64,000 nucleotides of DNA. Origin: Lachnospiraceae bacterium (GTDB lineage Bacteria > Bacillota > Clostridia > Lachnospirales > Lachnospiraceae). Below the pieces are notes generated by a model. The model searched no databases, was not told where the DNA came from, and was given only the letters and a program-made list of their open reading frames with translations. Positions 1-64,000 of this stretch are shown in pieces; position 1 is the first letter of the stretch; each line of letters starts with the position of its first letter. The DNA lies in NCBI GenBank assembly GCA_017626095.1, contig JAGAJL010000023.1:51497-115496 (forward strand), read 5' to 3'. The position numbers were made by a program, and so were the translations under genes.

Positions 1-675
1 GAACGTATGGTTCAAAAGCAACTGCAGCGTATTACACAACTGCAGCAGGATATTATTTTCAGTATGGCAAACCTGATTGAAAGTCGGGATGGTACAACCG
101 GAGAACATGTTAAGCGTACCACCATTTATGCAGGCTATCTGATGGATAAGATGCTCGAACAGGGGGTGTATGCACAAGATTTAACATCCACTTTTATCGA
201 TTATATGAAAAAAGCTGCTCCACTTCATGATATCGGGAAAATTACAGTTCCGGACCGTATTTTGCAAAAGCCCGGCAAGCTAGATGCTGAAGAATATGAA
301 ATGATGAAAGGACATGCTGCCGCAGGAGGAAAGCTGATTCGGGAAAATATGACCAGAATTGTTGACCGGGAATTTGTGGATATGGCAGAAAAGCTGGCAG
401 CACACCACCATGAAAAGTGGAACGGAGGCGGATATCCGGATGGGCTTTCTGGTGAAAATATTCCGTTGTGTGCCCGCATTTTGGCTGTGGTGGATGTTTT
501 TGACGCATTAGTATCTAAACGCCAGTATAAAGAAGGCATGTCATTTGAAAAAGCGTATGATATTATGAAAAAAGACAGGGGCGAAGCCTTTGAACCGATT
601 TTGTTTGATACTTTTTTTGCAAATAAAAATGAATTAGTCCGGTTAATGCAGGAGTTAAACAGACCGGAGCAATAG
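1..675 (+). CDS. HD-GYP domain phosphodiesterase, C-terminal part (5' truncated by window edge)
   Basis: The reading frame is open from base 1, so the gene begins upstream. A short coiled-coil-like stretch (QKQLQRITQLQQ) leads into an HD-GYP domain. The metal-binding HD pair is seen in HDIGKI, followed by the HHE and GYP signatures in HHEKWNGGGYPDGL. The family hydrolyses cyclic di-GMP or related cyclic dinucleotides. The usual HHExxDGxGYP has Asn in place of Asp here, which may or may not affect activity. HD-GYP domains joined to a coiled-coil start like this usually follow a receiver domain, so the missing N-terminus is probably a receiver (inference). Confidence 0.9.
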   Translation, partial: ERMVQKQLQRITQLQQDIIFSMANLIESRDGTTGEHVKRTTIYAGYLMDKMLEQGVYAQDLTSTFIDYMKKAAPLHDIGKITVPDRILQKPGKLDAEEYEMMKGHAAAGGKLIRENMTRIVDREFVDMAEKLAAHHHEKWNGGGYPDGLSGENIPLCARILAVVDVFDALVSKRQYKEGMSFEKAYDIMKKDRGEAFEPILFDTFFANKNELVRLMQELNRPEQ

Positions 676-680
676 AATAA

Positions 681-724
681 AATGATACTACAAAGTGTAT
701 AGCAATCCGTTGGTATCATGGGAA
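681..724 (-). repeat. Fragment of dispersed structured repeat family A (copy A1)
   Basis: The segment contains the family motif GCAATCCGTTGGTATCATGG, which matches the reverse complement of 3386-3406 and 25954-25976. It is bounded by the inverted pair ATGATAC (682-688) and GTATCAT (713-719). It lies 6 bases after the HD-GYP stop codon. Only the 5' third of the full element is present. Confidence 0.6.
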
Positions 725-801
725 AGAAAATGAGCCAAATAAAGAAGAAAAGGCAAAAGAAAAGAACGAAAGAGTAAAAGATCGATAGAACAGGAGATAC
801 C

Positions 802-1137
802 ATGTTTGAAAAAAAGCAATATATTTACAGTGATACAATGGGAGTATGTAAAGTTGCGGATATTGTAAAGCTTTCTGCTAAAAAAGAAGCCGGCGAGGGT
901 GTATATTATTATCACCTAAAATCCGTATCGGGGAAAGTACAGGATGCATATATTCCCGTTGAGCATCATGAGGTTCTGCTGCGGGAACTGATTTCTGCAG
1001 ATGAGGCGGGATCATTTTCAAAAGAAGAACTTGAGAAGATGCCAAAGCTTAAACAGGAAGAGATTGCGTTTGTTTTAAAATCTTTGGATAGAGATAAAAA
1101 TGCAGAAAAAATAGATAAAACGCAGAAAAACAAATAA
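802..1137 (+). CDS. CarD / TRCF-RID domain protein, RNA polymerase-interacting regulator
   Basis: A 111-residue protein. Residues about 5-70 look like the RNA polymerase interaction domain shared by CarD and the repair coupling factor Mfd (GVCKVADIVKL, then VYYYHLKSV, then AYIPVEHHEVLLREL). CarD proteins bind the polymerase beta subunit and stabilise promoter complexes. This one is shorter than a full CarD (about 160 residues) and has only a short helical, lysine-rich tail. It may therefore act through the RID domain alone. The start is supported by AGGAGATACC just before the ATG. The bacterial target promoters cannot be inferred. Confidence 0.75.
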   Translation: MFEKKQYIYSDTMGVCKVADIVKLSAKKEAGEGVYYYHLKSVSGKVQDAYIPVEHHEVLLRELISADEAGSFSKEELEKMPKLKQEEIAFVLKSLDRDKNAEKIDKTQKNK

Positions 1138-1261
1138 AAAGCACAGAAAAACGATTAAAACGCAGAAAAAACAAAACATAATTAAAAAACAGGAAAAATA
1201 ATTTAAACACAGAAAAACACAGAAAGTAACATAGATATAAGCAATTAGGAAATGATATATC
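1138..1261 (+). other. A-rich spacer made of degenerate short repeats
   Basis: The 124-base gap between the CarD-like gene and trmO is built from variants of the unit CGCAGAAAAA/CACAGAAAAA with AAAACRATTAAAA between them. No promoter or terminator is clear. The repeat begins inside the last codons of the upstream gene, so its lysine-rich C-terminus may be derived from the repeat. Confidence 0.5.
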
Positions 1262-1939
1262 ATGGAAATTAAACAGATTGCAGTCATTCATACCGGTTTT
1301 AAGGAAAAGTTTGGAATTCCCAGACAAAGCGGATTGGTAAAAGACGCACAGGGGATAATTGAGTTTTTGCCTCAATTTCGCAGTAAGGAAGCTTTGCGTG
1401 GGTTGGAAGGATATTCCCATATCTGGGTTTTATGGGGATTTTCCGCATCTCAAAAAGAGCACTGGGCCGCTACGGTAACACCGCCTCGTTTAGGCGGGCG
1501 AAAAAGGATGGGCGTATTTGCGACCAGATCTCCTTTTCGGCCCAATCCGATTGGGATGTCGGTAGTAAAACTGGAAGAAATCATTTCTGATGAAAAAAGA
1601 GGATATTTATTGCGGGTTTCCGGTGTGGATATGCTTGACAAAACCCCTATTTATGATATAAAACCATATTTACCATATGCAGACAGTTATCCGGATGCAA
1701 CGGCAGGCTTTGCCGGTGAAGTGTTTGCACATCATCTGCATGTTGTGTGTCCGGATGAATTGTTAGAAAAGCTTCCCATGCAGATCAGGCAGACTGTGAT
1801 TGAACTGCTGGAGCAGGACCCGAGAACGGCATTCATTGACGACGAAACACGGATATGGGGATTGACTTATGAATCATACAATATTCGATTTAAGGTCTGC
1901 GGCGAAACGTTAACTGTTTGTGAAATTACAAGAATATAG
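1262..1939 (+). CDS. trmO: tRNA (N6-threonylcarbamoyladenosine(37)-N6)-methyltransferase TrmO
   Basis: A 225-residue TsaA/YaeB family protein. TrmO uses S-adenosylmethionine to methylate the t6A base at position 37 of ANN-decoding tRNAs. Family hallmarks are visible: the N-terminal IAVIHTGF.EKFGIPRQ, the central GGRKRMGVFATRSPFRPNPI loop that binds the cofactor, and the DIKPYLPYAD motif. Length is close to the family norm, including the C-terminal extension. The start ATG follows AGGAAAT at a usable distance. It seems to be a single gene, unrelated to argJ after it. Confidence 0.9.
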   Translation: MEIKQIAVIHTGFKEKFGIPRQSGLVKDAQGIIEFLPQFRSKEALRGLEGYSHIWVLWGFSASQKEHWAATVTPPRLGGRKRMGVFATRSPFRPNPIGMSVVKLEEIISDEKRGYLLRVSGVDMLDKTPIYDIKPYLPYADSYPDATAGFAGEVFAHHLHVVCPDELLEKLPMQIRQTVIELLEQDPRTAFIDDETRIWGLTYESYNIRFKVCGETLTVCEITRI

Positions 1940-2009
1940 AATTCATTCAGAAAGATTTCAAAAGGTCATTGTCAAAATACATCGTAAAATTTTTGTAGTG
2001 TGTTTTAGC

Positions 2010-2025
2010 ATTGTACTAGTACAAT
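2010..2025 (+). promoter_or_regulatory. Perfect 16-bp palindrome upstream of argJ, candidate operator
   Basis: ATTGTACTAGTACAAT is fully self-complementary. It lies 66 bases before the argJ start, and its right end supplies a TACAAT hexamer that could serve as a -10 box. Two-fold symmetry and this position suggest repressor control of argJ. The shape resembles GntR-type sites more than the classical ARG box, but the regulator is unknown. Confidence 0.45.
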
Positions 2026-2091
2026 AGTAAAGAAAGCAAAATAGAAAAGACAGAATTAGATAACAAAAGGAATGACAGAGGAGTAAGGATT

Positions 2092-3336
2092 ATGAAATTT
2101 ACAGAACAACCTGGATTTACTTATGTGGAAGGTGGTGTGTGTGCGGCAACAGGCTTTGTTGCAAACGGGCTAAACTGCGGATTAAATCTGAATAAAGAAA
2201 AAAACGATTTGGCATTGGTATACAGTGAACGTGTCTGCGATACGGCTGCTGTTTATACACAGAATAAAGTAAAAGGTGCACCGATCCTGGTTACCAAAAA
2301 ACATTTGCAGATGAGTGGTAATAAAGCAAGAGCCATTATTGCAAACAGTAAAAATGCAAATACCTGCAATGCAGACGGAGAAGAAAAGGCGGAGCGTATG
2401 GCACAACTGGCTGCCGAAGCGCTTCGCATTCCGGTCGATGAAGTGATTGTTGCATCTACAGGAGTCATCGGACAGGTTCTTCCCATTGAACCGATAGAAT
2501 CCCATATCGATGAATTGGTTTCTGGGTTATCTGCTGCTAATCACGGAAAAGCGGAATATGCCATAATGACAACGGATACGGTTATGAAAGAAGTTGCCGT
2601 AACATTTGAAATCGGCGGAAAGAAAGTGACTCTTGGCGGTATGGCCAAGGGAAGCGGAATGATTCATCCCAATATGGCTACTACCCTGAATTTTGTTACA
2701 ACAGACGTTTCTATAGATGTTTCTCTATTACAAAAAGCACTGAGCCGGATTGTCAAAATTACATATAATTGTCTGAGTATTGACGGTGATCAGTCTACCA
2801 ACGATATGCTTTGTGTTCTGGCAAACGGTGCCGCACAGAATCCAAAGATTGATACGGAAAACGAAGATTATGATACATTTTGCACAGCATTGTATTTTGT
2901 TTTGATGAATTTAACGAAAATGCTTGCAAAAGATGGCGAGGGTGCAACAAAGCTTTTAGAATGTGAAGTGAAGGGGGCTCCCGATCAGGATACAGCCATC
3001 GTTGTTGCTAAAAGTGTCATACGCTCACCATTGTTTAAATGTGCCATGTTTGGAGAAGATGCCAACTGGGGACGAATCTTATGTGCCATCGGATATGCAG
3101 AAGCTGATTTTGATATTGACAAAGTGGATGTTAATTTGGAATCGGAGTTTGGAAATATTGCTGTCTGTAAAAATGGTTCCGGCGTTGATTTCTCAGAAGA
3201 GAAAGCTGCCAAAATTCTGTCTTCCGATGAGATATCTATTCAAATTGATTTACATCAGGGTATCGAGCATGCAAAGGCGTGGGGATGCGATTTGACTTAC
3301 GATTATGTAAAGATAAATGGTGATTATCGTTCTTAA
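2092..3336 (+). CDS. argJ: Bifunctional glutamate N-acetyltransferase / amino-acid acetyltransferase ArgJ
   Basis: A 414-residue ArgJ. It transfers acetyl from N-acetylornithine to glutamate in the cyclic arginine pathway, and bifunctional forms also use acetyl-CoA. The self-cleavage site is present as KGSGMIHPNMATTLNF: cleavage is expected between Ala196 and Thr197, and Thr197 becomes the nucleophile of the mature beta chain. The oxyanion motif ASTGVIG (about 121-127) is intact. The start follows GAGGAG. It stands alone, without argC/B/D next to it, and has a palindromic candidate operator upstream. Sequence alone does not decide between mono- and bifunctional forms. Confidence 0.95.
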   Translation: MKFTEQPGFTYVEGGVCAATGFVANGLNCGLNLNKEKNDLALVYSERVCDTAAVYTQNKVKGAPILVTKKHLQMSGNKARAIIANSKNANTCNADGEEKAERMAQLAAEALRIPVDEVIVASTGVIGQVLPIEPIESHIDELVSGLSAANHGKAEYAIMTTDTVMKEVAVTFEIGGKKVTLGGMAKGSGMIHPNMATTLNFVTTDVSIDVSLLQKALSRIVKITYNCLSIDGDQSTNDMLCVLANGAAQNPKIDTENEDYDTFCTALYFVLMNLTKMLAKDGEGATKLLECEVKGAPDQDTAIVVAKSVIRSPLFKCAMFGEDANWGRILCAIGYAEADFDIDKVDVNLESEFGNIAVCKNGSGVDFSEEKAAKILSSDEISIQIDLHQGIEHAKAWGCDLTYDYVKINGDYRS

Positions 3337-3356
3337 AATTTGTATTTTGCCATCTT

Positions 3357-3470
3357 ATGATGTTGAGGTCAAAAGGTATTTTGCTCCCATGATACCAACG
3401 GATTTCTGCGCACTTTGTGCTCTCGCAATCCTAAAATAGTTGAAATCCGCCCTAATCGGACTACTTTCAA
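3357..3470 (+). repeat. Dispersed structured repeat family A (copy A2, 5' two thirds)
   Basis: It starts 21 bases after the argJ stop with ATGATGTTGAGGTCAAAAGG, then CATGATACCAACGGAT and GAAATCCGCCC, all shared in order with 25928-26040. The stem GGATTTC (3400-3406) / GCAATCC (3425-3431) has one mismatch and encloses the conserved loop end CTCTCG. The terminal variable hairpin of the full copy is missing. Confidence 0.7.
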
Positions 3471-3563
3471 AATCAACACTTATACCATTTAAATTGAATT
3501 TCAATAGAAAAGTAAGATGCTTGTTACTATGTTAATCTTATAGAATTTAATAGTATTGAGAGA

Positions 3564-3608
3564 AAATCCTCAAAAACAAATGAAATAGATTTGTTTTGGG
3601 GATTTTTT
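3564..3608 (+). terminator. Intrinsic terminator between argJ and the LytTR gene
   Basis: AAATCCTCAAAAACAAAT pairs with ATTTGTTTTGGGGATTT across a 7-base loop and is followed by TTTTTTATTTT. It ends only about 6 bases before the GGAGG of the next gene. It can therefore end argJ transcripts or act as a leader attenuator for the LytTR gene. Confidence 0.7.
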
Positions 3609-3629
3609 ATTTTGAAGGAGGGTTATTAA

Positions 3630-4361
3630 ATGAAGAACAAAAAACAAATACTGGTATTGGACGGGAAGAGCAAGCAACTGAACCGGTTATGCAGGCTGAT
3701 TGGAGAAATGTGTGAACATGCTGATGTGTTGCGGACAACGGATTTGGAAGAAGCATATCGGATTATTTTTTGCAGAAATATTGAACTGATTTTTGTCAGA
3801 GTGTTTATGGAGCGCCGTTATGACGATTCCAGAATTCGTTTTATTGAACAGGTAAGGCAAAAAGAAGAAAATGCATTTGTCCCGATTATCGTTATCACAA
3901 CAGATGAAGTAAATATCCGGCATTTTCTGGGAGAACTTCACTGTTTTGGAATTATGGAACCCCAATTTGACCAAAACTATGCTCAGGAACTCATCAAAAA
4001 TGCACTAAAATTTCATAAATACAAAATAGAAAAAAAGTTTGCTTATTTTAAATGCGGTGGAGTAATAAAAAGTGTTCGTATTTCAGAAATTCTTTATATA
4101 GAACACCATAAAAAATATGCTATAGTCTATACTTATACGGAACAATTTAGTATTACAAACTGTACCGGAACCGATACACTTCAAAAATTTGGAAATTATG
4201 ATTTTATGCTGTGTGCAAAAGGAGTTGTGGTTAATATGAGATGTGTTTCAGGGATTGATATGAAACATCATAAAATCATTTTCTCAGACCGTTCGATTTC
4301 TTTTGGACAGATTTATTATAAAAACATCTGTGCTTATCTGGAGCAAGCCGGAATCCTCTGA
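3630..4361 (+). CDS. LytTR-family response regulator with a degenerate receiver domain
   Basis: A 243-residue protein. The N-terminal 120 residues have a receiver-like fold pattern (ILVLD at 7-11, a hydrophobic strand IELIFVRV at 51-58, VPIIVITTD). The residue where the phospho-accepting Asp should be is Arg57, and the conserved Lys before the last loop is replaced in GIMEPQF. Residues about 140-240 form a LytTR DNA-binding domain (RISEILYIEHHKKY.., FMLCAKGVVVNM). It is probably a phosphorylation-independent regulator. No histidine kinase gene is adjacent. The start follows GGAGGG and sits just after a terminator hairpin. Confidence 0.85.
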   Translation: MKNKKQILVLDGKSKQLNRLCRLIGEMCEHADVLRTTDLEEAYRIIFCRNIELIFVRVFMERRYDDSRIRFIEQVRQKEENAFVPIIVITTDEVNIRHFLGELHCFGIMEPQFDQNYAQELIKNALKFHKYKIEKKFAYFKCGGVIKSVRISEILYIEHHKKYAIVYTYTEQFSITNCTGTDTLQKFGNYDFMLCAKGVVVNMRCVSGIDMKHHKIIFSDRSISFGQIYYKNICAYLEQAGIL

Positions 4362-4465
4362 TGCGGCATCCTTTGATATTTTTGTGGCGCACAGCAGGAG
4401 AAGGGTGATAAAAGATGTGATATCAGATATGAAAAAGACATGATAACAGATTTGTGTATATTCAT

Positions 4466-4499
4466 CAAAACCGCCCGAATGATGCTTGATCGGTTTTTG
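4466..4499 (+). terminator. Intrinsic terminator after the LytTR gene
   Basis: CAAAACCG pairs with CGGTTTTTG over an 18-base loop, with the T-run built into the 3' arm. It lies about 100 bases after the LytTR stop codon. Confidence 0.5.
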
Positions 4500-4748
4500 T
4501 AACCCCCTGCTGTGCAAGCATTATGTCAACCACATAGATAGTGTATTAAAAGTTGGTGGGATTAGGGAGTAAATTTGCACCATGCACATTAGATATATGG
4601 CTGTAATTCCGTTTTATGTTTTGTTTTGGAATCTCAGCCTGTTAAAATATATTTTTGGAAGACAAAAGCTTGATAAAAAATGAAAAAAAGTATCTAAAAT
4701 GTCAAAAATAGCAAAATAAATGTCAAAAATAGCATGGTCTCATGTCTG

Positions 4749-4804
4749 TTTTCAAAACTCAGACTTCGTCTTCAAACAGTCGGAACCGTGCAAAGATATA
4801 TATT
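4749..4804 (+). repeat. Relic of foldback element B
   Basis: A 24-base exact match (4750-4773, centred on CTCAGACTTCGTC) occurs in reverse complement at 40581-40604. The end CAAAGATATATATT (4791-4804) is identical to 40672-40685, part of the outer arm of that element. The long inverted arms are lost here. Confidence 0.65.
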
Positions 4805-4951
4805 GGGAACATGAATATGAAAAGGGAAAAGTATAAAGAAAAAGTTAGAATGAAAATATAAGATAAAATGTTAAGAAAAAAGTCGGAATGTGTTTTATTC
4901 TGTGAAAATATTTGATATACTATATTTATCTATGAAAAATCGGAGAAACCA

Positions 4952-6031
4952 ATGATATTAAATAAAATGTATCAATCTAATAGCATACAAAAAAAGCTGC
5001 TTTCCTTTATTTTTTTGTTTTCCTTATTGTTTCTTACAGGATGCGGACAAAAAGAGGGCGAGAATATAAAAGCCGGGTTTGCAGCAATTGAACAATCGGA
5101 TTATACCACTGCCATGCAGTGCTTTGAGACGGCTGTGGCTGAAGGAGAAGATGCGCAGTTAGCATACCGGGGAATTGGTATGACCTATCTGGGAATGGCA
5201 AAATATGAAGAATCCATTGAGGCTTTTGAGACCGCTTTGTCCAACGGTGGATTATTTGCCGGGGATCTGGAACGGGATATCAATTTTTATATGGCGACTG
5301 CCATGTACAAAAACGGTCAGTATACAAATTCCGGAGAATTGCTGGATATTATCATCGAGAGTGAAAAGGATAATGTAGATGCCCATTTTTTGAGAGGTTG
5401 TATTTCTTTGGAGACCGGAGATTATGAAAATGGTATCTATCATTTTGATAAAGCCATAGAGTATTCCAAAGACCAGCAATCTATTAAAATCCGTATTTTC
5501 GAGGAACTGGCTTCCAACGGATATGATGAAAAGGGGAGTGAGTATCTGACGGGGATTTTAGATGACAGCACTAAGTTAAGTGATTATGAGCAGGGTGTTG
5601 TATATTTTTATATAAAGGATTATGACAGCGCCAGAAATCATCTGGGTCTTGCCAAGCAGGCCGGCGGAAAAAATATGGGTAGTATTGTATATATGCTGGG
5701 AAAAACCTATGAGCAGTTAGGTGAATATAACTATGCCAGTGTTTTATATACGGAGTATCTGCAGGATAATATCGGGGATGCCAATATTTATAATCAACTG
5801 GGGATTTGTCAGTTAGAGCTTGGCGATACGGCATCTGCCATTCAGTCCTTTGAAAGTGGCTTATCGTTGGGAGATCCCACGATGACGCAGACCTTAAAAT
5901 ATAATCAGATCTGTGCATATGAACAAGCTACTAATTTTACGAAAGCAAAGGCATTACTGGATGAATATCTGGCCGCGTATCCGGATGATGAAAATGCACG
6001 CAGAGAAGCTGTGTTTTTAAGTACAAGATAA
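4952..6031 (+). CDS. TPR-repeat lipoprotein
   Basis: A 359-residue exported protein. A basic start and hydrophobic stretch (LLSFIFLFSLLFLTGC) end in a lipobox with Cys31, so the mature protein should be lipid-anchored outside the membrane. The rest is a run of tetratricopeptide repeats (for example ALAYRGIGMTYLGMAKYEES-like units, ANIYNQLGICQLELGDTASA). TPR arrays mediate protein-protein contact and no enzymatic domain is seen. The start follows CGGAGAAACC. The partner cannot be told from the neighbours, an unrelated regulator and pyrF. Confidence 0.85.
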   Translation: MILNKMYQSNSIQKKLLSFIFLFSLLFLTGCGQKEGENIKAGFAAIEQSDYTTAMQCFETAVAEGEDAQLAYRGIGMTYLGMAKYEESIEAFETALSNGGLFAGDLERDINFYMATAMYKNGQYTNSGELLDIIIESEKDNVDAHFLRGCISLETGDYENGIYHFDKAIEYSKDQQSIKIRIFEELASNGYDEKGSEYLTGILDDSTKLSDYEQGVVYFYIKDYDSARNHLGLAKQAGGKNMGSIVYMLGKTYEQLGEYNYASVLYTEYLQDNIGDANIYNQLGICQLELGDTASAIQSFESGLSLGDPTMTQTLKYNQICAYEQATNFTKAKALLDEYLAAYPDDENARREAVFLSTR

Positions 6032-6055
6032 TAGATTTCGTAATGAAAATACGCA

Positions 6056-6176
6056 TTTGACTCTGGTATTATACTATGATGTGAATGTCAAAAGTAAATT
6101 TTGCGATTCGCTGATGTATATAGATTGCTACATTGCTATGCAATTCTCGCAACCGCGAAAATCTAATACTAAATTA
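6056..6176 (+). repeat. Dispersed structured repeat family A (copy A5, diverged)
   Basis: It begins with a 3'-end-like motif TTGACTCTGGTATTAT, then ATGATGTGAATGTCAAAAG and GATTGCTACATTGC with TCTCGCAACC. These align in order to the 5' half of the copy at 25928. It lies between the TPR lipoprotein stop and pyrF. Confidence 0.5.
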
Positions 6177-6192
6177 TAAAAGGAGCAGGACA

Positions 6193-7116
6193 ATGATTAA
6201 TCAGTTAGTTTCAAAAATTCAAAAAACAGGGGCGCCGATTGTTGTGGGATTAGATCCCATGATGAAATTTGTGCCGGAACATATTCAGAAAAAGGCATTT
6301 TCCGAATATGGAGAAACGCTGGAAGGGGCTGCTGAAGCAATCTGGCAGTACAATAAAGGAATTGTTGATGCCGTTTATGATTTGATCCCGGCAGTAAAAC
6401 CGCAGATTGCCATGTATGAACAGTTTGGCATTCCCGGATTACAGGCATTTAAAAAGACCGTGGATTATTGTAAAGAAAAAGGATTGGTCGTCATCGGAGA
6501 TATCAAACGAGGCGATATCGGTTCTACTTCAACGGCATATGCGGTAGGTCATCTCGGAAAAGTACAGGTAGGAAGTAATCAATTTTCCGGTTTTGATGAG
6601 GATTTTGTAACGGTCAATCCCTATCTTGGTTCTGATGGTGTAAAACCGTTTATTGATGTTTGTAAAGAAGAAAAAAAAGGTATTTTTGTTTTAGTAAAGA
6701 CATCCAATCCGAGCAGCGGTGAATTTCAGGATCGTCTGATTGACGGAAAACCGTTATATGAGCTTGTTGGTGCCATGGTAGATCAGTGGGGATCAGAGGT
6801 CATGGGAGATTCTTACAGCTACGTTGGTGCTGTTGTTGGTGCGACTTATCCGGAAATGGGCAAAGTTTTGCGTGAGATTATGCCAAAAGCTTATATTCTG
6901 GTGCCCGGATACGGTGCACAGGGCGGTAAAGGCAAGGATTTGGTGCATTTCTTCAATAAAGATGGTCTTGGCGCAATTGTCAATTCTTCGCGAGGCATTA
7001 TTGCAGCATATCAGCAGGATGCATACAAAGAGAAATATTCGCCTGAAAATTATGCGGATGCTTCCCGTGCGGCTGTGTTAGCAATGAAAGAAGATATTGC
7101 AAGTGCTTTGGTATAA
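6193..7116 (+). CDS. pyrF: Orotidine 5'-phosphate decarboxylase PyrF
   Basis: A 307-residue decarboxylase that converts OMP to UMP, the last step of de novo pyrimidine synthesis. The signature GDIKRGDIGSTS contains the catalytic Lys105 and the Asp/Lys charge network. The length and the GSTSTAYA variant place it in the longer type 2 subfamily. I chose the ATG at 6193 because AAAAGGAG precedes it; an in-frame start at 6133 would add 20 residues that read as part of the upstream repeat. pyrE is found separately at 12005, so the pathway is not in one operon. Confidence 0.95.
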   Translation: MINQLVSKIQKTGAPIVVGLDPMMKFVPEHIQKKAFSEYGETLEGAAEAIWQYNKGIVDAVYDLIPAVKPQIAMYEQFGIPGLQAFKKTVDYCKEKGLVVIGDIKRGDIGSTSTAYAVGHLGKVQVGSNQFSGFDEDFVTVNPYLGSDGVKPFIDVCKEEKKGIFVLVKTSNPSSGEFQDRLIDGKPLYELVGAMVDQWGSEVMGDSYSYVGAVVGATYPEMGKVLREIMPKAYILVPGYGAQGGKGKDLVHFFNKDGLGAIVNSSRGIIAAYQQDAYKEKYSPENYADASRAAVLAMKEDIASALV

Positions 7117-7289
7117 AGATTTTGGTGATTGAACCAATTTTTTCTCTGGTATAAAGATTTTTGGTAAATGAACCGATATTGTAAATAAGAAATGCGGCAG
7201 TTCGTTTAGGTAGATTAATAGTCATTTTTTACAGTGATAAAGTGATGATGGCTGTCGCAAAATGATTTTAAATCAGGTAACTATTAATC

Positions 7290-7312
7290 AGCAAAAGGAT
7301 TTGCTATTTTTT
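7290..7312 (+). terminator. Short intrinsic terminator after pyrF
   Basis: AGCAAA/TTTGCT with a 4-base loop is followed by ATTTTTT. It stands just before the AGGAGG of the next gene. The preceding spacer also carries a diverged direct repeat (GTATAAAGATTTT..GGTRAWTGAACC at about 7113 and 7150). Confidence 0.5.
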
Positions 7313-7334
7313 ATCAATCAAGGAGGATAAGATT

Positions 7335-7946
7335 ATGTCAAATGTAAGTTCAGTTGGAAGCAATTATACGGATGCATACAGCAATTACAGTGCTTCCAAA
7401 ACAAAAAACACAACACAGGCAGAGGAAACAAAAAATACCGGTGGTACAGCTGCGGTATCATTTAAAGCCTCAGCAGAAGGAAGAGCGGCTGTCGGTAAAA
7501 TGTCTGATGCTGACCGTGCGGCACTGGTTTCACAGTTGAAAGCAGATGTTCAGTCTCGTACTGACCAGCTTACAAGTATTGTCACAAAAATGCTGGAAAA
7601 ACAGGGAGTTGCCATTGGAACGGCTGATGATATGTGGAAAATATTAGCCGGTGGTAATTTTACGGTTGATGCAGCTACAAAAGCTCAGGCACAGGCAGAT
7701 ATTGCAGAAGATGGATACTGGGGTGTAAAACAGACATCACAGCGTATATTTGATTTTGCAATGGCTTTGTCCGGTGGCGATCAGGAAACGATGAAAAAAA
7801 TGCGCTCTGCATTTGAAAAGGGCTTTAAACAGGCAACGTCTGCATGGGGCAAAGAACTTCCGTCAATCAGTAAGGATACCTATGATGCAGTAGAGAAAAT
7901 GTTTGATGATTATGCAGCGAGTTTTCAAAGTGATTCCAATGAGTAG
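7335..7946 (+). CDS. DUF5610-like protein of unknown function
   Basis: A 203-residue protein with no signal peptide or membrane segment. The first 45 residues are Ser/Thr/Asn-rich and probably disordered. From about residue 60 it is helical, with the pattern GYWGVKQTSQRIFDFAMALS.GGD, then AFEKGFKQATSAWGKELPSIS. I recall this arrangement from the family named DUF5610, whose function is unknown to me; this link is from memory. Ribosome site is AAGGAGGATAAGATT. The downstream gene follows after 16 bases, and its product is FliD-like, so a role in the flagellum or cell surface is possible (inference). Confidence 0.7.
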   Translation: MSNVSSVGSNYTDAYSNYSASKTKNTTQAEETKNTGGTAAVSFKASAEGRAAVGKMSDADRAALVSQLKADVQSRTDQLTSIVTKMLEKQGVAIGTADDMWKILAGGNFTVDAATKAQAQADIAEDGYWGVKQTSQRIFDFAMALSGGDQETMKKMRSAFEKGFKQATSAWGKELPSISKDTYDAVEKMFDDYAASFQSDSNE

Positions 7947-7962
7947 TTCGGAGGTGTAAATG

Positions 7963-8661
7963 ATGGGTATTTCATTTCAAAATGATTATTCTTTTTTGTT
8001 TGGCAATGCAACAAATACCACAACCGGAAATACGTTTTCTTTGTCCGATTATGCCATGATTAAAAGCGGTACATATAAAAAGCTGATGAAAGCTTATTAT
8101 GCGAACACGGATAATAGCTTTGTGAATAGCGTTGCCGGTAGTAAAGTGGCAAGTAAAGATGATACCGTGCAAATCAAAAAGCTGCAGGAAACATCATCTG
8201 CCCTTTCTGATTCGGCAAAGGCATTGTATTCCGAAAAAGGGAAAAAACTGTTTGATGAGGAAAATCGTGATGATCTGGTCAAAGCGGTTTCTACACTTGT
8301 TAAGGATTACAATTCCATGGTTGATGCGGCCAATTCATCAGACAATGATAAGATACTTCGTGCCGGTTCCTCTATGTTGAATAATACTGTTGCAAACTAT
8401 AAATTGTTGTCTTCGGTTGGAATTAGTATTGGATCGGACAATAAGCTTTCTTTAGATGAAGATACGCTGAAAAAGGCCGGTGCATCAGCAGTTAAATCTG
8501 TTTTTAGCGGCGTTGGTTCTTTTGCCTATAAGGTTGATACCTCGGCATCCTATATCAATAGCTATGCAAAGGATGATGCCCTTAAGGCAAGTGGATTATA
8601 TGGTGCAAGTGGTTCCTACAGTGCTTATCTACAGGGAAGCACATACAATTCTTTTACATAA
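7963..8661 (+). CDS. FliD-like flagellar or surface protein, hypothetical
   Basis: A 232-residue protein. It begins with a Thr/Asn/Ser-rich segment. The second half reads LVKDYNSMVDAANSS, then a LLSSVGISIGSDNKLSLDED run and LKKAGASAVKSVFSG. This order resembles the C-terminal region of flagellar cap proteins (FliD). It lacks a full FliD N-terminal domain and is about half the usual length. I favour the second of two adjacent ATGs (7963 rather than 7960) because it is 6 bases from GGAGGTG. It is probably co-transcribed with the DUF5610-like gene and is followed by a strong terminator. Confidence 0.65.
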   Translation: MGISFQNDYSFLFGNATNTTTGNTFSLSDYAMIKSGTYKKLMKAYYANTDNSFVNSVAGSKVASKDDTVQIKKLQETSSALSDSAKALYSEKGKKLFDEENRDDLVKAVSTLVKDYNSMVDAANSSDNDKILRAGSSMLNNTVANYKLLSSVGISIGSDNKLSLDEDTLKKAGASAVKSVFSGVGSFAYKVDTSASYINSYAKDDALKASGLYGASGSYSAYLQGSTYNSFT

Positions 8662-8796
8662 TTATGTGGGCCATTAGCACGAATACGTAATTCTGATTAT
8701 CTTATTATTCAATTAGCTGACTATATTTTTGATTATTTGGCAATAAAAAGTAATAAAAATGAAATAAGGCGCAATGAAAATGAAATAATAGACAAT

Positions 8797-8840
8797 AAAA
8801 ATGCAGTATTCACAAATCAATGTGATGCTGCATTTTTATT
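8797..8840 (+). terminator. Intrinsic terminator after the FliD-like gene
   Basis: AAAAATGCAG (8797-8806) pairs with CTGCATTTTT (8828-8837), with an inner TCACA/TGTGA stem, and the T-run ends the structure. Confidence 0.8.
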
Positions 8841-8945
8841 TACGTTGAGATTTTTTTTGTAAATAAATGCTGGTATAATGTTAATTTGCTTCAAGTAAAA
8901 TTTAAAAAAATACTAATATGATTATATTAGCAGGAAAAGAAGCAT

Positions 8946-9240
8946 GAAAACAGGAAAAAGGCATACCGGAAGAGGGAAGCAAGAAAAAAAGTATGCCCCG
9001 GCAACAGAAAAAGAAGCAAGAAAACAGGGAAAAGGCATACCGGAAGAGGGAAGCAAGCAAAAAAGAATGCCCCGGCGGCAAGAAAAGGAGCCTGAAAACA
9101 GGAAAAAGGCATACCGGAAGAGGGAAGCAAGCAAAAAAGAATGCCCCGGCGGCAAGAAAAGGAGCCTGAAAACAAGAAAAAGGCATACCAAAAGAGAAGA
9201 GATTAAGAAAAAGTATGCCTTGGCAGCTAGAAGAGAAGCT
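8946..9240 (+). repeat. Four-copy 74-bp purine-rich tandem repeat, each with a hairpin
   Basis: Four units keep an exact 74-base period: GGCATAC at 8960, 9034, 9108 and 9182, and its partner RTATGCC/GAATGCC at 8991, 9065, 9139 and 9213. Units 1 and 4 have perfect GGCATAC...GTATGCC arms; the two inner units share the same mismatch (GAATGCC). The two inner units are nearly identical, as expected from recent duplication. Because 74 is not a multiple of 3, each unit is read in a different frame, which argues against a protein repeat. Confidence 0.85.
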
Positions 9241-9291
9241 GAACAGGAGAGAAAAAAAGTCATGTGAAAACAAGAAAATTGTTATGTAAAC

Positions 9292-9320
9292 TTGAATAAA
9301 AATCTATTACAGTTTACTAT
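9292..9320 (+). promoter_or_regulatory. Promoter of metY
   Basis: TTGAAT (9292-9297) and TACTAT (9315-9320) are 17 bases apart, 51 bases before the start codon. No SAM riboswitch or T-box core is visible in the short leader. Confidence 0.55.
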
Positions 9321-9370
9321 ATTTTAAGAAGAATGTGAGATAAAATTAATTACATATAAAGGAGTTACCA

Positions 9371-10657
9371 ATGAGCGAATACAAAATGAATACCAAATGT
9401 GTACAAGGAGGCTATCAGCCGGGAAACGGAGAACCGCGTCAGATTCCGATTATCCAGTCTACAACCTTCCGTTATGAGACCAGTGAGGATATGGGGAAAT
9501 TGTTTGATCTGGAAGCAAGCGGCTATTTTTATACAAGATTACAAAATCCGACAAATGACTATGTCGCTGCAAAAATTGCGGAATTGGAAGGTGGAACGGC
9601 AGCAATGCTGACTTCTTCCGGACAGGCTGCTAACTTCTTTGCATTGTTCAATATCTGTGAATGTGGTAGTCATATTGTGGCTTCTTCATCCATCTATGGC
9701 GGAACTTTCAATTTAATATCCGTAACGATGGCAAAGATGGGAATCGAAGTTACATTTGTTTCCCCTGATTGTACCAAAGAGGAACTGGATGCTGCCTTTA
9801 AAGACAATACCAGAGCTGTATTTGGGGAAACCATTGCCAATCCTGCATTGACTGTTTTAGATATTGAAAAATTTGCGAAGGCAGCACATGAACATGGAGT
9901 GCCGCTGATTGTTGACAATACGTTCCCGACACCAATCAATTGCCGTCCGATAGAATGGGGCGCCGATATTGTGACACATTCCACTACCAAATACATGGAC
10001 GGACATGGTGCAGCAGTCGGTGGAGCAATTGTAGATTCCGGTAATTTTGACTGGATGGCACATGCAGAAAAATTCCCCGGACTTTGTACGCCGGATGATT
10101 CTTATCATGGAGTAACCTATGCAGAAAAATTTGGTAAAGAGGGCGCATTCATTACAAAATGTACGTCACAGCTTATGAGAGATTTTGGCTGCATTCAATC
10201 TCCACAAAATGCTTTTATTTTAAATCTTGGCTTGGAATCTTTGCATGTCAGAATGCCCAGACACGTAGAAAACGGACAGGCAGTTGCAGAATTTTTGCAA
10301 GGCCATGACAAGGTGTTAAAAGTAAATTATCCCGGATTAAAATCAGATCCGTATTATGAAATTGCACAGAAATATCTTCCTAACGGTGGATGCGGAGTTG
10401 TATCTTTTGAGTTAAAGGGTGGAAAGTCTGCTGCAGAAGCATTTATGAAAGAACTGAAGTTAGCAGCAATTGAAACTCATGTGGCAGATGCTCGTACCTG
10501 CTGCCTGAATCCTGCAACGTCTACGCACAGACAGATGACGGAAGAGCAGTTAATTGAGGCCGGCATTCCTGCCGGACTGATTCGAATTTCATGCGGTCTG
10601 GAAGATAAAGAAGATTTAATTGCCGATTTGTCTCAGGCATTGGATGCTGTTAAATAA
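9371..10657 (+). CDS. metY: O-acetylhomoserine sulfhydrylase / aminocarboxypropyltransferase MetY
   Basis: A 428-residue PLP enzyme of the Cys/Met metabolism family. It makes homocysteine from O-acetylhomoserine and sulfide. The PLP lysine is Lys207 in VTHSTTKYMDGHG, preceded by the DNTFPTP motif with the Asp that contacts the pyridine nitrogen. The YFYTRLQNPT motif (52-61) binds the phosphate across the dimer interface. Length of about 430 residues is typical of MetY and longer than MetB/MetC (about 380-390). The start follows AAAGGAG. It has its own promoter and terminator, so it is a single-gene unit. Confidence 0.93.
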   Translation: MSEYKMNTKCVQGGYQPGNGEPRQIPIIQSTTFRYETSEDMGKLFDLEASGYFYTRLQNPTNDYVAAKIAELEGGTAAMLTSSGQAANFFALFNICECGSHIVASSSIYGGTFNLISVTMAKMGIEVTFVSPDCTKEELDAAFKDNTRAVFGETIANPALTVLDIEKFAKAAHEHGVPLIVDNTFPTPINCRPIEWGADIVTHSTTKYMDGHGAAVGGAIVDSGNFDWMAHAEKFPGLCTPDDSYHGVTYAEKFGKEGAFITKCTSQLMRDFGCIQSPQNAFILNLGLESLHVRMPRHVENGQAVAEFLQGHDKVLKVNYPGLKSDPYYEIAQKYLPNGGCGVVSFELKGGKSAAEAFMKELKLAAIETHVADARTCCLNPATSTHRQMTEEQLIEAGIPAGLIRISCGLEDKEDLIADLSQALDAVK

Positions 10658-10700
10658 TATTTAGACAGAAAACGAAATAACGATTATTGTTGAACCACGA

Positions 10701-10747
10701 AGAAACTTGTGCTATGTTATAAATTACAAAGCATAAGTTTCTTTTTT
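10701..10747 (+). terminator. Intrinsic terminator after metY
   Basis: AGAAACTTGTGCT pairs with AGCATAAGTTTCT with one mismatch and is followed by TTTTTT. A second small hairpin, ATCTGCA/TGCAGAT, follows at 10748-10769. Confidence 0.8.
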
Positions 10748-10845
10748 ATCTGCACAGTTTTGCAGATAAATCTTTATCATTCTGATATCTCGGGCATACG
10801 CCCATCGAAACATTCGTGCTTTTATTCCATTTTATTTTGAATACG

Positions 10846-10893
10846 GCAGGAAGTTTCGGATGAAAGAATGATTCATATATAATGGCTTCCTGC
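10846..10893 (+). promoter_or_regulatory. Promoter region of the Rpn-like gene with an inverted repeat around the -10
   Basis: TATAAT lies at 10878-10883. GCAGGAAG (10846-10853) and its exact complement CTTCCTGC (10886-10893) flank it. The -35 match is weak (TTTCGG). The arms could bind a repressor or form a hairpin in the DNA or RNA. Confidence 0.4.
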
Positions 10894-10913
10894 GTTCTAA
10901 GGAGGTTATATGT

Positions 10914-11930
10914 ATGGATGAAAGGAAAGTAAAAAAGGTCAGGAAAAAGTTTGGCAGAACAGGAATTGCCTATCAGAACAAGGATATTGTTTCCAAAATC
11001 TTTGGAGAATCCATGAAGGAAAAATCGCTAAGGGTTTATGGTCTGAATGTGCCCAAGGTTGTAGATGTCATTCCAACAAATCTTCCGGCATTGGAGTTGA
11101 ATGAGCTGCGGATTGACAATATCTTTAAGTTGGAAGATGGCAGTTATGCCATCATTGATTATGAAAGCGAATACCGGCATCGCAATAAGCTGAAGTATCT
11201 TGGGTATGTTTTGCGTACATTGCGTAAATTTGAAAAGGAGAAGATTGATTTTAGGAAAATAAAAATCCGGATTATCATCATCTACACAGCGGATGTGGAA
11301 AGAGGGAGTACAGAACCGGCATTAGAAGTAGGGGCTCTGCAGTTAATAACGGAAGAAACATTTCTGGTTGAAATCGACGGCGAAGCGGAATATTGCAGGA
11401 TACATAAAAAGATTGAAAAAAGGCAGGGATTGGACGAAGAAGATTTGATGAAAATGATTATCATGCCGCTTACATATCCTGGGAAAGAGCGACAGAAAGA
11501 AGCCGCAAAAGAAATGCTTGAATTAGTCAAGTGCATTGAGGAACAAAATATACAGAGATTTTTATTTGCAGGAATTTTGAGTTTTACGGATAAGATTATT
11601 GATGAAGAAGTAGCAGAAGAGATCAGGAGGAGATTGGATATGACGAAAGTTGGACGTATTATTTATGAAGAAAAAATTGCATATGGGAAAGAAATTGAGG
11701 AACGTGTCACAAAAGAAGTTACAAAAGAAGTTACAAAAGAAGTTACAAAAGAAGTTACAAAAGAGGTTACCCGAAATGTTACGGAACAGCAGATAAAAAA
11801 GGCAATTGAAGGTTTTGTGAAACTGTGCAAAAAAACAGGTGGATCGATTACGGATGTTGTGGAACAGGTGGTTGCAAACTACGGTTTTAGTGAAGAAATA
11901 GCCAGAGAAAAAGTTGAACAATATTGGTAA
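10914..11930 (+). CDS. Rpn/PD-(D/E)XK nuclease-like protein with VTKE repeats
   Basis: A 338-residue protein. Residues 60-130 contain LRIDNIFKLEDGSYAIIDYESEYRHR in separate parts: Asp69, then Asp82 and Glu84 followed by Ser-Glu, then a conserved Arg/Tyr helix. This is the layout of the Rpn-type PD-(D/E)XK fold common in Clostridia as multicopy genes. The C-terminal part has a coiled stretch with five VTKE units encoded by near-identical 12-base repeats at about 11707-11766. Repeat number in such tails often varies between strains. DNA cleavage is not proven for this protein. The start follows GGAGGTTATATGT. Confidence 0.65.
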   Translation: MDERKVKKVRKKFGRTGIAYQNKDIVSKIFGESMKEKSLRVYGLNVPKVVDVIPTNLPALELNELRIDNIFKLEDGSYAIIDYESEYRHRNKLKYLGYVLRTLRKFEKEKIDFRKIKIRIIIIYTADVERGSTEPALEVGALQLITEETFLVEIDGEAEYCRIHKKIEKRQGLDEEDLMKMIIMPLTYPGKERQKEAAKEMLELVKCIEEQNIQRFLFAGILSFTDKIIDEEVAEEIRRRLDMTKVGRIIYEEKIAYGKEIEERVTKEVTKEVTKEVTKEVTKEVTRNVTEQQIKKAIEGFVKLCKKTGGSITDVVEQVVANYGFSEEIAREKVEQYW

Positions 11931-11937
11931 AGAAAGA

Positions 11938-11966
11938 TTGAATGCAAAAGGGCTTTATGATAGAAT
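11938..11966 (+). promoter_or_regulatory. Promoter of pyrE
   Basis: TTGAAT (11938-11943) and TAGAAT (11961-11966) are 17 bases apart, 38 bases upstream of the pyrE ATG. The leader is too short for a PyrR attenuator. Confidence 0.5.
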
Positions 11967-12004
11967 ACCTTTGTTAAACAGTTTATTTAGGAGGACTTTT
12001 ACAT

Positions 12005-12685
12005 ATGGAACAGTACAAACAGGAATTTATCGAATTCATGGTTGCTTCGGATGTATTGAAATTCGGTGATTTTACATTGAAAAGCGGAAGAAAATCGCCT
12101 TTCTTTATGAATGCCGGGGCATATGTAACAGGAGCACAGTTAAAAAAGCTCGGAGAATATTATGCAAAAGCCATTCATGATAAATATGGTGATGATTTTG
12201 ATGTCCTGTTTGGACCTGCATATAAAGGTATTCCGCTTGCAGTTGTAACCGCAATCGCGTTTAGTGAATTGTACGGAAAGGAAATCCGCTATTGTTCTGA
12301 CCGAAAAGAGGATAAAGATCATGGAGCAGACAAGGGCGCATTTTTAGGCAGTAAATTAAAAGACGGTGACAGAGTTGTGATGATTGAGGATGTTACCACT
12401 TCCGGAAAATCCATGGAAGAAACGGTGCCGAAAGTAAGAGGTGCGGCTGATGTTACGATTGTGGGTCTGATGGTTTCTCTCGACCGTATGGAAGTCGGCA
12501 AAGGCGGAGAGAAAAAGGCACTCGATGAAGTGAAGGATTTGTATGGATTTGAAACCAATGCGATTGTGACGATGGCAGAGGTTACCGAATATTTATACAA
12601 CCGCGAATGCCAGGGAAAAGTTGTGATTGATGATACATTAAAAGCAGCAATTGATGCATATTATGAACAGTATGGTGCAAAATAA
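12005..12685 (+). CDS. pyrE: Orotate phosphoribosyltransferase PyrE
   Basis: A 226-residue enzyme that joins orotate and PRPP to give OMP, one step before PyrF. The PRPP-binding motif VVMIEDVTTSGKS is at about 124-136, and the FTLKSGRKSPFF loop is near the N-terminus. The start follows AGGAGG. Two small membrane protein genes follow closely. The next gene begins 13 bases after the stop, so it is likely co-transcribed. Confidence 0.95.
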   Translation: MEQYKQEFIEFMVASDVLKFGDFTLKSGRKSPFFMNAGAYVTGAQLKKLGEYYAKAIHDKYGDDFDVLFGPAYKGIPLAVVTAIAFSELYGKEIRYCSDRKEDKDHGADKGAFLGSKLKDGDRVVMIEDVTTSGKSMEETVPKVRGAADVTIVGLMVSLDRMEVGKGGEKKALDEVKDLYGFETNAIVTMAEVTEYLYNRECQGKVVIDDTLKAAIDAYYEQYGAK

Positions 12686-12698
12686 GGAGGGACTGCAG

Positions 12699-12851
12699 AT
12701 GGAAGAAAAGATTTATAACACAATGAAACGTTCCGGTGGAATGAATATCACACTTGGAATTCTGATGATTGTATTTGGTCTTACCGCTGGTGTGTTGATG
12801 ATTGTGACAGGTGGAAGATTATTGGTGAAAAAGGCAGACATTTTATTCTAG
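12699..12851 (+). CDS. Small single-pass membrane protein (50 aa)
   Basis: The start ATG at 12699 follows AAGGAGGG at good spacing. The 50-residue product has a charged N-terminus (MEEKIYNTMKRSGG), a long hydrophobic stretch (about 16-37) and a basic end (RLLVKKADILF). It has no recognised domain. Its tight spacing to pyrE suggests co-transcription. The spacer after it (12852-12993) is a degenerate 12-14 base repeat (AACTGAAATAT-like). Confidence 0.7.
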   Translation: MEEKIYNTMKRSGGMNITLGILMIVFGLTAGVLMIVTGGRLLVKKADILF

Positions 12852-12993
12852 AATTAGTTCTGATATTAACTGATATTTGGACTAAAATTCAAACTGAAAT
12901 ATGAACTGAAATTCGGATTGCAATATAAATTGAGATTCGAACTAAAAATTGAGTTGATTTTTGAAAATCATATTTAGATAAAAGGATGAGATT

Positions 12994-13314
12994 ATGCATA
13001 GAAGAGGCTATATGTTTACCGGCAGAAGTCATTCGGATAATGGCAAGATGTCGGCAGCTTTGGGACTGATATCTTTTGTGTCCATGTGTCTGGTAATCTA
13101 TCTGTCATACCGCTTAAAGGGAGCTATGAGTCCGAAGCTTGGGGCGGCGACTTTTTTTGCACTTTTGATTTCCATAGCGGGTGAGACTTTGGGAGTTATG
13201 TCACGCATGGAAAAAGATAAGTTTTATTTATTTCCGAATATCGGACTAATTTTGAATTCGTTGAGTTTATTTATCATAATATGTCTGTTATACATGGGCA
13301 TTTATGATATTTGA
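12994..13314 (+). CDS. DUF6142-like small membrane protein
   Basis: A 106-residue protein with about three hydrophobic segments (residues 20-42, 50-68, 80-104) and conserved-looking loops YMFTGRSHSDNGKMS and EKDKFYLFPNIGLILN. From memory this matches the DUF6142 family seen in Lachnospiraceae; function is unknown. AAAAGGATGAG precedes the ATG. The M29 gene starts 16 bases after its stop, so the two are probably one transcript. Confidence 0.65.
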   Translation: MHRRGYMFTGRSHSDNGKMSAALGLISFVSMCLVIYLSYRLKGAMSPKLGAATFFALLISIAGETLGVMSRMEKDKFYLFPNIGLILNSLSLFIIICLLYMGIYDI

Positions 13315-13329
13315 AATTTGGAGGCATTG

Positions 13330-15414
13330 ATGAAAGAAAGATGGAATTTGTGTATCGAACGAATCGGTGAAATTCAATCCGAGACATCTTTGCAGACAAA
13401 ATGGGGAAGCTACTTTCGTGAAGTGGCTTCTTTTGTTTTGAATGCAGCAGCATTATGTGATGTGGTGGATGAAGATTTTGAAACAGAACCGGATAGGAGA
13501 CGAAAAGAACCGTTATATTCCAAAAAAAATCAGGAAATCTGGAACGAAAAGACAATCGAATGTCTATATAATGGTTTACAAGAAAAAAATTATGTAAACT
13601 CATATTTAAATCCGGATTACGCAGTTGAGAAATTCGGAAAGAGAATGGGACAGCTTTTATCCTTTGTATATGCTGAGATGTATGCCCTGCCTGTTTATGC
13701 AGCTGAGGCAGATTTGTTTGAAATCCTGATTCGTATGGAGTGGTTTGTAGAGTTATACTGCATCTGTATGCAGGAAGACGCAACCATAGAGGAAACGGAA
13801 CAATCTGCATGGGAATGTTGTTATTATTTTATCAGCGATTATTATGACGTGGAAACAGAAAAAAGGGTTGGAGAAAAGGTGGACCCTTCTTATGATTTTG
13901 CATACCGTCTGATTATGGAAGCGGATTTGTCGACACCGGATTATCTGTACCGATATGGAGAGTATATTTCAGAAAACGAAATCGAAACGGTACGTCTGCT
14001 CAATGAAATGCCACACGAAGAACTAAAGAAAATGGCAGATACCTATACGGAAGGTTATCGAATTGGTTTCGTTAAGGGTAATAAAGATTTATCCAAGAAG
14101 AAAGTTGTGAATATCATTTACCCGCTCGGCTTTGAAAAGGTAATAAAGCTTGCAATTGAGAATTTTGAAAAAATGGGATTAAAACCTACCCTGATGCGCA
14201 ATTCACACAGCATATTTTTTAAACGCACAAGCAGGGTAAACGGCTATTATTCCACAAGTCCAAATCGGCAGTTTGATTATGACCACAGGGAAGATAATGC
14301 ACTGTTTTTGGATAAAAAGCTGATGAACCGAAAACTGGAAGTGTTGAAAGAAGCTTATATCCGGTTTGAAGACATTTCCAAAAAGCACGCAGGTCCTGCC
14401 TGGATTGAGGTATTCGGCGAACATAATTTTGAACCGCAGGATAAAGATGCAGCATGCCATTATAGTAAAAAGCAGCAGGAATATGCGACTGCTTATGCCA
14501 TCCGGTCGGGAAAAATCATCAATACCTATATACCCGGAGAGGAAAGAAGTTTTACCATCATAGCATTTCCGATTGCAGAAATCGGACCGGATTATCGCGA
14601 AATCATGAAAGAGACCATTGCACTCAATACGCTGCCTTATCAGTTGTACGAGGATGTACAGCAAATTATCATTGATGCACTGGATACCTGCGAATATGTA
14701 AAAGTCCTTGGCATGAACAAAAATAAGACGGATCTTACGGTGGCTCTTTGTAAATTGGAAAATCCAGATAAGATGACAAAATTTGAAAATTGTGTTGCTG
14801 ATGTCAATATTCCGGTTGGTGAAGTGTTTACTTCGCCGGTTTTAAAAGGAACAAACGGCACACTGCATGTGAAAAAAGTATTTTTAAATGAGCTTTCGTT
14901 TGACAATCTGCAAATAACCTTTAAGGATGGTATGGTTGATGATTATGATTGTACCAATTATGAGGAACATGAAAAAAATGTGAAGTATGTCAAAGATCAC
15001 ATTTTGTATCATCACGAGACGATTCCCATGGGTGAGTTTGCCATAGGAACCAATACAACTGCATATACCATGGGGCGCAAATACAAAATCGAAGATAAAC
15101 TGCCTATTTTAATTGCAGAAAAGACCGGACCTCATTTTGCGGTTGGAGATACCTGTTATTCCCATGCAGAGGATGTTGCGGTATATAATCCGGACGGAAA
15201 AGAGATTGTTGCACGCGATAATGAGATTTCTCTCCTTAGAATGGATGAAGAGAAAAAGGAAAAGGCATATTTTCAGTGTCATACGGACATCACAATTCCA
15301 TATGATGAGCTGGGACAGTTATATGGCGTGACCAAAGATGGAAACAAGATTATGATCATTGAAAACGGACGTTTTGTGTTGCCGGGTACGGAATTGTTGA
15401 ATGAGGCCCTTTAA
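13330..15414 (+). CDS. M29-family metalloaminopeptidase
   Basis: A 694-residue protein. The C-terminal half matches thermophilic aminopeptidases (AmpS/PepS, M29): GMNKNKTDLTVAL, then NIPVGEVFTSPVLKGTNGTL, LQITFKDGMVDDY, IPMGEFAIGTNT and the AEKTGPHFAVGDTCYSHAED region. The Glu, Glu and His residues in these blocks are the expected dimetal ligands. The N-terminal about 330 residues are an extension not present in classical 410-residue M29 enzymes. ATG 13330 is preferred over the in-frame TTG 13318, since GGAGG (13320) sits between them. Confidence 0.85.
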   Translation: MKERWNLCIERIGEIQSETSLQTKWGSYFREVASFVLNAAALCDVVDEDFETEPDRRRKEPLYSKKNQEIWNEKTIECLYNGLQEKNYVNSYLNPDYAVEKFGKRMGQLLSFVYAEMYALPVYAAEADLFEILIRMEWFVELYCICMQEDATIEETEQSAWECCYYFISDYYDVETEKRVGEKVDPSYDFAYRLIMEADLSTPDYLYRYGEYISENEIETVRLLNEMPHEELKKMADTYTEGYRIGFVKGNKDLSKKKVVNIIYPLGFEKVIKLAIENFEKMGLKPTLMRNSHSIFFKRTSRVNGYYSTSPNRQFDYDHREDNALFLDKKLMNRKLEVLKEAYIRFEDISKKHAGPAWIEVFGEHNFEPQDKDAACHYSKKQQEYATAYAIRSGKIINTYIPGEERSFTIIAFPIAEIGPDYREIMKETIALNTLPYQLYEDVQQIIIDALDTCEYVKVLGMNKNKTDLTVALCKLENPDKMTKFENCVADVNIPVGEVFTSPVLKGTNGTLHVKKVFLNELSFDNLQITFKDGMVDDYDCTNYEEHEKNVKYVKDHILYHHETIPMGEFAIGTNTTAYTMGRKYKIEDKLPILIAEKTGPHFAVGDTCYSHAEDVAVYNPDGKEIVARDNEISLLRMDEEKKEKAYFQCHTDITIPYDELGQLYGVTKDGNKIMIIENGRFVLPGTELLNEAL

Positions 15415-15467
15415 TGCACGCAAAAAAGGACAAGAAAAGCATAAGAAAACCCTTAAAAAGGTTGCAC

Positions 15468-15495
15468 TTGACTGCTATTTTTTGTAAACTATAAT
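15468..15495 (+). promoter_or_regulatory. Promoter of the purE-purM-purN unit
   Basis: TTGACT (15468-15473) and TATAAT (15490-15495) are separated by 16 bases. This is one of the best sigma-A matches in the window. No purine riboswitch lies between it and purE. Confidence 0.7.
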
Positions 15496-15525
15496 AGATT
15501 AATTACGTAAAGGAGTGGCATGATT

Positions 15526-16026
15526 ATGGCACAGGTTGGTATTGTCATGGGCAGCGATTCGGATATGCCCATCATGAGTAAAGCAGCAGATATTTTGGAG
15601 GAACTGGGTATTTCTTATGAAATGCGCATTATATCCGCGCACAGAGAGCCGGATGTCTTTTTTGAATATGCAAAGACGGCAGAAGAAAAAGGGTTTAAGG
15701 TAATTATTGCAGGTGCCGGTATGGCAGCGCATTTACCCGGTATGTGTGCGGCAATTTTCCCGATGCCGGTTATCGGTATTCCGATGCATACAACATCCTT
15801 GGGAGGACGCGATTCGTTATATTCCATCGTACAGATGCCAAGCGGAATCCCGGTGGCAACCGTTGCTATCAACGGAGGTGCCAATGCAGGTCTTTTGGCA
15901 GCCAAGATTTTAGCCACATCAGATGCCGCATTATTGGATAAATTAAAAGCTTATTCTGAAAAATTAAAAAATCAGGTTGAGGCAAAAGATGAAAAGCTAC
16001 AGGAAGTAGGATATAAAAAATATTAA
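15526..16026 (+). CDS. purE: N5-carboxyaminoimidazole ribonucleotide mutase PurE
   Basis: A 166-residue PurE that rearranges N5-CAIR to CAIR in purine synthesis. Motifs: GIVMGSDSDMP near the start, ISAHREPD, and AGMAAHLPGMCA with HTTSLGGRDSLYS. The small size fits PurE class I or II; class II enzymes use AIR and CO2 directly, and no purK is seen here. I start at 15526, 10 bases from AGGAG; the ATG at 15520 is too close to it. purM follows after 12 bases. Confidence 0.93.
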   Translation: MAQVGIVMGSDSDMPIMSKAADILEELGISYEMRIISAHREPDVFFEYAKTAEEKGFKVIIAGAGMAAHLPGMCAAIFPMPVIGIPMHTTSLGGRDSLYSIVQMPSGIPVATVAINGGANAGLLAAKILATSDAALLDKLKAYSEKLKNQVEAKDEKLQEVGYKKY

Positions 16027-16038
16027 GGAGAAACCAAA

Positions 16039-17070
16039 ATGGCAATGGATTACAAAACATCCGGAGTTGATATTGAAGCCGGATACAAATCAGTGGAATT
16101 AATGAAAAAACATGTAAAGCAGACGATGAGACCGGAGGTGTTAGGTGGTCTTGGTGGTTTTGCAGGTGCATTTGATCTTTCTAAAATAAAAGACATGGAG
16201 GAACCGGTTTTATTGTCCGGAACGGATGGTTGCGGAACCAAAGTCAAACTTGCATTTGTTATGGATAAGCATGATACCATCGGTATCGATGCAGTTGCCA
16301 TGTGTGTGAATGATATTGCCTGCTCCGGTGGAGAACCGTTGTTTTTCTTAGACTATATCGCATGCGGAAAAAATTATCCCGAAAAAATTGCGACGATCGT
16401 AAGCGGAGTTGCAGAGGGCTGTATTCAGTCAGAATGTGCATTGGTTGGCGGTGAGACAGCTGAGCATCCCGGACTGATGCCGGAAGATGATTACGATTTG
16501 GCCGGCTTTGCGGTTGGTGTGGTAGATAAAAAAGATATGATTACCGGTGAAAATATCAAACCCGGTGATGTATTAATCGGTATGGCAAGCAGCGGTGTAC
16601 ACAGCAATGGCTTTTCTTTGGTACGTAAGGTATTTGAGATGACAAAAGAAAGTCTTGATACATACTATGATGAGCTTGGCACAACACTCGGCGAAGCTTT
16701 GATTGCACCGACACGAATTTATGTAAAAGCATTAAAGAGTATCAAAAATGCAGGCGTGACCATTAAGGGATGCAGCCATATTACCGGTGGCGGTTTTTAT
16801 GAAAACATACCGCGTATGCTTCCGGACGGCGTAGCTGCAAAGATTCAAAAAGACAGCTATGAAATTCCGCCGATCTTCAAATTGCTTGCAAAAACAGGTG
16901 GGATTGAAGAACAGATGATGTACAATACTTACAACATGGGTCTGGGTATGGTTATAGCCGTAGATGAAAAAGATGTAGATAAGACGATGGAAGCAATCAA
17001 AGCAACAGGGGATACGCCCTATGTAGTAGGTTCTGTCGTTGCAGGTAATAAAGGAGTTATCTTATGCTGA
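16039..17070 (+). CDS. purM: Phosphoribosylformylglycinamidine cyclo-ligase PurM
   Basis: A 343-residue AIR synthetase. It closes the imidazole ring of FGAM with ATP. The N-terminal GGLGGFAGAFDL and SGTDGCGTKVK motifs and the later GGGFYENIPRMLP are characteristic. Length is normal. It overlaps purN by 7 bases (ATGCTGA), which indicates translational coupling within the purE-M-N operon. Confidence 0.95.
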   Translation: MAMDYKTSGVDIEAGYKSVELMKKHVKQTMRPEVLGGLGGFAGAFDLSKIKDMEEPVLLSGTDGCGTKVKLAFVMDKHDTIGIDAVAMCVNDIACSGGEPLFFLDYIACGKNYPEKIATIVSGVAEGCIQSECALVGGETAEHPGLMPEDDYDLAGFAVGVVDKKDMITGENIKPGDVLIGMASSGVHSNGFSLVRKVFEMTKESLDTYYDELGTTLGEALIAPTRIYVKALKSIKNAGVTIKGCSHITGGGFYENIPRMLPDGVAAKIQKDSYEIPPIFKLLAKTGGIEEQMMYNTYNMGLGMVIAVDEKDVDKTMEAIKATGDTPYVVGSVVAGNKGVILC

Positions 17071-17687
17071 AAATTGTTGTCTGTGTTTCCGGTGGAGGAA
17101 CCAATCTTCAGGCAATTATTGATGGTATTGCCGATGGAACCATTACAAATACCGAAATTGTCGGAGTAATCAGCAATAATAAAAATGCATACGCATTAGA
17201 AAGAGCAAAAAAAGCAGGAATTTCCGCTGTATGTATTTCTCCGAAAGATTATGAGACACGCGAGATATTTAATGATGCATTATTGGATGGAGTTTTGTCA
17301 TTAAAACCGGATTTGATTGTACTGGCCGGATTCTTGGTTAACATTCCACCCCAAATGATTCAGGCATTTCGAAATCGCATCATCAACATTCATCCGTCTT
17401 TGATTCCTTCTTTCTGCGGAGTCGGATGCTACGGGCTCAAAGTTCATGAAAAGGCCCTTGCCCGGGGAGTAAAGGTGTCCGGTGCCACGGTTCATTTCGT
17501 GGATGAGGGAACAGATACCGGTCCTATCATTATGCAAAAGGCTGTTGAGGTGATGCAGGGCGATACACCCGAAGTTCTTCAGAGACGTATCATGGAACAG
17601 GCAGAATGGGTAATTTTACCAAAGACAATTGATTTGATTGCAAACGGAAAAATTTCAGTAGAGGATAATGTGGTTTGCATAAAATAG
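17064..17687 (+). CDS. purN: Phosphoribosylglycinamide formyltransferase PurN
   Basis: A 207-residue GAR transformylase that uses 10-formyl-tetrahydrofolate. The VSGGGTNLQAI loop near residue 10 binds the phosphate, and the NIHPSLIPSF block carries the catalytic Asn-His pair. ATVHFVDEGTDTGPII holds the catalytic Asp. The start overlaps the purM stop, with AAAGGAG inside purM at 17050. The spacer to purD is 218 bases, unusually long for this unit. Confidence 0.95.
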   Translation: MLKIVVCVSGGGTNLQAIIDGIADGTITNTEIVGVISNNKNAYALERAKKAGISAVCISPKDYETREIFNDALLDGVLSLKPDLIVLAGFLVNIPPQMIQAFRNRIINIHPSLIPSFCGVGCYGLKVHEKALARGVKVSGATVHFVDEGTDTGPIIMQKAVEVMQGDTPEVLQRRIMEQAEWVILPKTIDLIANGKISVEDNVVCIK

Positions 17688-17790
17688 AACCATTAAACTA
17701 TTAGATAGATTATTTCTGTCAGACAGTTTATTTCTGTTGGATTGTTCATGAGATGAAGATACGGCAGAATAGGATTGCAAATAATTTTAA

Positions 17791-17866
17791 AATATTCTTT
17801 TTACATGAAACGGCTTTATGTAATAGTACTTAATATTCTTATTATATGAAACGGCTTTATGTAATA
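17791..17866 (+). repeat. Paired 35-base direct repeat with hairpins upstream of purD
   Basis: Two 35-base copies (17791-17825 and 17832-17866) differ at only two positions. Each holds ATGAAACGGCTTTATGTAATA. In the first copy TTACAT pairs with ATGTAA around GAAACGGCTTT. The 41-base spacing is about four helical turns, so two proteins could bind on the same face. A stretched duplication without function is also possible. Confidence 0.6.
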
Positions 17867-17905
17867 AGAAAAAGGTTTACATAACACAAACGAAAGGATA
17901 ACAAG

Positions 17906-19177
17906 ATGAAAGTTTTAATCGTAGGTAGCGGTGGAAGAGAACATGCAATTGCATACAGTGTAGCAAAGAGTGAAAAAGTTGATAAAATCTATTGCGCACC
18001 CGGCAATGCCGGAATTGGAGAAATTGCGGAGTGTGTTGCAATTGGTGCTATGGAATTTGATAAAATTGTAGATTTTGCAAAGACTAAAGATATCGATTTA
18101 GTTATTGTCGGTATGGATGATCCGTTGGTCGGTGGTCTGGTTGATGAATTGGAGAATGCAGGCATCCGTACTTTCGGACCTCGTAAAAATGCGGCTATTC
18201 TGGAAGGAAGCAAGGCATTTTCAAAAGATTTAATGAAAAAATATAATATTCCCACAGCGGCTTATGAAAACTTTGATGATCCAAATAAAGCTTTGGAATA
18301 TCTGGAAACTGCAAAATTTCCGATTGTTTTAAAGGCAGACGGTCTTGCACTCGGTAAGGGTGTGCTTATCTGCAATACCTTAGAGGAAGCAAAAGACGGT
18401 GTCAAATCCATTATGCTGGATAAAAAATTCGGTACTGCCGGAAATCAGATGGTCATTGAAGAGTTTATGACGGGACGTGAAGTCAGCGTATTGTCTTTTG
18501 TCGACGGAAAAACCATCAAGATTATGTCTTCTGCACAGGATCATAAACGTGCCAAGGATGGAGATGAGGGATTAAATACCGGTGGAATGGGAACCTTTTC
18601 CCCCAGTCCTTTCTATACAAAGGAAGTGGATGAATTCTGTAAAAAATACATTTATCAGGCAACGGTTGATGCTATGGCTGCAGAAGGAAGAGAGTTTAAG
18701 GGCGTTATTTTCTTTGGACTAATGTTAACCGAAGACGGTCCTAAAGTACTGGAATACAATGCCAGATTTGGAGATCCTGAGGCGCAGGTTGTTCTTCCAC
18801 GTATGAAAAATGATTTGATCGAAGTTGCCGAAGCATGTATTGACGGTACTTTGGATCAGGTTGATTTACAGTTTGAAGATAATGCGGCTGTCTGTGTTGT
18901 ATTAGCTTCAGACGGATATCCGGTTTCTTATGAAAAGGGATTTGTCATCAAAGGACTTGAAAACTTTGATGATAAGGATGATTATTATGTTTTCCATGCA
19001 GGTACGAAAAAGACCGATGACGGTTTTGTGACAAACGGTGGTCGTGTTCTTGGTGTTACAGCAAAAGGAAAAGATTTAAAAGATGCCAGAAAAAAGGCAT
19101 ATGAGGCAACCGAATGGATTGATTTCGATAATAAATATATGAGACATGATATCGGTAAAGCCATTGATGAAGCATAA
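17906..19177 (+). CDS. purD: Phosphoribosylamine-glycine ligase PurD
   Basis: A 423-residue GAR synthetase of the ATP-grasp fold. It joins phosphoribosylamine and glycine. GSGGREHAIA starts the N-domain, KADGLALGKGVL is the ATP-binding region, and EYNARFGDPEAQ holds the metal-binding Glu and Asn. The start follows GAAAGGAT. Its last codons (KAIDEA) are the first unit of a 19-base tandem repeat, so the stop codon lies in repeated DNA. Confidence 0.95.
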   Translation: MKVLIVGSGGREHAIAYSVAKSEKVDKIYCAPGNAGIGEIAECVAIGAMEFDKIVDFAKTKDIDLVIVGMDDPLVGGLVDELENAGIRTFGPRKNAAILEGSKAFSKDLMKKYNIPTAAYENFDDPNKALEYLETAKFPIVLKADGLALGKGVLICNTLEEAKDGVKSIMLDKKFGTAGNQMVIEEFMTGREVSVLSFVDGKTIKIMSSAQDHKRAKDGDEGLNTGGMGTFSPSPFYTKEVDEFCKKYIYQATVDAMAAEGREFKGVIFFGLMLTEDGPKVLEYNARFGDPEAQVVLPRMKNDLIEVAEACIDGTLDQVDLQFEDNAAVCVVLASDGYPVSYEKGFVIKGLENFDDKDDYYVFHAGTKKTDDGFVTNGGRVLGVTAKGKDLKDARKKAYEATEWIDFDNKYMRHDIGKAIDEA

Positions 19178-19242
19178 AGCGATTGATGAAGCATAAAGCG
19201 ATTGATGAAGCATAAAGCGATTGATGAAGCATAAAGCGACTG
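19157..19242 (+). repeat. 19-bp tandem repeat spanning the purD stop codon
   Basis: The unit AAAGCGATTGATGAAGCAT occurs four times at 19157, 19176, 19195 and 19214, followed by a partial fifth copy at 19233. Only unit 1 is coding (with one C for G) and it supplies GCA-TAA. Since the stop is in unit 1, the extra copies are untranslated. A change in copy number would not alter the protein. Confidence 0.9.
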
Positions 19243-19310
19243 AAAGAAAATTTTGGTCATGTTTAGCAGACGAGGAAAATGAATCAAGGAAAAAGCGAAA
19301 GGGCTATTTT

Positions 19311-21272
19311 ATGATGTTTAGGAAGAAAAAAGGACTACGAGTTGTTAGCATATTATTACTTGTGTCTCTGTTGAGGTTTTACGGCGGAGAAAGTATTCAG
19401 ACTGTATATGCTACAGAAACTACGCAGACGCAGGGATCCGATGCCTATCTGAAGACTCTTACGGCTTCGCCGGGTACGATGACACCATCTTTTTCTCCGA
19501 TGGTGACCAGTTACACGGTAACAGTTCCGTCTGATGTTGATAAACTGAATGTAACCTGCAGTACAGCCGATGCAAATGCTACCGTGACAGAGGCAAAGGG
19601 ATTTAAGGACCTTCAGATGGGAAATAATTCAGCAGTCATCAAGGTTAAAGGAACGAGCGGAACCATCTGCACCTATAATATTACCATAGTAAGGGGTAAT
19701 TTGTCGGCAGCAATGAATCCGGCAGAAGGTGCCGGTATTACGCTGGCTACAGAGCCATCTGTTGCAAATACAACAACGCAAACTCCGGTGGCACAGCCAA
19801 CAACAAATGTTTCCAATACACAGGAACCTGTGAATAACGATAATTCAATGGATACTTCTGAAACCGATACTTCCGAAGCTGGTGCTACGACAGAGACAAC
19901 GGAGACAGAAACAACAGAAACTGATACAACAGAAACAGATGGATTGCAGGCTGTACCGATTATGGCGACCTTACCGGAATCAGGAGAGCGTTATTTAATT
20001 GGTGGAGATTCGATTTATGCTGATTATTATGTAACTTCAACGTTTGATACATCTTTGCTTCCGGAAGGTTTTGTTGTAGAACCGTACAGTTTTAACGGGG
20101 CAACTGTACAGTCAGCATATTTGGCAGCAGGAGATATCCGCGTGCTCTATTCTGAATCGGAAGAAGGAAGCAACGGAGGTTTGCGTATTTACTATGAAGA
20201 CGATAAGGATGTTTTGGATTTCGTTCCGTTTTTAGGCTATGACGGCTTTGTTTTTCCTGTTAGATATCAGGCTCAGATTCCGGTTCCGTTAAATTATACC
20301 GGTAGCTACATGCCTTTTGATAAAAAGGTTGTATCTTGTTATATATACACTGAATTGACCGGAAATCCTTTGTCTGTTCAGGAAGGAATGGAAAGTGAGG
20401 ATACCCTTCAGCCGGGAGAATCAACGGCTGATGCCGATCCGGTTATGGTAGATACATTGGATGAAATGCCGGAATTCTATTTGTTTTACGGTATGAACAA
20501 CAATGGCGAAGAAAACTTTTATCTCTATGACTGGAAAGAGGGAACTTACCAGAGATATGTTGAAAGAGATACCTCATATGATTTGGATCAGTCCTATTTC
20601 AAATATAAAGATATGTCACATCAGAGATTTGTGATTATGTGTATTCTGTTCGTTTTGTTGTTGCTTGCAATCTTTGTAATCGTCAATCTCTACATGAAAA
20701 ACAGGGAATTGAAACGCGACTTAGAAGACTATGATCCGGATTATAGGGGAGAAGATGATGATTCGGATTCGTATGATGAGGACGATGACACAGATAATGA
20801 AGACGATGATGACGATGATTCGGATTCCTATGACACGGATCAGGACGATTCGGATTTCGACAACTTGGGAGACGATTTTTATCAAAATGATGAAAAAACG
20901 GACGAAGAGAATGATATAGGTGTAAATAATGATTTGAAACAAAAAATAGACGATATGGATGATGATCTGATAAAAGAGCAATATCCGATTCATGTCAGTC
21001 CGGAAATGTTTGAGGATGATGGCAAAATGCAGGAGAGCGCACAAACGGATAGTACAGATGGTTTATCCGATTCTTTAACAGATTATTCGGATGTATCAGG
21101 TGCTTCAGGTGTTTCAAGCATTTCAACAGAGGGTGAAAACGTTACACCAAAAGAAGCAACCGGAAGCTTCCGCCGTCCCGAGTTTAAGATGATCAATTTA
21201 TCACGAGAACCGGAACCGAGCGGTATCGATGATGATTTTGAATTTGAATTTATTCATTTTGAGGATGACTAA
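19311..21272 (+). CDS. Membrane-anchored cadherin-like beta-sandwich protein with very acidic cytoplasmic tail
   Basis: A 653-residue protein. A signal peptide (FRKKKGLRVVSILLLVSLL, cleavage near VYATE) precedes a cadherin-like beta-sandwich domain (DAYLKTLTASPGTMTPSFSP, TSYTVTVPSDV, about residues 45-130). A Thr/Glu-rich linker and a second extracellular region follow. One membrane segment lies at about 440-464 (MCILFVLLLLAIFVIVNLYM). The tail begins basic (KNRELKR) and becomes Asp-rich for about 60 residues. Starts at 19311/19314 agree with the signal peptide; upstream in-frame sequence includes the purD repeat. clpC begins 16 bases after the stop. Function unknown. Confidence 0.75.
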   Translation: MMFRKKKGLRVVSILLLVSLLRFYGGESIQTVYATETTQTQGSDAYLKTLTASPGTMTPSFSPMVTSYTVTVPSDVDKLNVTCSTADANATVTEAKGFKDLQMGNNSAVIKVKGTSGTICTYNITIVRGNLSAAMNPAEGAGITLATEPSVANTTTQTPVAQPTTNVSNTQEPVNNDNSMDTSETDTSEAGATTETTETETTETDTTETDGLQAVPIMATLPESGERYLIGGDSIYADYYVTSTFDTSLLPEGFVVEPYSFNGATVQSAYLAAGDIRVLYSESEEGSNGGLRIYYEDDKDVLDFVPFLGYDGFVFPVRYQAQIPVPLNYTGSYMPFDKKVVSCYIYTELTGNPLSVQEGMESEDTLQPGESTADADPVMVDTLDEMPEFYLFYGMNNNGEENFYLYDWKEGTYQRYVERDTSYDLDQSYFKYKDMSHQRFVIMCILFVLLLLAIFVIVNLYMKNRELKRDLEDYDPDYRGEDDDSDSYDEDDDTDNEDDDDDDSDSYDTDQDDSDFDNLGDDFYQNDEKTDEENDIGVNNDLKQKIDDMDDDLIKEQYPIHVSPEMFEDDGKMQESAQTDSTDGLSDSLTDYSDVSGASGVSSISTEGENVTPKEATGSFRRPEFKMINLSREPEPSGIDDDFEFEFIHFEDD

Positions 21273-21288
21273 GATCGGAGGGCTATAA

Positions 21289-23721
21289 ATGGCCTATACA
21301 GAAAATGCCAAATCAGCTTTGGCAATTGCAAAACGAATGGCAAAAAAGACCAGACAGAATTATATCGGAACAGAACACATTTTGCTCGGGCTCATTCATA
21401 AAGACAGCGGTGTTGCTGCAAATCTTTTGGCAAAAAGCGGAGTAACAGAACAAAAAATTATGGAAGTAATCAGGGAATTGATTGCACCATCCGGAAATGT
21501 ATCTGTGCTGGAACGAGACGGATATTCACCCCGTGCTATGCAGATTTTAAAGGATGCGGATAAGCAGGCGGAACGATTTGGCTGCAGTCAGACCGGTACG
21601 GAGCATATCCTGCTTGCCATTATCAAAGAGGGCGATAATATTGCCGCACGATTATTGTTTACGATTGGTATCAATCTGCAAAAGCTGTATGTAGATGCCT
21701 TGATTGCCATGGGAGAAGACCCCAATCTGGCAAAAGAAGATTTAAATGCCAAAAAGAAAAATAACCCTACCAAGACCTTAAATCAATATAGTAAAGATTT
21801 GACAAAGATGGCAGCGGAAGGAAAGTTGGATCCCGTTATCGGCAGAGAAAATGAAATTCTGCGTGTGATTCAGATACTTAGTCGCAGGACTAAGAATAAT
21901 CCCTGTCTGATTGGTGAACCCGGAGTTGGAAAAACGGCAATTGCGGAAGGTCTTGCCATGCGGATTGCTGCCAAAGAAGTACCGCAGACACTGGTTGACA
22001 AAAGAGTTGTGACACTCGATTTATCAGCTTTAGTTGCCGGCAGTAAATATCGTGGAGAATTTGAGGAACGAATCAAGAAAGTGATTGCCGAAGTAATTCA
22101 GGCCGGCAATATTATTTTATTTTTGGATGAGATTCATACCATTGTTGGTGCAGGCGGTGCGGAAGGTTCGATTGATGCTTCCAATATTTTAAAACCCTCT
22201 CTTGCCCGTGGTGAGATTCAGCTTATTGGTGCCACAACGATAGAGGAATACAGAAAGTATTTATCCAAGGATGCTGCGTTGGAGCGTCGTTTTCAACCCG
22301 TTAATGTGGAAGAACCGACCGTAAGTGAGGCTATCGAAATTCTGCAGGGGATTAAGCACAAATATGAAGAACATCATATGGTTACGATTTCTGATGAGGC
22401 TGTGGAAGCCGCGGTCAAGTTGTCCAAACGTTATATCAATGATCGGAATTTGCCGGATAAAGCCATTGACCTGATAGATGAGGCAGCGGCTGCAATTCGT
22501 TTAAAAGGAATGAACCTACCGCCTCAATGTCATGAGCTGGAAGAGCAGATCAAAAAAATGGATTTGCAGATTGAAAGATCCTTTAAATTTGATGCTTTTA
22601 TGCAGGCACACGAGATTAAACTACAACAGGATGAACTGGTTAAAAAGTATAACCGCCTAAAAGAGCGACATGCAAAGAAAATGGAAGACAGAAGTCTTAT
22701 TGTCAATGAAAATGACATTGCAGATGTTGTATCCATGTGGACAAAAATTCCGGTCAGCAAGCTTGCAGAAAAAGAAAGCGAGAGACTGCTACGCTTAGAG
22801 AGCATTTTGCATAAACGTGTCATCGGACAAAAAGAAGCGGTAACGGCTGTTGCCAAGGCCATGAGAAGAGGTCGAGTTGGACTTGCCGATCCGAATAAAC
22901 CGATTGGTTCTTTTCTGTTTTTAGGCCCCACCGGTGTCGGAAAAACGGAATTATCCAAAGCGCTTGCAGAAGCGATGTTCGGTTCGGAGAATGCCTTAAT
23001 TCGTGTTGATATGTCAGAATATATGGAACCTCATTCCGTTGCGAAAATGGTTGGTTCTCCTCCGGGCTATGTCGGACACGATGATGGTGGACAGCTTAGT
23101 GAGAAAGTCCGTAGAAATCCGTATTCCGTGATTTTGTTTGATGAAATCGAGAAAGCGCATCCGGATGTCTTCAATATCCTGCTTCAGGTTTTGGATGAAG
23201 GTCATATCACCGATTCCAAAGGAAGAAAAGTGAATTTCAAAAATACGATTCTAATCATGACCTCCAATGCCGGTGCATCCAGAATTGTGGAGCCCAAAAA
23301 TCTTGGTTTTGCGGCAACGACGACAGAAAAGCAAAATTACAACAAGATGAAAGACAGTGTCATGGAAGAAGTAAAACGTCTTTTTAAGCCGGAATTTATT
23401 AACCGTATTGATGAGATTATGGTATTCCATCAGTTAAATAAAGAAGACATGACAAAGATTGTGACGCTGTTATCCAAAAATCTCTGTACCAGATGTAAGA
23501 ATCAGATGGACATCGATCTGACCATTACGCCGGCATTAAAGAGTTATATTGTCGATAAGTTCAGTGACTTAAAGATGGGCGCCAGACCGCTTAAGAGGGC
23601 CATTCAGACGGAAATTGAGGACATCATGGCAGAAGAGATTCTGGCGGGCAATATAAAACCGGGACAGAAAATCAGGGCAGGAATACAGGATAAAAAAGTT
23701 GTCTTTTCTGTAAAGGAATAG
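21289..23721 (+). CDS. clpC: ATP-dependent Clp protease ATPase subunit ClpC
   Basis: An 810-residue AAA+ unfoldase that feeds substrates to ClpP. Order: paired Clp-N repeats (about 1-145), first AAA domain with Walker [10 protein letters not shown] (about 210) and Walker [10 protein letters not shown], a short middle domain (about 415-485), second AAA domain with GPTGVGKTE (about 547), and C-terminal small domain. Length and short middle domain fit ClpC rather than ClpB (about 860). ctsR, mcsA and mcsB, often adjacent in Bacilli, are absent. The adaptor MecA is encoded at 55291. Start follows CGGAGGG. Confidence 0.93.
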
Positions 23722-23723
23722 TA

Positions 23724-23752
23724 TTTACCGCGGGGAGAAAATAGGGTATACT
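23724..23752 (+). promoter_or_regulatory. Promoter upstream of the 137-aa protein and radA
   Basis: TTTACC (23724-23729) and TATACT (23747-23752) are 17 bases apart, just after the clpC stop. It gives the next two genes their own transcript start. Confidence 0.55.
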
Positions 23753-23830
23753 AAGATTATATAGTGATAAAACACAATTTCACCGCAAGATTTTGTGGTG
23801 GTAATGTATAAGTACCAGGAGGATACGAAT

Positions 23831-24244
23831 ATGGCAGTAGTTGCAGAATTGCTTCGTTCAGAGGCAGACGGAAGTATTAGTTTCGGAAACCATTCATTAG
23901 CTACAAAAGCAAAATTAGAGGATTTTCCACATAACGGTGACCTCTATAAGGTAAAAACATTTCAGACAATGACCAAGTTGGAAAAAAACGGCATGTTTTT
24001 ATATGAATCCGTGCCGGGAACCAGTGTCAACAAATTAGTGGAAAGTGCTGATGGCATGAGCTTTTTAGCTGAAGGTAACGAAGATGCTCAGATTACTTTG
24101 GGATTAAAAGAAGATACCGAATACGAAGTCTTTGTTGCCGGAGCCAGCGTTGGAAAGATGAATACCGGCATGAGCGGCAAGTTAAATCTTTCCGTTGAAC
24201 TTGCTGAAGCAGGTGAAGTAGAAGTAAAAGTAGTTGAGGTATAA
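23831..24244 (+). CDS. Conserved protein of unknown function (137 aa)
   Basis: The start ATG at 23831 follows AGGAGG at 8 bases; in-frame sequence upstream lacks a ribosome site. The product is soluble and beta-rich by pattern: ISFGNHSLATKAKLEDF, YKVKTFQTMTKLEKNGMFLYESVPG, and a final TEYEVFVAGASVGKMNTG segment that looks like a small beta-sandwich. I recall relatives in Clostridia between clpC and radA, sometimes labelled endosialidase, but no catalytic motif supports that label. It is 3 bases upstream of radA, so the pair is co-translated. Confidence 0.75.
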   Translation: MAVVAELLRSEADGSISFGNHSLATKAKLEDFPHNGDLYKVKTFQTMTKLEKNGMFLYESVPGTSVNKLVESADGMSFLAEGNEDAQITLGLKEDTEYEVFVAGASVGKMNTGMSGKLNLSVELAEAGEVEVKVVEV

Positions 24245-24247
24245 GCT

Positions 24248-25621
24248 ATGGCAAAAGGAAAAGCAGGCAGTGCTTTCTTTTGTCAGAATTGTGGATATGA
24301 ATCTTCCAAATGGATGGGACAATGTCCCGCCTGTCATGAGTGGAATTGTTTTGTGGAAGAGCGGGTTACAAAAAGCTCCCATAGTTTTGCCGGTTCGATT
24401 CGGACTGAGAAAAAAGCTTTGATTTCCATCAATGACATTAAAGGCGACAAGGAAGATCGTTTTACAACCAATATTGAAGAATTTGACAGGGTGCTGGGTG
24501 GCGGTATCGTCCCCGGCTCTCTTACGTTAGTGGGTGGAGATCCCGGAATTGGGAAATCCACTTTACTTTTACAGGTTTGTAAAGAATTATCGGATTTTGG
24601 CAGAGAAGTGCTTTATATTTCGGGAGAGGAATCTCTTTCCCAGATTAAAATGCGGGCAGACCGCATTGGGACGTTTCAGGACAAATTTAAGCTTCTTACG
24701 GAGATCAATCTCAATGTGATTGCAGAAACCGTAAAAAGTGCAAAACCGGATGTGGTTGTCATTGATTCAATTCAGACCATGTATAATGAAGAGGTCAATG
24801 CAGCACCGGGAAGTGTTTCCCAGGTGCGGGAATCCACTTCTGTCCTATTGCAACTTGCAAAGGGTGAAAATATTGCAGTTCTCATTGTGGGGCATGTGAC
24901 AAAAGAAGGTACGGTAGCAGGTCCCAGAGTGTTAGAGCATATGGTGGATACCGTTCTGTATTTTGAGGGCGATAAACAGGATATTTATCGTATATTAAGA
25001 GGCGTTAAAAACCGTTTTGGCTCTACCAATGAGATTGGTGTTTTCGAAATGGAAGAAGGTGGGCTTCGTGAGATCAAGAATCCTTCGGAATTTATGATCA
25101 GTGGAAAGCCGGAGGGCGCAAACGGTTCTGTCGTCACCTGTTGTATGGAAGGAACCAGACCTATGCTCATGGAAGTGCAGGCTTTGGTCTGTGATACCAA
25201 CTTCCAGATACCACGCAGACAGGCAACCGGATGCGATTTTAACCGCATGAATTTGTTGATTGCAGTGATCGAGAAACGAGTTCGGATTCCGCTTGGACAT
25301 GAGGATGCCTATATTAATTTTGCGGGTGGAATGCGGATAACGGAGCCGGCAACGGATTTGGCGGTGGTTATGGCATTGGTATCAAGCTATCGGAATAAGC
25401 CGGTGGATGACAAAATGATTGTATTTGGAGAAGTCGGACTAAGCGGAGAAGTACGGGGAATATCCATGGTAAAACAGCGTGTGATGGAAGCAAAAAAGAT
25501 GGGATATCAAAGCTGTGTGGTTCCATATGCCAACCAAAAACAACTTGCGGATGTCAAGGATATGAAATTGTATGCGGTAAAAAATATTATGGAAGCGGTT
25601 TCGCTGATTGGTGCGGAGTAG
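24248..25621 (+). CDS. radA: DNA repair protein RadA
   Basis: A 457-residue RecA-like helicase that processes recombination intermediates. A four-cysteine zinc finger is made of Cys12, Cys15, Cys26 and Cys29. Walker A is GGDPGIGKST (96-105), the RadA-specific KNRFGSTNEIG motif lies near 255-265, and a Lon-like C-terminal domain follows. Length is normal. It begins 3 bases after the preceding stop codon. No terminator follows at once; a structured region is found downstream. Confidence 0.95.
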   Translation: MAKGKAGSAFFCQNCGYESSKWMGQCPACHEWNCFVEERVTKSSHSFAGSIRTEKKALISINDIKGDKEDRFTTNIEEFDRVLGGGIVPGSLTLVGGDPGIGKSTLLLQVCKELSDFGREVLYISGEESLSQIKMRADRIGTFQDKFKLLTEINLNVIAETVKSAKPDVVVIDSIQTMYNEEVNAAPGSVSQVRESTSVLLQLAKGENIAVLIVGHVTKEGTVAGPRVLEHMVDTVLYFEGDKQDIYRILRGVKNRFGSTNEIGVFEMEEGGLREIKNPSEFMISGKPEGANGSVVTCCMEGTRPMLMEVQALVCDTNFQIPRRQATGCDFNRMNLLIAVIEKRVRIPLGHEDAYINFAGGMRITEPATDLAVVMALVSSYRNKPVDDKMIVFGEVGLSGEVRGISMVKQRVMEAKKMGYQSCVVPYANQKQLADVKDMKLYAVKNIMEAVSLIGAE

Positions 25622-25737
25622 AAATCTCAATTTTGTCATAAATTAGTACTTATTTTGAACAAATAGTGTCATAATTGCGCAATATATTTCAATTTTTGGG
25701 CAATATATTTGTAGAAAAAAGTAGATTTATTAGATAC

Positions 25738-25856
25738 AATAAAAAAGGTTCAGCGAGAGCTGAGCTTGCTAATTAGCAATTCCGGAAGAATTCCCCTTTT
25801 ACACAAACAGGTAGGCCGAGCGCATGAAATGCGTTCGGTCTACTTGTTTGTGGGGA
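25738..25856 (+). ncRNA. Candidate structured RNA of unknown class
   Basis: Four helices follow each other: CAGC-GAGA-GCTG (25751-25762, a GNRA tetraloop), the palindrome TTGCTAATTAGCAA (25766-25779), GGAA-GAA-TTCC, then a 24-pair stem at 25802-25852 with three G-T pairs and a GAA loop. A T-rich stretch (ATATTTTTAT) comes next, so the last stem may double as the radA terminator. No known RNA family was recognised, and no coding gene follows for it to regulate before tRNA-Trp. Confidence 0.4.
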
Positions 25857-25927
25857 TATTTTTATGGGACGTTTTTTTGGTCACAGGGTGTCCCACTGTT
25901 ATACATTGTTATATATATGTATGTAAA

Positions 25928-26113
25928 TGATGTTGGGGTCAAAAGGTATTTAGATTCCATGATACCAACGGATTGCTACGAACTTTGTGCTCTCGTAATC
26001 CTAAAACATTCGAAATCCGCCCCAAACGGCTACTTTCTCATGTTTTGCGGGTCCCAAAGTCATACTTTTTCATGCGAGCATGAAAAGTATGACCTTTTGC
26101 CAATGGTATCATG
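25928..26113 (+). repeat. Dispersed structured repeat family A (copy A3, most complete)
   Basis: Module order: ATGATGTTGGGGTCAAAAGG; CATGATACCAACGG; stem GGATTGC (25970-25976) / GTAATCC (25995-26001) around a CTCTCG-ended loop; GAAATCCGCCC; CTACTTTCTCATGT; GCGGGTC; a variable hairpin at 26059-26093 with 16 paired bases; and TGGTATCATG, which is complementary to CATGATACCA near the 5' end. The whole 186-base unit can therefore fold back on itself. Confidence 0.8.
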
Positions 26114-26156
26114 TAAAAATGGGAATATAAAAAGCAAAAAGCAAAGAAAAAATAGC

Positions 26157-26186
26157 TTGCATTATTTCGATATACTATGTTATAAT
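26157..26186 (+). promoter_or_regulatory. Promoter of tRNA-Trp
   Basis: TTGCAT (26157-26162) and TATAAT (26181-26186) are 18 bases apart, and the mature tRNA begins 32 bases later. Confidence 0.65.
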
Positions 26187-26217
26187 CAACTTCGGCAGTT
26201 AACAAAACCAAATATAT

Positions 26218-26288
26218 AGAGGAATAGTACAGTGGTAGTGCGGCGGTCTCCAAAACCGTTAACGGGGGTTCGATCCCCTCTTCCTCTG
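26218..26288 (+). tRNA. tRNA-Trp (anticodon CCA)
   Basis: Acceptor AGAGGAA/TTCCTCT with discriminator G, D-stem GTAC/GTGC, anticodon stem GCGGT/ACCGT with loop CTCCAAA (anticodon CCA), and a T-loop TTCGATC on a 5-pair stem. CCA is not encoded. It has its own promoter and terminator. The secE-nusG genes that often follow tRNA-Trp in Firmicutes are absent here. Confidence 0.95.
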
Positions 26289-26290
26289 CT

Positions 26291-26322
26291 AAAGAGTCTT
26301 TGAAAATCAGAGGCTCTTTTTT
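26291..26322 (+). terminator. Intrinsic terminator after tRNA-Trp
   Basis: AAAGAGTCT pairs with AGAGGCTCTTT (with a G-T pair and small bulge) and the T-run TTTTTTG follows directly. Confidence 0.75.
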
Positions 26323-26420
26323 GTTTTTCCTTGTTTTGATTTTTTACATAATTTTTACATGATATGAAAATGATATTTACATGACTTCTTTATGATAAAT
26401 ACATAGGAGCGTGTATATAT

Positions 26421-26654
26421 ATGAAATTAGTATGGAACATGGTAAATAAATTAGATATAAATATCCGATGGAAACGATATTTGTTTCTATTTTGTTTTTC
26501 TTTGATTTGTGCAGCGTCAGGATTGGTTTTCTGGTTGTTTGCAGGACGAGTTATTTGGTCTGATGTGCAGTGGATGCTTTGCTTTTTGGGGTATCCTATG
26601 GTGTATATTGGATTTTATGGAGGGTATTTGTATCTAGCATATCATGATATCTGA
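26421..26654 (+). CDS. Small two-segment membrane protein, hypothetical (77 aa)
   Basis: A 77-residue product with two hydrophobic segments (about 20-42 and 50-73) and a basic N-terminus. AGGAG lies 11 bases before the ATG, slightly far. It is not SecE, which has a single C-terminal segment. No family recognised. It has no close neighbours: the tRNA terminator is upstream and a 499-base gap follows. Confidence 0.5.
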   Translation: MKLVWNMVNKLDINIRWKRYLFLFCFSLICAASGLVFWLFAGRVIWSDVQWMLCFLGYPMVYIGFYGGYLYLAYHDI

Positions 26655-26763
26655 TTACTTTACAAAAATACATGATGTCAGTGTTGAAATATTATGTACC
26701 ATCTTGCATGCATAAATGGTATATCGTTTTTTTGATTGTCTAAATCAATTAATGTGTTGAAAA

Positions 26764-26841
26764 ATGGCAAAATAAAAGAACCTGCTTTTTTTCTTGATAT
26801 ATATTGGATCAGGAAAATTTCCGATTCTTTTATTTTGCCAT
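26764..26841. repeat. Perfect 17-bp inverted repeat, possible terminator or element end
   Basis: ATGGCAAAATAAAAGAA (26764-26780) is the exact complement of TTCTTTTATTTTGCCAT (26825-26841). The 44-base loop contains a second pair, CCTG/CAGG. The length of the loop is unusual for a simple terminator. Confidence 0.55.
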
Positions 26842-27048
26842 TCTTTTTGCATTGGGAAGTTACAGTTAAGATTTTCTTCTAACTTCATTAAATCCATTTG
26901 CATATATTTCTCAGTAGTCTTCGTATGTCATAATATCAACTTCGGTTGTTTTTTATTATAACATAAGTGTTATATATCAGGCACTTGGAACACATAGATG
27001 TTTTTCGACATTTTAAACGAGAAAACGCTATCCATATAGATTGTAATC

Positions 27049-27077
27049 TTGTAAAGAAAGAAGGTAAATGGTATTAT
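27049..27077 (+). promoter_or_regulatory. Promoter of the HD-GYP/receiver and hybrid kinase unit
   Basis: TTGTAA (27049-27054) and TATTAT (27072-27077) have a 17-base spacer, 77 bases before the chosen start. Confidence 0.45.
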
Positions 27078-27153
27078 TTATTCATAGTGTAATGATACAA
27101 AAGGTGAATTCGTTTTGACTTCTTTTGAAGAAAAATGTAATAGGGGATACGAG

Positions 27154-29133
27154 ATGAAAAATAAAATATCAAAGCAGTTTTTAATTACGATTGTTGCGAT
27201 TTTCTGTTTGCTGGTGTTTATGACAACTTATATCTTTTCTTCGTTCTATCAGAGTTCGGTTAAAAGAATAGAGGAGCTGGGTGTCAGCAATATGAAAAGC
27301 GAATCTGCCATGATTGAAAATTACCTCAATAAGAGTATGGATGTTTTGTGGGTAACTGCGGATACGGTCAATTATATGATGGAAAATGGTGCGTCATCCG
27401 AAGAAATCCTTCAGTATTTAACGATCGAAGCAGAGCATGAAAAGCAGCAGATTGATGAAAATTTCACCGGAATATACGGTTACATCAATGGGGAGTATTT
27501 AGATGGTATTGGCTGGGTTCCTCCAAAAGATTATGATCCGAAAACAAGAGACTGGTATATTGCGGCAAAAGAAGCAGGAGGGAAGGCTACCATTGTCGCT
27601 CCGTATCTGGACGCACAGACCAATACCGTGATGTTTTCTGTCAGCCAGTTACTTTCAGATGGGGAAAGTGTTGTGTCACTGGATATTGCACTTAATGAAG
27701 TTCAGACCATTACTGAGGAAATGACGATGAATGGTATGGGATATGGCTTTATTATGGATGATTCGGGACTAATCATTGCTCATTTTGATGAAAGTGAAAA
27801 AGGAAAAATATATCCAACCAATGAAGAACAGAAAATAATGCTTGCCAACATTTTTGATCCGGACAAGGAAAGCTTTGAAATGACAATCCAGGGTGAGGAT
27901 TGTACGGTGTTTTTTAATCAGGTCATGGATAAATGGTATGTGGTAATGGTTATCAGCAATACCAGATTGTTTCATGATTTGCGGATGCAAATGATGATTG
28001 GTATTTTCATTACTTTGATTGTCTTTCTGATCATTGTTGTTTTTTGCTCCATTTCTGCAAGAATTATTGATCAATATCAGAAAAAAGAGCATGAGAGTAA
28101 AGAGAAACTGGACAATATGAATGCCAATATTATTCGGGCACTTGCATATACGATTGATGCAAAGGATCGTTATACCAGTGGACATTCCCAGAGAGTGGCG
28201 GATTATTCTCTTGCCATTGCAAAAAGAATGGGGAAATCAGAGGAAGAACAGAGAATCATTTATTATGCGGGGCTCTTGCATGATGTTGGTAAAATCAGAG
28301 TTCCTGAAGAAGTAATCAATAAACCGGGAAAACTGACAGAGGATGAGTTTGAACAGATTAAGGTTCATCCCATCAGCGGTTATCATATTTTAAAAGGCAT
28401 ACATGATGATGAGCAGATTGCACAGGGGGCGAAATATCATCATGAGAGATATGATGGAAATGGTTATCCAAATGGTCTGGAAGGTGAAAATATTCCTGAA
28501 ATATCACGAATCATCGGTGTTGCTGATGCATATGACGCTATGGCAAGTGACAGAAGTTATCGAAATGCTCTTCCACAGGAAAAGGTTCGTTCAGAAATTG
28601 TGAAAGGGCGCGGACAGCAGTTTGATAAAGAAATTGCGGATATTATGATACAGATGATTGATGAAGATGAGCATTATACGATGTGTCAGTCTAAAAAGAA
28701 CGTGCAAAATATTCTCGTAATTGATGATGATATGATGAACATTAAAGTGGTGGAGCATATTTTCAAAGATGAACCGGAATACAGGGTTATTGGTGTTAAG
28801 GATAAAGATGAAGCATTTGATATTCTGAAAAAGCAAGAGGTCAGTGTCATTTTGCTGGATCTAATTATGCCGGACATTGATGGGTTTGAACTCTATCAGA
28901 AGATTCGGCAGAAGTACAATATTTCGGTCGTGCTTGTGACCGCAGACAGGAGTATTGAGACCATTGATAAAATCAGACAGCTTGGAATTGACGATTATCT
29001 GACAAAACCGTTACATGCATATGTAGTAAAAGAAATCATTCAAAGTATTACAAATAATTGGGATAACTGGAATGATTTTTTGAGTATGAAACATGAAACT
29101 GACAGACGTCATTCAATCAGCGAAGGAGTATAG
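27154..29133 (+). CDS. Membrane Cache sensor with HD-GYP phosphodiesterase and C-terminal receiver domain
   Basis: A 659-residue signalling protein. Segment TM1 (7-29), an extracellular Cache-type sensor (about 35-270, with DPKTRDWYIAAKEAGG), TM2 (280-305), HD-GYP (about 328-490: HSQRVADYS, LLHDVGKIRVP, YHHERYDGNGYPNGL) and a receiver (about 517-635) with phospho-acceptor Asp569 in VILLDLIMPD and Lys in YLTKPL. Receivers usually precede HD-GYP; here it is C-terminal. ATG 27154 has AGGGG before it; the in-frame TTG at 27115 does not. The hybrid kinase pseudogene starts 6 bases later and would be its natural partner. Confidence 0.9.
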   Translation: MKNKISKQFLITIVAIFCLLVFMTTYIFSSFYQSSVKRIEELGVSNMKSESAMIENYLNKSMDVLWVTADTVNYMMENGASSEEILQYLTIEAEHEKQQIDENFTGIYGYINGEYLDGIGWVPPKDYDPKTRDWYIAAKEAGGKATIVAPYLDAQTNTVMFSVSQLLSDGESVVSLDIALNEVQTITEEMTMNGMGYGFIMDDSGLIIAHFDESEKGKIYPTNEEQKIMLANIFDPDKESFEMTIQGEDCTVFFNQVMDKWYVVMVISNTRLFHDLRMQMMIGIFITLIVFLIIVVFCSISARIIDQYQKKEHESKEKLDNMNANIIRALAYTIDAKDRYTSGHSQRVADYSLAIAKRMGKSEEEQRIIYYAGLLHDVGKIRVPEEVINKPGKLTEDEFEQIKVHPISGYHILKGIHDDEQIAQGAKYHHERYDGNGYPNGLEGENIPEISRIIGVADAYDAMASDRSYRNALPQEKVRSEIVKGRGQQFDKEIADIMIQMIDEDEHYTMCQSKKNVQNILVIDDDMMNIKVVEHIFKDEPEYRVIGVKDKDEAFDILKKQEVSVILLDLIMPDIDGFELYQKIRQKYNISVVLVTADRSIETIDKIRQLGIDDYLTKPLHAYVVKEIIQSITNNWDNWNDFLSMKHETDRRHSISEGV

Positions 29134-29139
29134 GTTGCT

Positions 29140-31849
29140 ATGAAAAAGTACTATCGATTCATTTGGATTATCTTTTTTATACAGTTGATTGTAATTTCGG
29201 CTTCGCTCTTTTATGCAAAGGTGGATGACATGACACTTGCAAAAGGAGATGTGCAGGTGTTTAATTCCGGCTGGACATTAATACGGGAAGATGGAACTGA
29301 GACGGATTTAGCAAAACTACTCTATAATACAACAAGCAGTCCGAATGAAAAGATCATTATAAAAAATACGATTCCAAAAGAATACTTAGGTAAAACCCTG
29401 ACTTTTTTATCTGCTGACAAAATCTTGCACATTTTTGTGGATGATGAATTGATTTATTCTTTTGGTATGAATGATCAAAGGCTATTTGGTCAGACGCCGG
29501 GCAGTGTCATTGTATTTGCAGATTTGCCTTCTACGTGTGAAAAAGGTGAAATCAGAATCGAAATGTGTTCGCCTTATGCAAATTATGCCACGTATTTAAC
29601 GGATATTTCAGTTACCAAAAGAGATGTGGCCATTCTTCATTTTATTACACAGAAATCATTTGATCTTATCTTAAGTCTGATTGTTTTTATGTCTGCGGTC
29701 ATCTTTTTGATTCTGGCAATTACCCAGAAAATGCTTCGTAGAAAAACCGGCGGCATCGAATATCTAAGTGTTTATTTGCTGTTAATGAGTATTTATTATC
29801 TGATTGAAACAAAAGTGTTGGAAGTTTTTTATGGAAATCAGACTCTGTATTCTAATCTGATTTTTATTATTTTAATGACAGCGCCTTTGTTTTTTGAGAC
29901 TTATTGTTGTGAAGCATTACCGAAGTTATCCAAAACATTTTTGTTCGCAATTATTCTTTCGGTCATCAATATCGTTGTGCAGTTAGTTTTGCAGATCAGT
30001 GGTTTTGTGGATTTTATGGACATGGCCTTTGTATCACACAGCATCATTGTCGTGTTGATTGTTATAAATGTTGTGGCTTTAGGACAAATGGCACGTAAAG
30101 AAAAGAGTGTGGAAGTGGTAGTCCAGTTTTTGGGATGTGCCAGTATGATGGTCGGTGCTTTTGTTGACATTATCAGAACTTATACAATCAAGGTTGGCGA
30201 TCTTGGAAAGGCAAGCCGGTATGGGGTAAGCGTTTTTGCGATATGTACGCTGATTATCTATATGATTCAGATGATGCATGAACATGTAAAATTTGTAGAG
30301 CAGGTAAAAAATGATGCGATTGCCGCCAATGTTGCAAAAAGCCAGTTTCTTGTAAATATGTCGCATGAAATTCGGACACCGTTAAATGGTATTCTGGGAA
30401 TGGATGCAATTCTATTGGAAGAGTGCAAAGATGAAAATCTGAAGGAATATGCAAGAAACATTCAAAGTGCGAGCGAATCACTGCTTTCCGTTATTAATGA
30501 CATTCTGGATATTTCGAAGATTGAGGCAGGAAAACTCGAAATTCTACCCGTGGAATATGAACTGGCTTCCGTTATTAACGACTGTTGCAATATCGCAAAA
30601 GTAAGATCTGACAGTAAAGAGCTTTCTTTCCGTATGATGGTGGAGCCGAATCTTCCTACACGTCTATTTGGCGATGAAATCCGTATCCGGCAGATTATCA
30701 ATAACTTTTTGTCCAATGCCGTGAAGTATACAAAAGAAGGAAGTATCACGCTTTCTGTTGATTATGAATCGGTCAGTAGCCGTCAGATTATGTTGGTTGT
30801 GTCCGTGCGTGATACCGGAATTGGGATTAAAAAAGAGGATTTAAAAAAATTGTTCCAATCCTTTACACGTCTGGAAGAAAAGCGAAACCGCAATATTGAA
30901 GGGACCGGACTTGGATTAAATCTGACACAAAAACTTGTTCAGATGATGGGTGGAGAAATAACGGTAGAAAGTGTTTATTGCTCCTGATGTACAAATTTTG
31001 GTAGTCGATGATGTTGAGATAAATCTAAAAAGTTATGAAAGGTCTTTTGAAAAAGACATAAATGCAGATTGACACTGCGGGAAGCGGTGAAAAATGTCTG
31101 CAATACGTTCAAAAAAAGCAGTATGATTTGATCTTTTTGGATCATATGATGCCGGAAATGGATGGTGTTGAAACACTGCAGAAAATGAAAGTTCTGGAAA
31201 CGGATTTCAATAGACAGACGCCGGTTATCATGCTTACGGCGAATGCTACCCGAGGCGCTAGGCAGGAATATCTAAAGGCAGGCTTTACCGATTATCCGGC
31301 AAAACCATTTAAGGAAAAAGATATCCAGGAAATACTACTGAAATATCTGGGAGAAAAGATGTACCGTCAGGAAGAGGATACAGAGTGCCGGACGGAGGAT
31401 GAAAATGCTAAGATTGTGATGGAGCAATCGGACGAGTCAATGAATCATCGGATGTAGAGCCAAATGAACGATCAAAGGAACAACAGGCTGACGAAAAGAA
31501 GGATATTCTTGAACGTTTGAAAGAGGAGACACGGTTGGATGTGGAAACCGGAATTAGTTATTGCATGGACCGGGATTTTTATTTAGAATTACTGAAAGAT
31601 TATATGGATTCTGATAAAAATACAGATTTGGAAGATCTGTTCGAAAAGAAAGACTGGAAAAATTACCGTACGATTGTACATGCATTAAAGAGTACTTCCA
31701 AGACAGTGGGTGCCGTGTCGCTTTCCAAAGAAGCAGAGGAACTGGAAATGGCAGCAAAAGCTGAGGATGAGGAATATATAGAAGCTCATCATGCGACGGT
31801 AATGGAACATTATATGGTTTTGAAAGAGCAGTTAAAGCAGATTTTATAA
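29140..31849 (+). pseudogene. Hybrid sensor histidine kinase (7TM sensor, HisKA, ATPase, receiver, HPt), frame-disrupted
   Basis: The intact first part (29140-30987, 615 residues) has an extracellular beta-rich region, about seven membrane segments (185-390), HisKA with His409 in [12 protein letters not shown], and the ATPase boxes [17 protein letters not shown] and GTGLGL. It stops right after EITVESVY, where GEGSTF is expected. The receiver then continues in another frame from 30980 ([17 protein letters not shown]) to a stop at 31070, changes frame again near 31060 (MQIDTAGSGEKCL, LIFLDHMMPEMDG) to a stop at 31457, and a third change near 31435 leads into an HPt domain with IVHALKST (31412-31849). 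Part of the kinase-receiver linker is also missing. These are three separate lesions, so loss of the full phosphorelay is likely. Confidence 0.8.
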
Positions 31850-32000
31850 TAATTCCGATAAGATGGAAATAAATAAGATATTCCCGGAGACTGTCTGAAA
31901 AACCGGCAACCATAGAATGAGCTGGCGCGGATATATTGGGGACACAAATCAAAAGAGGAGATATTGAAACAAACAGAAACAGGGAAGATGTAGAAAATAT

Positions 32001-33050
32001 ATGGTTATGAATAGAAAATGGAAAAAGTATTTGGTGTTAATTGCAATATGCACAGGTCTTGCTGCATGTTTGACCGGCTGTAAGGTTCCTTTTTCTGATC
32101 GTACAGTGGAAAGGGTAGTGTTGACAACCGGATTTGATAAAGAGGGCGTGTTTCGGATTGGCACGGCTGTTTGCAGCAAAGATGAATTTATGCTTTATCT
32201 GACCAATACGCAAAATCGGTATGAAGAAATATATGGAAGCGAAATTTGGAATGTTGCTTCGGAAAATCAGACGCTGGAAGATAAAATCAAAGATATGGTC
32301 GGTGCACAGCTTGCACAGATTAAAACCATGAATCTTTTGGCAAAAGAAAATCATGTGACCATGACGGAGGAAGAAAAAAAGCTGGTTTCTTCTGCTGCAA
32401 AGGAATATTATTCTTCTTTGAACCAGCATGAAATTGATACTTTGAATCTCACGGAGGAAATCATTGCGGAGTATTATAGTGAGTATCTGATTGCTCATAA
32501 GGTTTATACGTACATTATCCGTGATATCAATCCGGAAATCAGTGATGATGAAGCAAGAACTGTGACGGTAGACTGGATTTATTTGAAATCCCCGGTTGAT
32601 GAATTTCAAATCAAGCAGAAAGCTTATAATGTTCTTGCAAAATTGCAGGCCGGAGAAGATTTTGAAGCCGTTGCAAATGAATACAGTGATGATCCGGTTT
32701 TAACGCATTCATTTTGCAAAGGCGTGGAAAGCCCGGAAATAGAAACCGTAGCATTTAATCTGGCGGAAGGTGAAATCAGTGATGTGATTTTTTGTATTGA
32801 CGGATATTATATTCTTCGTTGCGTCAGCACTCTTAACAGGCAGGAAACGGATGATAATAAAATCAGGATGGTAGAGCAACGGAAAAACGAAGCTTTTAAC
32901 GATGTATATGGTTCTTTTGCTAAAGAGCAGATTAAACAGTTGAACGAAGATGCCTGGGAAGAGATTGAATTGATTCAGGATGAAAATATTCAGACCTCTG
33001 ATTTTTTTGCCGTTTACGATCAGTATCTGGGCGAAATGAAACTACAGTGA
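32001..33050 (+). CDS. PpiC-type peptidyl-prolyl isomerase / foldase lipoprotein
   Basis: A 349-residue exported protein. A basic N-terminus and hydrophobic run end in LTGC (Cys27 from the first Met), a lipobox. A SurA-like helical chaperone region is followed by a parvulin domain (about 185-290: ISDDEARTVTVDWIYLKS, AGEDFEAVANEYSDDP, FNLAEGEISDVIFCIDGYYI). PrsA-like foldases help secreted proteins fold outside the membrane. The His residues typical of active parvulins are not obvious, so catalysis is uncertain. Either ATG 32001 or 32007 may be the start; neither has a strong ribosome site. Confidence 0.85.
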   Translation: MVMNRKWKKYLVLIAICTGLAACLTGCKVPFSDRTVERVVLTTGFDKEGVFRIGTAVCSKDEFMLYLTNTQNRYEEIYGSEIWNVASENQTLEDKIKDMVGAQLAQIKTMNLLAKENHVTMTEEEKKLVSSAAKEYYSSLNQHEIDTLNLTEEIIAEYYSEYLIAHKVYTYIIRDINPEISDDEARTVTVDWIYLKSPVDEFQIKQKAYNVLAKLQAGEDFEAVANEYSDDPVLTHSFCKGVESPEIETVAFNLAEGEISDVIFCIDGYYILRCVSTLNRQETDDNKIRMVEQRKNEAFNDVYGSFAKEQIKQLNEDAWEEIELIQDENIQTSDFFAVYDQYLGEMKLQ

Positions 33051-33149
33051 AATCCGCCCTGTCGGGCTGCTTTATCATGTTTTGCGGGTCTTAAAGACAT
33101 GCTTTTTTGTACAAGCACAAAAAGCATGTCCTTCTGACCCTGGTATCAC
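33049..33149 (+). repeat. Dispersed structured repeat family A (copy A4, 3' half)
   Basis: It starts at the foldase stop codon: GAAATCCGCCC, then CTTTATCATGTTTTGCGGGTC, a hairpin at 33096-33130 (GACATGC...GCATGTC), GACCC and TGGTATCAC. Compared with the hairpin of copy A3, four base pairs are changed on both sides so that pairing is kept. GGGTC and GACCC form an outer stem around it. Confidence 0.75.
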
Positions 33150-33207
33150 TTTATAAAAAATTTACAATTATGGAAACCCAGTAAAATCAAGGGTTTCAAG
33201 GGCTTTA

Positions 33208-33234
33208 TTAGCACTCATATAAAACGAGTGCTAA
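33208..33234 (+). promoter_or_regulatory. CIRCE operator (HrcA binding site)
   Basis: TTAGCACTC-N9-GAGTGCTAA is an exact match to the CIRCE consensus. HrcA repressor binds it and releases on heat stress. It lies 90 bases before the htpG start. In most Firmicutes CIRCE controls groE and dnaK; here it predicts HrcA control of htpG. Confidence 0.95.
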
Positions 33235-33241
33235 TTTTGTG

Positions 33242-33270
33242 TTGAAATTCTTTTGGCTAGGGTGTACACT
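33242..33270 (+). promoter_or_regulatory. Candidate htpG promoter next to CIRCE
   Basis: TTGAAA (33242-33247) and TACACT (33265-33270) are 17 bases apart, starting 7 bases after CIRCE. If used, CIRCE would be just upstream of the -35 box, which is not the usual place; a promoter upstream of CIRCE is also possible. Confidence 0.4.
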
Positions 33271-33324
33271 TCTAAATGTCGGGTGCGGCAGGCACTTGTA
33301 TTAGGAAAGGAAAGTGATTTTTTT

Positions 33325-35406
33325 ATGGCAAACAAACATGGTAATTTATCAATCGACAGCGATAATATATTTCCTGTGATTAAGAAGTGGTTATATTCCG
33401 ATCACGATATTTTTTACAGAGAATTGATTTCAAACGGCTGTGATGCTATTACAAAATTAAAGAAGCTGGATATGATGGGAGAATACGAACTTCCGGCTGA
33501 TTACAAACCGATGATTAAGGTAGAAGTAAGTCCTGAGAATAAGACAATTACCATTACGGATAATGGTCTTGGAATGACTGCGGATGAAGTAGAAGAGTAT
33601 ATTAACCAGATTGCTTTTTCCGGTGCAACGGATTTTATTTCAAAGTATAAAGATAAAACAAATGAAGATCAGATTATCGGACACTTTGGTTTGGGCTTTT
33701 ATTCTGCATTTATGGTTGCAGATACAGTTGATATTGATACGCTGTCTTATCAGACAGGAGCAACACCGGTTCACTGGGAATGTGATGGTGGTACAGAGTT
33801 TGATATGACTGACGGTGACATGCAGGAGGTTGGTACAAAGATTACCTTGCATATTAATGAAGACTGCCTCAAGTTCTGTAATGAATACGAAGCAAAAGAA
33901 GTTATCAAAAAATACTGTGCATTCATGCCTTATGAAATTTATGTTGGAAAATACCAGACAACCGATACGGAAGTCGTAAAAGAAGAGGAAGTTCTTCCGA
34001 CGGATGAAGTGGTAGAAAAAATTGAACCCAGGGAAGAGGATAAAAAGGATGCTGACGGCAATCCCAAAGAGCCTGAACAAAAGGTTCGTATTAAAAAACG
34101 TCCCGAGTTGGTAAATGATACACATCCTCTTTGGACAAAAAATGCAAAGGATTGTACCAGAGAAGATTATCTGGAATTCTACCGCAAAGTGTTCCACGAT
34201 TATAAAGAGCCTTTGTTCTGGATACATCTGAATATGGATTATCCTTTCAATTTAAAGGGAATTCTCTATTTCCCGAAAATCAATATGGAATATGAATCGA
34301 TTGAAGGAAAAATCAAATTATATAATAACCAGGTATTTATTGCCGACAATATCAAAGAAGTTATCCCTGAATACCTGATGCTATTAAAGGGTGTCATCGA
34401 TTGCCCCGATCTTCCTTTGAATGTATCCCGTTCGGCATTGCAGAATGATGGATTTGTAACCAAGATATCCGAATTTATCAGTAAGAAAATCGCAGATAAA
34501 CTGTCCGGTATGTGCAAGACGGACAAAGAAGAATACGAAAAATGCTGGGATGACATTGCTCCGTTTATCAAATTCGGCTGCTTAAAGGATGACAAGTTCT
34601 GTGAAAAGATGACAGATTATATTCTGTTTAAAAACTTAGACGGTAATTACATGACACTTCCCGAATGTCTGGAAGTAAAACCGATTGATCCTGACAATGA
34701 TGAAAATGCTGTGGATGAAAATGGTGAAAAAGTTGAAGCCGAAGTTGTAGATGAAAACGATGTCGATGTTTCAGAAGAAACAGAAGAAGCAAAAGAAAAA
34801 GTCATCTACTATGTTACAGATGAAAAGCAGCAAAGCCAGTATATTAATATGTTTAAGCAGGCTAAGATGGATGCGGTATATCTGACTGAGCGTATTGACC
34901 AGCCGTTTGTTCAACAGCTTGAAAGTAAAAATGAAGGCATTAAATTCAGTCGTATCGATGCGGATTTAACCGATGTATTTAAAACAAAGACTTCCAAAAA
35001 AGCGCAGGAAGAATATGATGCCAAAGCCGAATCCATTTCAAAGAAAATGAAGAAGGCCTTAAAGAAAGAGAAACTGACCGTTAAGATTGAAAAACTGAAA
35101 AATAAAAAGGTTTCTTCTGTCCTGACAGTATCGGAAGATGCACGTCGTATGCAGGATATGATGCAGATGTATGCTGCAAGTGGAATGGATATGGGAATGT
35201 TTGGCAATGAAGGTGAGACACTTGTATTAAATGCAAATCATCCTTTGGTAGCTTATATTATGGAGCATGAAGACGGTGACCATACACAGATGATTTGTGA
35301 ACAACTCTATGATCTGGCTCAGTTACAGAATGCACCGCTTTCACCGGAAGCAATGACCAAATTTATTGCCCGCAGCAATGAGATTATGATGATTTTGACA
35401 AAATAA
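33325..35406 (+). CDS. htpG: Molecular chaperone HtpG (Hsp90)
   Basis: A 693-residue Hsp90. The N-terminal GHKL ATPase has FYRELISNGCDAITKLKKL, ITDNGLGMT and GHFGLGFYSAFMVAD. A charged linker (about 215-275, VVEKIEPREEDKKDADGNPK) and the middle domain with SRSALQNDGFV (catalytic Arg region) follow, then the C-terminal dimerisation domain. The family usually has Ala-Ser before Asp in the first motif (NASDA); here it is NGCDA. The length is larger than E. coli HtpG (624) owing to the linker and an acidic insert near 460-500. Start at 33325; an earlier in-frame start would overlap the promoter. Confidence 0.95.
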   Translation: MANKHGNLSIDSDNIFPVIKKWLYSDHDIFYRELISNGCDAITKLKKLDMMGEYELPADYKPMIKVEVSPENKTITITDNGLGMTADEVEEYINQIAFSGATDFISKYKDKTNEDQIIGHFGLGFYSAFMVADTVDIDTLSYQTGATPVHWECDGGTEFDMTDGDMQEVGTKITLHINEDCLKFCNEYEAKEVIKKYCAFMPYEIYVGKYQTTDTEVVKEEEVLPTDEVVEKIEPREEDKKDADGNPKEPEQKVRIKKRPELVNDTHPLWTKNAKDCTREDYLEFYRKVFHDYKEPLFWIHLNMDYPFNLKGILYFPKINMEYESIEGKIKLYNNQVFIADNIKEVIPEYLMLLKGVIDCPDLPLNVSRSALQNDGFVTKISEFISKKIADKLSGMCKTDKEEYEKCWDDIAPFIKFGCLKDDKFCEKMTDYILFKNLDGNYMTLPECLEVKPIDPDNDENAVDENGEKVEAEVVDENDVDVSEETEEAKEKVIYYVTDEKQQSQYINMFKQAKMDAVYLTERIDQPFVQQLESKNEGIKFSRIDADLTDVFKTKTSKKAQEEYDAKAESISKKMKKALKKEKLTVKIEKLKNKKVSSVLTVSEDARRMQDMMQMYAASGMDMGMFGNEGETLVLNANHPLVAYIMEHEDGDHTQMICEQLYDLAQLQNAPLSPEAMTKFIARSNEIMMILTK

Positions 35407-35559
35407 TTTGGTTGGTTTATGTTTGTATGTGCGTAACACAAGACAAAAAGATAAACACTACGCAGGAGAAAATGATTATTATATTTATGAAAAATTCATA
35501 AGCGTATATTATGAAAAATTCATAAGCGTAGATTTTGACAAAACAGAAAAATGATTTAT

Positions 35560-35601
35560 AATTAGCATAGGCTGATAAGAAGTTAGCCTATGCTAATTTT
35601 T
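35560..35601 (+). terminator. Intrinsic terminator after htpG
   Basis: AATTAGCATAGGCT pairs with AGCCTATGCTAATT (14 bp, perfect) over an 11-base loop and is followed by TTTTTG. It is one of the strongest hairpins in the window. Confidence 0.9.
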
Positions 35602-35682
35602 GCCATGTTGATTTTAACATGTTGTTTTTGGCAATTCTGAAGAGAAAAACAAACTGTGCTTTCATTTGGAATTTCAGTGAGA

Positions 35683-35717
35683 TTCTTTCTCATGTTTCAT
35701 TTGACCATGGTATTATG
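35683..35717 (+). repeat. 3'-end fragment of repeat family A (copy A6)
   Basis: TTTCTCATGTTT then TTGACCATGGTATTATG matches the 3' part of copies A3 and A4, with the variable hairpin deleted. Confidence 0.4.
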
Positions 35718-35763
35718 AAATTGTAGAAAATATAATTGATTTGAATTGTAAGGAGAACATAAT

Positions 35764-36294
35764 ATGAAATATATCTGGTTATTCATTAAAACATTATTGC
35801 GCATGCTGTTAAAACCGCTGTCTTTTGTGCCGGCTATCGTTATGATGTATGTGATATTCAATTTTTCTGCACAGGATGGAGCTGATTCTGCTGCGCTTAG
35901 CAAAAAGGTAAGTGTAGCTATGGTGGAGGTTGCCAATATTGTTCTGGATAAGGACTGGAGCGATGCACAGATTGAAAGTAAAGCTGATGAATATCACTAT
36001 TATGTGAGAAAGCTGGCGCATTTTACGGAATATTTCCTGCTTGCGGTATCCGTTGCGTTTCCGCTTTATGTCTATGGAATGCGTGGAATCTGGCTTGTGC
36101 TCTTTGCTGGAGCGTTTTGTGTGGGATTTGCCTATTTGGATGAATATCATCAATCTTTCATAGCGGGAAGGACACCGTCCAAAAAGGATGTGATGATTGA
36201 TAGCGCTGGAGCGATATTAGGTATTTTTGTTACCAGAATATTCGGATTTATCGGGCGTAAAACCATTTTTGCACCATTGGCAAAATCCAGATAG
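35764..36294 (+). CDS. VanZ-like membrane protein
   Basis: A 176-residue protein with four hydrophobic segments. VanZ-family features: FSAQDGADSAALS after the first segment, RKLAHFTEYFLLA, and DEYHQSFIAGRTPSKKDVMI with a following DSAGAILG. Some VanZ proteins raise teicoplanin resistance, but most have unknown roles in the envelope. No van genes are nearby. TAAGGAG precedes the ATG. It stands between a terminator-bearing gap and the acidic repeat protein. Confidence 0.85.
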   Translation: MKYIWLFIKTLLRMLLKPLSFVPAIVMMYVIFNFSAQDGADSAALSKKVSVAMVEVANIVLDKDWSDAQIESKADEYHYYVRKLAHFTEYFLLAVSVAFPLYVYGMRGIWLVLFAGAFCVGFAYLDEYHQSFIAGRTPSKKDVMIDSAGAILGIFVTRIFGFIGRKTIFAPLAKSR

Positions 36295-36377
36295 TATGCT
36301 ATACTTTTTTTAGATTGACATCTATGTCATAATGTGATGTTTGGGTCTAACAAAAATGAGTGAAGTTGGGGATTTAT

Positions 36378-37937
36378 ATGCAAAAACAGAGATTTAGCAG
36401 AGAAGAATTTTTGGAAATGTTTACACAGGATGTAATCAGACTTTCCAAATATATTCCGTGGCTGGAAGAAAAAAGTGGGGCTGATGTTTCCAAATACTAT
36501 GAAGACGGCGAGAAAATGGCACATACTCTGTCTTTTCCGGTTTATGATTCCATTTTGCTGGCATTTTTAAATGATGCCAGTACAACAGTCTTTATGGAGC
36601 AGAATTATCAATACTTTTATACCAGAAATCATATTCAGAGTTATGTGGATGAACTTGCTTTGATTGAAAAAGCGGATATTATGCATATGGATATTTTGCA
36701 ATGCATATTATCACGATATGTTTTTGGTGGAATGGTAAAAGCATATCTGTGGAAAGACGGTGTTGAACATCGGATTTTTGTCAATATATTAAAAAAGGCG
36801 CGGCAGATTGTTGAATTCTGGAGTGAACCATTAATAATTGAAGATGAAATTCCTGCGGAGGGATATCCCGAAGAGGAAGAATTTACATATCCTGAGGTAG
36901 ATGAAGCAGACTGGACAGATGAAGAGTTTGCTGCGGTACTTGCCGGAGAACTGGACCCGAATGATATCCCCAGACTTCGTTGGGAAAAAGAACATGGTAC
37001 GACGGCTTCTGGGGGAGCGGTTGCTACGAATGTACCGGAAGTGGTACTGCCTTTTGATTATGAATTTCCGCCGGTTGATGATGAAGACTGGACAGATGAA
37101 GAGTTTGCGGCTGTGCTTGCAGGAGAGCTTGATCCAAATGATATTCCCAAGCTTCATTATGAGAGAGAAAATGGGGTTGTGGTTGTATTTGCACTTCCTG
37201 ACGAGATGCCAACAGAAGAAGAGCCGGTTGGAGACAATGCAGAAGGATCTGTTTTAGTATCGACAGAGCCTTTGTCAGATATCCAGGAAGTGGTACTGCC
37301 TTTTGATTATGAATTTCCACCGGTTGATGATGAGGACTGGACGGATGAAGAGTTTGTAGCAGTGCTTGCCGGAGAACTTGATCCGGATGATATTCCCAGA
37401 CTTCATTATGAGAGAGAAAATGGCGTTGTAGTCGTTTTTGCATCGGAAGAAGAAATTGCAGAAACAGAAGGCGCTACAGAGATGCCGGAAGTAGAAGAAC
37501 CGGCAGAAGAGGCAGTTGAAGAGCCGGAAGTAGAAGAATTAGTGGGAAAATCGGAAGTGGAAGAAGAACTGGGTGAAGAATCAGAGGAAGAGCTGGTAGA
37601 AGAAGAACCAACGGGAGAGCCGGAAGAAGAACCGTTGGAAGAAGCATCAGAGGAACCGTTGGCAGAATCAGAGACAGAGCCGGCAGAAACAATAGATGAG
37701 CCAATAGAAGAAACTGTAGAACATTCGGAAGAATTGATAGAAGAGTTGGTAGCAGAAGTACCCGATGCACAAGAAAAAACGAACGAAAAAGCAGTTGAAG
37801 AAAATGCAGAAAATGTGACAGAGGATACGGTTGAACATCCGGAAGTTGAAGAATCGGAAGAAGAAACTACAGAGGAGACGGTTGAAGAAACCGCAGAAGA
37901 ATTGTGTGATGATGAGGAAACGGAGTCAGAGGAGTAA
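36378..37937 (+). CDS. Acidic repeat protein with Glu-rich tail, unknown function
   Basis: A 519-residue soluble protein. The N-terminal about 150 residues look folded (FSREEFLEMFTQDVIRLSKY.., HMDILQCILSRYVFGG). Three repeats follow, each with DWTDEEFAAVLAGELDP and IPRL/IPKL (starting at residues 178, 237 and 320). Units 2 and 3 are almost identical at DNA level over about 150 bases and share VVLPFDYEFPPVDDEDW. Residues about 355-519 are mostly Glu with Ala, Pro, Val and Thr. No signal peptide or membrane segment. ATG 36378 has GGGGAT before it; the in-frame GTG at 36360 lacks one. It overlaps the TetR gene by one base. Confidence 0.8.
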   Translation: MQKQRFSREEFLEMFTQDVIRLSKYIPWLEEKSGADVSKYYEDGEKMAHTLSFPVYDSILLAFLNDASTTVFMEQNYQYFYTRNHIQSYVDELALIEKADIMHMDILQCILSRYVFGGMVKAYLWKDGVEHRIFVNILKKARQIVEFWSEPLIIEDEIPAEGYPEEEEFTYPEVDEADWTDEEFAAVLAGELDPNDIPRLRWEKEHGTTASGGAVATNVPEVVLPFDYEFPPVDDEDWTDEEFAAVLAGELDPNDIPKLHYERENGVVVVFALPDEMPTEEEPVGDNAEGSVLVSTEPLSDIQEVVLPFDYEFPPVDDEDWTDEEFVAVLAGELDPDDIPRLHYERENGVVVVFASEEEIAETEGATEMPEVEEPAEEAVEEPEVEELVGKSEVEEELGEESEEELVEEEPTGEPEEEPLEEASEEPLAESETEPAETIDEPIEETVEHSEELIEELVAEVPDAQEKTNEKAVEENAENVTEDTVEHPEVEESEEETTEETVEETAEELCDDEETESEE

Positions 37938-38524
37938 TGGGCGAGAAATCAGCACAAAAAAGACAATATATAATTAAGAAAGCCAGAGAAGTGTTTTCAA
38001 AAAGAGGATATAAAGATGTTACTATGAAAGATATCGTAGAAGCTTGTGAAATCAGCCGTGGTGGATTATATCTGTATTTTGACAGCACGAAGGTTATTTT
38101 TCTGGCAGTCCTGAATGATTCGGAAGATGACGAAGAGGATGTTTTTTCAAAAGCAATTTCTCATAGAGCCAGCAGTTCGGATATACTGGCATTATTTTTA
38201 AAAGAGCAGAAAAAAGAATTATGTCAGAAAAAGGAAAGTCTTATTCGGGCAACCTATGAGTTTTTCTTTGAAAACCGGTATCCGGTTAAAGAGAATCCGA
38301 TGAAAATGCAATTTGATGCTGCGGTGCAGATTATTGAAAAACTGATTGCAGACGGAGTTCGGACCGGGGAATTTGTTTGTGCGAATCCTAAGGGATGCGC
38401 CAGCAATATGATGTATGTTTTAGAAGGACTGCGTGTGATGTCCCAGACCGTTGGTGTCAGTGAAAAAGCGGTCAATCAAGAAATCCTTTATTTGATGAAA
38501 GGGCTTCTGAAAGAAGAATCGTAG
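37937..38524 (+). CDS. TetR/AcrR-family transcriptional regulator
   Basis: A 195-residue regulator. The N-terminal helix-turn-helix reads AREVFSKRGYKDVTMKDIVEA followed by EISRGGLYLYF, which is typical of TetR. The ligand domain is not assignable. It starts on the last base of the upstream stop (TAATG), so it is translationally coupled to the acidic protein, and the M14-type gene starts 2 bases after its stop. It may control this whole unit. Confidence 0.9.
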   Translation: MGEKSAQKRQYIIKKAREVFSKRGYKDVTMKDIVEACEISRGGLYLYFDSTKVIFLAVLNDSEDDEEDVFSKAISHRASSSDILALFLKEQKKELCQKKESLIRATYEFFFENRYPVKENPMKMQFDAAVQIIEKLIADGVRTGEFVCANPKGCASNMMYVLEGLRVMSQTVGVSEKAVNQEILYLMKGLLKEES

Positions 38525-38525
38525 T

Positions 38526-39473
38526 ATGATAGAGAATGTTACAAAAGCAGCATTATATGTTCATGAAAACCTTGTAATTCGAAGGAACCGCATTTGTCCC
38601 GAACACGGATATGAAGACCGTGGTCGGATTTGTGTAGTCACAGGTGCCCATGGTGACGAATTAGAAGGTCAGTTTGTCTGTTATGAATTAATCAGACGGA
38701 TTAATGCTGAAAAAGAAAAATTAAGAGGTACGGTTGACATTTATCCGGCATTAAATCCACTTGGGATGGATACGGGGGTAAGAACCGTACCAATTATGGA
38801 TATGGATTTAAATCATATGTTTCCCGGGCAGAAAGACGGAACCATGATGGACAAAGTGATTGCATCCATTGTGGATTCGTTAAAAGGTGCAGAAGTTGTG
38901 ATTGATGTACATGCATCAGATACGTTTGTGAAAGAAATTCCGCAGGCACGTATCAGTGAAGAGTTTGAAGATATGATGGTTCCGTATGCAAAACAACTGA
39001 ATATAGATTTGATCTGGATTAATGCAGCGACAACGGTTCATGAATCAAGCCTGGCATCCAGTATGTGCAAACTCGGCGTACCGGCGCTTATCATGGAAAT
39101 GGGACTTGGAAATCGGATTAACAGGGAATACGGGGAGCAGGTTGTGGACGGTATTCTTCATTTGATGCATAAGCTTTGTTTATGGGAAGGTGAAGATATT
39201 CCGGTTAAGGAACCGCGCATTATCCGAAATGATGATATTTCTTTTATCCGAGCTTCGGAATCGGGAATTTTCATGCCACTTGCCGAGAATGACACCTTTG
39301 TCACAAAAGGAACTGTGTTAGGAGAGATGATTGATCCACTGCTTGGCGAAGTCATCTATCAGGTTAAGGCAAAATGTGACGGAAGACTGTTTACACTCCG
39401 CGAACATCCGCTTGCCTATGAAGGTGCGCTGATTGGTCGTATTTTAAAAGAAGAAAAGGAGAAGTCATCATGA
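38526..39473 (+). CDS. Succinylglutamate desuccinylase / aspartoacylase-type M14 zinc hydrolase
   Basis: A 315-residue protein with an intact zinc site: His42 and Glu45 in GAHGDELEG, His129 in VIDVHASD, and a general-base Glu191 in LIMEMGLG. The family removes acyl groups from amino acids or trims small peptides. The C-terminal 90 residues form a beta domain (GIFMPLAENDTFVTKGTVLG) that resembles a lipoyl/barrel-sandwich fold. The substrate is not known. It overlaps the next, related gene by 4 bases (ATGA). Confidence 0.88.
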   Translation: MIENVTKAALYVHENLVIRRNRICPEHGYEDRGRICVVTGAHGDELEGQFVCYELIRRINAEKEKLRGTVDIYPALNPLGMDTGVRTVPIMDMDLNHMFPGQKDGTMMDKVIASIVDSLKGAEVVIDVHASDTFVKEIPQARISEEFEDMMVPYAKQLNIDLIWINAATTVHESSLASSMCKLGVPALIMEMGLGNRINREYGEQVVDGILHLMHKLCLWEGEDIPVKEPRIIRNDDISFIRASESGIFMPLAENDTFVTKGTVLGEMIDPLLGEVIYQVKAKCDGRLFTLREHPLAYEGALIGRILKEEKEKSS

Positions 39474-40405
39474 AAGAACAGATTATTTTTTCCATGAAAG
39501 CTCCTTATCGTGAAGATTTTCAAATCAAAGGTTATTCCTTTGGAAAGGGTATGAAAAGTGCTTGTATTTTAGGACCAATCCGGGGAAATGAGGTTCAACA
39601 GCTTTATATCTGTTCGCAGTTAATCAAAGCTTTGCGGGAACTCGAAAAGAATGGTTGTATTACCAATAATAAAGAAATACTGGTCATTCCCTGTATCAAT
39701 TATTATTCGATGAATGTGGGAAGAAAATTCTGGCCCGTTGATAATACCGATATTAACCGGATGTTTCCGGGAAATGAAGAAGAGAGCACTTCTTCCAGAA
39801 TTGCCAGTGGACTGCTTAAGGCAATCAAAGACTATAGTTATGGAATTCAGTTTGCATCTTTCTATTTAAACGGAGAGTTTGTGCCCCATGTCAGGATGAT
39901 GGAAACCGGATATCAAAACACATCTCTTGCCAATTTATTCGGTCTCCCTTATGTTGTGGTGCGGAAACCGCAGCCCATTGATACCAAGACCCTAAATTTC
40001 AATTGGCAGAATGAAATGACAGCTGCTTTTTCGGTTTATACCAATTCCAATGATCAGGTTGATGAAAAGAGCGCAAAGCAGGCTGTCGCAGCTGTTTTAA
40101 GATTTTTGACCCGTATGGGGCTGATTAAATACGAAAGTCATAGCGGTTATATTTCCCATATTATTTTAGAAGAAGATTTAAGTAATGTTTCTTCGATGAA
40201 AAGCGGAATTTTTAAGCGCCTGATTGAAACCGGACAGGAGGTCCGTTACGGTCAGGAGTTAGGCTATGTGATAGACCCGTTTCTTGGTGATGTGGTTGAA
40301 ACCATTGTTGCCGATACGGAAGGAATTGTATTCTTTTCACATACAGAGCCGTTAGTTAACGAAGGTGATATTGTTTATCGTCTGATTCATAGGCTACACG
40401 AATAA
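39470..40405 (+). CDS. M14-type paralog lacking the zinc and catalytic residues (probable pseudoenzyme)
   Basis: A 311-residue protein that aligns along its length with the preceding gene. At equivalent sites Arg38 replaces zinc ligand His42, Ala129 replaces His129 and Arg165 replaces the general-base Glu191; only Glu41 (for Glu45) is kept. Other family features remain (NTDINRMFPG, the C-terminal KSGIFKRLIETGQEVRYGQ domain). The open frame is undamaged, so the protein is probably maintained as a binding or regulatory subunit rather than an enzyme. Tight overlap with the active copy suggests that they work as a pair. Confidence 0.8.
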   Translation: MKEQIIFSMKAPYREDFQIKGYSFGKGMKSACILGPIRGNEVQQLYICSQLIKALRELEKNGCITNNKEILVIPCINYYSMNVGRKFWPVDNTDINRMFPGNEEESTSSRIASGLLKAIKDYSYGIQFASFYLNGEFVPHVRMMETGYQNTSLANLFGLPYVVVRKPQPIDTKTLNFNWQNEMTAAFSVYTNSNDQVDEKSAKQAVAAVLRFLTRMGLIKYESHSGYISHIILEEDLSNVSSMKSGIFKRLIETGQEVRYGQELGYVIDPFLGDVVETIVADTEGIVFFSHTEPLVNEGDIVYRLIHRLHE

Positions 40406-40744
40406 CATAGTTTAACATCCTTTTCGGATTTGTGTCTCCCCGCATTTATAATATAGAAAGCGCGAGGACATATCCGTCACCCTCATAGAAATATATATCT
40501 TTGTCCGCGGAATTTGGCGAGGTTTCTTGGCATTTCTTAGCGGCATAAGCGAACAAAATTATGCCCGGTTTCAACTGTTCGAAGACGAAGTCTGAGTTTT
40601 GAAACCGGGTATTTAATATATTTTTTGTGAGCATGCCGCTTAGAAATGCCGGAAAGCGAAGTATGAAGCGGCAAAGATATATATTTCTATGAGGGTGGCT
40701 GCCATCCCACAAGGATTTAACATTGTGAGAAAAGCGGAACATAA
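40406..40744. other. 339-base gap between convergent genes, filled by foldback element B
   Basis: The gap between the plus-strand M14 paralog and the minus-strand transglutaminase gene is occupied mostly by the nested inverted repeat at 40478-40697. No separate terminator is seen; the element could end transcription from both sides. Confidence 0.65.
40478..40697. repeat. Nested foldback element B (220 bp)
   Basis: Three nested arm pairs: 26-bp perfect outer arms (40478-40503 and 40672-40697), 18-base arms with one mismatch (40529-40546 and 40633-40650), and 11-bp perfect inner arms CCCGGTTTCAA / TTGAAACCGGG (40564-40574 and 40599-40609). The centre CTCAGACTTCGTC-type sequence is shared with 4750-4773. 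No transposase frame is inside, so it looks like a MITE or a large structured RNA/DNA element. Confidence 0.85.
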
Positions 40745-43333
40745 TTACGAAACCATTTTATAGGCAACCCGATAAAACTGAATCAGGATATCGGCATCCT
40801 TTTTCGTAATGGGAGCACCGGAATAAATACATTTCTGGGTTAAGGAAAAGAGTTCGTTTATGGAAGTATTTTGCTTTTGCAAAAACTGTTCCATTTGGCG
40901 GACTTTTTTATTTTGCTGAAATACATACATATATTCAAGAAGTCTGTCGCACAATTCTTCCGGCAGACGGATGGATGTTTTTTGGACAGCCTTTTTTGCA
41001 CACGGTTCTTCCGGCAGATTGATAGTTGCTTTTTTGCCATCTTTTTTCGATCTTTTTTCAACCTTGTATTTTAGACGCCGGTATTCAAAAAGGATGGAAC
41101 TTACGTATATACCGTGACGATAGTCTCTGCGACGTTTCCGGTATGCGGTAAAAACACGGATACCTTTTAATAGGGCCGGTACGGATAAAATCAGGATGAC
41201 GATGACAAGAAACCAGATGAAAACAGGAGAATTGCCAATCTGGACAGAGTTGAATAAATCGCTGTAATCATTTCCGGTATAGTCTGTCTGATTGGTCTGG
41301 TTTTCCATATTGCCGGAAAAGAGGCCTTGGAGGGCAGATAAAAATTCACTGTAGGATACTTCTTCTTTTTCTGTGGAAGGCGGTGTCATATCGACCGGAA
41401 TCCAGCCGAAATTTTCGATGTATACTTCGGTCCATGCATGGGCATTGCCATCGGGGATTTCCACAGAAATCACATGGCTGTTTTCAATGGGATTCTCACC
41501 GGAGAAGAAATCGTTGTATTCGTACTCTGCAATTCTACCGCTTTCCGAAATATTACTCTGATCTATGACATAGCCTTCTACGTAGCGTGCAGGAATTCCG
41601 TAGGAGCGTAAAAGCAGGGTTGCCGCTGTTGCAAAGTGAGCACAATATCCTCTTTTTTGTTCTTTCAAAAAATAGGTAACATAGTCTTTATTATATGGCG
41701 TTGCACCCGGAGACATATCATAGGAGTAATTGGAATACAAAAAGTCGCGGATCATGGTAATTTGTTCATCCATATCCGGACTTTCTCCGATGAGTTCGTG
41801 GTAGGAATCAATTTCATCGCGGATGGACATCGGAATAGATAAATAGTTATTGTAAGCTTCCGTTTTATATGCACGCACCATTTCCTGTTCTTCTTCGGTT
41901 TTATAAAAATCATATAGGTTGGCATCGGAATTGGAAATGCCGTAATTGGATACGGAATAAGGAATAAATGATACCTCAACCGTCTGATCAAGAGCAGATA
42001 CTCCGGTTAGTGTACTTTCTTTTGTTACACGGCAATGATTTGGAGCTATGGAAGTAAAATATGGAAGATACAGGTAATTGGTGGATGCATCTACATTTTC
42101 AATTTTCATTTTTGCACTCATGAGTGGTGCAATCTGATTGAACATCAGCTCATACATGGTTCTGCTTTCCATGAAAGCAATCTGATTTTCATCGACATTG
42201 CTGTAAATATAACCATTTTCCTGTGTAGGTGCCAGCCATTCGGTCGATGTATAGAATGCACCGGTATAACATTTTAAATAAATCCGTTCAAAAGCATAGG
42301 GAACAAAGGTGACAATCAGGTCGGTTTCATAATCAGGGCGTACGCTTCTGACACCACCCAGTTTGCCGCCGCTCATTCCGCCGGTTGCTTCATAACGGTT
42401 AAACATTCCGGAAATACCGGACTGTACCAGAATCTTAACATTTTCATCCAAAGAACTTTTTAAGGAACCGGAGTGTAAGGCTTCGCTTTCCGAGTTTTTT
42501 ACACTTAAGGAACAGAAGATGGAAAAAAACAAGGCAATAATGCCTGCAAATGCACATAAACCGGCCATGGTGCGTGCATTTGATTTGTGAAATACATAGG
42601 ATTTATCTTTCTTTTGATAAGAAAAATAATGGATTTTCTGCTTCCCGGAATGAATAAAATGATAGTGGCCGCTCAGTTTTAAAAAACATGTGGCAAAAAA
42701 AGCATAAAATACAAAGACAAATGCCACATAGGATGGATATTGGCCGATATAAATACCCAGCTGCAAAGGCCAGAAGGTAAAATTGAATACGGATAAATAA
42801 TACATGTCATTGAAGATGGCGACATTGATCAAAATGGCAATGAAAATGCCGACAAAAATAGCGGTTGTGGTTACGGCCAAAAAACGGTTGGATACAAGTT
42901 CTGTGGATTCACGGGTGAAATTAAGCAGAAAATGTTTGCTGTAAGCTTCGTTAAAAATATTGATAAAGGCCTGAAAACCACTGTTTGCAAGTGTACGGTT
43001 CCGAAATAGGGCACTTGTAAACAGCAAAAACAAAACCGGATAACCAATGTTAAAAATCCATTTTCTGACATGCATAAAGGATAAAGCCATGGATACCAGA
43101 AAAATAACTGCAAAAACAGAAGCATAGTTATAGGAAATGCGAAATTCTGTCAGGACCCCATGGATACAACCAAATGTAGCGGAAAAGATAATGGAGCCTT
43201 TTACCAAGCAGTGAATGAGCGTATCATTTTCGTCGTGTTTCTGATTATCCTGCAGGACAAATCCGGAAAATGGTGCCTCTTCCCCAGTAACGATATTCTT
43301 TTTTCGGAATAATGACGGATTAAGCAGTGACAT
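40745..43333 (-). CDS. Membrane-bound transglutaminase-like protein
   Basis: An 862-residue protein. About six hydrophobic segments occupy residues 40-290, then an extracellular region with a transglutaminase-like core: Cys near residue 564 in KRGYCAHFATAATL, His near 631 in NAHAWTEVY and Asp near 647 in PVDMTPP. Another membrane segment (FIWFLVIVILILSVPALL) and a cytoplasmic helical tail follow. The family (with N-terminal TgpA-type membrane part) is usually encoded after MoxR and DUF58 genes, as here. The tail includes a duplicated motif (NLPEEPCAKKAVQKT, RLPEELCDRL). Overlaps the DUF58 gene by 14 bases. Confidence 0.88.
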   Translation of the reverse strand: MSLLNPSLFRKKNIVTGEEAPFSGFVLQDNQKHDENDTLIHCLVKGSIIFSATFGCIHGVLTEFRISYNYASVFAVIFLVSMALSFMHVRKWIFNIGYPVLFLLFTSALFRNRTLANSGFQAFINIFNEAYSKHFLLNFTRESTELVSNRFLAVTTTAIFVGIFIAILINVAIFNDMYYLSVFNFTFWPLQLGIYIGQYPSYVAFVFVFYAFFATCFLKLSGHYHFIHSGKQKIHYFSYQKKDKSYVFHKSNARTMAGLCAFAGIIALFFSIFCSLSVKNSESEALHSGSLKSSLDENVKILVQSGISGMFNRYEATGGMSGGKLGGVRSVRPDYETDLIVTFVPYAFERIYLKCYTGAFYTSTEWLAPTQENGYIYSNVDENQIAFMESRTMYELMFNQIAPLMSAKMKIENVDASTNYLYLPYFTSIAPNHCRVTKESTLTGVSALDQTVEVSFIPYSVSNYGISNSDANLYDFYKTEEEQEMVRAYKTEAYNNYLSIPMSIRDEIDSYHELIGESPDMDEQITMIRDFLYSNYSYDMSPGATPYNKDYVTYFLKEQKRGYCAHFATAATLLLRSYGIPARYVEGYVIDQSNISESGRIAEYEYNDFFSGENPIENSHVISVEIPDGNAHAWTEVYIENFGWIPVDMTPPSTEKEEVSYSEFLSALQGLFSGNMENQTNQTDYTGNDYSDLFNSVQIGNSPVFIWFLVIVILILSVPALLKGIRVFTAYRKRRRDYRHGIYVSSILFEYRRLKYKVEKRSKKDGKKATINLPEEPCAKKAVQKTSIRLPEELCDRLLEYMYVFQQNKKVRQMEQFLQKQNTSINELFSLTQKCIYSGAPITKKDADILIQFYRVAYKMVS

Positions 43334-44387
43334 CGTCGACTCCTTTGTGAGTTACATGTAATAGGGTACCTTTGTGAAGACCGGATTTTTCATAGATATC
43401 AAGTGCCAGATTTTCGGTTTTATATGCCGGTTCATAAAAGCATTCCGAAAAAGCATTGGTCAGATCTTCTTCACAACGAATGGTTGACATAACAAAAACT
43501 TCCCGCGTTGTGGAATAATATGCAAAAACAAAAATTTCCTGTGCTTCTATCAATTCCAGTGCCAGACTGTGTGCTTCTTCCAAAGCGCGGTCAAGCACAT
43601 CAGATAAAGATGCGTCAAGAGCGCATGTGTCTTTGGACGGTTGGTATAGTTCTAAGAGTAAAAAGAATTCATTGGTCGATGTAGCCTCGTTTTCTTTTAC
43701 CATGAGTTTGTCGATTTTGGAAGAAAGTTTCCAGTGAATTTTCTGCAACCGGTCACCGGGTCTGTATTCACGGATATCGGTTACATTGGAGGATACATTT
43801 CCCTTTTTTTCCGATTCTTCAAATTCATCAAACCCCTCTGTATAGATTGCCTCATGCTTGATTTCACCAACCCGCAAAGTTGGGAAAATACGTATCTGTG
43901 TTTTTAAATCGCAAGTCTTTTGAAAATGAAAAAGATGCAGATAATCAAAACCTTCTATTTGTAAAACAGAAGCCTCATATAAGCCGCATTTTGTCAATGT
44001 GACCGGAAATTCGAGCTGATTATCGGAATGAGCCCGCAGGGAAAGTAAGTGTGTTTTTTGATCTTCATCACGATAGAAAAAAGAACAAAAGGACAGGGTT
44101 GCGGCAATGGAAGAGAATGGTAGTTTTGTAGGATTTTTGATCTGTACAATGATATTTGCAGTGCAGCCTTTTTGTGTCGTATTCGGATGAATCATCAGAA
44201 CAGGCTGGAGATTATGAAAGCAGCGTTTTGACAGATAATAGGAGATGGCCGGAAGACACAGTTCCAAAACTACGAGCATATAAAAGAAAGTCTGTTGATA
44301 GAAGAAAGCAAAAAAAACAGACATCAGAATAAAGAACAAATATGAGATAAAAGAACCCAAAATACTTGGCGCAAGGTGTTTTTTCAT
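43320..44387 (-). CDS. DUF58 domain protein
   Basis: A 355-residue protein with two hydrophobic segments at the N-terminus (about 8-50). The DUF58 signature REYRPGDRLQKIHWKLSS lies near residue 210, followed by a von Willebrand-like region (EFFLLLELYQPS). DUF58 proteins act with MoxR ATPases, in envelope or stress functions that are poorly known. ATG at 44387 has GGAGG 9 bases before it. Middle gene of a three-gene minus-strand operon. Confidence 0.88.
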   Translation of the reverse strand: MKKHLAPSILGSFISYLFFILMSVFFAFFYQQTFFYMLVVLELCLPAISYYLSKRCFHNLQPVLMIHPNTTQKGCTANIIVQIKNPTKLPFSSIAATLSFCSFFYRDEDQKTHLLSLRAHSDNQLEFPVTLTKCGLYEASVLQIEGFDYLHLFHFQKTCDLKTQIRIFPTLRVGEIKHEAIYTEGFDEFEESEKKGNVSSNVTDIREYRPGDRLQKIHWKLSSKIDKLMVKENEATSTNEFFLLLELYQPSKDTCALDASLSDVLDRALEEAHSLALELIEAQEIFVFAYYSTTREVFVMSTIRCEEDLTNAFSECFYEPAYKTENLALDIYEKSGLHKGTLLHVTHKGVDDVTA

Positions 44388-44457
44388 ATGCAAAAGCCTC
44401 CGATTTCATGAAACGCGGAAAATAAGCGAGGAAAAGAAAAATAGGAAAGCTTAAGAA

Positions 44458-45387
44458 TCAGGACAGCTCAGGTACAGGAACCAGATCCAATGTTTGCTGT
44501 ACAATATCAGCAGTGTCCTTTCCGGATGCTTTGGCTTTGGTAGATAAAATCATACGGTGGTTGCATACCGAATAGAATATTTTGTGAATATCCTGTGGAA
44601 TGACATAATTCCTGTCCTGATAGCAGGCATATGCCTTTGCCATTTTTAGAATAGCAAGGGAGCCTCGGGGAGAAATCCCCTGGGTCAGTAAATCCGTGTT
44701 TCTGGTTGCTTCGGTAAGGAATACAATATAATCACAGATAGCGTCACTTGCGAAAACGGCATCGGCTTTATTCTGAAGATTTAACAAATCTGCCGTATTC
44801 ATAACAGGTGCGACTTCATCAATATGTTCCATGGAATGACCTTTTAAGATTTCGGTTGCGGATTTATGGTCAGGGTAACCGAGGCTTAGACGCACAAAAA
44901 ATCGGTCAAGCTGTGAATCCGGTAATTTCTGGGTGCCGGATGCACCAATGGGATTTTGTGTGGCAATGACAAAGAAAGGCGGCTCTAAGCTGTAAGTTAC
45001 GCCTTCGATGCTGACACGTCGTTCCTCCATAACCTCTAACAAAGCAGATTGTGTTTTGGGTGAGGTTCGGTTTATTTCATCGGCTAAAAACAGATTGGTA
45101 AAAATAGCGCCTTTTCGGAATTCAAAATTGCCGGTTTCTTTATCGTACATGGAAAAACCGAGAATATCACTGGGTAAAACGTCCGGTGTAAACTGCATTC
45201 TTTTGTAGGATAAGCCGATAGCACGGCTTAGTGCGACTGCCAGCGTGGTTTTGCCGACTCCCGGAATGTCTTCTAAAAGAATATGTCCTTTGGCGAGGAG
45301 CGTACATAATACCATGTCCAATACATCATCTTTGCCCCGGATGACTTTTTTAATTTCTTCTTTTACGGATGCTAATGCCTGATTCAT
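44458..45387 (-). CDS. MoxR-family AAA ATPase
   Basis: A 309-residue ATPase. Walker A is GVGKTT (43-48), Walker B is LFLADEINR, and ATQNPIGASGTQKLPDSQLDRF holds sensor 1 and the arginine finger, in separate parts. MoxR proteins act as chaperones that assemble or activate partners with von Willebrand-type domains such as DUF58. First gene of the operon; AAGGGG precedes the ATG. Divergent from carA across a repeat-filled gap. Confidence 0.93.
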   Translation of the reverse strand: MNQALASVKEEIKKVIRGKDDVLDMVLCTLLAKGHILLEDIPGVGKTTLAVALSRAIGLSYKRMQFTPDVLPSDILGFSMYDKETGNFEFRKGAIFTNLFLADEINRTSPKTQSALLEVMEERRVSIEGVTYSLEPPFFVIATQNPIGASGTQKLPDSQLDRFFVRLSLGYPDHKSATEILKGHSMEHIDEVAPVMNTADLLNLQNKADAVFASDAICDYIVFLTEATRNTDLLTQGISPRGSLAILKMAKAYACYQDRNYVIPQDIHKIFYSVCNHRMILSTKAKASGKDTADIVQQTLDLVPVPELS

Positions 45388-45407
45388 AGTAACCCCTTTT
45401 TATTTTT

Positions 45408-45644
45408 TCTCCACCCATTCGCAATCCGTTGATTTTCTGTTAAAAATCACTACTTGCTCATGTGTGTCATTGCAGTTTCGGTTATGATATACGAATTGCT
45501 CCGCTGCCAAGCAGCTCTCGCAATTCTCCACCCATTCGCAATCCGTTGATTTTCCGCAGAAAATCACTACTTGCTCATGTGTGGGCGGGTCAATAAATAA
45601 CAATTCTTATCCTGCAAGCAGGAACGAATTGTAATTTTTGACCC
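45408..45644 (+). repeat. Dispersed structured repeat family A (copy A7, internally duplicated)
   Basis: A 59-base unit CCACCCATTCGCAATCCGTT... is present twice (45408-45466 and 45525-45583), each with a TGATTTT/AAAATCA hairpin and CTACTTGCTCATGT. Between them, GAATTGC (45493) pairs with GCAATTC (45520) around a CTCTCG-ended loop as in other copies. GGGTC (45587) and GACCC (45640) enclose a nested hairpin with ACAATTC/GAATTGT and CCTGCAAGCAGG. Confidence 0.75.
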
Positions 45645-45831
45645 TATATATATCATATTTTATATACCTATTATAAGCAAGAAAAATTATAAAAAATTCA
45701 CTTTTTGAATTTGTTTTTTGAAGAGAATATGCTCTGCCGCTATTACAAACTTTTTGTTAATCATAACTTTAGGAAAATAGCAAATCGTCCTTTCTTCATG
45801 GCGAAAATCAGTAGAAAACAGACCAAGATAG

Positions 45832-45861
45832 TTGAAAACGGATGGCTGTATGTGCTATAAT
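45832..45861 (+). promoter_or_regulatory. Promoter of carAB
   Basis: TTGAAA (45832-45837) and TATAAT (45856-45861) are 18 bases apart. Transcription would start near 45868, leaving a short leader before the chosen carA start; no PyrR attenuator fits in it. Confidence 0.6.
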
Positions 45862-45897
45862 TAGTCGATTATGCGAAAGGATAAGCAGGTGACAGCA

Positions 45898-47073
45898 ATG
45901 AAGGCATTTTTAATCTTGGAAGATGGTACTGTTTTTGAAGGAACGCATATCGGCGCTGATAAAGAGATTATCAGTGAAATCGTATTCAATACTTCGATGG
46001 CAGGCTATTTGGAAGTGTTAACCGACCCCTCGTATGCGGGACAGGCGGTTTGCATGACCTATCCGTTAATTGGCAACTATGGTATATGCAGAGAGGATAT
46101 GGAATCCAGAAAGATCTGGCCTGACGGATTTATCGTCAGGGAACTTTCCCGTATTCCCAGTAACTTTCGTTGTAATGCAACAATTCAGGATGTTTTGTGT
46201 GAGTATGAAATTCCGGGGATTGCCGGTATTGATACAAGAGCTCTGACAAAGATTTTACGGGAAAAGGGCACCATGAACGGAATGATTACGACCCATGAGC
46301 CTACGGATCTTGAATTGATAAAAGAAAAGTTAAGAGCCTATACGGTAGGTAATGTGGTTGATATTGTTACATGTGAGCAAAAATACAGTTTAAAAGGTTC
46401 ATCGGATCTTTCCGAAAACGGACCGATATCCGGTTCTGCCAAATACACTGGCGAAAAAGAAATGAGACCGTCTTTGGTCAGAGCATTAAACGGTGCCGGA
46501 AAAAAAGTGGCTCTTCTGGATTTGGGAGCCAAAGAAAATATTGCGAGAAATCTTGTTCAGAGAGGATGCGATGTGACGGTTTATCCGGCACGCACCCCTG
46601 CAGAAGAAATTTTGGCGGATCAGCCGGACGGTATTATGTTATCAAACGGGCCGGGAGATCCCAAGACTTGTACAGTCGTAATAGAAAATATCAAAAAGTT
46701 ATATGAAAGCAACGTTCCGATTTTTGCCATTTGCCTGGGACATCAGTTGATGGCATTAGCAACGGGAGCAGATACTTACAAGATGAAATACGGCCACAGG
46801 GGCGGAAATCATCCGGTTAAGGATTTGGCGACAGGAAGAGTATATATTTCTTCTCAAAATCACGGTTATGTTGTGGATATGGAGAGGCTTGATCCTTCCA
46901 TTGCTACTCCGGCATTTGTCAATGTAAATGATGGCACCTGTGAAGGACTTGCTTATACGGGCAAAAATATTTTCACAGTCCAGTTCCATCCGGAAGCATG
47001 TCCCGGACCTCAGGATTCGGGTTACTTGTTTGATCGGTTTATACAGATGATGGAGGTGGAGAAAGATGCCTAA
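45898..47073 (+). CDS. carA: Carbamoyl-phosphate synthase small subunit CarA
   Basis: A 391-residue glutaminase subunit. It releases ammonia from glutamine for CarB. The class I amidotransferase triad is present: Cys279 in FAICLGHQL and the His/Glu pair in QFHPEACPGP. ATG 45898 has AGGTGA before it; the in-frame ATG at 45871 has none and lies close to the predicted transcription start. It overlaps carB by 8 bases. The product serves both pyrimidine and arginine synthesis. Confidence 0.95.
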   Translation: MKAFLILEDGTVFEGTHIGADKEIISEIVFNTSMAGYLEVLTDPSYAGQAVCMTYPLIGNYGICREDMESRKIWPDGFIVRELSRIPSNFRCNATIQDVLCEYEIPGIAGIDTRALTKILREKGTMNGMITTHEPTDLELIKEKLRAYTVGNVVDIVTCEQKYSLKGSSDLSENGPISGSAKYTGEKEMRPSLVRALNGAGKKVALLDLGAKENIARNLVQRGCDVTVYPARTPAEEILADQPDGIMLSNGPGDPKTCTVVIENIKKLYESNVPIFAICLGHQLMALATGADTYKMKYGHRGGNHPVKDLATGRVYISSQNHGYVVDMERLDPSIATPAFVNVNDGTCEGLAYTGKNIFTVQFHPEACPGPQDSGYLFDRFIQMMEVEKDA

Positions 47074-50000
47074 GAATCCCAATGTTAAAAAAGTACTGGT
47101 AATTGGTTCCGGACCGATTGTGATCGGTCAGGCAGCAGAATTTGATTATGCGGGAACACAGGCCTGCAGATCGCTAAAAGAAGAAGGTGTGGAGGTTGTT
47201 TTGGTCAATTCCAACCCTGCCACCATTATGACCGATAAAAACATCGCGGACAGAGTATATATTGAGCCTCTGACGGTTAAGGTGTTAGAACAGCTGATTG
47301 AGAAAGAAAAACCGGACAGTATTCTGCCGACCCTTGGAGGACAGGCCGGACTGAATCTGGGTATGGAGTTAGAGGAAAGCGGATTCTTAAAATCCCACAA
47401 TGTGACTTTGCTCGGAACGACAGCTGCAACCATCAAAAAAGCAGAAGACCGTCAGGAATTCAAAGATACGATGGAAAAAATCGGAGAACCCTGTGCCGCA
47501 TCGTTAGTTGTGGAAAATGTGGAAGACGGTGTTGCATTTACCAATACCATCGGTTATCCCGTGGTACTTCGCCCGGCATATACGCTTGGTGGTTCCGGCG
47601 GCGGTATTGCACATAATCAGGCAGAACTGGAAGAAATTCTGGAAAACGGACTTCGGCTTTCCCGTGTCGGACAGGTTTTGGTTGAGCGTTGTATTGCCGG
47701 CTGGAAAGAAATTGAATATGAAGTGATGCGCGATAGTGCAGGCAACTGTATTACCGTATGTAATATGGAAAATATTGACCCTGTCGGTGTTCATACCGGT
47801 GACAGTATCGTTGTGGCACCTTCCCAGACCTTGGGTGATAAGGAGTACCAGATGCTTCGTACTGCCGCACTCAATATTATCGATGAACTTCAGATTACCG
47901 GTGGCTGCAATGTCCAGTTTGCATTGCACCCGACGAGTTTTGAATACTGTGTTATCGAAGTAAATCCGCGTGTAAGCCGTTCTTCGGCATTGGCATCCAA
48001 AGCAACGGGGTATCCCATTGCCAAAGTTGCAGCAAAGATTGCGTTAGGCTATACACTCGATGAAATCAAAAATGCCATTACCGGCAAGACCTATGCCAGC
48101 TTTGAGCCGACACTGGATTATTGTGTCGTAAAGATGCCAAGGCTTCCTTTTGATAAATTCATTACCGCAAAGCGTACGCTTACCACACAGATGAAAGCGA
48201 CCGGTGAGGTCATGAGTATCTGCAATAATTTCGAAGGTGCTTTGATGAAAGCACTCCGCTCATTGGAGCAGCATGTCGATTCTTTAATGAGTTATGATTT
48301 TTCGGAATATTCCGTGGAAGACTTAAAAGAACGCTTGAAAATTGTGGATGACCAGAGAATCTTTATTATTGCGGAAGCAATCCGTAAGGGGATGGATTAT
48401 GAAACCATTCATGATATTACCAAAGTTGATATCTGGTTTATTGATAAAATCGCCATTCTGGTTGAAATGGAGCAAGAATTAAAAAACTCTAACCTCACGG
48501 TAGAGTTACTGAAAGAAGCGAAGCGTCTGGAATTCCCGGATACTGTGATTGCAAAGCTTACCGGAAAGAGCGAGACAGAGATTCGTCAGATACGTTATGA
48601 CAATGGTATTGTTGCCGCATTCAAGATGGTAGATACCTGTGCTGCAGAGTTCGAGGCGGCTACTCCTTATTACTATTCCGTATTCGGTTCGGAAAATGAA
48701 GCCGTAGAAACAAGACCGGAAAAGAAAGTGTTGGTTTTGGGTTCAGGTCCTATCCGTATCGGTCAGGGTGTGGAATTTGATTATTGTTCCGTTCATGCTA
48801 CATGGGCATTTTCAAAAGCGGGTTATGAAACCATTATCGTAAATAACAATCCCGAAACGGTTTCCACCGACTTTGACATTGCGGACAAATTGTATTTTGA
48901 GCCTTTGACACCGGAAGATGTGGAAAACATTGTCCGTTTGGAAAAACCGGATGGAGCTGTGGTTCAGTTTGGTGGTCAGACAGCTATCAAATTAACGGAA
49001 AGTCTGATGAAGATGGGAGTTCCGATTTTAGGTACTAAAGCCGAAGATGTGGATGCTGCCGAAGACAGAGAGTTGTTTGATAAGATTTTGGAAGAAACCG
49101 GTATTCCGAGGGCAGCGGGCGGAACCGTATATACAGCAGAAGAAGCAAAGGAAGTTGCCAATAGACTTGGTTATCCGGTACTCGTTCGTCCATCCTATGT
49201 ACTGGGTGGACAGGGCATGCAGATTGCATTAAACGACGCCGAGATTGAAGAGTTTATGGCGGTCATCAACCGTTATGCCCAGGATCATCCGATTTTGGTA
49301 GATAAGTATTTGCAGGGGAAAGAGTTGGAAGTTGATGCTGTCTGTGACGGAACCGATATCTTAATTCCCGGTATTATGGAACACATTGAGCGTACCGGTG
49401 TGCATTCAGGAGATAGTATTTCTGTTTATCCGGCACCGACCATCAGTGATAAAGTCAGAGAGACGATTGCGGAATATTCAAGACGCCTTGCCAAAGCACT
49501 TCATGTCATCGGTCTGATTAATATTCAGTTTATTGCCATGGGTGACGAGGTTTATGTCATTGAAGTCAATCCCAGATCTTCACGTACCGTTCCCTATATC
49601 AGTAAAGTGACGGGAATTCCGATTGTAGATTTGGCAACGGAAGTAATCATCGGTAAAAAAATCAGGGATTTGGGATATGAACCCGGACTTCAGCCAAAAG
49701 CCGATTACTTTGCAATCAAAATGCCGGTATTCTCTTTTGAAAAAATCCGCGGCGCAGAAATCAGCTTAGGACCGGAAATGAAATCTACCGGAGAGTGTCT
49801 TGGTATTGCAGAAAGCTTTGATGAGGCTTTGTATAAAGCATTTTTAGGAGCCGGTATCGATCTTCCCAAGCACAAACAGTTGATTATTACCGTAAAAGAT
49901 GCGGACAAAGGGGAAGCCATTGAGATCGGCAGACGTTTTGAAAAGCTGGGATATACGATTTATGCAACACGTTCTACGGCAAAAGCATTAAAAGATGCCG

Positions 50001-50263
50001 GTGTTGCAGCCAGAAAGGTTAACAAGATTCAACAGGAATCACCGACAGTCATGGATTTACTGCTGGGACACCGTATCGATTTGGTAATTGATACACCGAC
50101 ACAGGGACGTGATAAGTCAAGAGATGGTTTCTTAATCAGAAGAACCGCGATTGAGACAGGTGTCAACTGTCTGACAAGCTTAGATACGGCAAATGCACTT
50201 CTGACAAGCTTGGAAAATGGAAAGAAAGAAAAATTAAATCTGATTGATATTGCCACAATCTGA
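47066..50263 (+). CDS. carB: Carbamoyl-phosphate synthase large subunit CarB
   Basis: A 1065-residue synthase with two homologous ATP-grasp halves (VIGSGPIVIGQAAEFDYAG near the start and VLGSGPIRIGQGVEFDYCS near residue 553) and a C-terminal MGS-like regulatory domain (about 935-1065). It makes carbamoyl phosphate from bicarbonate, ammonia and 2 ATP. Full length and intact. It is translationally coupled to carA. Confidence 0.97.
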   Translation: MPKNPNVKKVLVIGSGPIVIGQAAEFDYAGTQACRSLKEEGVEVVLVNSNPATIMTDKNIADRVYIEPLTVKVLEQLIEKEKPDSILPTLGGQAGLNLGMELEESGFLKSHNVTLLGTTAATIKKAEDRQEFKDTMEKIGEPCAASLVVENVEDGVAFTNTIGYPVVLRPAYTLGGSGGGIAHNQAELEEILENGLRLSRVGQVLVERCIAGWKEIEYEVMRDSAGNCITVCNMENIDPVGVHTGDSIVVAPSQTLGDKEYQMLRTAALNIIDELQITGGCNVQFALHPTSFEYCVIEVNPRVSRSSALASKATGYPIAKVAAKIALGYTLDEIKNAITGKTYASFEPTLDYCVVKMPRLPFDKFITAKRTLTTQMKATGEVMSICNNFEGALMKALRSLEQHVDSLMSYDFSEYSVEDLKERLKIVDDQRIFIIAEAIRKGMDYETIHDITKVDIWFIDKIAILVEMEQELKNSNLTVELLKEAKRLEFPDTVIAKLTGKSETEIRQIRYDNGIVAAFKMVDTCAAEFEAATPYYYSVFGSENEAVETRPEKKVLVLGSGPIRIGQGVEFDYCSVHATWAFSKAGYETIIVNNNPETVSTDFDIADKLYFEPLTPEDVENIVRLEKPDGAVVQFGGQTAIKLTESLMKMGVPILGTKAEDVDAAEDRELFDKILEETGIPRAAGGTVYTAEEAKEVANRLGYPVLVRPSYVLGGQGMQIALNDAEIEEFMAVINRYAQDHPILVDKYLQGKELEVDAVCDGTDILIPGIMEHIERTGVHSGDSISVYPAPTISDKVRETIAEYSRRLAKALHVIGLINIQFIAMGDEVYVIEVNPRSSRTVPYISKVTGIPIVDLATEVIIGKKIRDLGYEPGLQPKADYFAIKMPVFSFEKIRGAEISLGPEMKSTGECLGIAESFDEALYKAFLGAGIDLPKHKQLIITVKDADKGEAIEIGRRFEKLGYTIYATRSTAKALKDAGVAARKVNKIQQESPTVMDLLLGHRIDLVIDTPTQGRDKSRDGFLIRRTAIETGVNCLTSLDTANALLTSLENGKKEKLNLIDIATI

Positions 50264-50300
50264 TTTCTTTCGCTATAGCTAATGTTGGCAAAAGGGTATG

Positions 50301-50344
50301 TTTCACCATAATATTGTGGGGCATGATGGTGAAATGCTATGTAA
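50301..50344 (+). promoter_or_regulatory. Inverted repeat in the leader of the EAL gene
   Basis: TTTCACCAT (50301-50309) and ATGGTGAAA (50336-50344) are exact complements with a 26-base loop, ending 14 bases before the start codon of the EAL gene. No T-run follows, so it is not a terminator; an operator or RNA hairpin is possible. Confidence 0.35.
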
Positions 50345-50358
50345 TGATGGAGAGTCGC

Positions 50359-52809
50359 ATGTTTAAATTGAAAAAGGAAAATGCACAGGGAAGTGCACGA
50401 AAAAATCTCATACCGCCAATTATTATTTTAGGCACTCTGGCTTTTTTGGGGATTTTGATAGCCTGTTTTGTACATATCCGTCTGATTCGTGATAATTTGA
50501 AAGACGTGATTAGTGAACAGTATGAGTCTCAGCTTGAAGTTGCCGAAAAGGCAATGAATGACCGTATGAAGGACATAGAAAAGAGTACGAACAGTGCCTG
50601 TAAAGAAATTGTAGATAAGATGTCCAAACAGTATTCGGATGCTCAGATTATTCAGGTTCTGTCAAAATATGCGACTTCTGATGATATCACGGATTTAAGT
50701 TATATTTCAGAAGAAGGAATTGCAATTTATGCAGATGGCGAAGTTCGTAATGTCAGGGAACGTTTTGTTGATCTTAGCAAAATTACAAATAATTGTTTTT
50801 ATGTGGTAAATGATTATTTCCTCAATCAGGAAATTTATATGTTACTTTATGTTGTTCCTGTTTTTGTTGAGGAAGAATTTCAAGGAATTGTTGTTGCTTC
50901 CCAGAATTGTGCTCATATGATTGAGAGCGAAGCTTTTGCCAATATGGAGAGTATCGGTGATATTTTTGTGCTGGATCGTGATGCACATATTTTGGCAACT
51001 ACTTATCCGATAGAGAATGCACAACAAAAATTTGAGAATTTTCTGGATTTTTCAACCAATATATTTCATATCAACAACCGTTCGAATTCAGTCTTAAAAT
51101 CGGCTATCCAGAATGCGACATCGGAAGGGGAAACCTTTGTATACCAGAATAAGGATGGTGCAAATTATTATTTAGCCTGTGTCACGATAGACGGCTATGA
51201 AGATGTTGTGGTTGCACTTTTTTATTCAGATGAAGCTTTCAACATGAGCGAAAGCAGGATTGTCGGTAGTACAGTGGGTACTGTGTCGATTATCATCATT
51301 TTGATGACATTATTGTTGGTTGTAGAGCTGTTAAGCAGTGCAAGAGCCAATAAAATGATAGAAAAATTTGCGTTTGAAGATGAAATTACCGGTGGTAAAA
51401 ATTTGAATTTCTTTAAGCGGGAAGCAATCGAAATTATGAAACGATATAAAGGAATGGCATTTTCGATTCACCGGTTTGATATTTCGAACTTCCGGTATAT
51501 CAATGAAGCATACGGACATGAAAAGGCAGACCTTTTATTAAAAGTAATTGCAGAAGAAGCAGAACAAATTTTTTCATCCAACGAAATCTGTGTCCGTATG
51601 AATGCCGATCAGTTTGTACTGCTGACTAAAAACACTTTGGATTTGGAAGAAAGACTGTTTGTATTTACCGATAAAGTTAACGCAAGAGCTTTGGATATCG
51701 GTATTCGTTATCCAATCAAGTTTAAGCGAGGTGTCTACAAAATTCAGGATAATTCCGAAGATATTTCGATCATAATTGATAAAGCAAATGCGGCCAGAAA
51801 AGAGTTGAATGGTGAAGAAAAAGAAAGTGTTGCCATTTACTCGGACAAGATGGTAAAGGATATGCGTAAGGTCGATATGATTGAATCGACAATGGAAAGA
51901 GCTTTATTTAATGGCGAATTTAAATTGTTTATCCAGCCCAAATGGGACATCAGTAAAAATCATCTGTATGGTGGAGAAGCTTTGGTACGATGGATTCGTG
52001 ATGACGGAACCATGGTATATCCTTCCGATTTTATACCGGTTTTTGAAAAAAATGGTTTTATTGAGCAACTGGATATGTACATGCTCGAAAGCTCGTGTCA
52101 GCTGATCCGGCAACTTGTGGATGCCGGAAAGCCGGTTTATCCGATTTCGGTTAACCAGTCAAGGGTTCTTCTTCATAACCCGCAGTATCTGGAAAAAGTA
52201 AAAGAAGTTATGAAGCGGTATGGTGTACCAAAAAGAAGTATTGAACTGGAAGTGACAGAGACGGTTCTGTTTATGGATCAGGGAAAGATGCTTTCGATTA
52301 TGAATAGTTTGAAAGCAGAGGAAATACCGCTTTCCATGGATGATTTTGGTTCCGGTTATTCATCCTTGAATATGTTAAAGGATTTCCCATTTGACGTCTT
52401 AAAGATTGACAAGGAATTCTTTAGTGAATCCATTACATCCGAGGCTTCCATCCTGATTTTGACCAAAATCGTTGAGATGGCACACGGACTGGGTATTAAA
52501 GTTATCTGTGAAGGTGTAGAAACCAGGGATCAGGTTGAAATGCTTCGTAAAATCGGAGTTCGTTATGTACAGGGATACTATTTTTCAAGACCGATTCCGG
52601 GAGCCAGATTTTTGGAGCAGTTCTGTGATCTGGATGTTTTTTCCGATGCTTCCGTAAACGGAGCTAAGAAAAATGATGAGATTGCCAAAGAGCTTGTTGC
52701 GGCCGAAGTAAAGCGGGTTGCCAAAATGAATGAGACAGAGGAAAAGTCTGAAGAAAATGATAAAAAGGTTGAAGAAAAGGAAAAGACTGAGAAAAGTGTA
52801 AACACTTAA
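50359..52809 (+). CDS. Membrane EAL phosphodiesterase with degenerate GGDEF domain
   Basis: An 816-residue protein: TM1 (about 16-40), an extracellular sensor region (40-305), TM2 (about 308-330), a GGDEF-like domain whose active site reads RMNADQF instead of GGDEF, and an EAL domain (about 515-765). The EAL residues are present: GGEALVRW, SVNQSR, LEVTETV, MDDFGSGYSSL, KIDKEF and CEGVET. It should therefore degrade rather than make cyclic di-GMP. The last 50 residues are a charged Lys/Glu tail. ATG 50359 follows GGAGAG; in-frame starts upstream lack one. Confidence 0.9.
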   Translation: MFKLKKENAQGSARKNLIPPIIILGTLAFLGILIACFVHIRLIRDNLKDVISEQYESQLEVAEKAMNDRMKDIEKSTNSACKEIVDKMSKQYSDAQIIQVLSKYATSDDITDLSYISEEGIAIYADGEVRNVRERFVDLSKITNNCFYVVNDYFLNQEIYMLLYVVPVFVEEEFQGIVVASQNCAHMIESEAFANMESIGDIFVLDRDAHILATTYPIENAQQKFENFLDFSTNIFHINNRSNSVLKSAIQNATSEGETFVYQNKDGANYYLACVTIDGYEDVVVALFYSDEAFNMSESRIVGSTVGTVSIIIILMTLLLVVELLSSARANKMIEKFAFEDEITGGKNLNFFKREAIEIMKRYKGMAFSIHRFDISNFRYINEAYGHEKADLLLKVIAEEAEQIFSSNEICVRMNADQFVLLTKNTLDLEERLFVFTDKVNARALDIGIRYPIKFKRGVYKIQDNSEDISIIIDKANAARKELNGEEKESVAIYSDKMVKDMRKVDMIESTMERALFNGEFKLFIQPKWDISKNHLYGGEALVRWIRDDGTMVYPSDFIPVFEKNGFIEQLDMYMLESSCQLIRQLVDAGKPVYPISVNQSRVLLHNPQYLEKVKEVMKRYGVPKRSIELEVTETVLFMDQGKMLSIMNSLKAEEIPLSMDDFGSGYSSLNMLKDFPFDVLKIDKEFFSESITSEASILILTKIVEMAHGLGIKVICEGVETRDQVEMLRKIGVRYVQGYYFSRPIPGARFLEQFCDLDVFSDASVNGAKKNDEIAKELVAAEVKRVAKMNETEEKSEENDKKVEEKEKTEKSVNT

Positions 52810-52819
52810 AGAGTAATGG

Positions 52820-52870
52820 TTTAAGAGAAGAATTCAAGAGAAAAGTTTAAGAGAAAAGTTCAAGAGATAG
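52820..52870 (+). repeat. 13-bp tandem repeat between the EAL gene and queH
   Basis: Four units of 13 bases alternate TTTAAGAGAARAA/G and TTCAAGAGAAAAG, starting at 52820, 52833, 52846 and 52859 (the last shortened). They fill nearly the whole spacer. Confidence 0.75.
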
Positions 52871-52888
52871 AACTATTTGGAAATCAAA

Positions 52889-53518
52889 ATGAAAGAAAAT
52901 TACCAAAAAAAATTGGACGAGATTTTATGTAAACCCGAAACAATAGGGAAAAAGCTGCTCATTCACTGTTGTTGCGCACCGTGCAGCAGCTATGTATTGG
53001 AATATCTGGGCAACTATTTTTCCATTACGGTTTTATATTATAATCCAAACATCACAAGCGAGGCAGAATACCATAAGCGCGTGGAAGAGCAAAAACGTCT
53101 GATTGATGCATTTAATGCCAAAAATAAGTGTCAGTATCCCATTTCTTTTCTTGAGGGAGAGTATCATCCGAATTTGTTTTTTGAGGCCGTAAGAGGACAT
53201 GAAAAGGACAAAGAAGGAGGAAAGCGGTGTGAAATCTGCTTTGAAATGCGATTAAACGAAGCTGCTTGCCTTGCAAAAGAAGGCGGATTTGATTATTTTA
53301 CGACATCTTTAACCATTAGTCCGCTTAAAAATGCGGAAAAGCTCAATGACATCGGCTCATCTTGCGGGGAAAAGTACGGCGTTGCCTTTTTGCCGTCCGA
53401 TTTTAAAAAGAAAAACGGATACAAGCGTTCCATTGAGCTATCCAAGGAATATGATTTATACAGACAGAATTTCTGTGGCTGTGTTTTTAGTCAGAATGAA
53501 ATAAAAAATGAGGGATAA
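52889..53518 (+). CDS. queH: Epoxyqueuosine reductase QueH
   Basis: A 209-residue DUF208 protein. QueH carries out the last step of queuosine tRNA modification, using an iron-sulfur cluster and adjacent metal. The cysteine set is seen in HCCCAPCSS (Cys27-29, Cys32), GKRCEICFEMRL, and FCGCVFS near the C-terminus, plus TTSLTISPLKN. Start is ATG 52889 rather than the in-frame TTG 52877. It ends 1 base before the argS start. Confidence 0.93.
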   Translation: MKENYQKKLDEILCKPETIGKKLLIHCCCAPCSSYVLEYLGNYFSITVLYYNPNITSEAEYHKRVEEQKRLIDAFNAKNKCQYPISFLEGEYHPNLFFEAVRGHEKDKEGGKRCEICFEMRLNEAACLAKEGGFDYFTTSLTISPLKNAEKLNDIGSSCGEKYGVAFLPSDFKKKNGYKRSIELSKEYDLYRQNFCGCVFSQNEIKNEG

Positions 53519-53519
53519 A

Positions 53520-55286
53520 ATGAAAAAATTTTTAGATTTAATTTCAGAAGAAATGAAACAGGCATTTACTGAAGCCGGATATGACGGCGAGTTAGGCAAG
53601 GTAACGGTATCAAACCGACCTGATTTGTGCGAATATCAATGTAACGGTGCTATGGCGGGTGCGAAACTCTATCATAAGGCACCAATTATGATTGCAAATG
53701 ATGTTGCCGCAAAATGTGCTGACAGCAAGGTGTTTGCATCGGTGGAAGCGGTTGCTCCCGGATTTTTAAATATTCGTCTGGATGAACAGTTTATTGCCGA
53801 TTATCTGGAAGAGATGAAAGCTGATAAAAAATATGGACTTGAAGAAGCAAAAGAACCGTCAAAGATTGTGATTGATTATGGCGGCCCGAATGTTGCAAAA
53901 CCTCTGCATGTCGGTCATTTGCGTTCTGCCATCATCGGAGAGAGTATAAAGCGGATTGCAAGATACAACGGTCATGAGGTAATCGGTGATATCCATTTAG
54001 GAGACTGGGGGCTGCAGATGGGCTTGATCATTACCGAATTAAAAGAAAGACAACCCAATCTTCCTTATTTTGATGAAAGCTTCGAAGGAGAATATCCAAA
54101 AGAAGCGCCGTTTACGATTTCCGAGCTTGAGGAAATCTATCCGGCTGCCAGCCTGAAATCAAAAGAAGATGCAGAATATAAAGAACGCGCTATGGATGCG
54201 ACCTTTAAGCTTCAAAACGGTGTCAGAGGATATCGCGCTTTATGGAATCACATCATTGCTGTTTCCGTTTCCGACCTTAAGAAAAACTATGAAAAATTAA
54301 ATGTGGAATTTGACTTATGGAAAGGAGAATCCGATGTCCATGATGTCATTCCGGGCATGGTTGAATACATGAAACGGGAAGGATACGCACACGAATCGGA
54401 AGGTGCACTGGTCGTTGATGTAAAGGAAGAGACGGATACCAAGGAAATCCCGCCCTGTATGATATTAAAAAGTGACGGAGCTTCTTTATACAATACGACG
54501 GATTTAGCGACCATTAAAGAGCGTATGGAAGAAATCAAGCCGGATCATATCATTTATGTCGTAGATAAAAGACAGGAGTTGTACTTTACGCAGGTGTTCC
54601 GTTGTGCGCGTAAGACCAAGCTGGTTACACCCGAAACCAAGCTGACCTTTGTCGGTTTTGGTACGATGAACGGCAAAGACGGAAAGCCGTTTAAGACGCG
54701 TCAGGGTGGCGTTATGCGTCTGGAAAATCTGATTCGTGACATCAACGAACAGATGTATGAAAAGATTGTGTCAAACCATGAAGTCGCAGAGGATGAAGCA
54801 AAAGAAACAGCGCAGACGGTAGCATTGGCTGCCATTAAATATGGTGATTTATCCAACCAGGCAAGTAAGGATTATATTTTTGATGTGGAACGCTTTACTT
54901 CTTTTGAGGGAGATACCGGACCGTATATTTTATATACCATTGTACGTATTAAATCCATTTTGGCAAAATATGCCGCAACCGGAAAAAATGCGGATCAGGC
55001 ATCTATTTTAAAAGCAGAAAGTGATGCTGAAAAAGAACTGATGCTGAATTTGGCAGGCTTTAATGCTATGATGGAAAATGCATGGGTGGAGATGGCACCG
55101 CATAAAGTATGTGCATATATTTATGACCTCGCAAATGCATTTAACCACTTCTACCATGCAACAAAAATTATGCAGGAGGAAGATGAGGTTAAACAGGCAG
55201 GATATATTGCATTGTTACGATTAACCAAGGAAATCCTGGAAACATGTATTGATGTACTGGGATTTAGTGCACCCGATCGGATGTGA
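53520..55286 (+). CDS. argS: Arginyl-tRNA synthetase ArgS
   Basis: A 588-residue class I synthetase. The N-terminal additional domain (about 1-100) binds the tRNA elbow. The HIGH motif appears as H130-VGH in KPLHVGHLRSA, the KMSKS-like loop as GKPFKTRQGG, and a DALR anticodon domain is at the C-terminus (FNHFYHATKIM). GAGGGA, which overlaps the queH stop, precedes ATG 53520; an in-frame ATG at 53508 has no ribosome site. mecA begins 4 bases after its stop. Confidence 0.96.
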   Translation: MKKFLDLISEEMKQAFTEAGYDGELGKVTVSNRPDLCEYQCNGAMAGAKLYHKAPIMIANDVAAKCADSKVFASVEAVAPGFLNIRLDEQFIADYLEEMKADKKYGLEEAKEPSKIVIDYGGPNVAKPLHVGHLRSAIIGESIKRIARYNGHEVIGDIHLGDWGLQMGLIITELKERQPNLPYFDESFEGEYPKEAPFTISELEEIYPAASLKSKEDAEYKERAMDATFKLQNGVRGYRALWNHIIAVSVSDLKKNYEKLNVEFDLWKGESDVHDVIPGMVEYMKREGYAHESEGALVVDVKEETDTKEIPPCMILKSDGASLYNTTDLATIKERMEEIKPDHIIYVVDKRQELYFTQVFRCARKTKLVTPETKLTFVGFGTMNGKDGKPFKTRQGGVMRLENLIRDINEQMYEKIVSNHEVAEDEAKETAQTVALAAIKYGDLSNQASKDYIFDVERFTSFEGDTGPYILYTIVRIKSILAKYAATGKNADQASILKAESDAEKELMLNLAGFNAMMENAWVEMAPHKVCAYIYDLANAFNHFYHATKIMQEEDEVKQAGYIALLRLTKEILETCIDVLGFSAPDRM

Positions 55287-55290
55287 TGGA

Positions 55291-56037
55291 ATGGAATTTT
55301 TCAGAGTCAATGAACATATGGTCAAATGTGTTGTGACAGAAGAGGACATGGACCAGTATGATGTTTCAATTGAAGATTTTTTTACACGTAGTGAAAATGC
55401 CATGGAATTTTTGCATGTTATTGTGCAACAGGCGAGTGAAGAAGTGGGATACAAGCCACAGGGACCGCTGACTTCTCTTCAGATTGCGCCGGTTGAAGAA
55501 CACGGGTTGGCCATTTTTTTAACTGAAAAACCGCAATTTGATCTTAAAACGGTGATAAATGCATTAAAAAAGGATGCAGGTATTGCAATTCCCGATGAAG
55601 TCTTTGATCAGGTTGAACATGCAACCGACGAAGAGCGGACGGAGCTTTTCCAAAAGTTTTTGCAAAACATTCATAAAGAGATTGAAAAAGGACTGGATGA
55701 CAGCATTCGGACGAATTCGGATGGAACAAGGCATCTTGTCAGTCTGGATCGGAAAATCTTTGCTTTTGACAGGGTTGCTGATCTGTTAGGGTATGTGAAA
55801 GCCGTAGAATTACCGGAGCAAGTCGGTAGTAGTTTATATAAGGATCATGACCATGATACGTATTATCTGATTGTTGACAGAAATGAATCGGAGGCCGGAA
55901 CACTGGCAGGAGTGTATCTGACAGCGTATGAATACGGACATTTCGTTTCAGAAAAGGCAGAGCATGCGTTGTTTATTAAGGAACATTGCGAATGTCTGAT
56001 TGAAGAGAATGCGATTGGAAAACTGAAAGGAAATTAA
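55291..56037 (+). CDS. mecA: ClpC adaptor protein MecA
   Basis: A 248-residue adaptor. The N-terminal substrate-binding part (MEFFRVNEHMVKCVVTEEDM) is followed by an acidic linker and the C-terminal ClpC-binding domain (IFAFDRVADLLGY, SLYKDHDHDTYYLIV). MecA delivers proteins to ClpCP, and ClpC is encoded at 21289. The ATG chosen matches the family N-terminus and is 5 bases from the argS stop; no clear ribosome site is present, so translation probably depends on coupling. Confidence 0.9.
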   Translation: MEFFRVNEHMVKCVVTEEDMDQYDVSIEDFFTRSENAMEFLHVIVQQASEEVGYKPQGPLTSLQIAPVEEHGLAIFLTEKPQFDLKTVINALKKDAGIAIPDEVFDQVEHATDEERTELFQKFLQNIHKEIEKGLDDSIRTNSDGTRHLVSLDRKIFAFDRVADLLGYVKAVELPEQVGSSLYKDHDHDTYYLIVDRNESEAGTLAGVYLTAYEYGHFVSEKAEHALFIKEHCECLIEENAIGKLKGN

Positions 56038-56215
56038 TGTATATCCGGATTGTAATGTAAGGGAATAATACGGATATGTGATAAAAAGAAAATCGGTCAA
56101 TCCGAATAGAAAATAGAAGAAAAACGAAATAATCCGGATTGATGATAGAAGGAAAGTGGAACAGACCAGATATTTGTCAGAAAGATAATGAAACGATTTT
56201 AAGAGAGCATGATTT

Positions 56216-56713
56216 ATGAATAACGAATTAACAAAAAGTGATATTGAAAAAATGCAGGAGGAAATCGAATACCGAAAAATAACGGTCAGACAGGAACTCT
56301 TAGAGCATGTAAAGACGGCAAGGGCACATGGTGACCTAAGCGAAAATTTTGAATATAAAGCTGCCAAGAAAGAAAAGAATGCCAATGAAAGCCGTATCCG
56401 TTTTTTGGAACGCATGATTAAGACCGCGGTGATTGTATCGGATGAATCACCGGAAGATGAAGTTGGTATCAATAAAGAAGTGACCGTTGAGTTTTGTGAT
56501 GACCACAGTGAAGAGACTTACTGCATCGTGACAACGATGCGTGAAAATTCGCTAAAAGGACTGATTAGCACAGAATCACCGGTGGGAAAAGCTCTGATGG
56601 GGCATAAGGTAAATGATAAGGTCACGGTTTATGTGAATGACAAGGTGAGTTATGATTTGATAATTAAAAAGATTGATATTATGAAAGAAGATGTCGGGCT
56701 AAATAAGTTTTAG
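56216..56713 (+). CDS. greA: Transcription elongation factor GreA
   Basis: A 165-residue factor that enters the polymerase secondary channel and triggers cleavage of backtracked RNA. The coiled-coil tip motif ARAHGDLSENFEYKAAKKEK carries the acidic pair, and the C-terminal domain has SPVGKALMGHKVNDKV. AAGAGAG lies before the ATG. Its stop codon lies within the terminator stem. The 178-base spacer after mecA has two ATCCGGATTG copies and nothing else clear. Confidence 0.93.
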   Translation: MNNELTKSDIEKMQEEIEYRKITVRQELLEHVKTARAHGDLSENFEYKAAKKEKNANESRIRFLERMIKTAVIVSDESPEDEVGINKEVTVEFCDDHSEETYCIVTTMRENSLKGLISTESPVGKALMGHKVNDKVTVYVNDKVSYDLIIKKIDIMKEDVGLNKF

Positions 56714-56725
56714 CCCGACATTTTT
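56691..56725 (+). terminator. Intrinsic terminator overlapping the greA stop codon
   Basis: ATGTCGGGCTAAA (56691-56703) pairs exactly with TTTAGCCCGACAT (56709-56721) and TTTTT follows. The greA stop TAG (56711-56713) is in the 3' arm. A second hairpin, CTTTTCGG/CCGAAAAG, is at 56752-56777. Confidence 0.92.
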
Positions 56726-56803
56726 CGTGTCATTTTTTATTTCCTTTTGTCCTTTTCGGGAACACAAATCCGAAAAGAGGGTCCCTTTTTTATTTTGTGA
56801 GGA

Positions 56804-57382
56804 TTAGGTCTGGTTTCTTGGGCATCCCATGCATCCGCCACAGTTGCCTCCAGGTGTTGCTTGTTGATTTGATGATTGATTTATGTCAACTTGCATATCC
56901 ATGAGACTTGTTGGTGATGTCAACATGCAAATTGCCTGAGAAGAAATGCCTTCACCGCTTCCGGTGAAACCTAAACCTTCTTCGGTTGTGGCTTTGACGT
57001 TAATTTGTGTTATGTCAACTTCTAGAGCATCAGCAATATTTTGGCGCATCTGGTCAATATAGGGACGAATTTTAGGACGTTGTGCAATAATGGTTGCATC
57101 AATATTTTCAATCATGAAGTGATTTTCTTCCAATAAGCTTCCCACATGTTTTAATAATTCGATACTGGAAATTCCTTTGTACTTTTCATCCGTATCCGGA
57201 AAATGTTTGCCAATGTCGCCGAGTGCAGCAGCACCAAGTAAAGCATCCATGATTGCATGCAACAATACATCGGCATCGGAGTGACCTAAAAGCCCTTTTT
57301 CATAGGGGATTGTTACACCTCCCATGATTAAATCGCGGCCTTCTACTAATTTGTGAACATCATATCCCATTCCTATTCGCAT
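56804..57382 (-). CDS. ispF: 2-C-methyl-D-erythritol 2,4-cyclodiphosphate synthase IspF with Cys-rich tail
   Basis: A 192-residue IspF of the MEP isoprenoid pathway. Zinc ligands Asp8, His10 and His42 lie in GYDVH and [11 protein letters not shown], and [16 protein letters not shown] is the family signature. The usual length is about 157; here a 30-residue tail ends in [15 protein letters not shown]. Three cysteines in this tail suggest metal or redox binding, or a membrane-independent anchor (inference). AGGTGA precedes the ATG. It stands alone on the minus strand. Confidence 0.93.
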
Positions 57383-57577
57383 AAATTCACCTCATTAAAT
57401 TCCTCTCAATTACCTTTTTTTGCTTTTGCTGAAGCAAAAAATTTCCGAGAAGTTCAAAAAAAGTTCTTTCTTCTTCGTCTTTTTCTTCGCATATATATTA
57501 TACTGATTGAAACTACATTTTTCAAATTAAAAAATCCCAAAAACCTATAAAAACAAGGCTTTCAGGACTTATCGAAA

Positions 57578-57651
57578 TAGCGAGAGGGGGATTCGAACCC
57601 TCGACACTACGGGTATGAACCGTATGCTCTAGCCAACTGAGCTATCTCGCC
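57578..57651 (-). tRNA. tRNA-Met (anticodon CAT)
   Basis: Read on the minus strand: GGCGAGA acceptor with TCTCGCT partner, D-arm AGCTCAGTTGGCTAGAGC, anticodon arm TACGG-TTCATAC-CCGTA giving CAT, and T-loop TTCGAAT. The D-arm and acceptor fit elongator Met; the first pair is G-T. CCA is not encoded. Distinguishing it from a CAT-bearing Ile tRNA needs modification-signature analysis. Confidence 0.9.
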
Positions 57652-57658
57652 ATATAAA

Positions 57659-57731
57659 TGGGACCTATAGGGCTCGAACCTATGACCCTCTGCTTGTAAG
57701 GCAGATGCTCTCCCAGCTGAGCTAAGATCCC
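57659..57731 (-). tRNA. tRNA-Val (anticodon TAC)
   Basis: Minus strand: acceptor GGGATCT/AGGTCCC with discriminator A, D-arm AGCTCAGCTGGGAGAGC, anticodon stem TCTGC/GCAGA with loop CTTACAA (TAC), and T-loop TTCGAGC. It lies 7 bases upstream of tRNA-Met, so both are made from one transcript. Confidence 0.95.
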
Positions 57732-57769
57732 ATTTTTTGTTTCGATTACTTTTTGCAACCGACTTTGTT

Positions 57770-57799
57770 AGTATATATTAAATGCATTGTACTTGTCAA
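57770..57799 (-). promoter_or_regulatory. Promoter of the tRNA-Val/tRNA-Met unit
   Basis: On the minus strand TTGACA (57794-57799) and TATACT (57770-57775) are 18 bases apart, 38 bases before tRNA-Val. The -35 box is a consensus match. Confidence 0.7.
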
Positions 57800-57967
57800 G
57801 CAATTTTATAATTATTTTTCTTGCTTTTATAATTATTTTTCATAATTTGCCATTATTCTTTTTCATATTTTTTCATTATTTTCTCAATAATATCGCAATG
57901 CTATTTTTCCAGCATTCTTTCCAATTTTATCCAATCAATCAAAATGCTTTCCATTGTTTTACATTGT

Positions 57968-58732
57968 TTACCCTTTATACGGAACAACATTACATCCGTT
58001 TGTGGCAATGACGGAACAGGGTTTATCAAAGGTAACAGAAGTTCCTTCCAGTGTTTCAATTTTACCACCTGCTTCTGTTAAAATAATGCAGCCGGCCGCA
58101 TAGTCCCAAGGCTGTAATATCAGTTCAAAAAACAGTTCCGCCCTTCCTGAAGCGATCAAGCAGATATCAAGTGCAGCAGTTCCTGTGCGACGCAAATCCA
58201 GTGCCTGTTTAAAATAGTGGTGCGCCATATCAAATGCCTTATCATTTAATTCTTTATAATACGGGGCAGTCCCGAACAACACCAATCCGTCTGATAGTGG
58301 ATTATCCGATACTTTAATCGGCTTTTGATTTAAAAATGCTCCACAATCTTTCTTTGCTGTATACATCTCATCCAAATAGGGATTGTAAACAACACCGATA
58401 TAAGGCTGTCCATCCTTTAATAATCCGACTGAAATCACACTGGCTTTCAAATCCCGAACGAAATTAGCCGTTCCGTCGATTGGGTCGACAACAAAAGCAT
58501 ACCCATTATGAATATCGGCATGCATGTCTTCTTCCTCACCAACAAAAACAGCTTCGGGCAATACGACGGCCAGATCTTTTTGCAGCTTTTCCTGAATTTT
58601 TTTATCATATACCGTCACAAAATTTCCATGACCTTCTTTTGATGACACAAACGATGAGGTTCGATCCGCATGCAGCAAAATCTCACCACATTCTCTTACA
58701 ACTTTTTCAATCTGTTCTACTAAACAATTCAT
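57968..58732 (-). CDS. Inositol monophosphatase family protein
   Basis: A 254-residue magnesium-dependent phosphatase. Metal ligands are seen in VGEEEDM (Glu66/Glu67), VVDPIDGTANF (Asp83, Asp86) and QPWDYAAG near residue 210. The family includes inositol-1-phosphatase, 3'(2'),5'-bisphosphate nucleotidase (CysQ) and fructose bisphosphatase members, and the substrate cannot be fixed from motifs. AGGAAA precedes the ATG. It is a single gene with its own promoter. Confidence 0.88.
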   Translation of the reverse strand: MNCLVEQIEKVVRECGEILLHADRTSSFVSSKEGHGNFVTVYDKKIQEKLQKDLAVVLPEAVFVGEEEDMHADIHNGYAFVVDPIDGTANFVRDLKASVISVGLLKDGQPYIGVVYNPYLDEMYTAKKDCGAFLNQKPIKVSDNPLSDGLVLFGTAPYYKELNDKAFDMAHHYFKQALDLRRTGTAALDICLIASGRAELFFELILQPWDYAAGCIILTEAGGKIETLEGTSVTFDKPCSVIATNGCNVVPYKG

Positions 58733-59143
58733 GTGTATTTCCTGCCTATTTTCTTCTTTTTATCTTTATTTTCTTTTAATCCATTTTCTTCATATTCTTC
58801 TTTTGTTTAAGCCTGTTACATTGTATAGTATTTTATTTTGTTTTTCAACCATACTATTCTGCCAAACAATTTTGTCAAAAGGCTTGCCTCATTTCAACAG
58901 AAGATTAGAAGCATCCTACATTATTAGAAAAATAGATGAGTTCTCTTGTCAAAACCTAGATTATCTAAACTTAGGAAATGCAAATGTTGACAAATTTGAC
59001 ATATTTTATTCGTTTCAATCTGTTAATATGTGTTTCACAAGGCAGATGCAGGTACTGCAAATTCCCATAAATCATATCAAGGCAGATGCAGGTACTGTAA
59101 ATGCTCCAAAAAATTATCAATTACGAAACGGAGGAAAGAACCT
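58733..59143 (+). other. 411-base divergent gap with a 40-bp-period direct repeat
   Basis: Holds the minus-strand phosphatase promoter and TTGACA-like hexamers near 58986 and 58997 on the plus strand. Just before the next gene AAGGCAGATGCAGGTACTG occurs twice (59039 and 59079) with a 40-base period. A long open frame across it lacks coding character and is not called. Confidence 0.55.
58820..58848 (-). promoter_or_regulatory. Promoter of the inositol monophosphatase gene
   Basis: On the minus strand TTGAAA (58843-58848) and TACAAT (58820-58825) are 17 bases apart, about 88 bases before the start codon. Confidence 0.5.
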
Positions 59144-59326
59144 ATGTGTGATAAGAAAGTATATTTTTGTGACAAATGTGGAAAATATTTGTTCACTGGA
59201 ACTGTAGATAAAAATGAAGATTGTTTTTATGATCACAAACAAGAATCGCATATCAGAGTAAGTAAAGAGAAATATTTATGCACGGATTGCTTTCAGATGG
59301 ATATGCTCACGAAAACAGAATCTTAA
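59144..59326 (+). CDS. Small zinc-ribbon protein (60 aa)
   Basis: ATG 59144 follows GGAGG at 9 bases. The 60-residue product has two CxxC knuckles, Cys9/Cys12 in FCDKCGK and Cys46/Cys49 in YLCTDCF, as in a zinc ribbon. It has no other domain. Its 3' end overlaps a second possible frame (59278-59433). No operon partner is evident. Possible roles include nucleic acid or protein binding. Confidence 0.7.
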   Translation: MCDKKVYFCDKCGKYLFTGTVDKNEDCFYDHKQESHIRVSKEKYLCTDCFQMDMLTKTES

Positions 59327-59433
59327 CCTGCGATGAGACATATATGAAAAAAATGTTTGATTATTACAATCTTGAAGGTGAAGAAGTGGAAGCATATTTA
59401 TCCAGAACAAAGGAATATTACAATAAACGGTAA
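59278..59433 (+). CDS. Possible small protein overlapping the zinc-ribbon gene (51 aa)
   Basis: A frame starting at 59278 reads MHGLLSDGYAHENRIL and continues to ..EEVEAYLSRTKEYYNKR. The half after the zinc-ribbon stop looks protein-like (charged and helical). The ribosome site (AGAGA) is weak. It may be a coupled gene or the displaced end of a longer ancestral zinc-ribbon gene after a frameshift. Confidence 0.3.
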   Translation: MHGLLSDGYAHENRILTCDETYMKKMFDYYNLEGEEVEAYLSRTKEYYNKR

Positions 59434-59551
59434 AAGTCTGAAAAAATATGGGAAGATTGGTGAGAGATGGGTACTGCCGATGAAATGTTTATAGTAATTG
59501 CAGTAAAGGGATAATTAATACACAATTTATAAAAAAGCTTTTAATTTTAGT

Positions 59552-59588
59552 CCGCAAATCCTTTTAAATCAAGGGTTTGCGGTTTTTT
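59552..59588 (+). terminator. Intrinsic terminator after the zinc-ribbon region
   Basis: CCGCAAATCC pairs with GGGTTTGCGG (one mismatch) and TTTTTT follows. Confidence 0.8.
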
Positions 59589-59639
59589 ATTAGGACAAGG
59601 CTCTGTTGAGAATTGCGAAGCTATAAATTGGCAAGAATA

Positions 59640-59690
59640 AAAGAAAGTAACTGTCCTCAGCCTAGGAAACTGAACGGTTACTTTTCTTTT
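59640..59690 (+). terminator. Second terminator-like hairpin
   Basis: AAAGAAAGTAAC pairs with GTTACTTTTCTTT (one bulge) around a 27-base loop, with the T-rich side acting as the tail. Confidence 0.55.
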
Positions 59691-59790
59691 AGAAAATAAT
59701 TAGATGATTTCAGGCTACTGTCTGATTTAGCAGTAGTACCTTTTTATTGATACTATCAAGTAATCGTATCCATTAAGAGATTGATTACTT

Positions 59791-60024
59791 TTGCTTTTAA
59801 TACAATGTAATCAAATTACATATTATGGCTCTTATCCAAACAGAACGCCGAAGGAAATGTTTAGTGCGGGAAAAGCTGATTTTGGATATTATGACGGCTA
59901 TTTATCCAATCGAAATATCAATTTTCAAACTTTTTTATATAAAAAACAGAAAAAACATGCCCTATGGTGTGAAATTGGATTTAAGCAAATTTTTACCATA
60001 GGAGGAGGTTCTGAATCAGCTTAA
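59791..60024 (+). pseudogene. Possible gene fragment of unknown family
   Basis: The frame reads ITYYGSYPNRTPKEMFSA, FGYYDGYLSNRNINFQ and HALWCEIGFKQIFTIGGG. Composition and periodicity look protein-like, but there is no ATG start with a ribosome site and it is short. It may be the remnant of a larger gene; I cannot name the family. Confidence 0.3.
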
Positions 60025-60065
60025 GGCGATTTCCGTAACTGTAAACGGCAACAAAAAATTGTTGC

Positions 60066-60082
60066 ATTAGAGTAACTCTAAT
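60066..60082 (+). promoter_or_regulatory. MerR-type operator upstream of the truncated merR gene
   Basis: ATTAGAGTAACTCTAAT is a perfect 7+3+7 palindrome. Its form (TAGAGTnnACTCTA) is that of operators bound by MerR-family regulators, which lie between -35 and -10 boxes; TTGCAT overlaps its left end. It is 29 bases before the merR fragment. Confidence 0.6.
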
Positions 60083-60110
60083 CCTTTAGAGTGGAATAGG
60101 GAGGAATAAC

Positions 60111-60227
60111 ATGAGCTGGTTAATCAATGAAGTTAGCAAAAAGACCGGTATATCTAAGTACAATCGTTTTTATATATGCCGGGAATTCCCACTTTTTTCT
60201 TTTTTTTCATCTCAATCTATGATATAA
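60111..60227 (+). pseudogene. Truncated MerR-family regulator gene
   Basis: GGGAGG precedes an ATG that opens with SWLINEVSKKTGISKYN, the first helix-turn-helix half of a MerR protein (normally followed by TLRYYE). The match stops near 60170 and a different sequence runs to a stop after 38 codons. The wing, dimerisation helix and effector domain are absent. The control region seems intact, so the deletion is probably recent. Confidence 0.65.
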
Positions 60228-60314
60228 TAAAGACAATATATTATACGGTAAAGGGGACGTAGGTTATGGCATTTTACAAATGCCGAATTTATGTTCAAAG
60301 GGGTGTGGTTTAAT

Positions 60315-61886
60315 ATGAAGTTCAAGAAAAAAATTTTATTATTAGTTTTATTACCATTATTATTGATGAGTGCAATATTGGCTTTAAGTACAATATTCAT
60401 AGCAAGTGATTCTAAAGTCAAAGATAATTTAAAAATGTTAGAAATTGCTGTGGACGGTTTTAACGGTGATGTATATGCATTTAAGGATAATGATATTGAT
60501 ATGACTGTATTTGAAGGCGATACGCGAATAGAGAGTTCTATTGAAGGGGCAGTAGGTACTAAAGCCAGTGATGAAGTAATACAGATTGTGTTAAATGATG
60601 GACAGGAATATTCTACCAGAGATGTAGTTATTAATGGGATAGATTATATGGGTTATTATAAACCTATTGATGGTGGTATGCTCTTTGCAGGAAGACCCAG
60701 GGCACATATTGTAGAACTTGAACGTAAAATGGGTTTGATCATTATCGGATTGGCAGTAATAAGTATATTATTAATAATAGTAGTGCTTCTATTTATTGTT
60801 AATAAAATGATAAAGCCTATTATTAAGTCGAGTGAGACAATTAAGAATATCGCAGATGGTGACTTGACCTGCACAGTAGAAGTCATCAATGGAAAAGATG
60901 AAATTGCTGCTATGAATAATTCGGTTGGAAATATGGTAATGAATCTAAATGGAGTAGTTACAAAGGTTTCTGATGTGAGTTCAAAAATCAGGAATTCGTC
61001 AGAAGATATAAGTTCCATGACTTCCGGTGCAATGGATGCAACAAATCAGGTGGCAAATGCAATAGAAAGTGTGGCTGCGGATGCAACGCATCAAGCAGGA
61101 GCTGTAAGTGAAATCGTAAATAGTATTGATATGATGGCAGAAGACGGAAAAAATATCAATCAAGCAGTAGAAAATATCAATGAATGCGTTGAACAGCTCA
61201 GTACATCGAGTAATGATATGAAGTCAAAAATTGAAACAATGTCAAGTGGCAGCTCTCAAATGACTGAACAAATTTCAAATATAGCCACCAAGATAAGCGA
61301 GACCAATATAGCTATTAGCAAAATGGCAGATATTTTGAAAGTAATTGAAGAAATAGCGGCTCAAACCAATTTGTTATCACTTAATGCGTCTATTGAAGCT
61401 GCAAGAGCAGGAGAAGCCGGTAAAGGGTTTGCTGTTGTTGCAGGCAGTATAAAAGGGCTTGCCGAGAATACTTCGGCAGAGCTTGGTAATATAAAGGAAA
61501 TTATTTCTGTATTAACAGATAATTTTGCAGAGTGCGGTGAATGCATTGAAATTATTGTCAATAGCAATCAGGACAATTTGACTTATACAGATCAAGTGAT
61601 AAATTCTTTTGAGTCTGTATTTGCAGGAATTAAATCTACCGGAGATGAACTTGAGAATGTGACAAAATTAACAGACAATTTGAGTATTTTAATTCATAGT
61701 ATTACAGGGCAAATTGATAATATTGAAAAAGGTGCCGAAGGAACAGCCGCAGCAACAGAAGAAGTTACAGCCAGTTCCGAAGAATTAGCGGCATTAATGC
61801 ATAATATTACAGAAAAATGTGAAGCGATGACTAATCAATCAAAAGAATTAGTAGAAAGTATTTCAAAATTTAAGATAGAGCAGTAA
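60315..61886 (+). CDS. Methyl-accepting chemotaxis protein
   Basis: A 523-residue transducer. TM1 (about 8-30), a small extracellular sensor of about 110 residues (single-Cache size), TM2 (about 141-165), a HAMP linker ([19 protein letters not shown]) and a long coiled-coil signalling domain. The tip that contacts CheA/CheW is present as [20 protein letters not shown] followed by [13 protein letters not shown]. The sensor ligand is unknown. AAAGGGG lies 11 bases before ATG 60315, and an in-frame ATG at 60291 has none. It lies between two gene remnants, so it may have arrived by insertion. Confidence 0.92.
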
Positions 61887-62240
61887 TTTTTTCAGCTTGC
61901 CTATTTCCGCCGACATGGCACTGCGTTCCACACCCAGATAATCTGCCAGTGCCTGTCGGTCAAAAGGAATTCTCCGACATATAACGGATTTTTTGAGACA
62001 GAGACAGATTTTCTGTGCCATCTCATGAAGCAAATTTTTCAATAGAAGACTGTGAAAATGGCAGGAATTGAAGCATGAGGTCAGAACGCGTCTGCAATCA
62101 GATCCTTCGAAAAAAATCGGGCTGTCTTTGGAAACGTCTATCGTCTTACCATCCAGACATGTGATTAAAGAATGCAAATCTAAAGGCTTAATGCCATCAA
62201 ATAATGGACATTTCGATAAAATTTCATAAAAATCATTCAT
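61863..62240 (-). pseudogene. Crp/Fnr-family regulator, internally deleted
   Basis: Read on the minus strand from ATG 62240 (CAGGAGA before it). The start of the cNMP-binding domain is present (NDFYEILSKCPLFDGI, SPIFFEGSDCRRV), then the text jumps to a later helix (SCHFHSLLLKNLLHEMAQKI) and again to the DNA-binding region (IPFDRQALADYLGVERSAMS), after which homology ends at EIGKLKK. The frame is open but the product is about 125 residues against about 220 for the family. Most of the effector domain and the C-terminus are missing. Its end overlaps the receptor gene 3' end. Confidence 0.7.
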
Positions 62241-62253
62241 AAAAAATCTCCTG

Positions 62254-62269
62254 TGTTGGAATTCCAACA
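62254..62269 (-). promoter_or_regulatory. Perfect palindrome in the Crp/Fnr gene leader, candidate autoregulatory operator
   Basis: TGTTGGAATTCCAACA is a perfect 16-bp palindrome 13 bases upstream of the ATG, just downstream of a minus-strand TATAAT at 62287-62292. A site there would block transcription when bound. It may be bound by an intact paralog elsewhere. Confidence 0.5.
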
Positions 62270-62383
62270 GACAATCTTGATTCGATATTATAAAATGAGT
62301 TCGTAATGCAAAGAACAATAAATACAGGAGGAAGTGACCATTACAACAGATGGAAGCAAGAGATTATAATTTCACTTGTTTTC

Positions 62384-62860
62384 TTATCCATTTTTTCTTT
62401 TGGGCAGTCTCAAGAATTCTTTTCCAAAGATTTTGTAATAGGGCTGCTCTTTGTATTTACAGATATAATACCAATAACCATCACAAAAAAAGATTCCGAC
62501 AATACCGATAATGAACGCCCAGCCAAGTACGAAAAATGCGTTGCACTGGCCACAGAAGAAGGTGAAGGGGAGGTTGCTGTAATCCCAGACGTTCAGTCCC
62601 AAGTAGACATTCACAATCAATCCGGTGACGCCTTCTCCAAGTGTGCATAAAATGGTAGAGCTTAGTACCCGCTCAAAATAGTCCGGCTTATGATGGCATA
62701 AATAATGAGGGAGATTGATGCAGTATACACCCAGAAAACCGCTTAACAAAAACATGGAAATGTGCGTGTAGCCTCTGTAGATTAATTCGATAAAACAGTA
62801 GATATAGCCGCATAATACAAATAAAATAATTTTTTGAAAAAAGTGTTTGATGATTTTCAT
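62384..62860 (-). CDS. CmpB-type putative ABC transporter membrane protein
   Basis: A 158-residue membrane protein with about four hydrophobic segments. ELIYRGYTHISMFLLSGFLG, GEGVTGLIVNVYLGLNVWDYS and an NLPFTFFCGQCN-like run are features of the ABC_trans_CmpB (type IV) family, whose transport role is not proven. GGAGGTAACAGC lies just before ATG 62860; the frame upstream is non-coding. It is upstream of, and on the same strand as, the broken Crp/Fnr gene. Confidence 0.8.
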   Translation of the reverse strand: MKIIKHFFQKIILFVLCGYIYCFIELIYRGYTHISMFLLSGFLGVYCINLPHYLCHHKPDYFERVLSSTILCTLGEGVTGLIVNVYLGLNVWDYSNLPFTFFCGQCNAFFVLGWAFIIGIVGIFFCDGYWYYICKYKEQPYYKIFGKEFLRLPKRKNG

Positions 62861-62984
62861 GCTGTTACCTCCAATCACATGATTTAGTCTGCCTTTTTTC
62901 AGAAGAATTATGTTATATAAATGGATAATTTTATACTGGCTGTAAAGAATATAAATGAAAATATATTGTGATAGGAGCAAATTT

Positions 62985-63179
62985 ATGACTGCATATGTAA
63001 ATGAAAATTGTATCGGTTGTGGGATGTGTGCGAGCATTTGCCCAGAGGTGTTTCAGATGACGGATGAAAACGTGGCACTCGCAGATGACGTATTACCGGA
63101 GCTGGAGGATGCCACAAAAGAAGCTGCACAAAGCTGTCCGGTAAATGCCATTGAAATAGGAAAGATAGGACTTGAATGA
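62985..63179 (+). CDS. Single-cluster [4Fe-4S] ferredoxin
   Basis: A 64-residue ferredoxin. Cluster ligands are Cys9, Cys12 and Cys15 in CIGCGMCASIC with distal Cys51 in SCPVNAIEI. Cys19 is also conserved, but the other cysteines needed for a second cluster are missing. The acidic middle (DENVALADDVLPELED) is typical. ATAGGAG precedes ATG 62985; an upstream in-frame ATG at 62955 lacks one. It carries low-potential electrons to unknown partners. Confidence 0.93.
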   Translation: MTAYVNENCIGCGMCASICPEVFQMTDENVALADDVLPELEDATKEAAQSCPVNAIEIGKIGLE

Positions 63180-63355
63180 ATAGTGACATGATTGTAAAAT
63201 TCAGAACTAATTTCAAACATGATCATGATAAAACGGTTTATTGAATATATACAGAAAATTTGATAAAATAAAATTAATTATCAAAAGATGAAGGAATGAA
63301 TTGAAGCACAATGCGACGGAAAGATTTCCTTTATAATATGCAAGGGAGAAAACGG

Positions 63356-63736
63356 ATGGATTTACAAGAGTTTTATTATGCGTGTGAAGGGAATTATCAG
63401 GATGTTAAAGCGCGTCTGATAAAAGAAGAGTTAATACAACGACTGGTAATCAAATTTTTAGATGATGATACTTATGAAAAACTTTTGAGAGCAATGGAAC
63501 AGAAAGACTACGGTATGGCATTTCGGATGGTACATACCTTGAAAGGTCTCAGTCGGAATTTTGCTTTTGATCGTTTAAGTGAATCGACAAGTGCTTTGAC
63601 AGAGTTATTGCGTAAATGGGAGAGTGAGCCTGTAGACGAGGAGAAATGTGAGCAGTTGTGGCAACAGGTCTCTATAGATTATAGGATTGTAGCAAATGCC
63701 ATTTGCAGGTTAAAGGGAGCGGAAAAGAACGATTAA
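63356..63736 (+). CDS. Stand-alone HPt phosphotransfer protein
   Basis: A 126-residue all-helical protein. The phospho-accepting His60 is in FRMVHTLKGLSRNFAFDRL, with the usual Lys-Gly after it. The helical bundle matches Hpt domains that pass phosphate between receivers. GGGAGAAAACGG precedes ATG 63356. It could accept phosphate from a hybrid kinase elsewhere; the kinase in this window is broken. Confidence 0.9.
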   Translation: MDLQEFYYACEGNYQDVKARLIKEELIQRLVIKFLDDDTYEKLLRAMEQKDYGMAFRMVHTLKGLSRNFAFDRLSESTSALTELLRKWESEPVDEEKCEQLWQQVSIDYRIVANAICRLKGAEKND

Positions 63737-63801
63737 AGAACGGTCATAGATGGAAGAAATGATTAAAAAAAGCTGTAAATATGAGAATATATTTGAAAGA
63801 G

Positions 63802-63832
63802 AGTCTTGTGATAAATTCACAAGGCTTTTTTT
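63802..63832 (+). terminator. Intrinsic terminator after the HPt gene
   Basis: AGTCTTGTGA pairs with TCACAAGGCT (G-T tolerated) and TTTTTTT follows. Confidence 0.8.
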
Positions 63833-63861
63833 CTCCTTTTTACCAATTATGTTCTTTAGTA

Positions 63862-63906
63862 GGCGTTTGCGAAACGCCGCAAGCCGCATAATTACGGCAT
63901 TTTTTT
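63862..63906 (+). terminator. Double hairpin with T-run
   Basis: GGCGTTT/AAACGCC (63862-63878) is followed by GCCG/CGGC (63883-63898) and ATTTTTTT. It may be a second terminator or an attenuator ahead of the promoter at 63942. Confidence 0.5.
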
Positions 63907-63938
63907 GTTACTAAAATCAAAAATCTCCTCACGGTTTG

Positions 63939-63947
63939 TGGTATAAT
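63939..63947 (+). promoter_or_regulatory. Extended -10 promoter of the gene at the right edge
   Basis: TGGTATAAT has an extended -10 (TGnTATAAT) at 63939-63947; the -35 region is weak. Confidence 0.5.
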
Positions 63948-63993
63948 GGAGTTGCTAGAAACCATAAATCACGCCCCGAAAGGAGATATATCT

Positions 63994-64000
63994 ATGATAC
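63994..64000 (+). CDS. Start of a gene cut by the window edge
   Basis: ATGATAC follows AAAGGAGATATATCT, a strong ribosome site with good spacing, and the extended -10 box. Only two codons are visible, so the product is unknown. Confidence 0.5.

Follow-up and report, generated by a model that had tools for sequence, protein, structure and literature searches.

The Clostridiales-1 motif is listed in the table of Weinberg et al. (2010) as probably RNA and not cis-regulatory, with occurrences in Clostridiales and the human gut (PMC2864571, table entry). Rfam files it as RF01699 under the type 'Gene; sRNA', a label that is silent on mobility, element ends and target duplication, and it has been an orphan 'sRNA' family since 2010. 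Prokaryotic MITEs, as characterised in the sections of PMC3852290 drawn on here, are short, gene-less elements of high copy number with inverted ends like those of insertion sequences and with target duplications, and their similarity to the partner insertion sequence is limited to the ends. The enterobacterial repeats RU-1 and RU-2, mobile intergenic sequences of 127 and 168 bp, are likened to MITEs in the abstract of PMC2759123. Among insertion sequences themselves, IS1272, a member of the IS1182 family, is reported in the corresponding part of PMC5678879 to target stem-loops, which it replaces without leaving a duplication.

Here we report that Clostridiales-1 is likely, judging from comparison of its copies across genomes, to form the inner part of a MITE, non-autonomous and about 182-203 bp long, for which an IS1182-like transposase would act in trans; the element probably relies on the enzyme of a larger transposon for its spread in the genomes of gut bacteria. 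The core of the repeat is already catalogued as RF01699, and its physical nature is the new part: a literature search of open-licence papers found no source identifying Clostridiales-1 as mobile, and within that literature a Clostridiales-1 MITE with an IS1182-like partner is a new identification. An entry in PMC4081043 concerns 'orf01699' and not the Rfam family. The element has the small size, lack of genes, inverted ends, duplications and high copy number of the MITEs described above, and differs from that description in an interior that is not common to the partner and that covaries strongly over many genera. With RU-1 and RU-2, as far as their published description goes, it shares the character of a small mobile intergenic repeat; the hosts differ, and the likeness is one of description only. 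The copy number, scatter and random orientation of RF01699 are explained once it is read as a transposable element, and this reading points to a partner that can be tested.

Two copies in the window, the whole 64-kb stretch of DNA analysed, pass the curated Rfam cut-off for RF01699 (48 bits) with scores of 102.2 and 117.8 bits. The focal copy is a full-length element of 182 bp at 25929..26110 on the minus strand, with both ends matched and the RNA sense on the minus strand. Its RF01699 core lies at 25960..26111 (minus strand, 102.2 bits), its left terminal repeat GATACCATTGGCAAAAGG at 26093..26110 (minus strand, three mismatches to the family end) and its right terminal repeat CCTTTTGACCCCAACATC at 25929..25946 (minus strand, exact). 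It is flanked by the two copies of a target duplication read from the sequence, ATGTAAAT at 25921..25928 and ATGTAAAA at 26111..26118, which are equal at 7 of 8 bases; the orthologue in genome G003 has an exact 8-bp pair, ATTTACAT. The second scoring copy, at 45485..45655 (minus strand, 117.8 bits), is a full copy of an older subfamily that has no right-end hairpin, and it is adjoined by a partial second copy covering the hairpin-2 region at 45407..45466 (minus strand, 93% identity over 60 bases).

The remaining members in the window are incomplete. One truncated copy at 3359..3503 (minus strand) keeps the right end with one mismatch at 3359-3376, and its RF01699 match at 3390-3503 stays below the cut-off (42.9 bits, E 4.5e-6). 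Another at 33049..33147 (minus strand) keeps the left end and hairpin 1, recognised by an end match together with an RF01699 match at 32990-33148 that is likewise below the cut-off (43.8 bits, E 2.5e-6). Rfam does not reach 681-724, 6056-6176 or 35683-35717, where we recognised by eye an internal-deletion derivative (681..724, minus strand, of the same type as loci L135 and L136) and two degenerate remnants, at 6056..6176 (left end with four mismatches at 6070) and at 35683..35717 (minus strand, left end with four mismatches at 35714). Two other Rfam matches in the window, SpF41_sRNA and mir-2187, score under their own cut-offs and were rejected. By Rfam, end matching and inspection by eye combined, family sequence of unequal quality is thus present at all seven of the dispersed loci named by the original prediction, which had not recognised the family now seen to have RF01699 as its core. 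Its modules were given on the strand opposite to Rfam's, and the right-end hairpin was not counted in the unit. Rfam shares the core sequence and structure with the element, ends about 31 bp before the element's right end and misses one hairpin.

A search of the whole genome for further copies, proposed at the outset, was productive. In G000, the genome that contains the window (2.74 Mb in 55 contigs, 86.6% complete), RF01699 is matched 46 times at E<=1e-3, with 22 of the matches above the cut-off, compared with none in 14 control genomes, and several element copies in G000 break off at contig ends, as is usual for repeats. Counting this genome, 51 of 145 relatives have an RF01699 match, above the cut-off in 40, and the matches summed across these 51 genomes number at least 451. 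Of two patterns written for the element's ends, the right-end pattern gave 31 matches against 1 for its reversed form and the left-end pattern 68 against 3; in viral contigs the left-end pattern was found in two stretches and the right-end pattern in none. The absence of a transposase inside the repeat, already noted from the window, holds for what is a short element in many dispersed copies. The statement that most copies sit within 30 bases of a stop codon did not carry over to the larger set, in which a crude ORF scan gives at most 16 of 103 full copies.

The limits of the element, GATACCAGGGTCAAAAGG to CCTTTTGACCCCAACATC, were read from near-identical copies with unrelated flanks, and give a length of about 182-203 bp with termini GAT....GGGTCAAAAGG and its inverse. 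The stretches analysed contain 45 elements whose ends are crisp, and in 34 of these the target is duplicated exactly over at least 7 bp; 2000 shuffles or re-pairings of the right flanks gave a mean of 1.2 and a maximum of 6; the duplications are 7-8 bp long with the consensus ATNNNAT. Forms of 69 bp that carry hairpin 1 only (L166, L168 and L179), and one form that carries the right hairpin only (L200), have duplications of their own, a picture that deletion after insertion could equally give. The element also occurs in head-to-tail arrays, of 3.8 copies at L112, 2.9 at L047, 2.1 at L055, 1.9 at L053 and 1.8 at L035, and of 2.0 copies at a single place covered by L038 and L100, where one target sequence is common to the two copies (L100). 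Separately, the rumen genome RUG12263 has another class of MITE (L236, L251, L257, L267 and L277) with like ends and target duplications, the interior of which, unlike that of Clostridiales-1, carries CGTCAATATGCACAAA inverted repeats.

These duplications bear on the choice offered by the original prediction between a MITE, a REP-like element and a mobile structured RNA. REP-like elements, or palindromic ones derived from IS200/IS605, which would move as single strands, would be dispersed and would have hairpins at and near both ends, as seen here; REPs and elements of the IS200/IS605 type are not known to make target duplications, and the REP-like reading is therefore unsupported. Inverted ends with target duplications of 7-8 bp, exact over at least 7 bp in so large a share of the crisp-ended copies, make it extremely improbable. 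The MITE reading stood, on inverted ends, duplications, empty sites, the number of matches and the existence of insertion sequences with matching ends.

Comparison of filled and empty sites in close relatives, another suggestion made from the window alone, was carried out by joining, for each of eight copies, its two flanks across a single copy of the target and searching nine genomes of the genus, and empty sites were found for two of the eight. The site of L005 is contiguous and empty in two sister species, G003 and G008, with 97% identity across the junction in the alignment, and the site of L022 is empty in G008 at 88%, with eight gapped bases and an approximate join of the flanks. At the focal site G003 carries the element; no element is seen in G001, G004 and G006, where the region is diverged, and in G008 the site is rearranged. 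At the site of L009, occupied in G000 and by L430 in G003, genome G008 holds a copy of another subfamily (L431) at the same position, adjoining the stub of an older element, which indicates either that one element replaced the other or that a tandem insertion was later cut back by deletion. The L006 and L009 sites of G008, with other sequence in place, were left out of the orthologue comparison.

The interior is highly structured. In an alignment of 29 representatives RNAalifold predicted 34 pairs, of which 28 have changes on both sides, and 30 hand-picked pairs of the conserved helices comprise 835 Watson-Crick, 10 G-U, 8 A-C and 12 other cells with 5 gaps; the arms of hairpin 1 have 603 Watson-Crick, 25 G-U, 12 A-C and 83 other cells. 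Over the whole structure there are 41 G-U versus 34 A-C cells, a comparison of low power, as the TPP control in the same pipeline gave only 22 versus 13 (a tRNA control was dropped from this strand test, having 18 sequences only). When 39 copies in genome G046 were compared with their consensus, paired cells differed in 2.0% of cases and unpaired cells in 5.9%, a contrast that speaks against simple neutrality. Single changes in these copies amount to 32 G-U versus 19 A-C, and seven double changes restore Watson-Crick pairing (five of them being one shared change) against 0.84 double changes expected. In G000, the eight rows kept differ at 3.1% of paired and 6.7% of unpaired cells, the divergent subfamilies L004, L008, L011, L014 and L017 having been left out of the count. 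The lower variability of paired sites in G046, taken with the excess of G-U over A-C among the single changes there, may point to a function of the RNA strand.

Such figures might be expected of a family of host genes for small RNAs or cis-acting RNAs, with copies acting at their sites, a reading that is in line with the Rfam type, with the covariation and with the lower variability of paired sites in G046, and to which some divergent copies lying directly upstream of genes in sense orientation also lend support. Against it, the focal copy differs from the consensus by eight substitutions and a gap, and of its changed pairs five are broken, one is gapped and none is compensated; in its G003 orthologue all three changed pairs are broken. 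Orientation to neighbouring genes is not fixed: 171 distinct matches include 121 full ones, and after 18 that overlap crude ORF calls were left out, the element lies in the same orientation in 22 tandem gene contexts and in the opposite one in 22, with no bias; 19 contexts are divergent and 8 convergent. With target duplications and empty sites also against it, we regard a host RNA family as very unlikely.

On the MITE reading, and because strong covariation coincides with no orientation bias and with uncompensated decay of the focal copy, constraint on the interior seems to act on the lineage that spreads and not on the individual copy once it has inserted. Where a sequence is both mobile and palindromic, even strong covariation across many genomes does not prove a host RNA, and for many copies it is probably a mistake to annotate an RF01699 match as an sRNA gene. 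The divergent copies in sense orientation directly upstream of genes are L047 (the array of about three), L049, L011 and L014; by eye, we take the genes downstream to resemble fabF, rplK, pflA and tpiA, and it is possible that these copies are domesticated.

Candidates for a partner were sought by scanning for opposite, widely spaced ends with a pattern that avoids the most frequent inner bases, which among the matches listed returned L324, an IS1182-like transposase gene between matching ends. A PDDEXK_2 gene at L248 between opposite ends 2.5 kb apart was taken as a chance arrangement because it shows no target duplication and a second gene lies between the ends. At least seven other candidates had such ends; besides L324 they included L165, L186, L192 and L175, which turned out to be short elements of their own or remnants, and L251, where a different MITE is present in two copies. 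ISAs1, with its CAGGG ends, was also rejected as a partner: its NCBIfam model NF033564 matched in 3 of 13 genomes, and the five loci inspected (L206-L210) are without the element's ends.

A second IS1182-like gene, L331, is found in G001, a genome of the window's genus, between the ends GATTTAAGGGTCAAAAGG and GATTTGAGGGTCAAAACC, its right flank being cut by a contig end. The encoded protein matches Pfam DDE_Tnp_1_6 at 50.8 bits (cut-off 25.1); its best NCBIfam match is IS1182 (NF033551) at 135.9 bits, below the cut-off of 270, and we call it 'IS1182-like' on that account. A search of 397 genomes gave kin of this transposase in 21. Thirty loci were retrieved with it: L370 (a MITE) and L379 (a likely chance match) were set aside, 20 have at least one MITE-like end, some of these being overlapping stretches of one copy, and eight have no such end (L361, L367, L369, L376, L377, L380, L384 and L385); at L361 variant ends were recognised by eye, embedded in a larger inverted repeat. 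Ten insertion sequences have both ends and both flanks, and five show exact duplications, of 8 bp at L358 and 7 bp at L359, L360, L363 and L368. L361 matches at 6 of 7 bases, and the other four (L324, L357, L362 and L378) show no target duplication. Lengths are 1.84-2.02 kb, except for L368 at 1.05 kb. At L357 and L362 the ends are identical over 17 bases to the right end of the MITE (GATGTTGGGGTCAAAAG). The RNA profile reaches at best E=0.54 in these insertion sequences, and two of the three matches listed are their tips; the ends are therefore shared and the interior is not.

Ends common to the MITE and the IS1182-like insertion sequences occur in G001 and in further genomes. The genome of the window itself yielded no partner with these ends, the sole IS1182-like match there (L332) showing none, and no empty site for the L359 insertion sequence was found in 79 genomes around G338. 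Two elements on G000 contigs C15 and C32 (L062 and L067/L150) end exactly 7 bp from GAGTTGCCCGACAAAT...ACCTTGAAAACTT, a sequence that resembles the variant ends of L361; because both contigs break there, a collapsed IS1182-like repeat may be present in G000.

If a different transposase moves the MITE, and IS1182-like sequences have inserted into its palindromic ends, which then mimic ends of their own, similar junctions would result. The stem-loop targeting described for IS1272 (PMC5678879, relevant part) is the precedent for such an origin, and among the insertion sequences conservation is higher in the inner repeat ACCTTGAAAA than in the outer end; the larger inverted repeat around L361 is also in keeping with it. 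Against this, the outer ends co-vary with the insertion sequence, their variants GATTAGGGTG and GAGTTGCCCG being unseen as MITE ends here, and direct duplications of 7-8 bp abut the outer ends, whereas IS1272 is reported in the same source to leave none. Insertion into MITE palindromes is accordingly improbable, and the IS1182-like insertion sequences are the likely source of transposase for the MITE, which they would mobilise. The candidate partner has the same kind of DDE transposase as the IS1182 family and, at L361, palindromic surroundings; it departs from IS1272, as portrayed in that part of PMC5678879, in its 7-8 bp direct duplications, and from the family model in scoring under the NCBIfam cut-off.

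The ends, duplications, empty sites, matching insertion sequences and internal deletions observed here would be parts of a cycle in which the IS1182-like transposase would bind the ends common to insertion sequence and MITE and move the MITE in trans into AT-rich, roughly palindromic sites, where staggered joining would produce the target duplication. In copies that still move, the multi-helix interior would be maintained by selection, or else through the repair of imperfect palindromes; inserted copies would then decay, shed internal pieces and sometimes form tandem arrays. It is conceivable, if rather unlikely, that the interior is itself a working part of the transposition cycle, as a structured RNA or as folded single-stranded or cruciform DNA. 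Such an interior would let a gene-less element exploit a structure-sensitive IS1182-like transposase, for example by recruitment or by offering palindromes as landing sites, and structure-sensitive transposition is a lead here in view of IS1272, an IS1182-family member reported to replace its stem-loop targets. If the interior does work in transposition, Clostridiales-1 would be a fold-bearing class of MITE with covariation arising from selection on jumping and not on a host RNA; a fold needed for jumping would make it an unusual MITE, selected for its fold.

Two further features of the window lie outside this family, and neither has an Rfam match. At 40485-40612 (G000:C41:91981-92108) there is a copy of a second dispersed repeat family, about 125 bp long and built on a large hairpin ATGCCCGGTTTCAA...TTGAAACCGGGCAT, which among the matches listed occurs at more than 20 places each in G000 and G003 and at many in G008. 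At 25772-25852, a strong intergenic hairpin near tRNA-Trp is matched in all eight other genomes of the genus, and could be a small RNA or a terminator.
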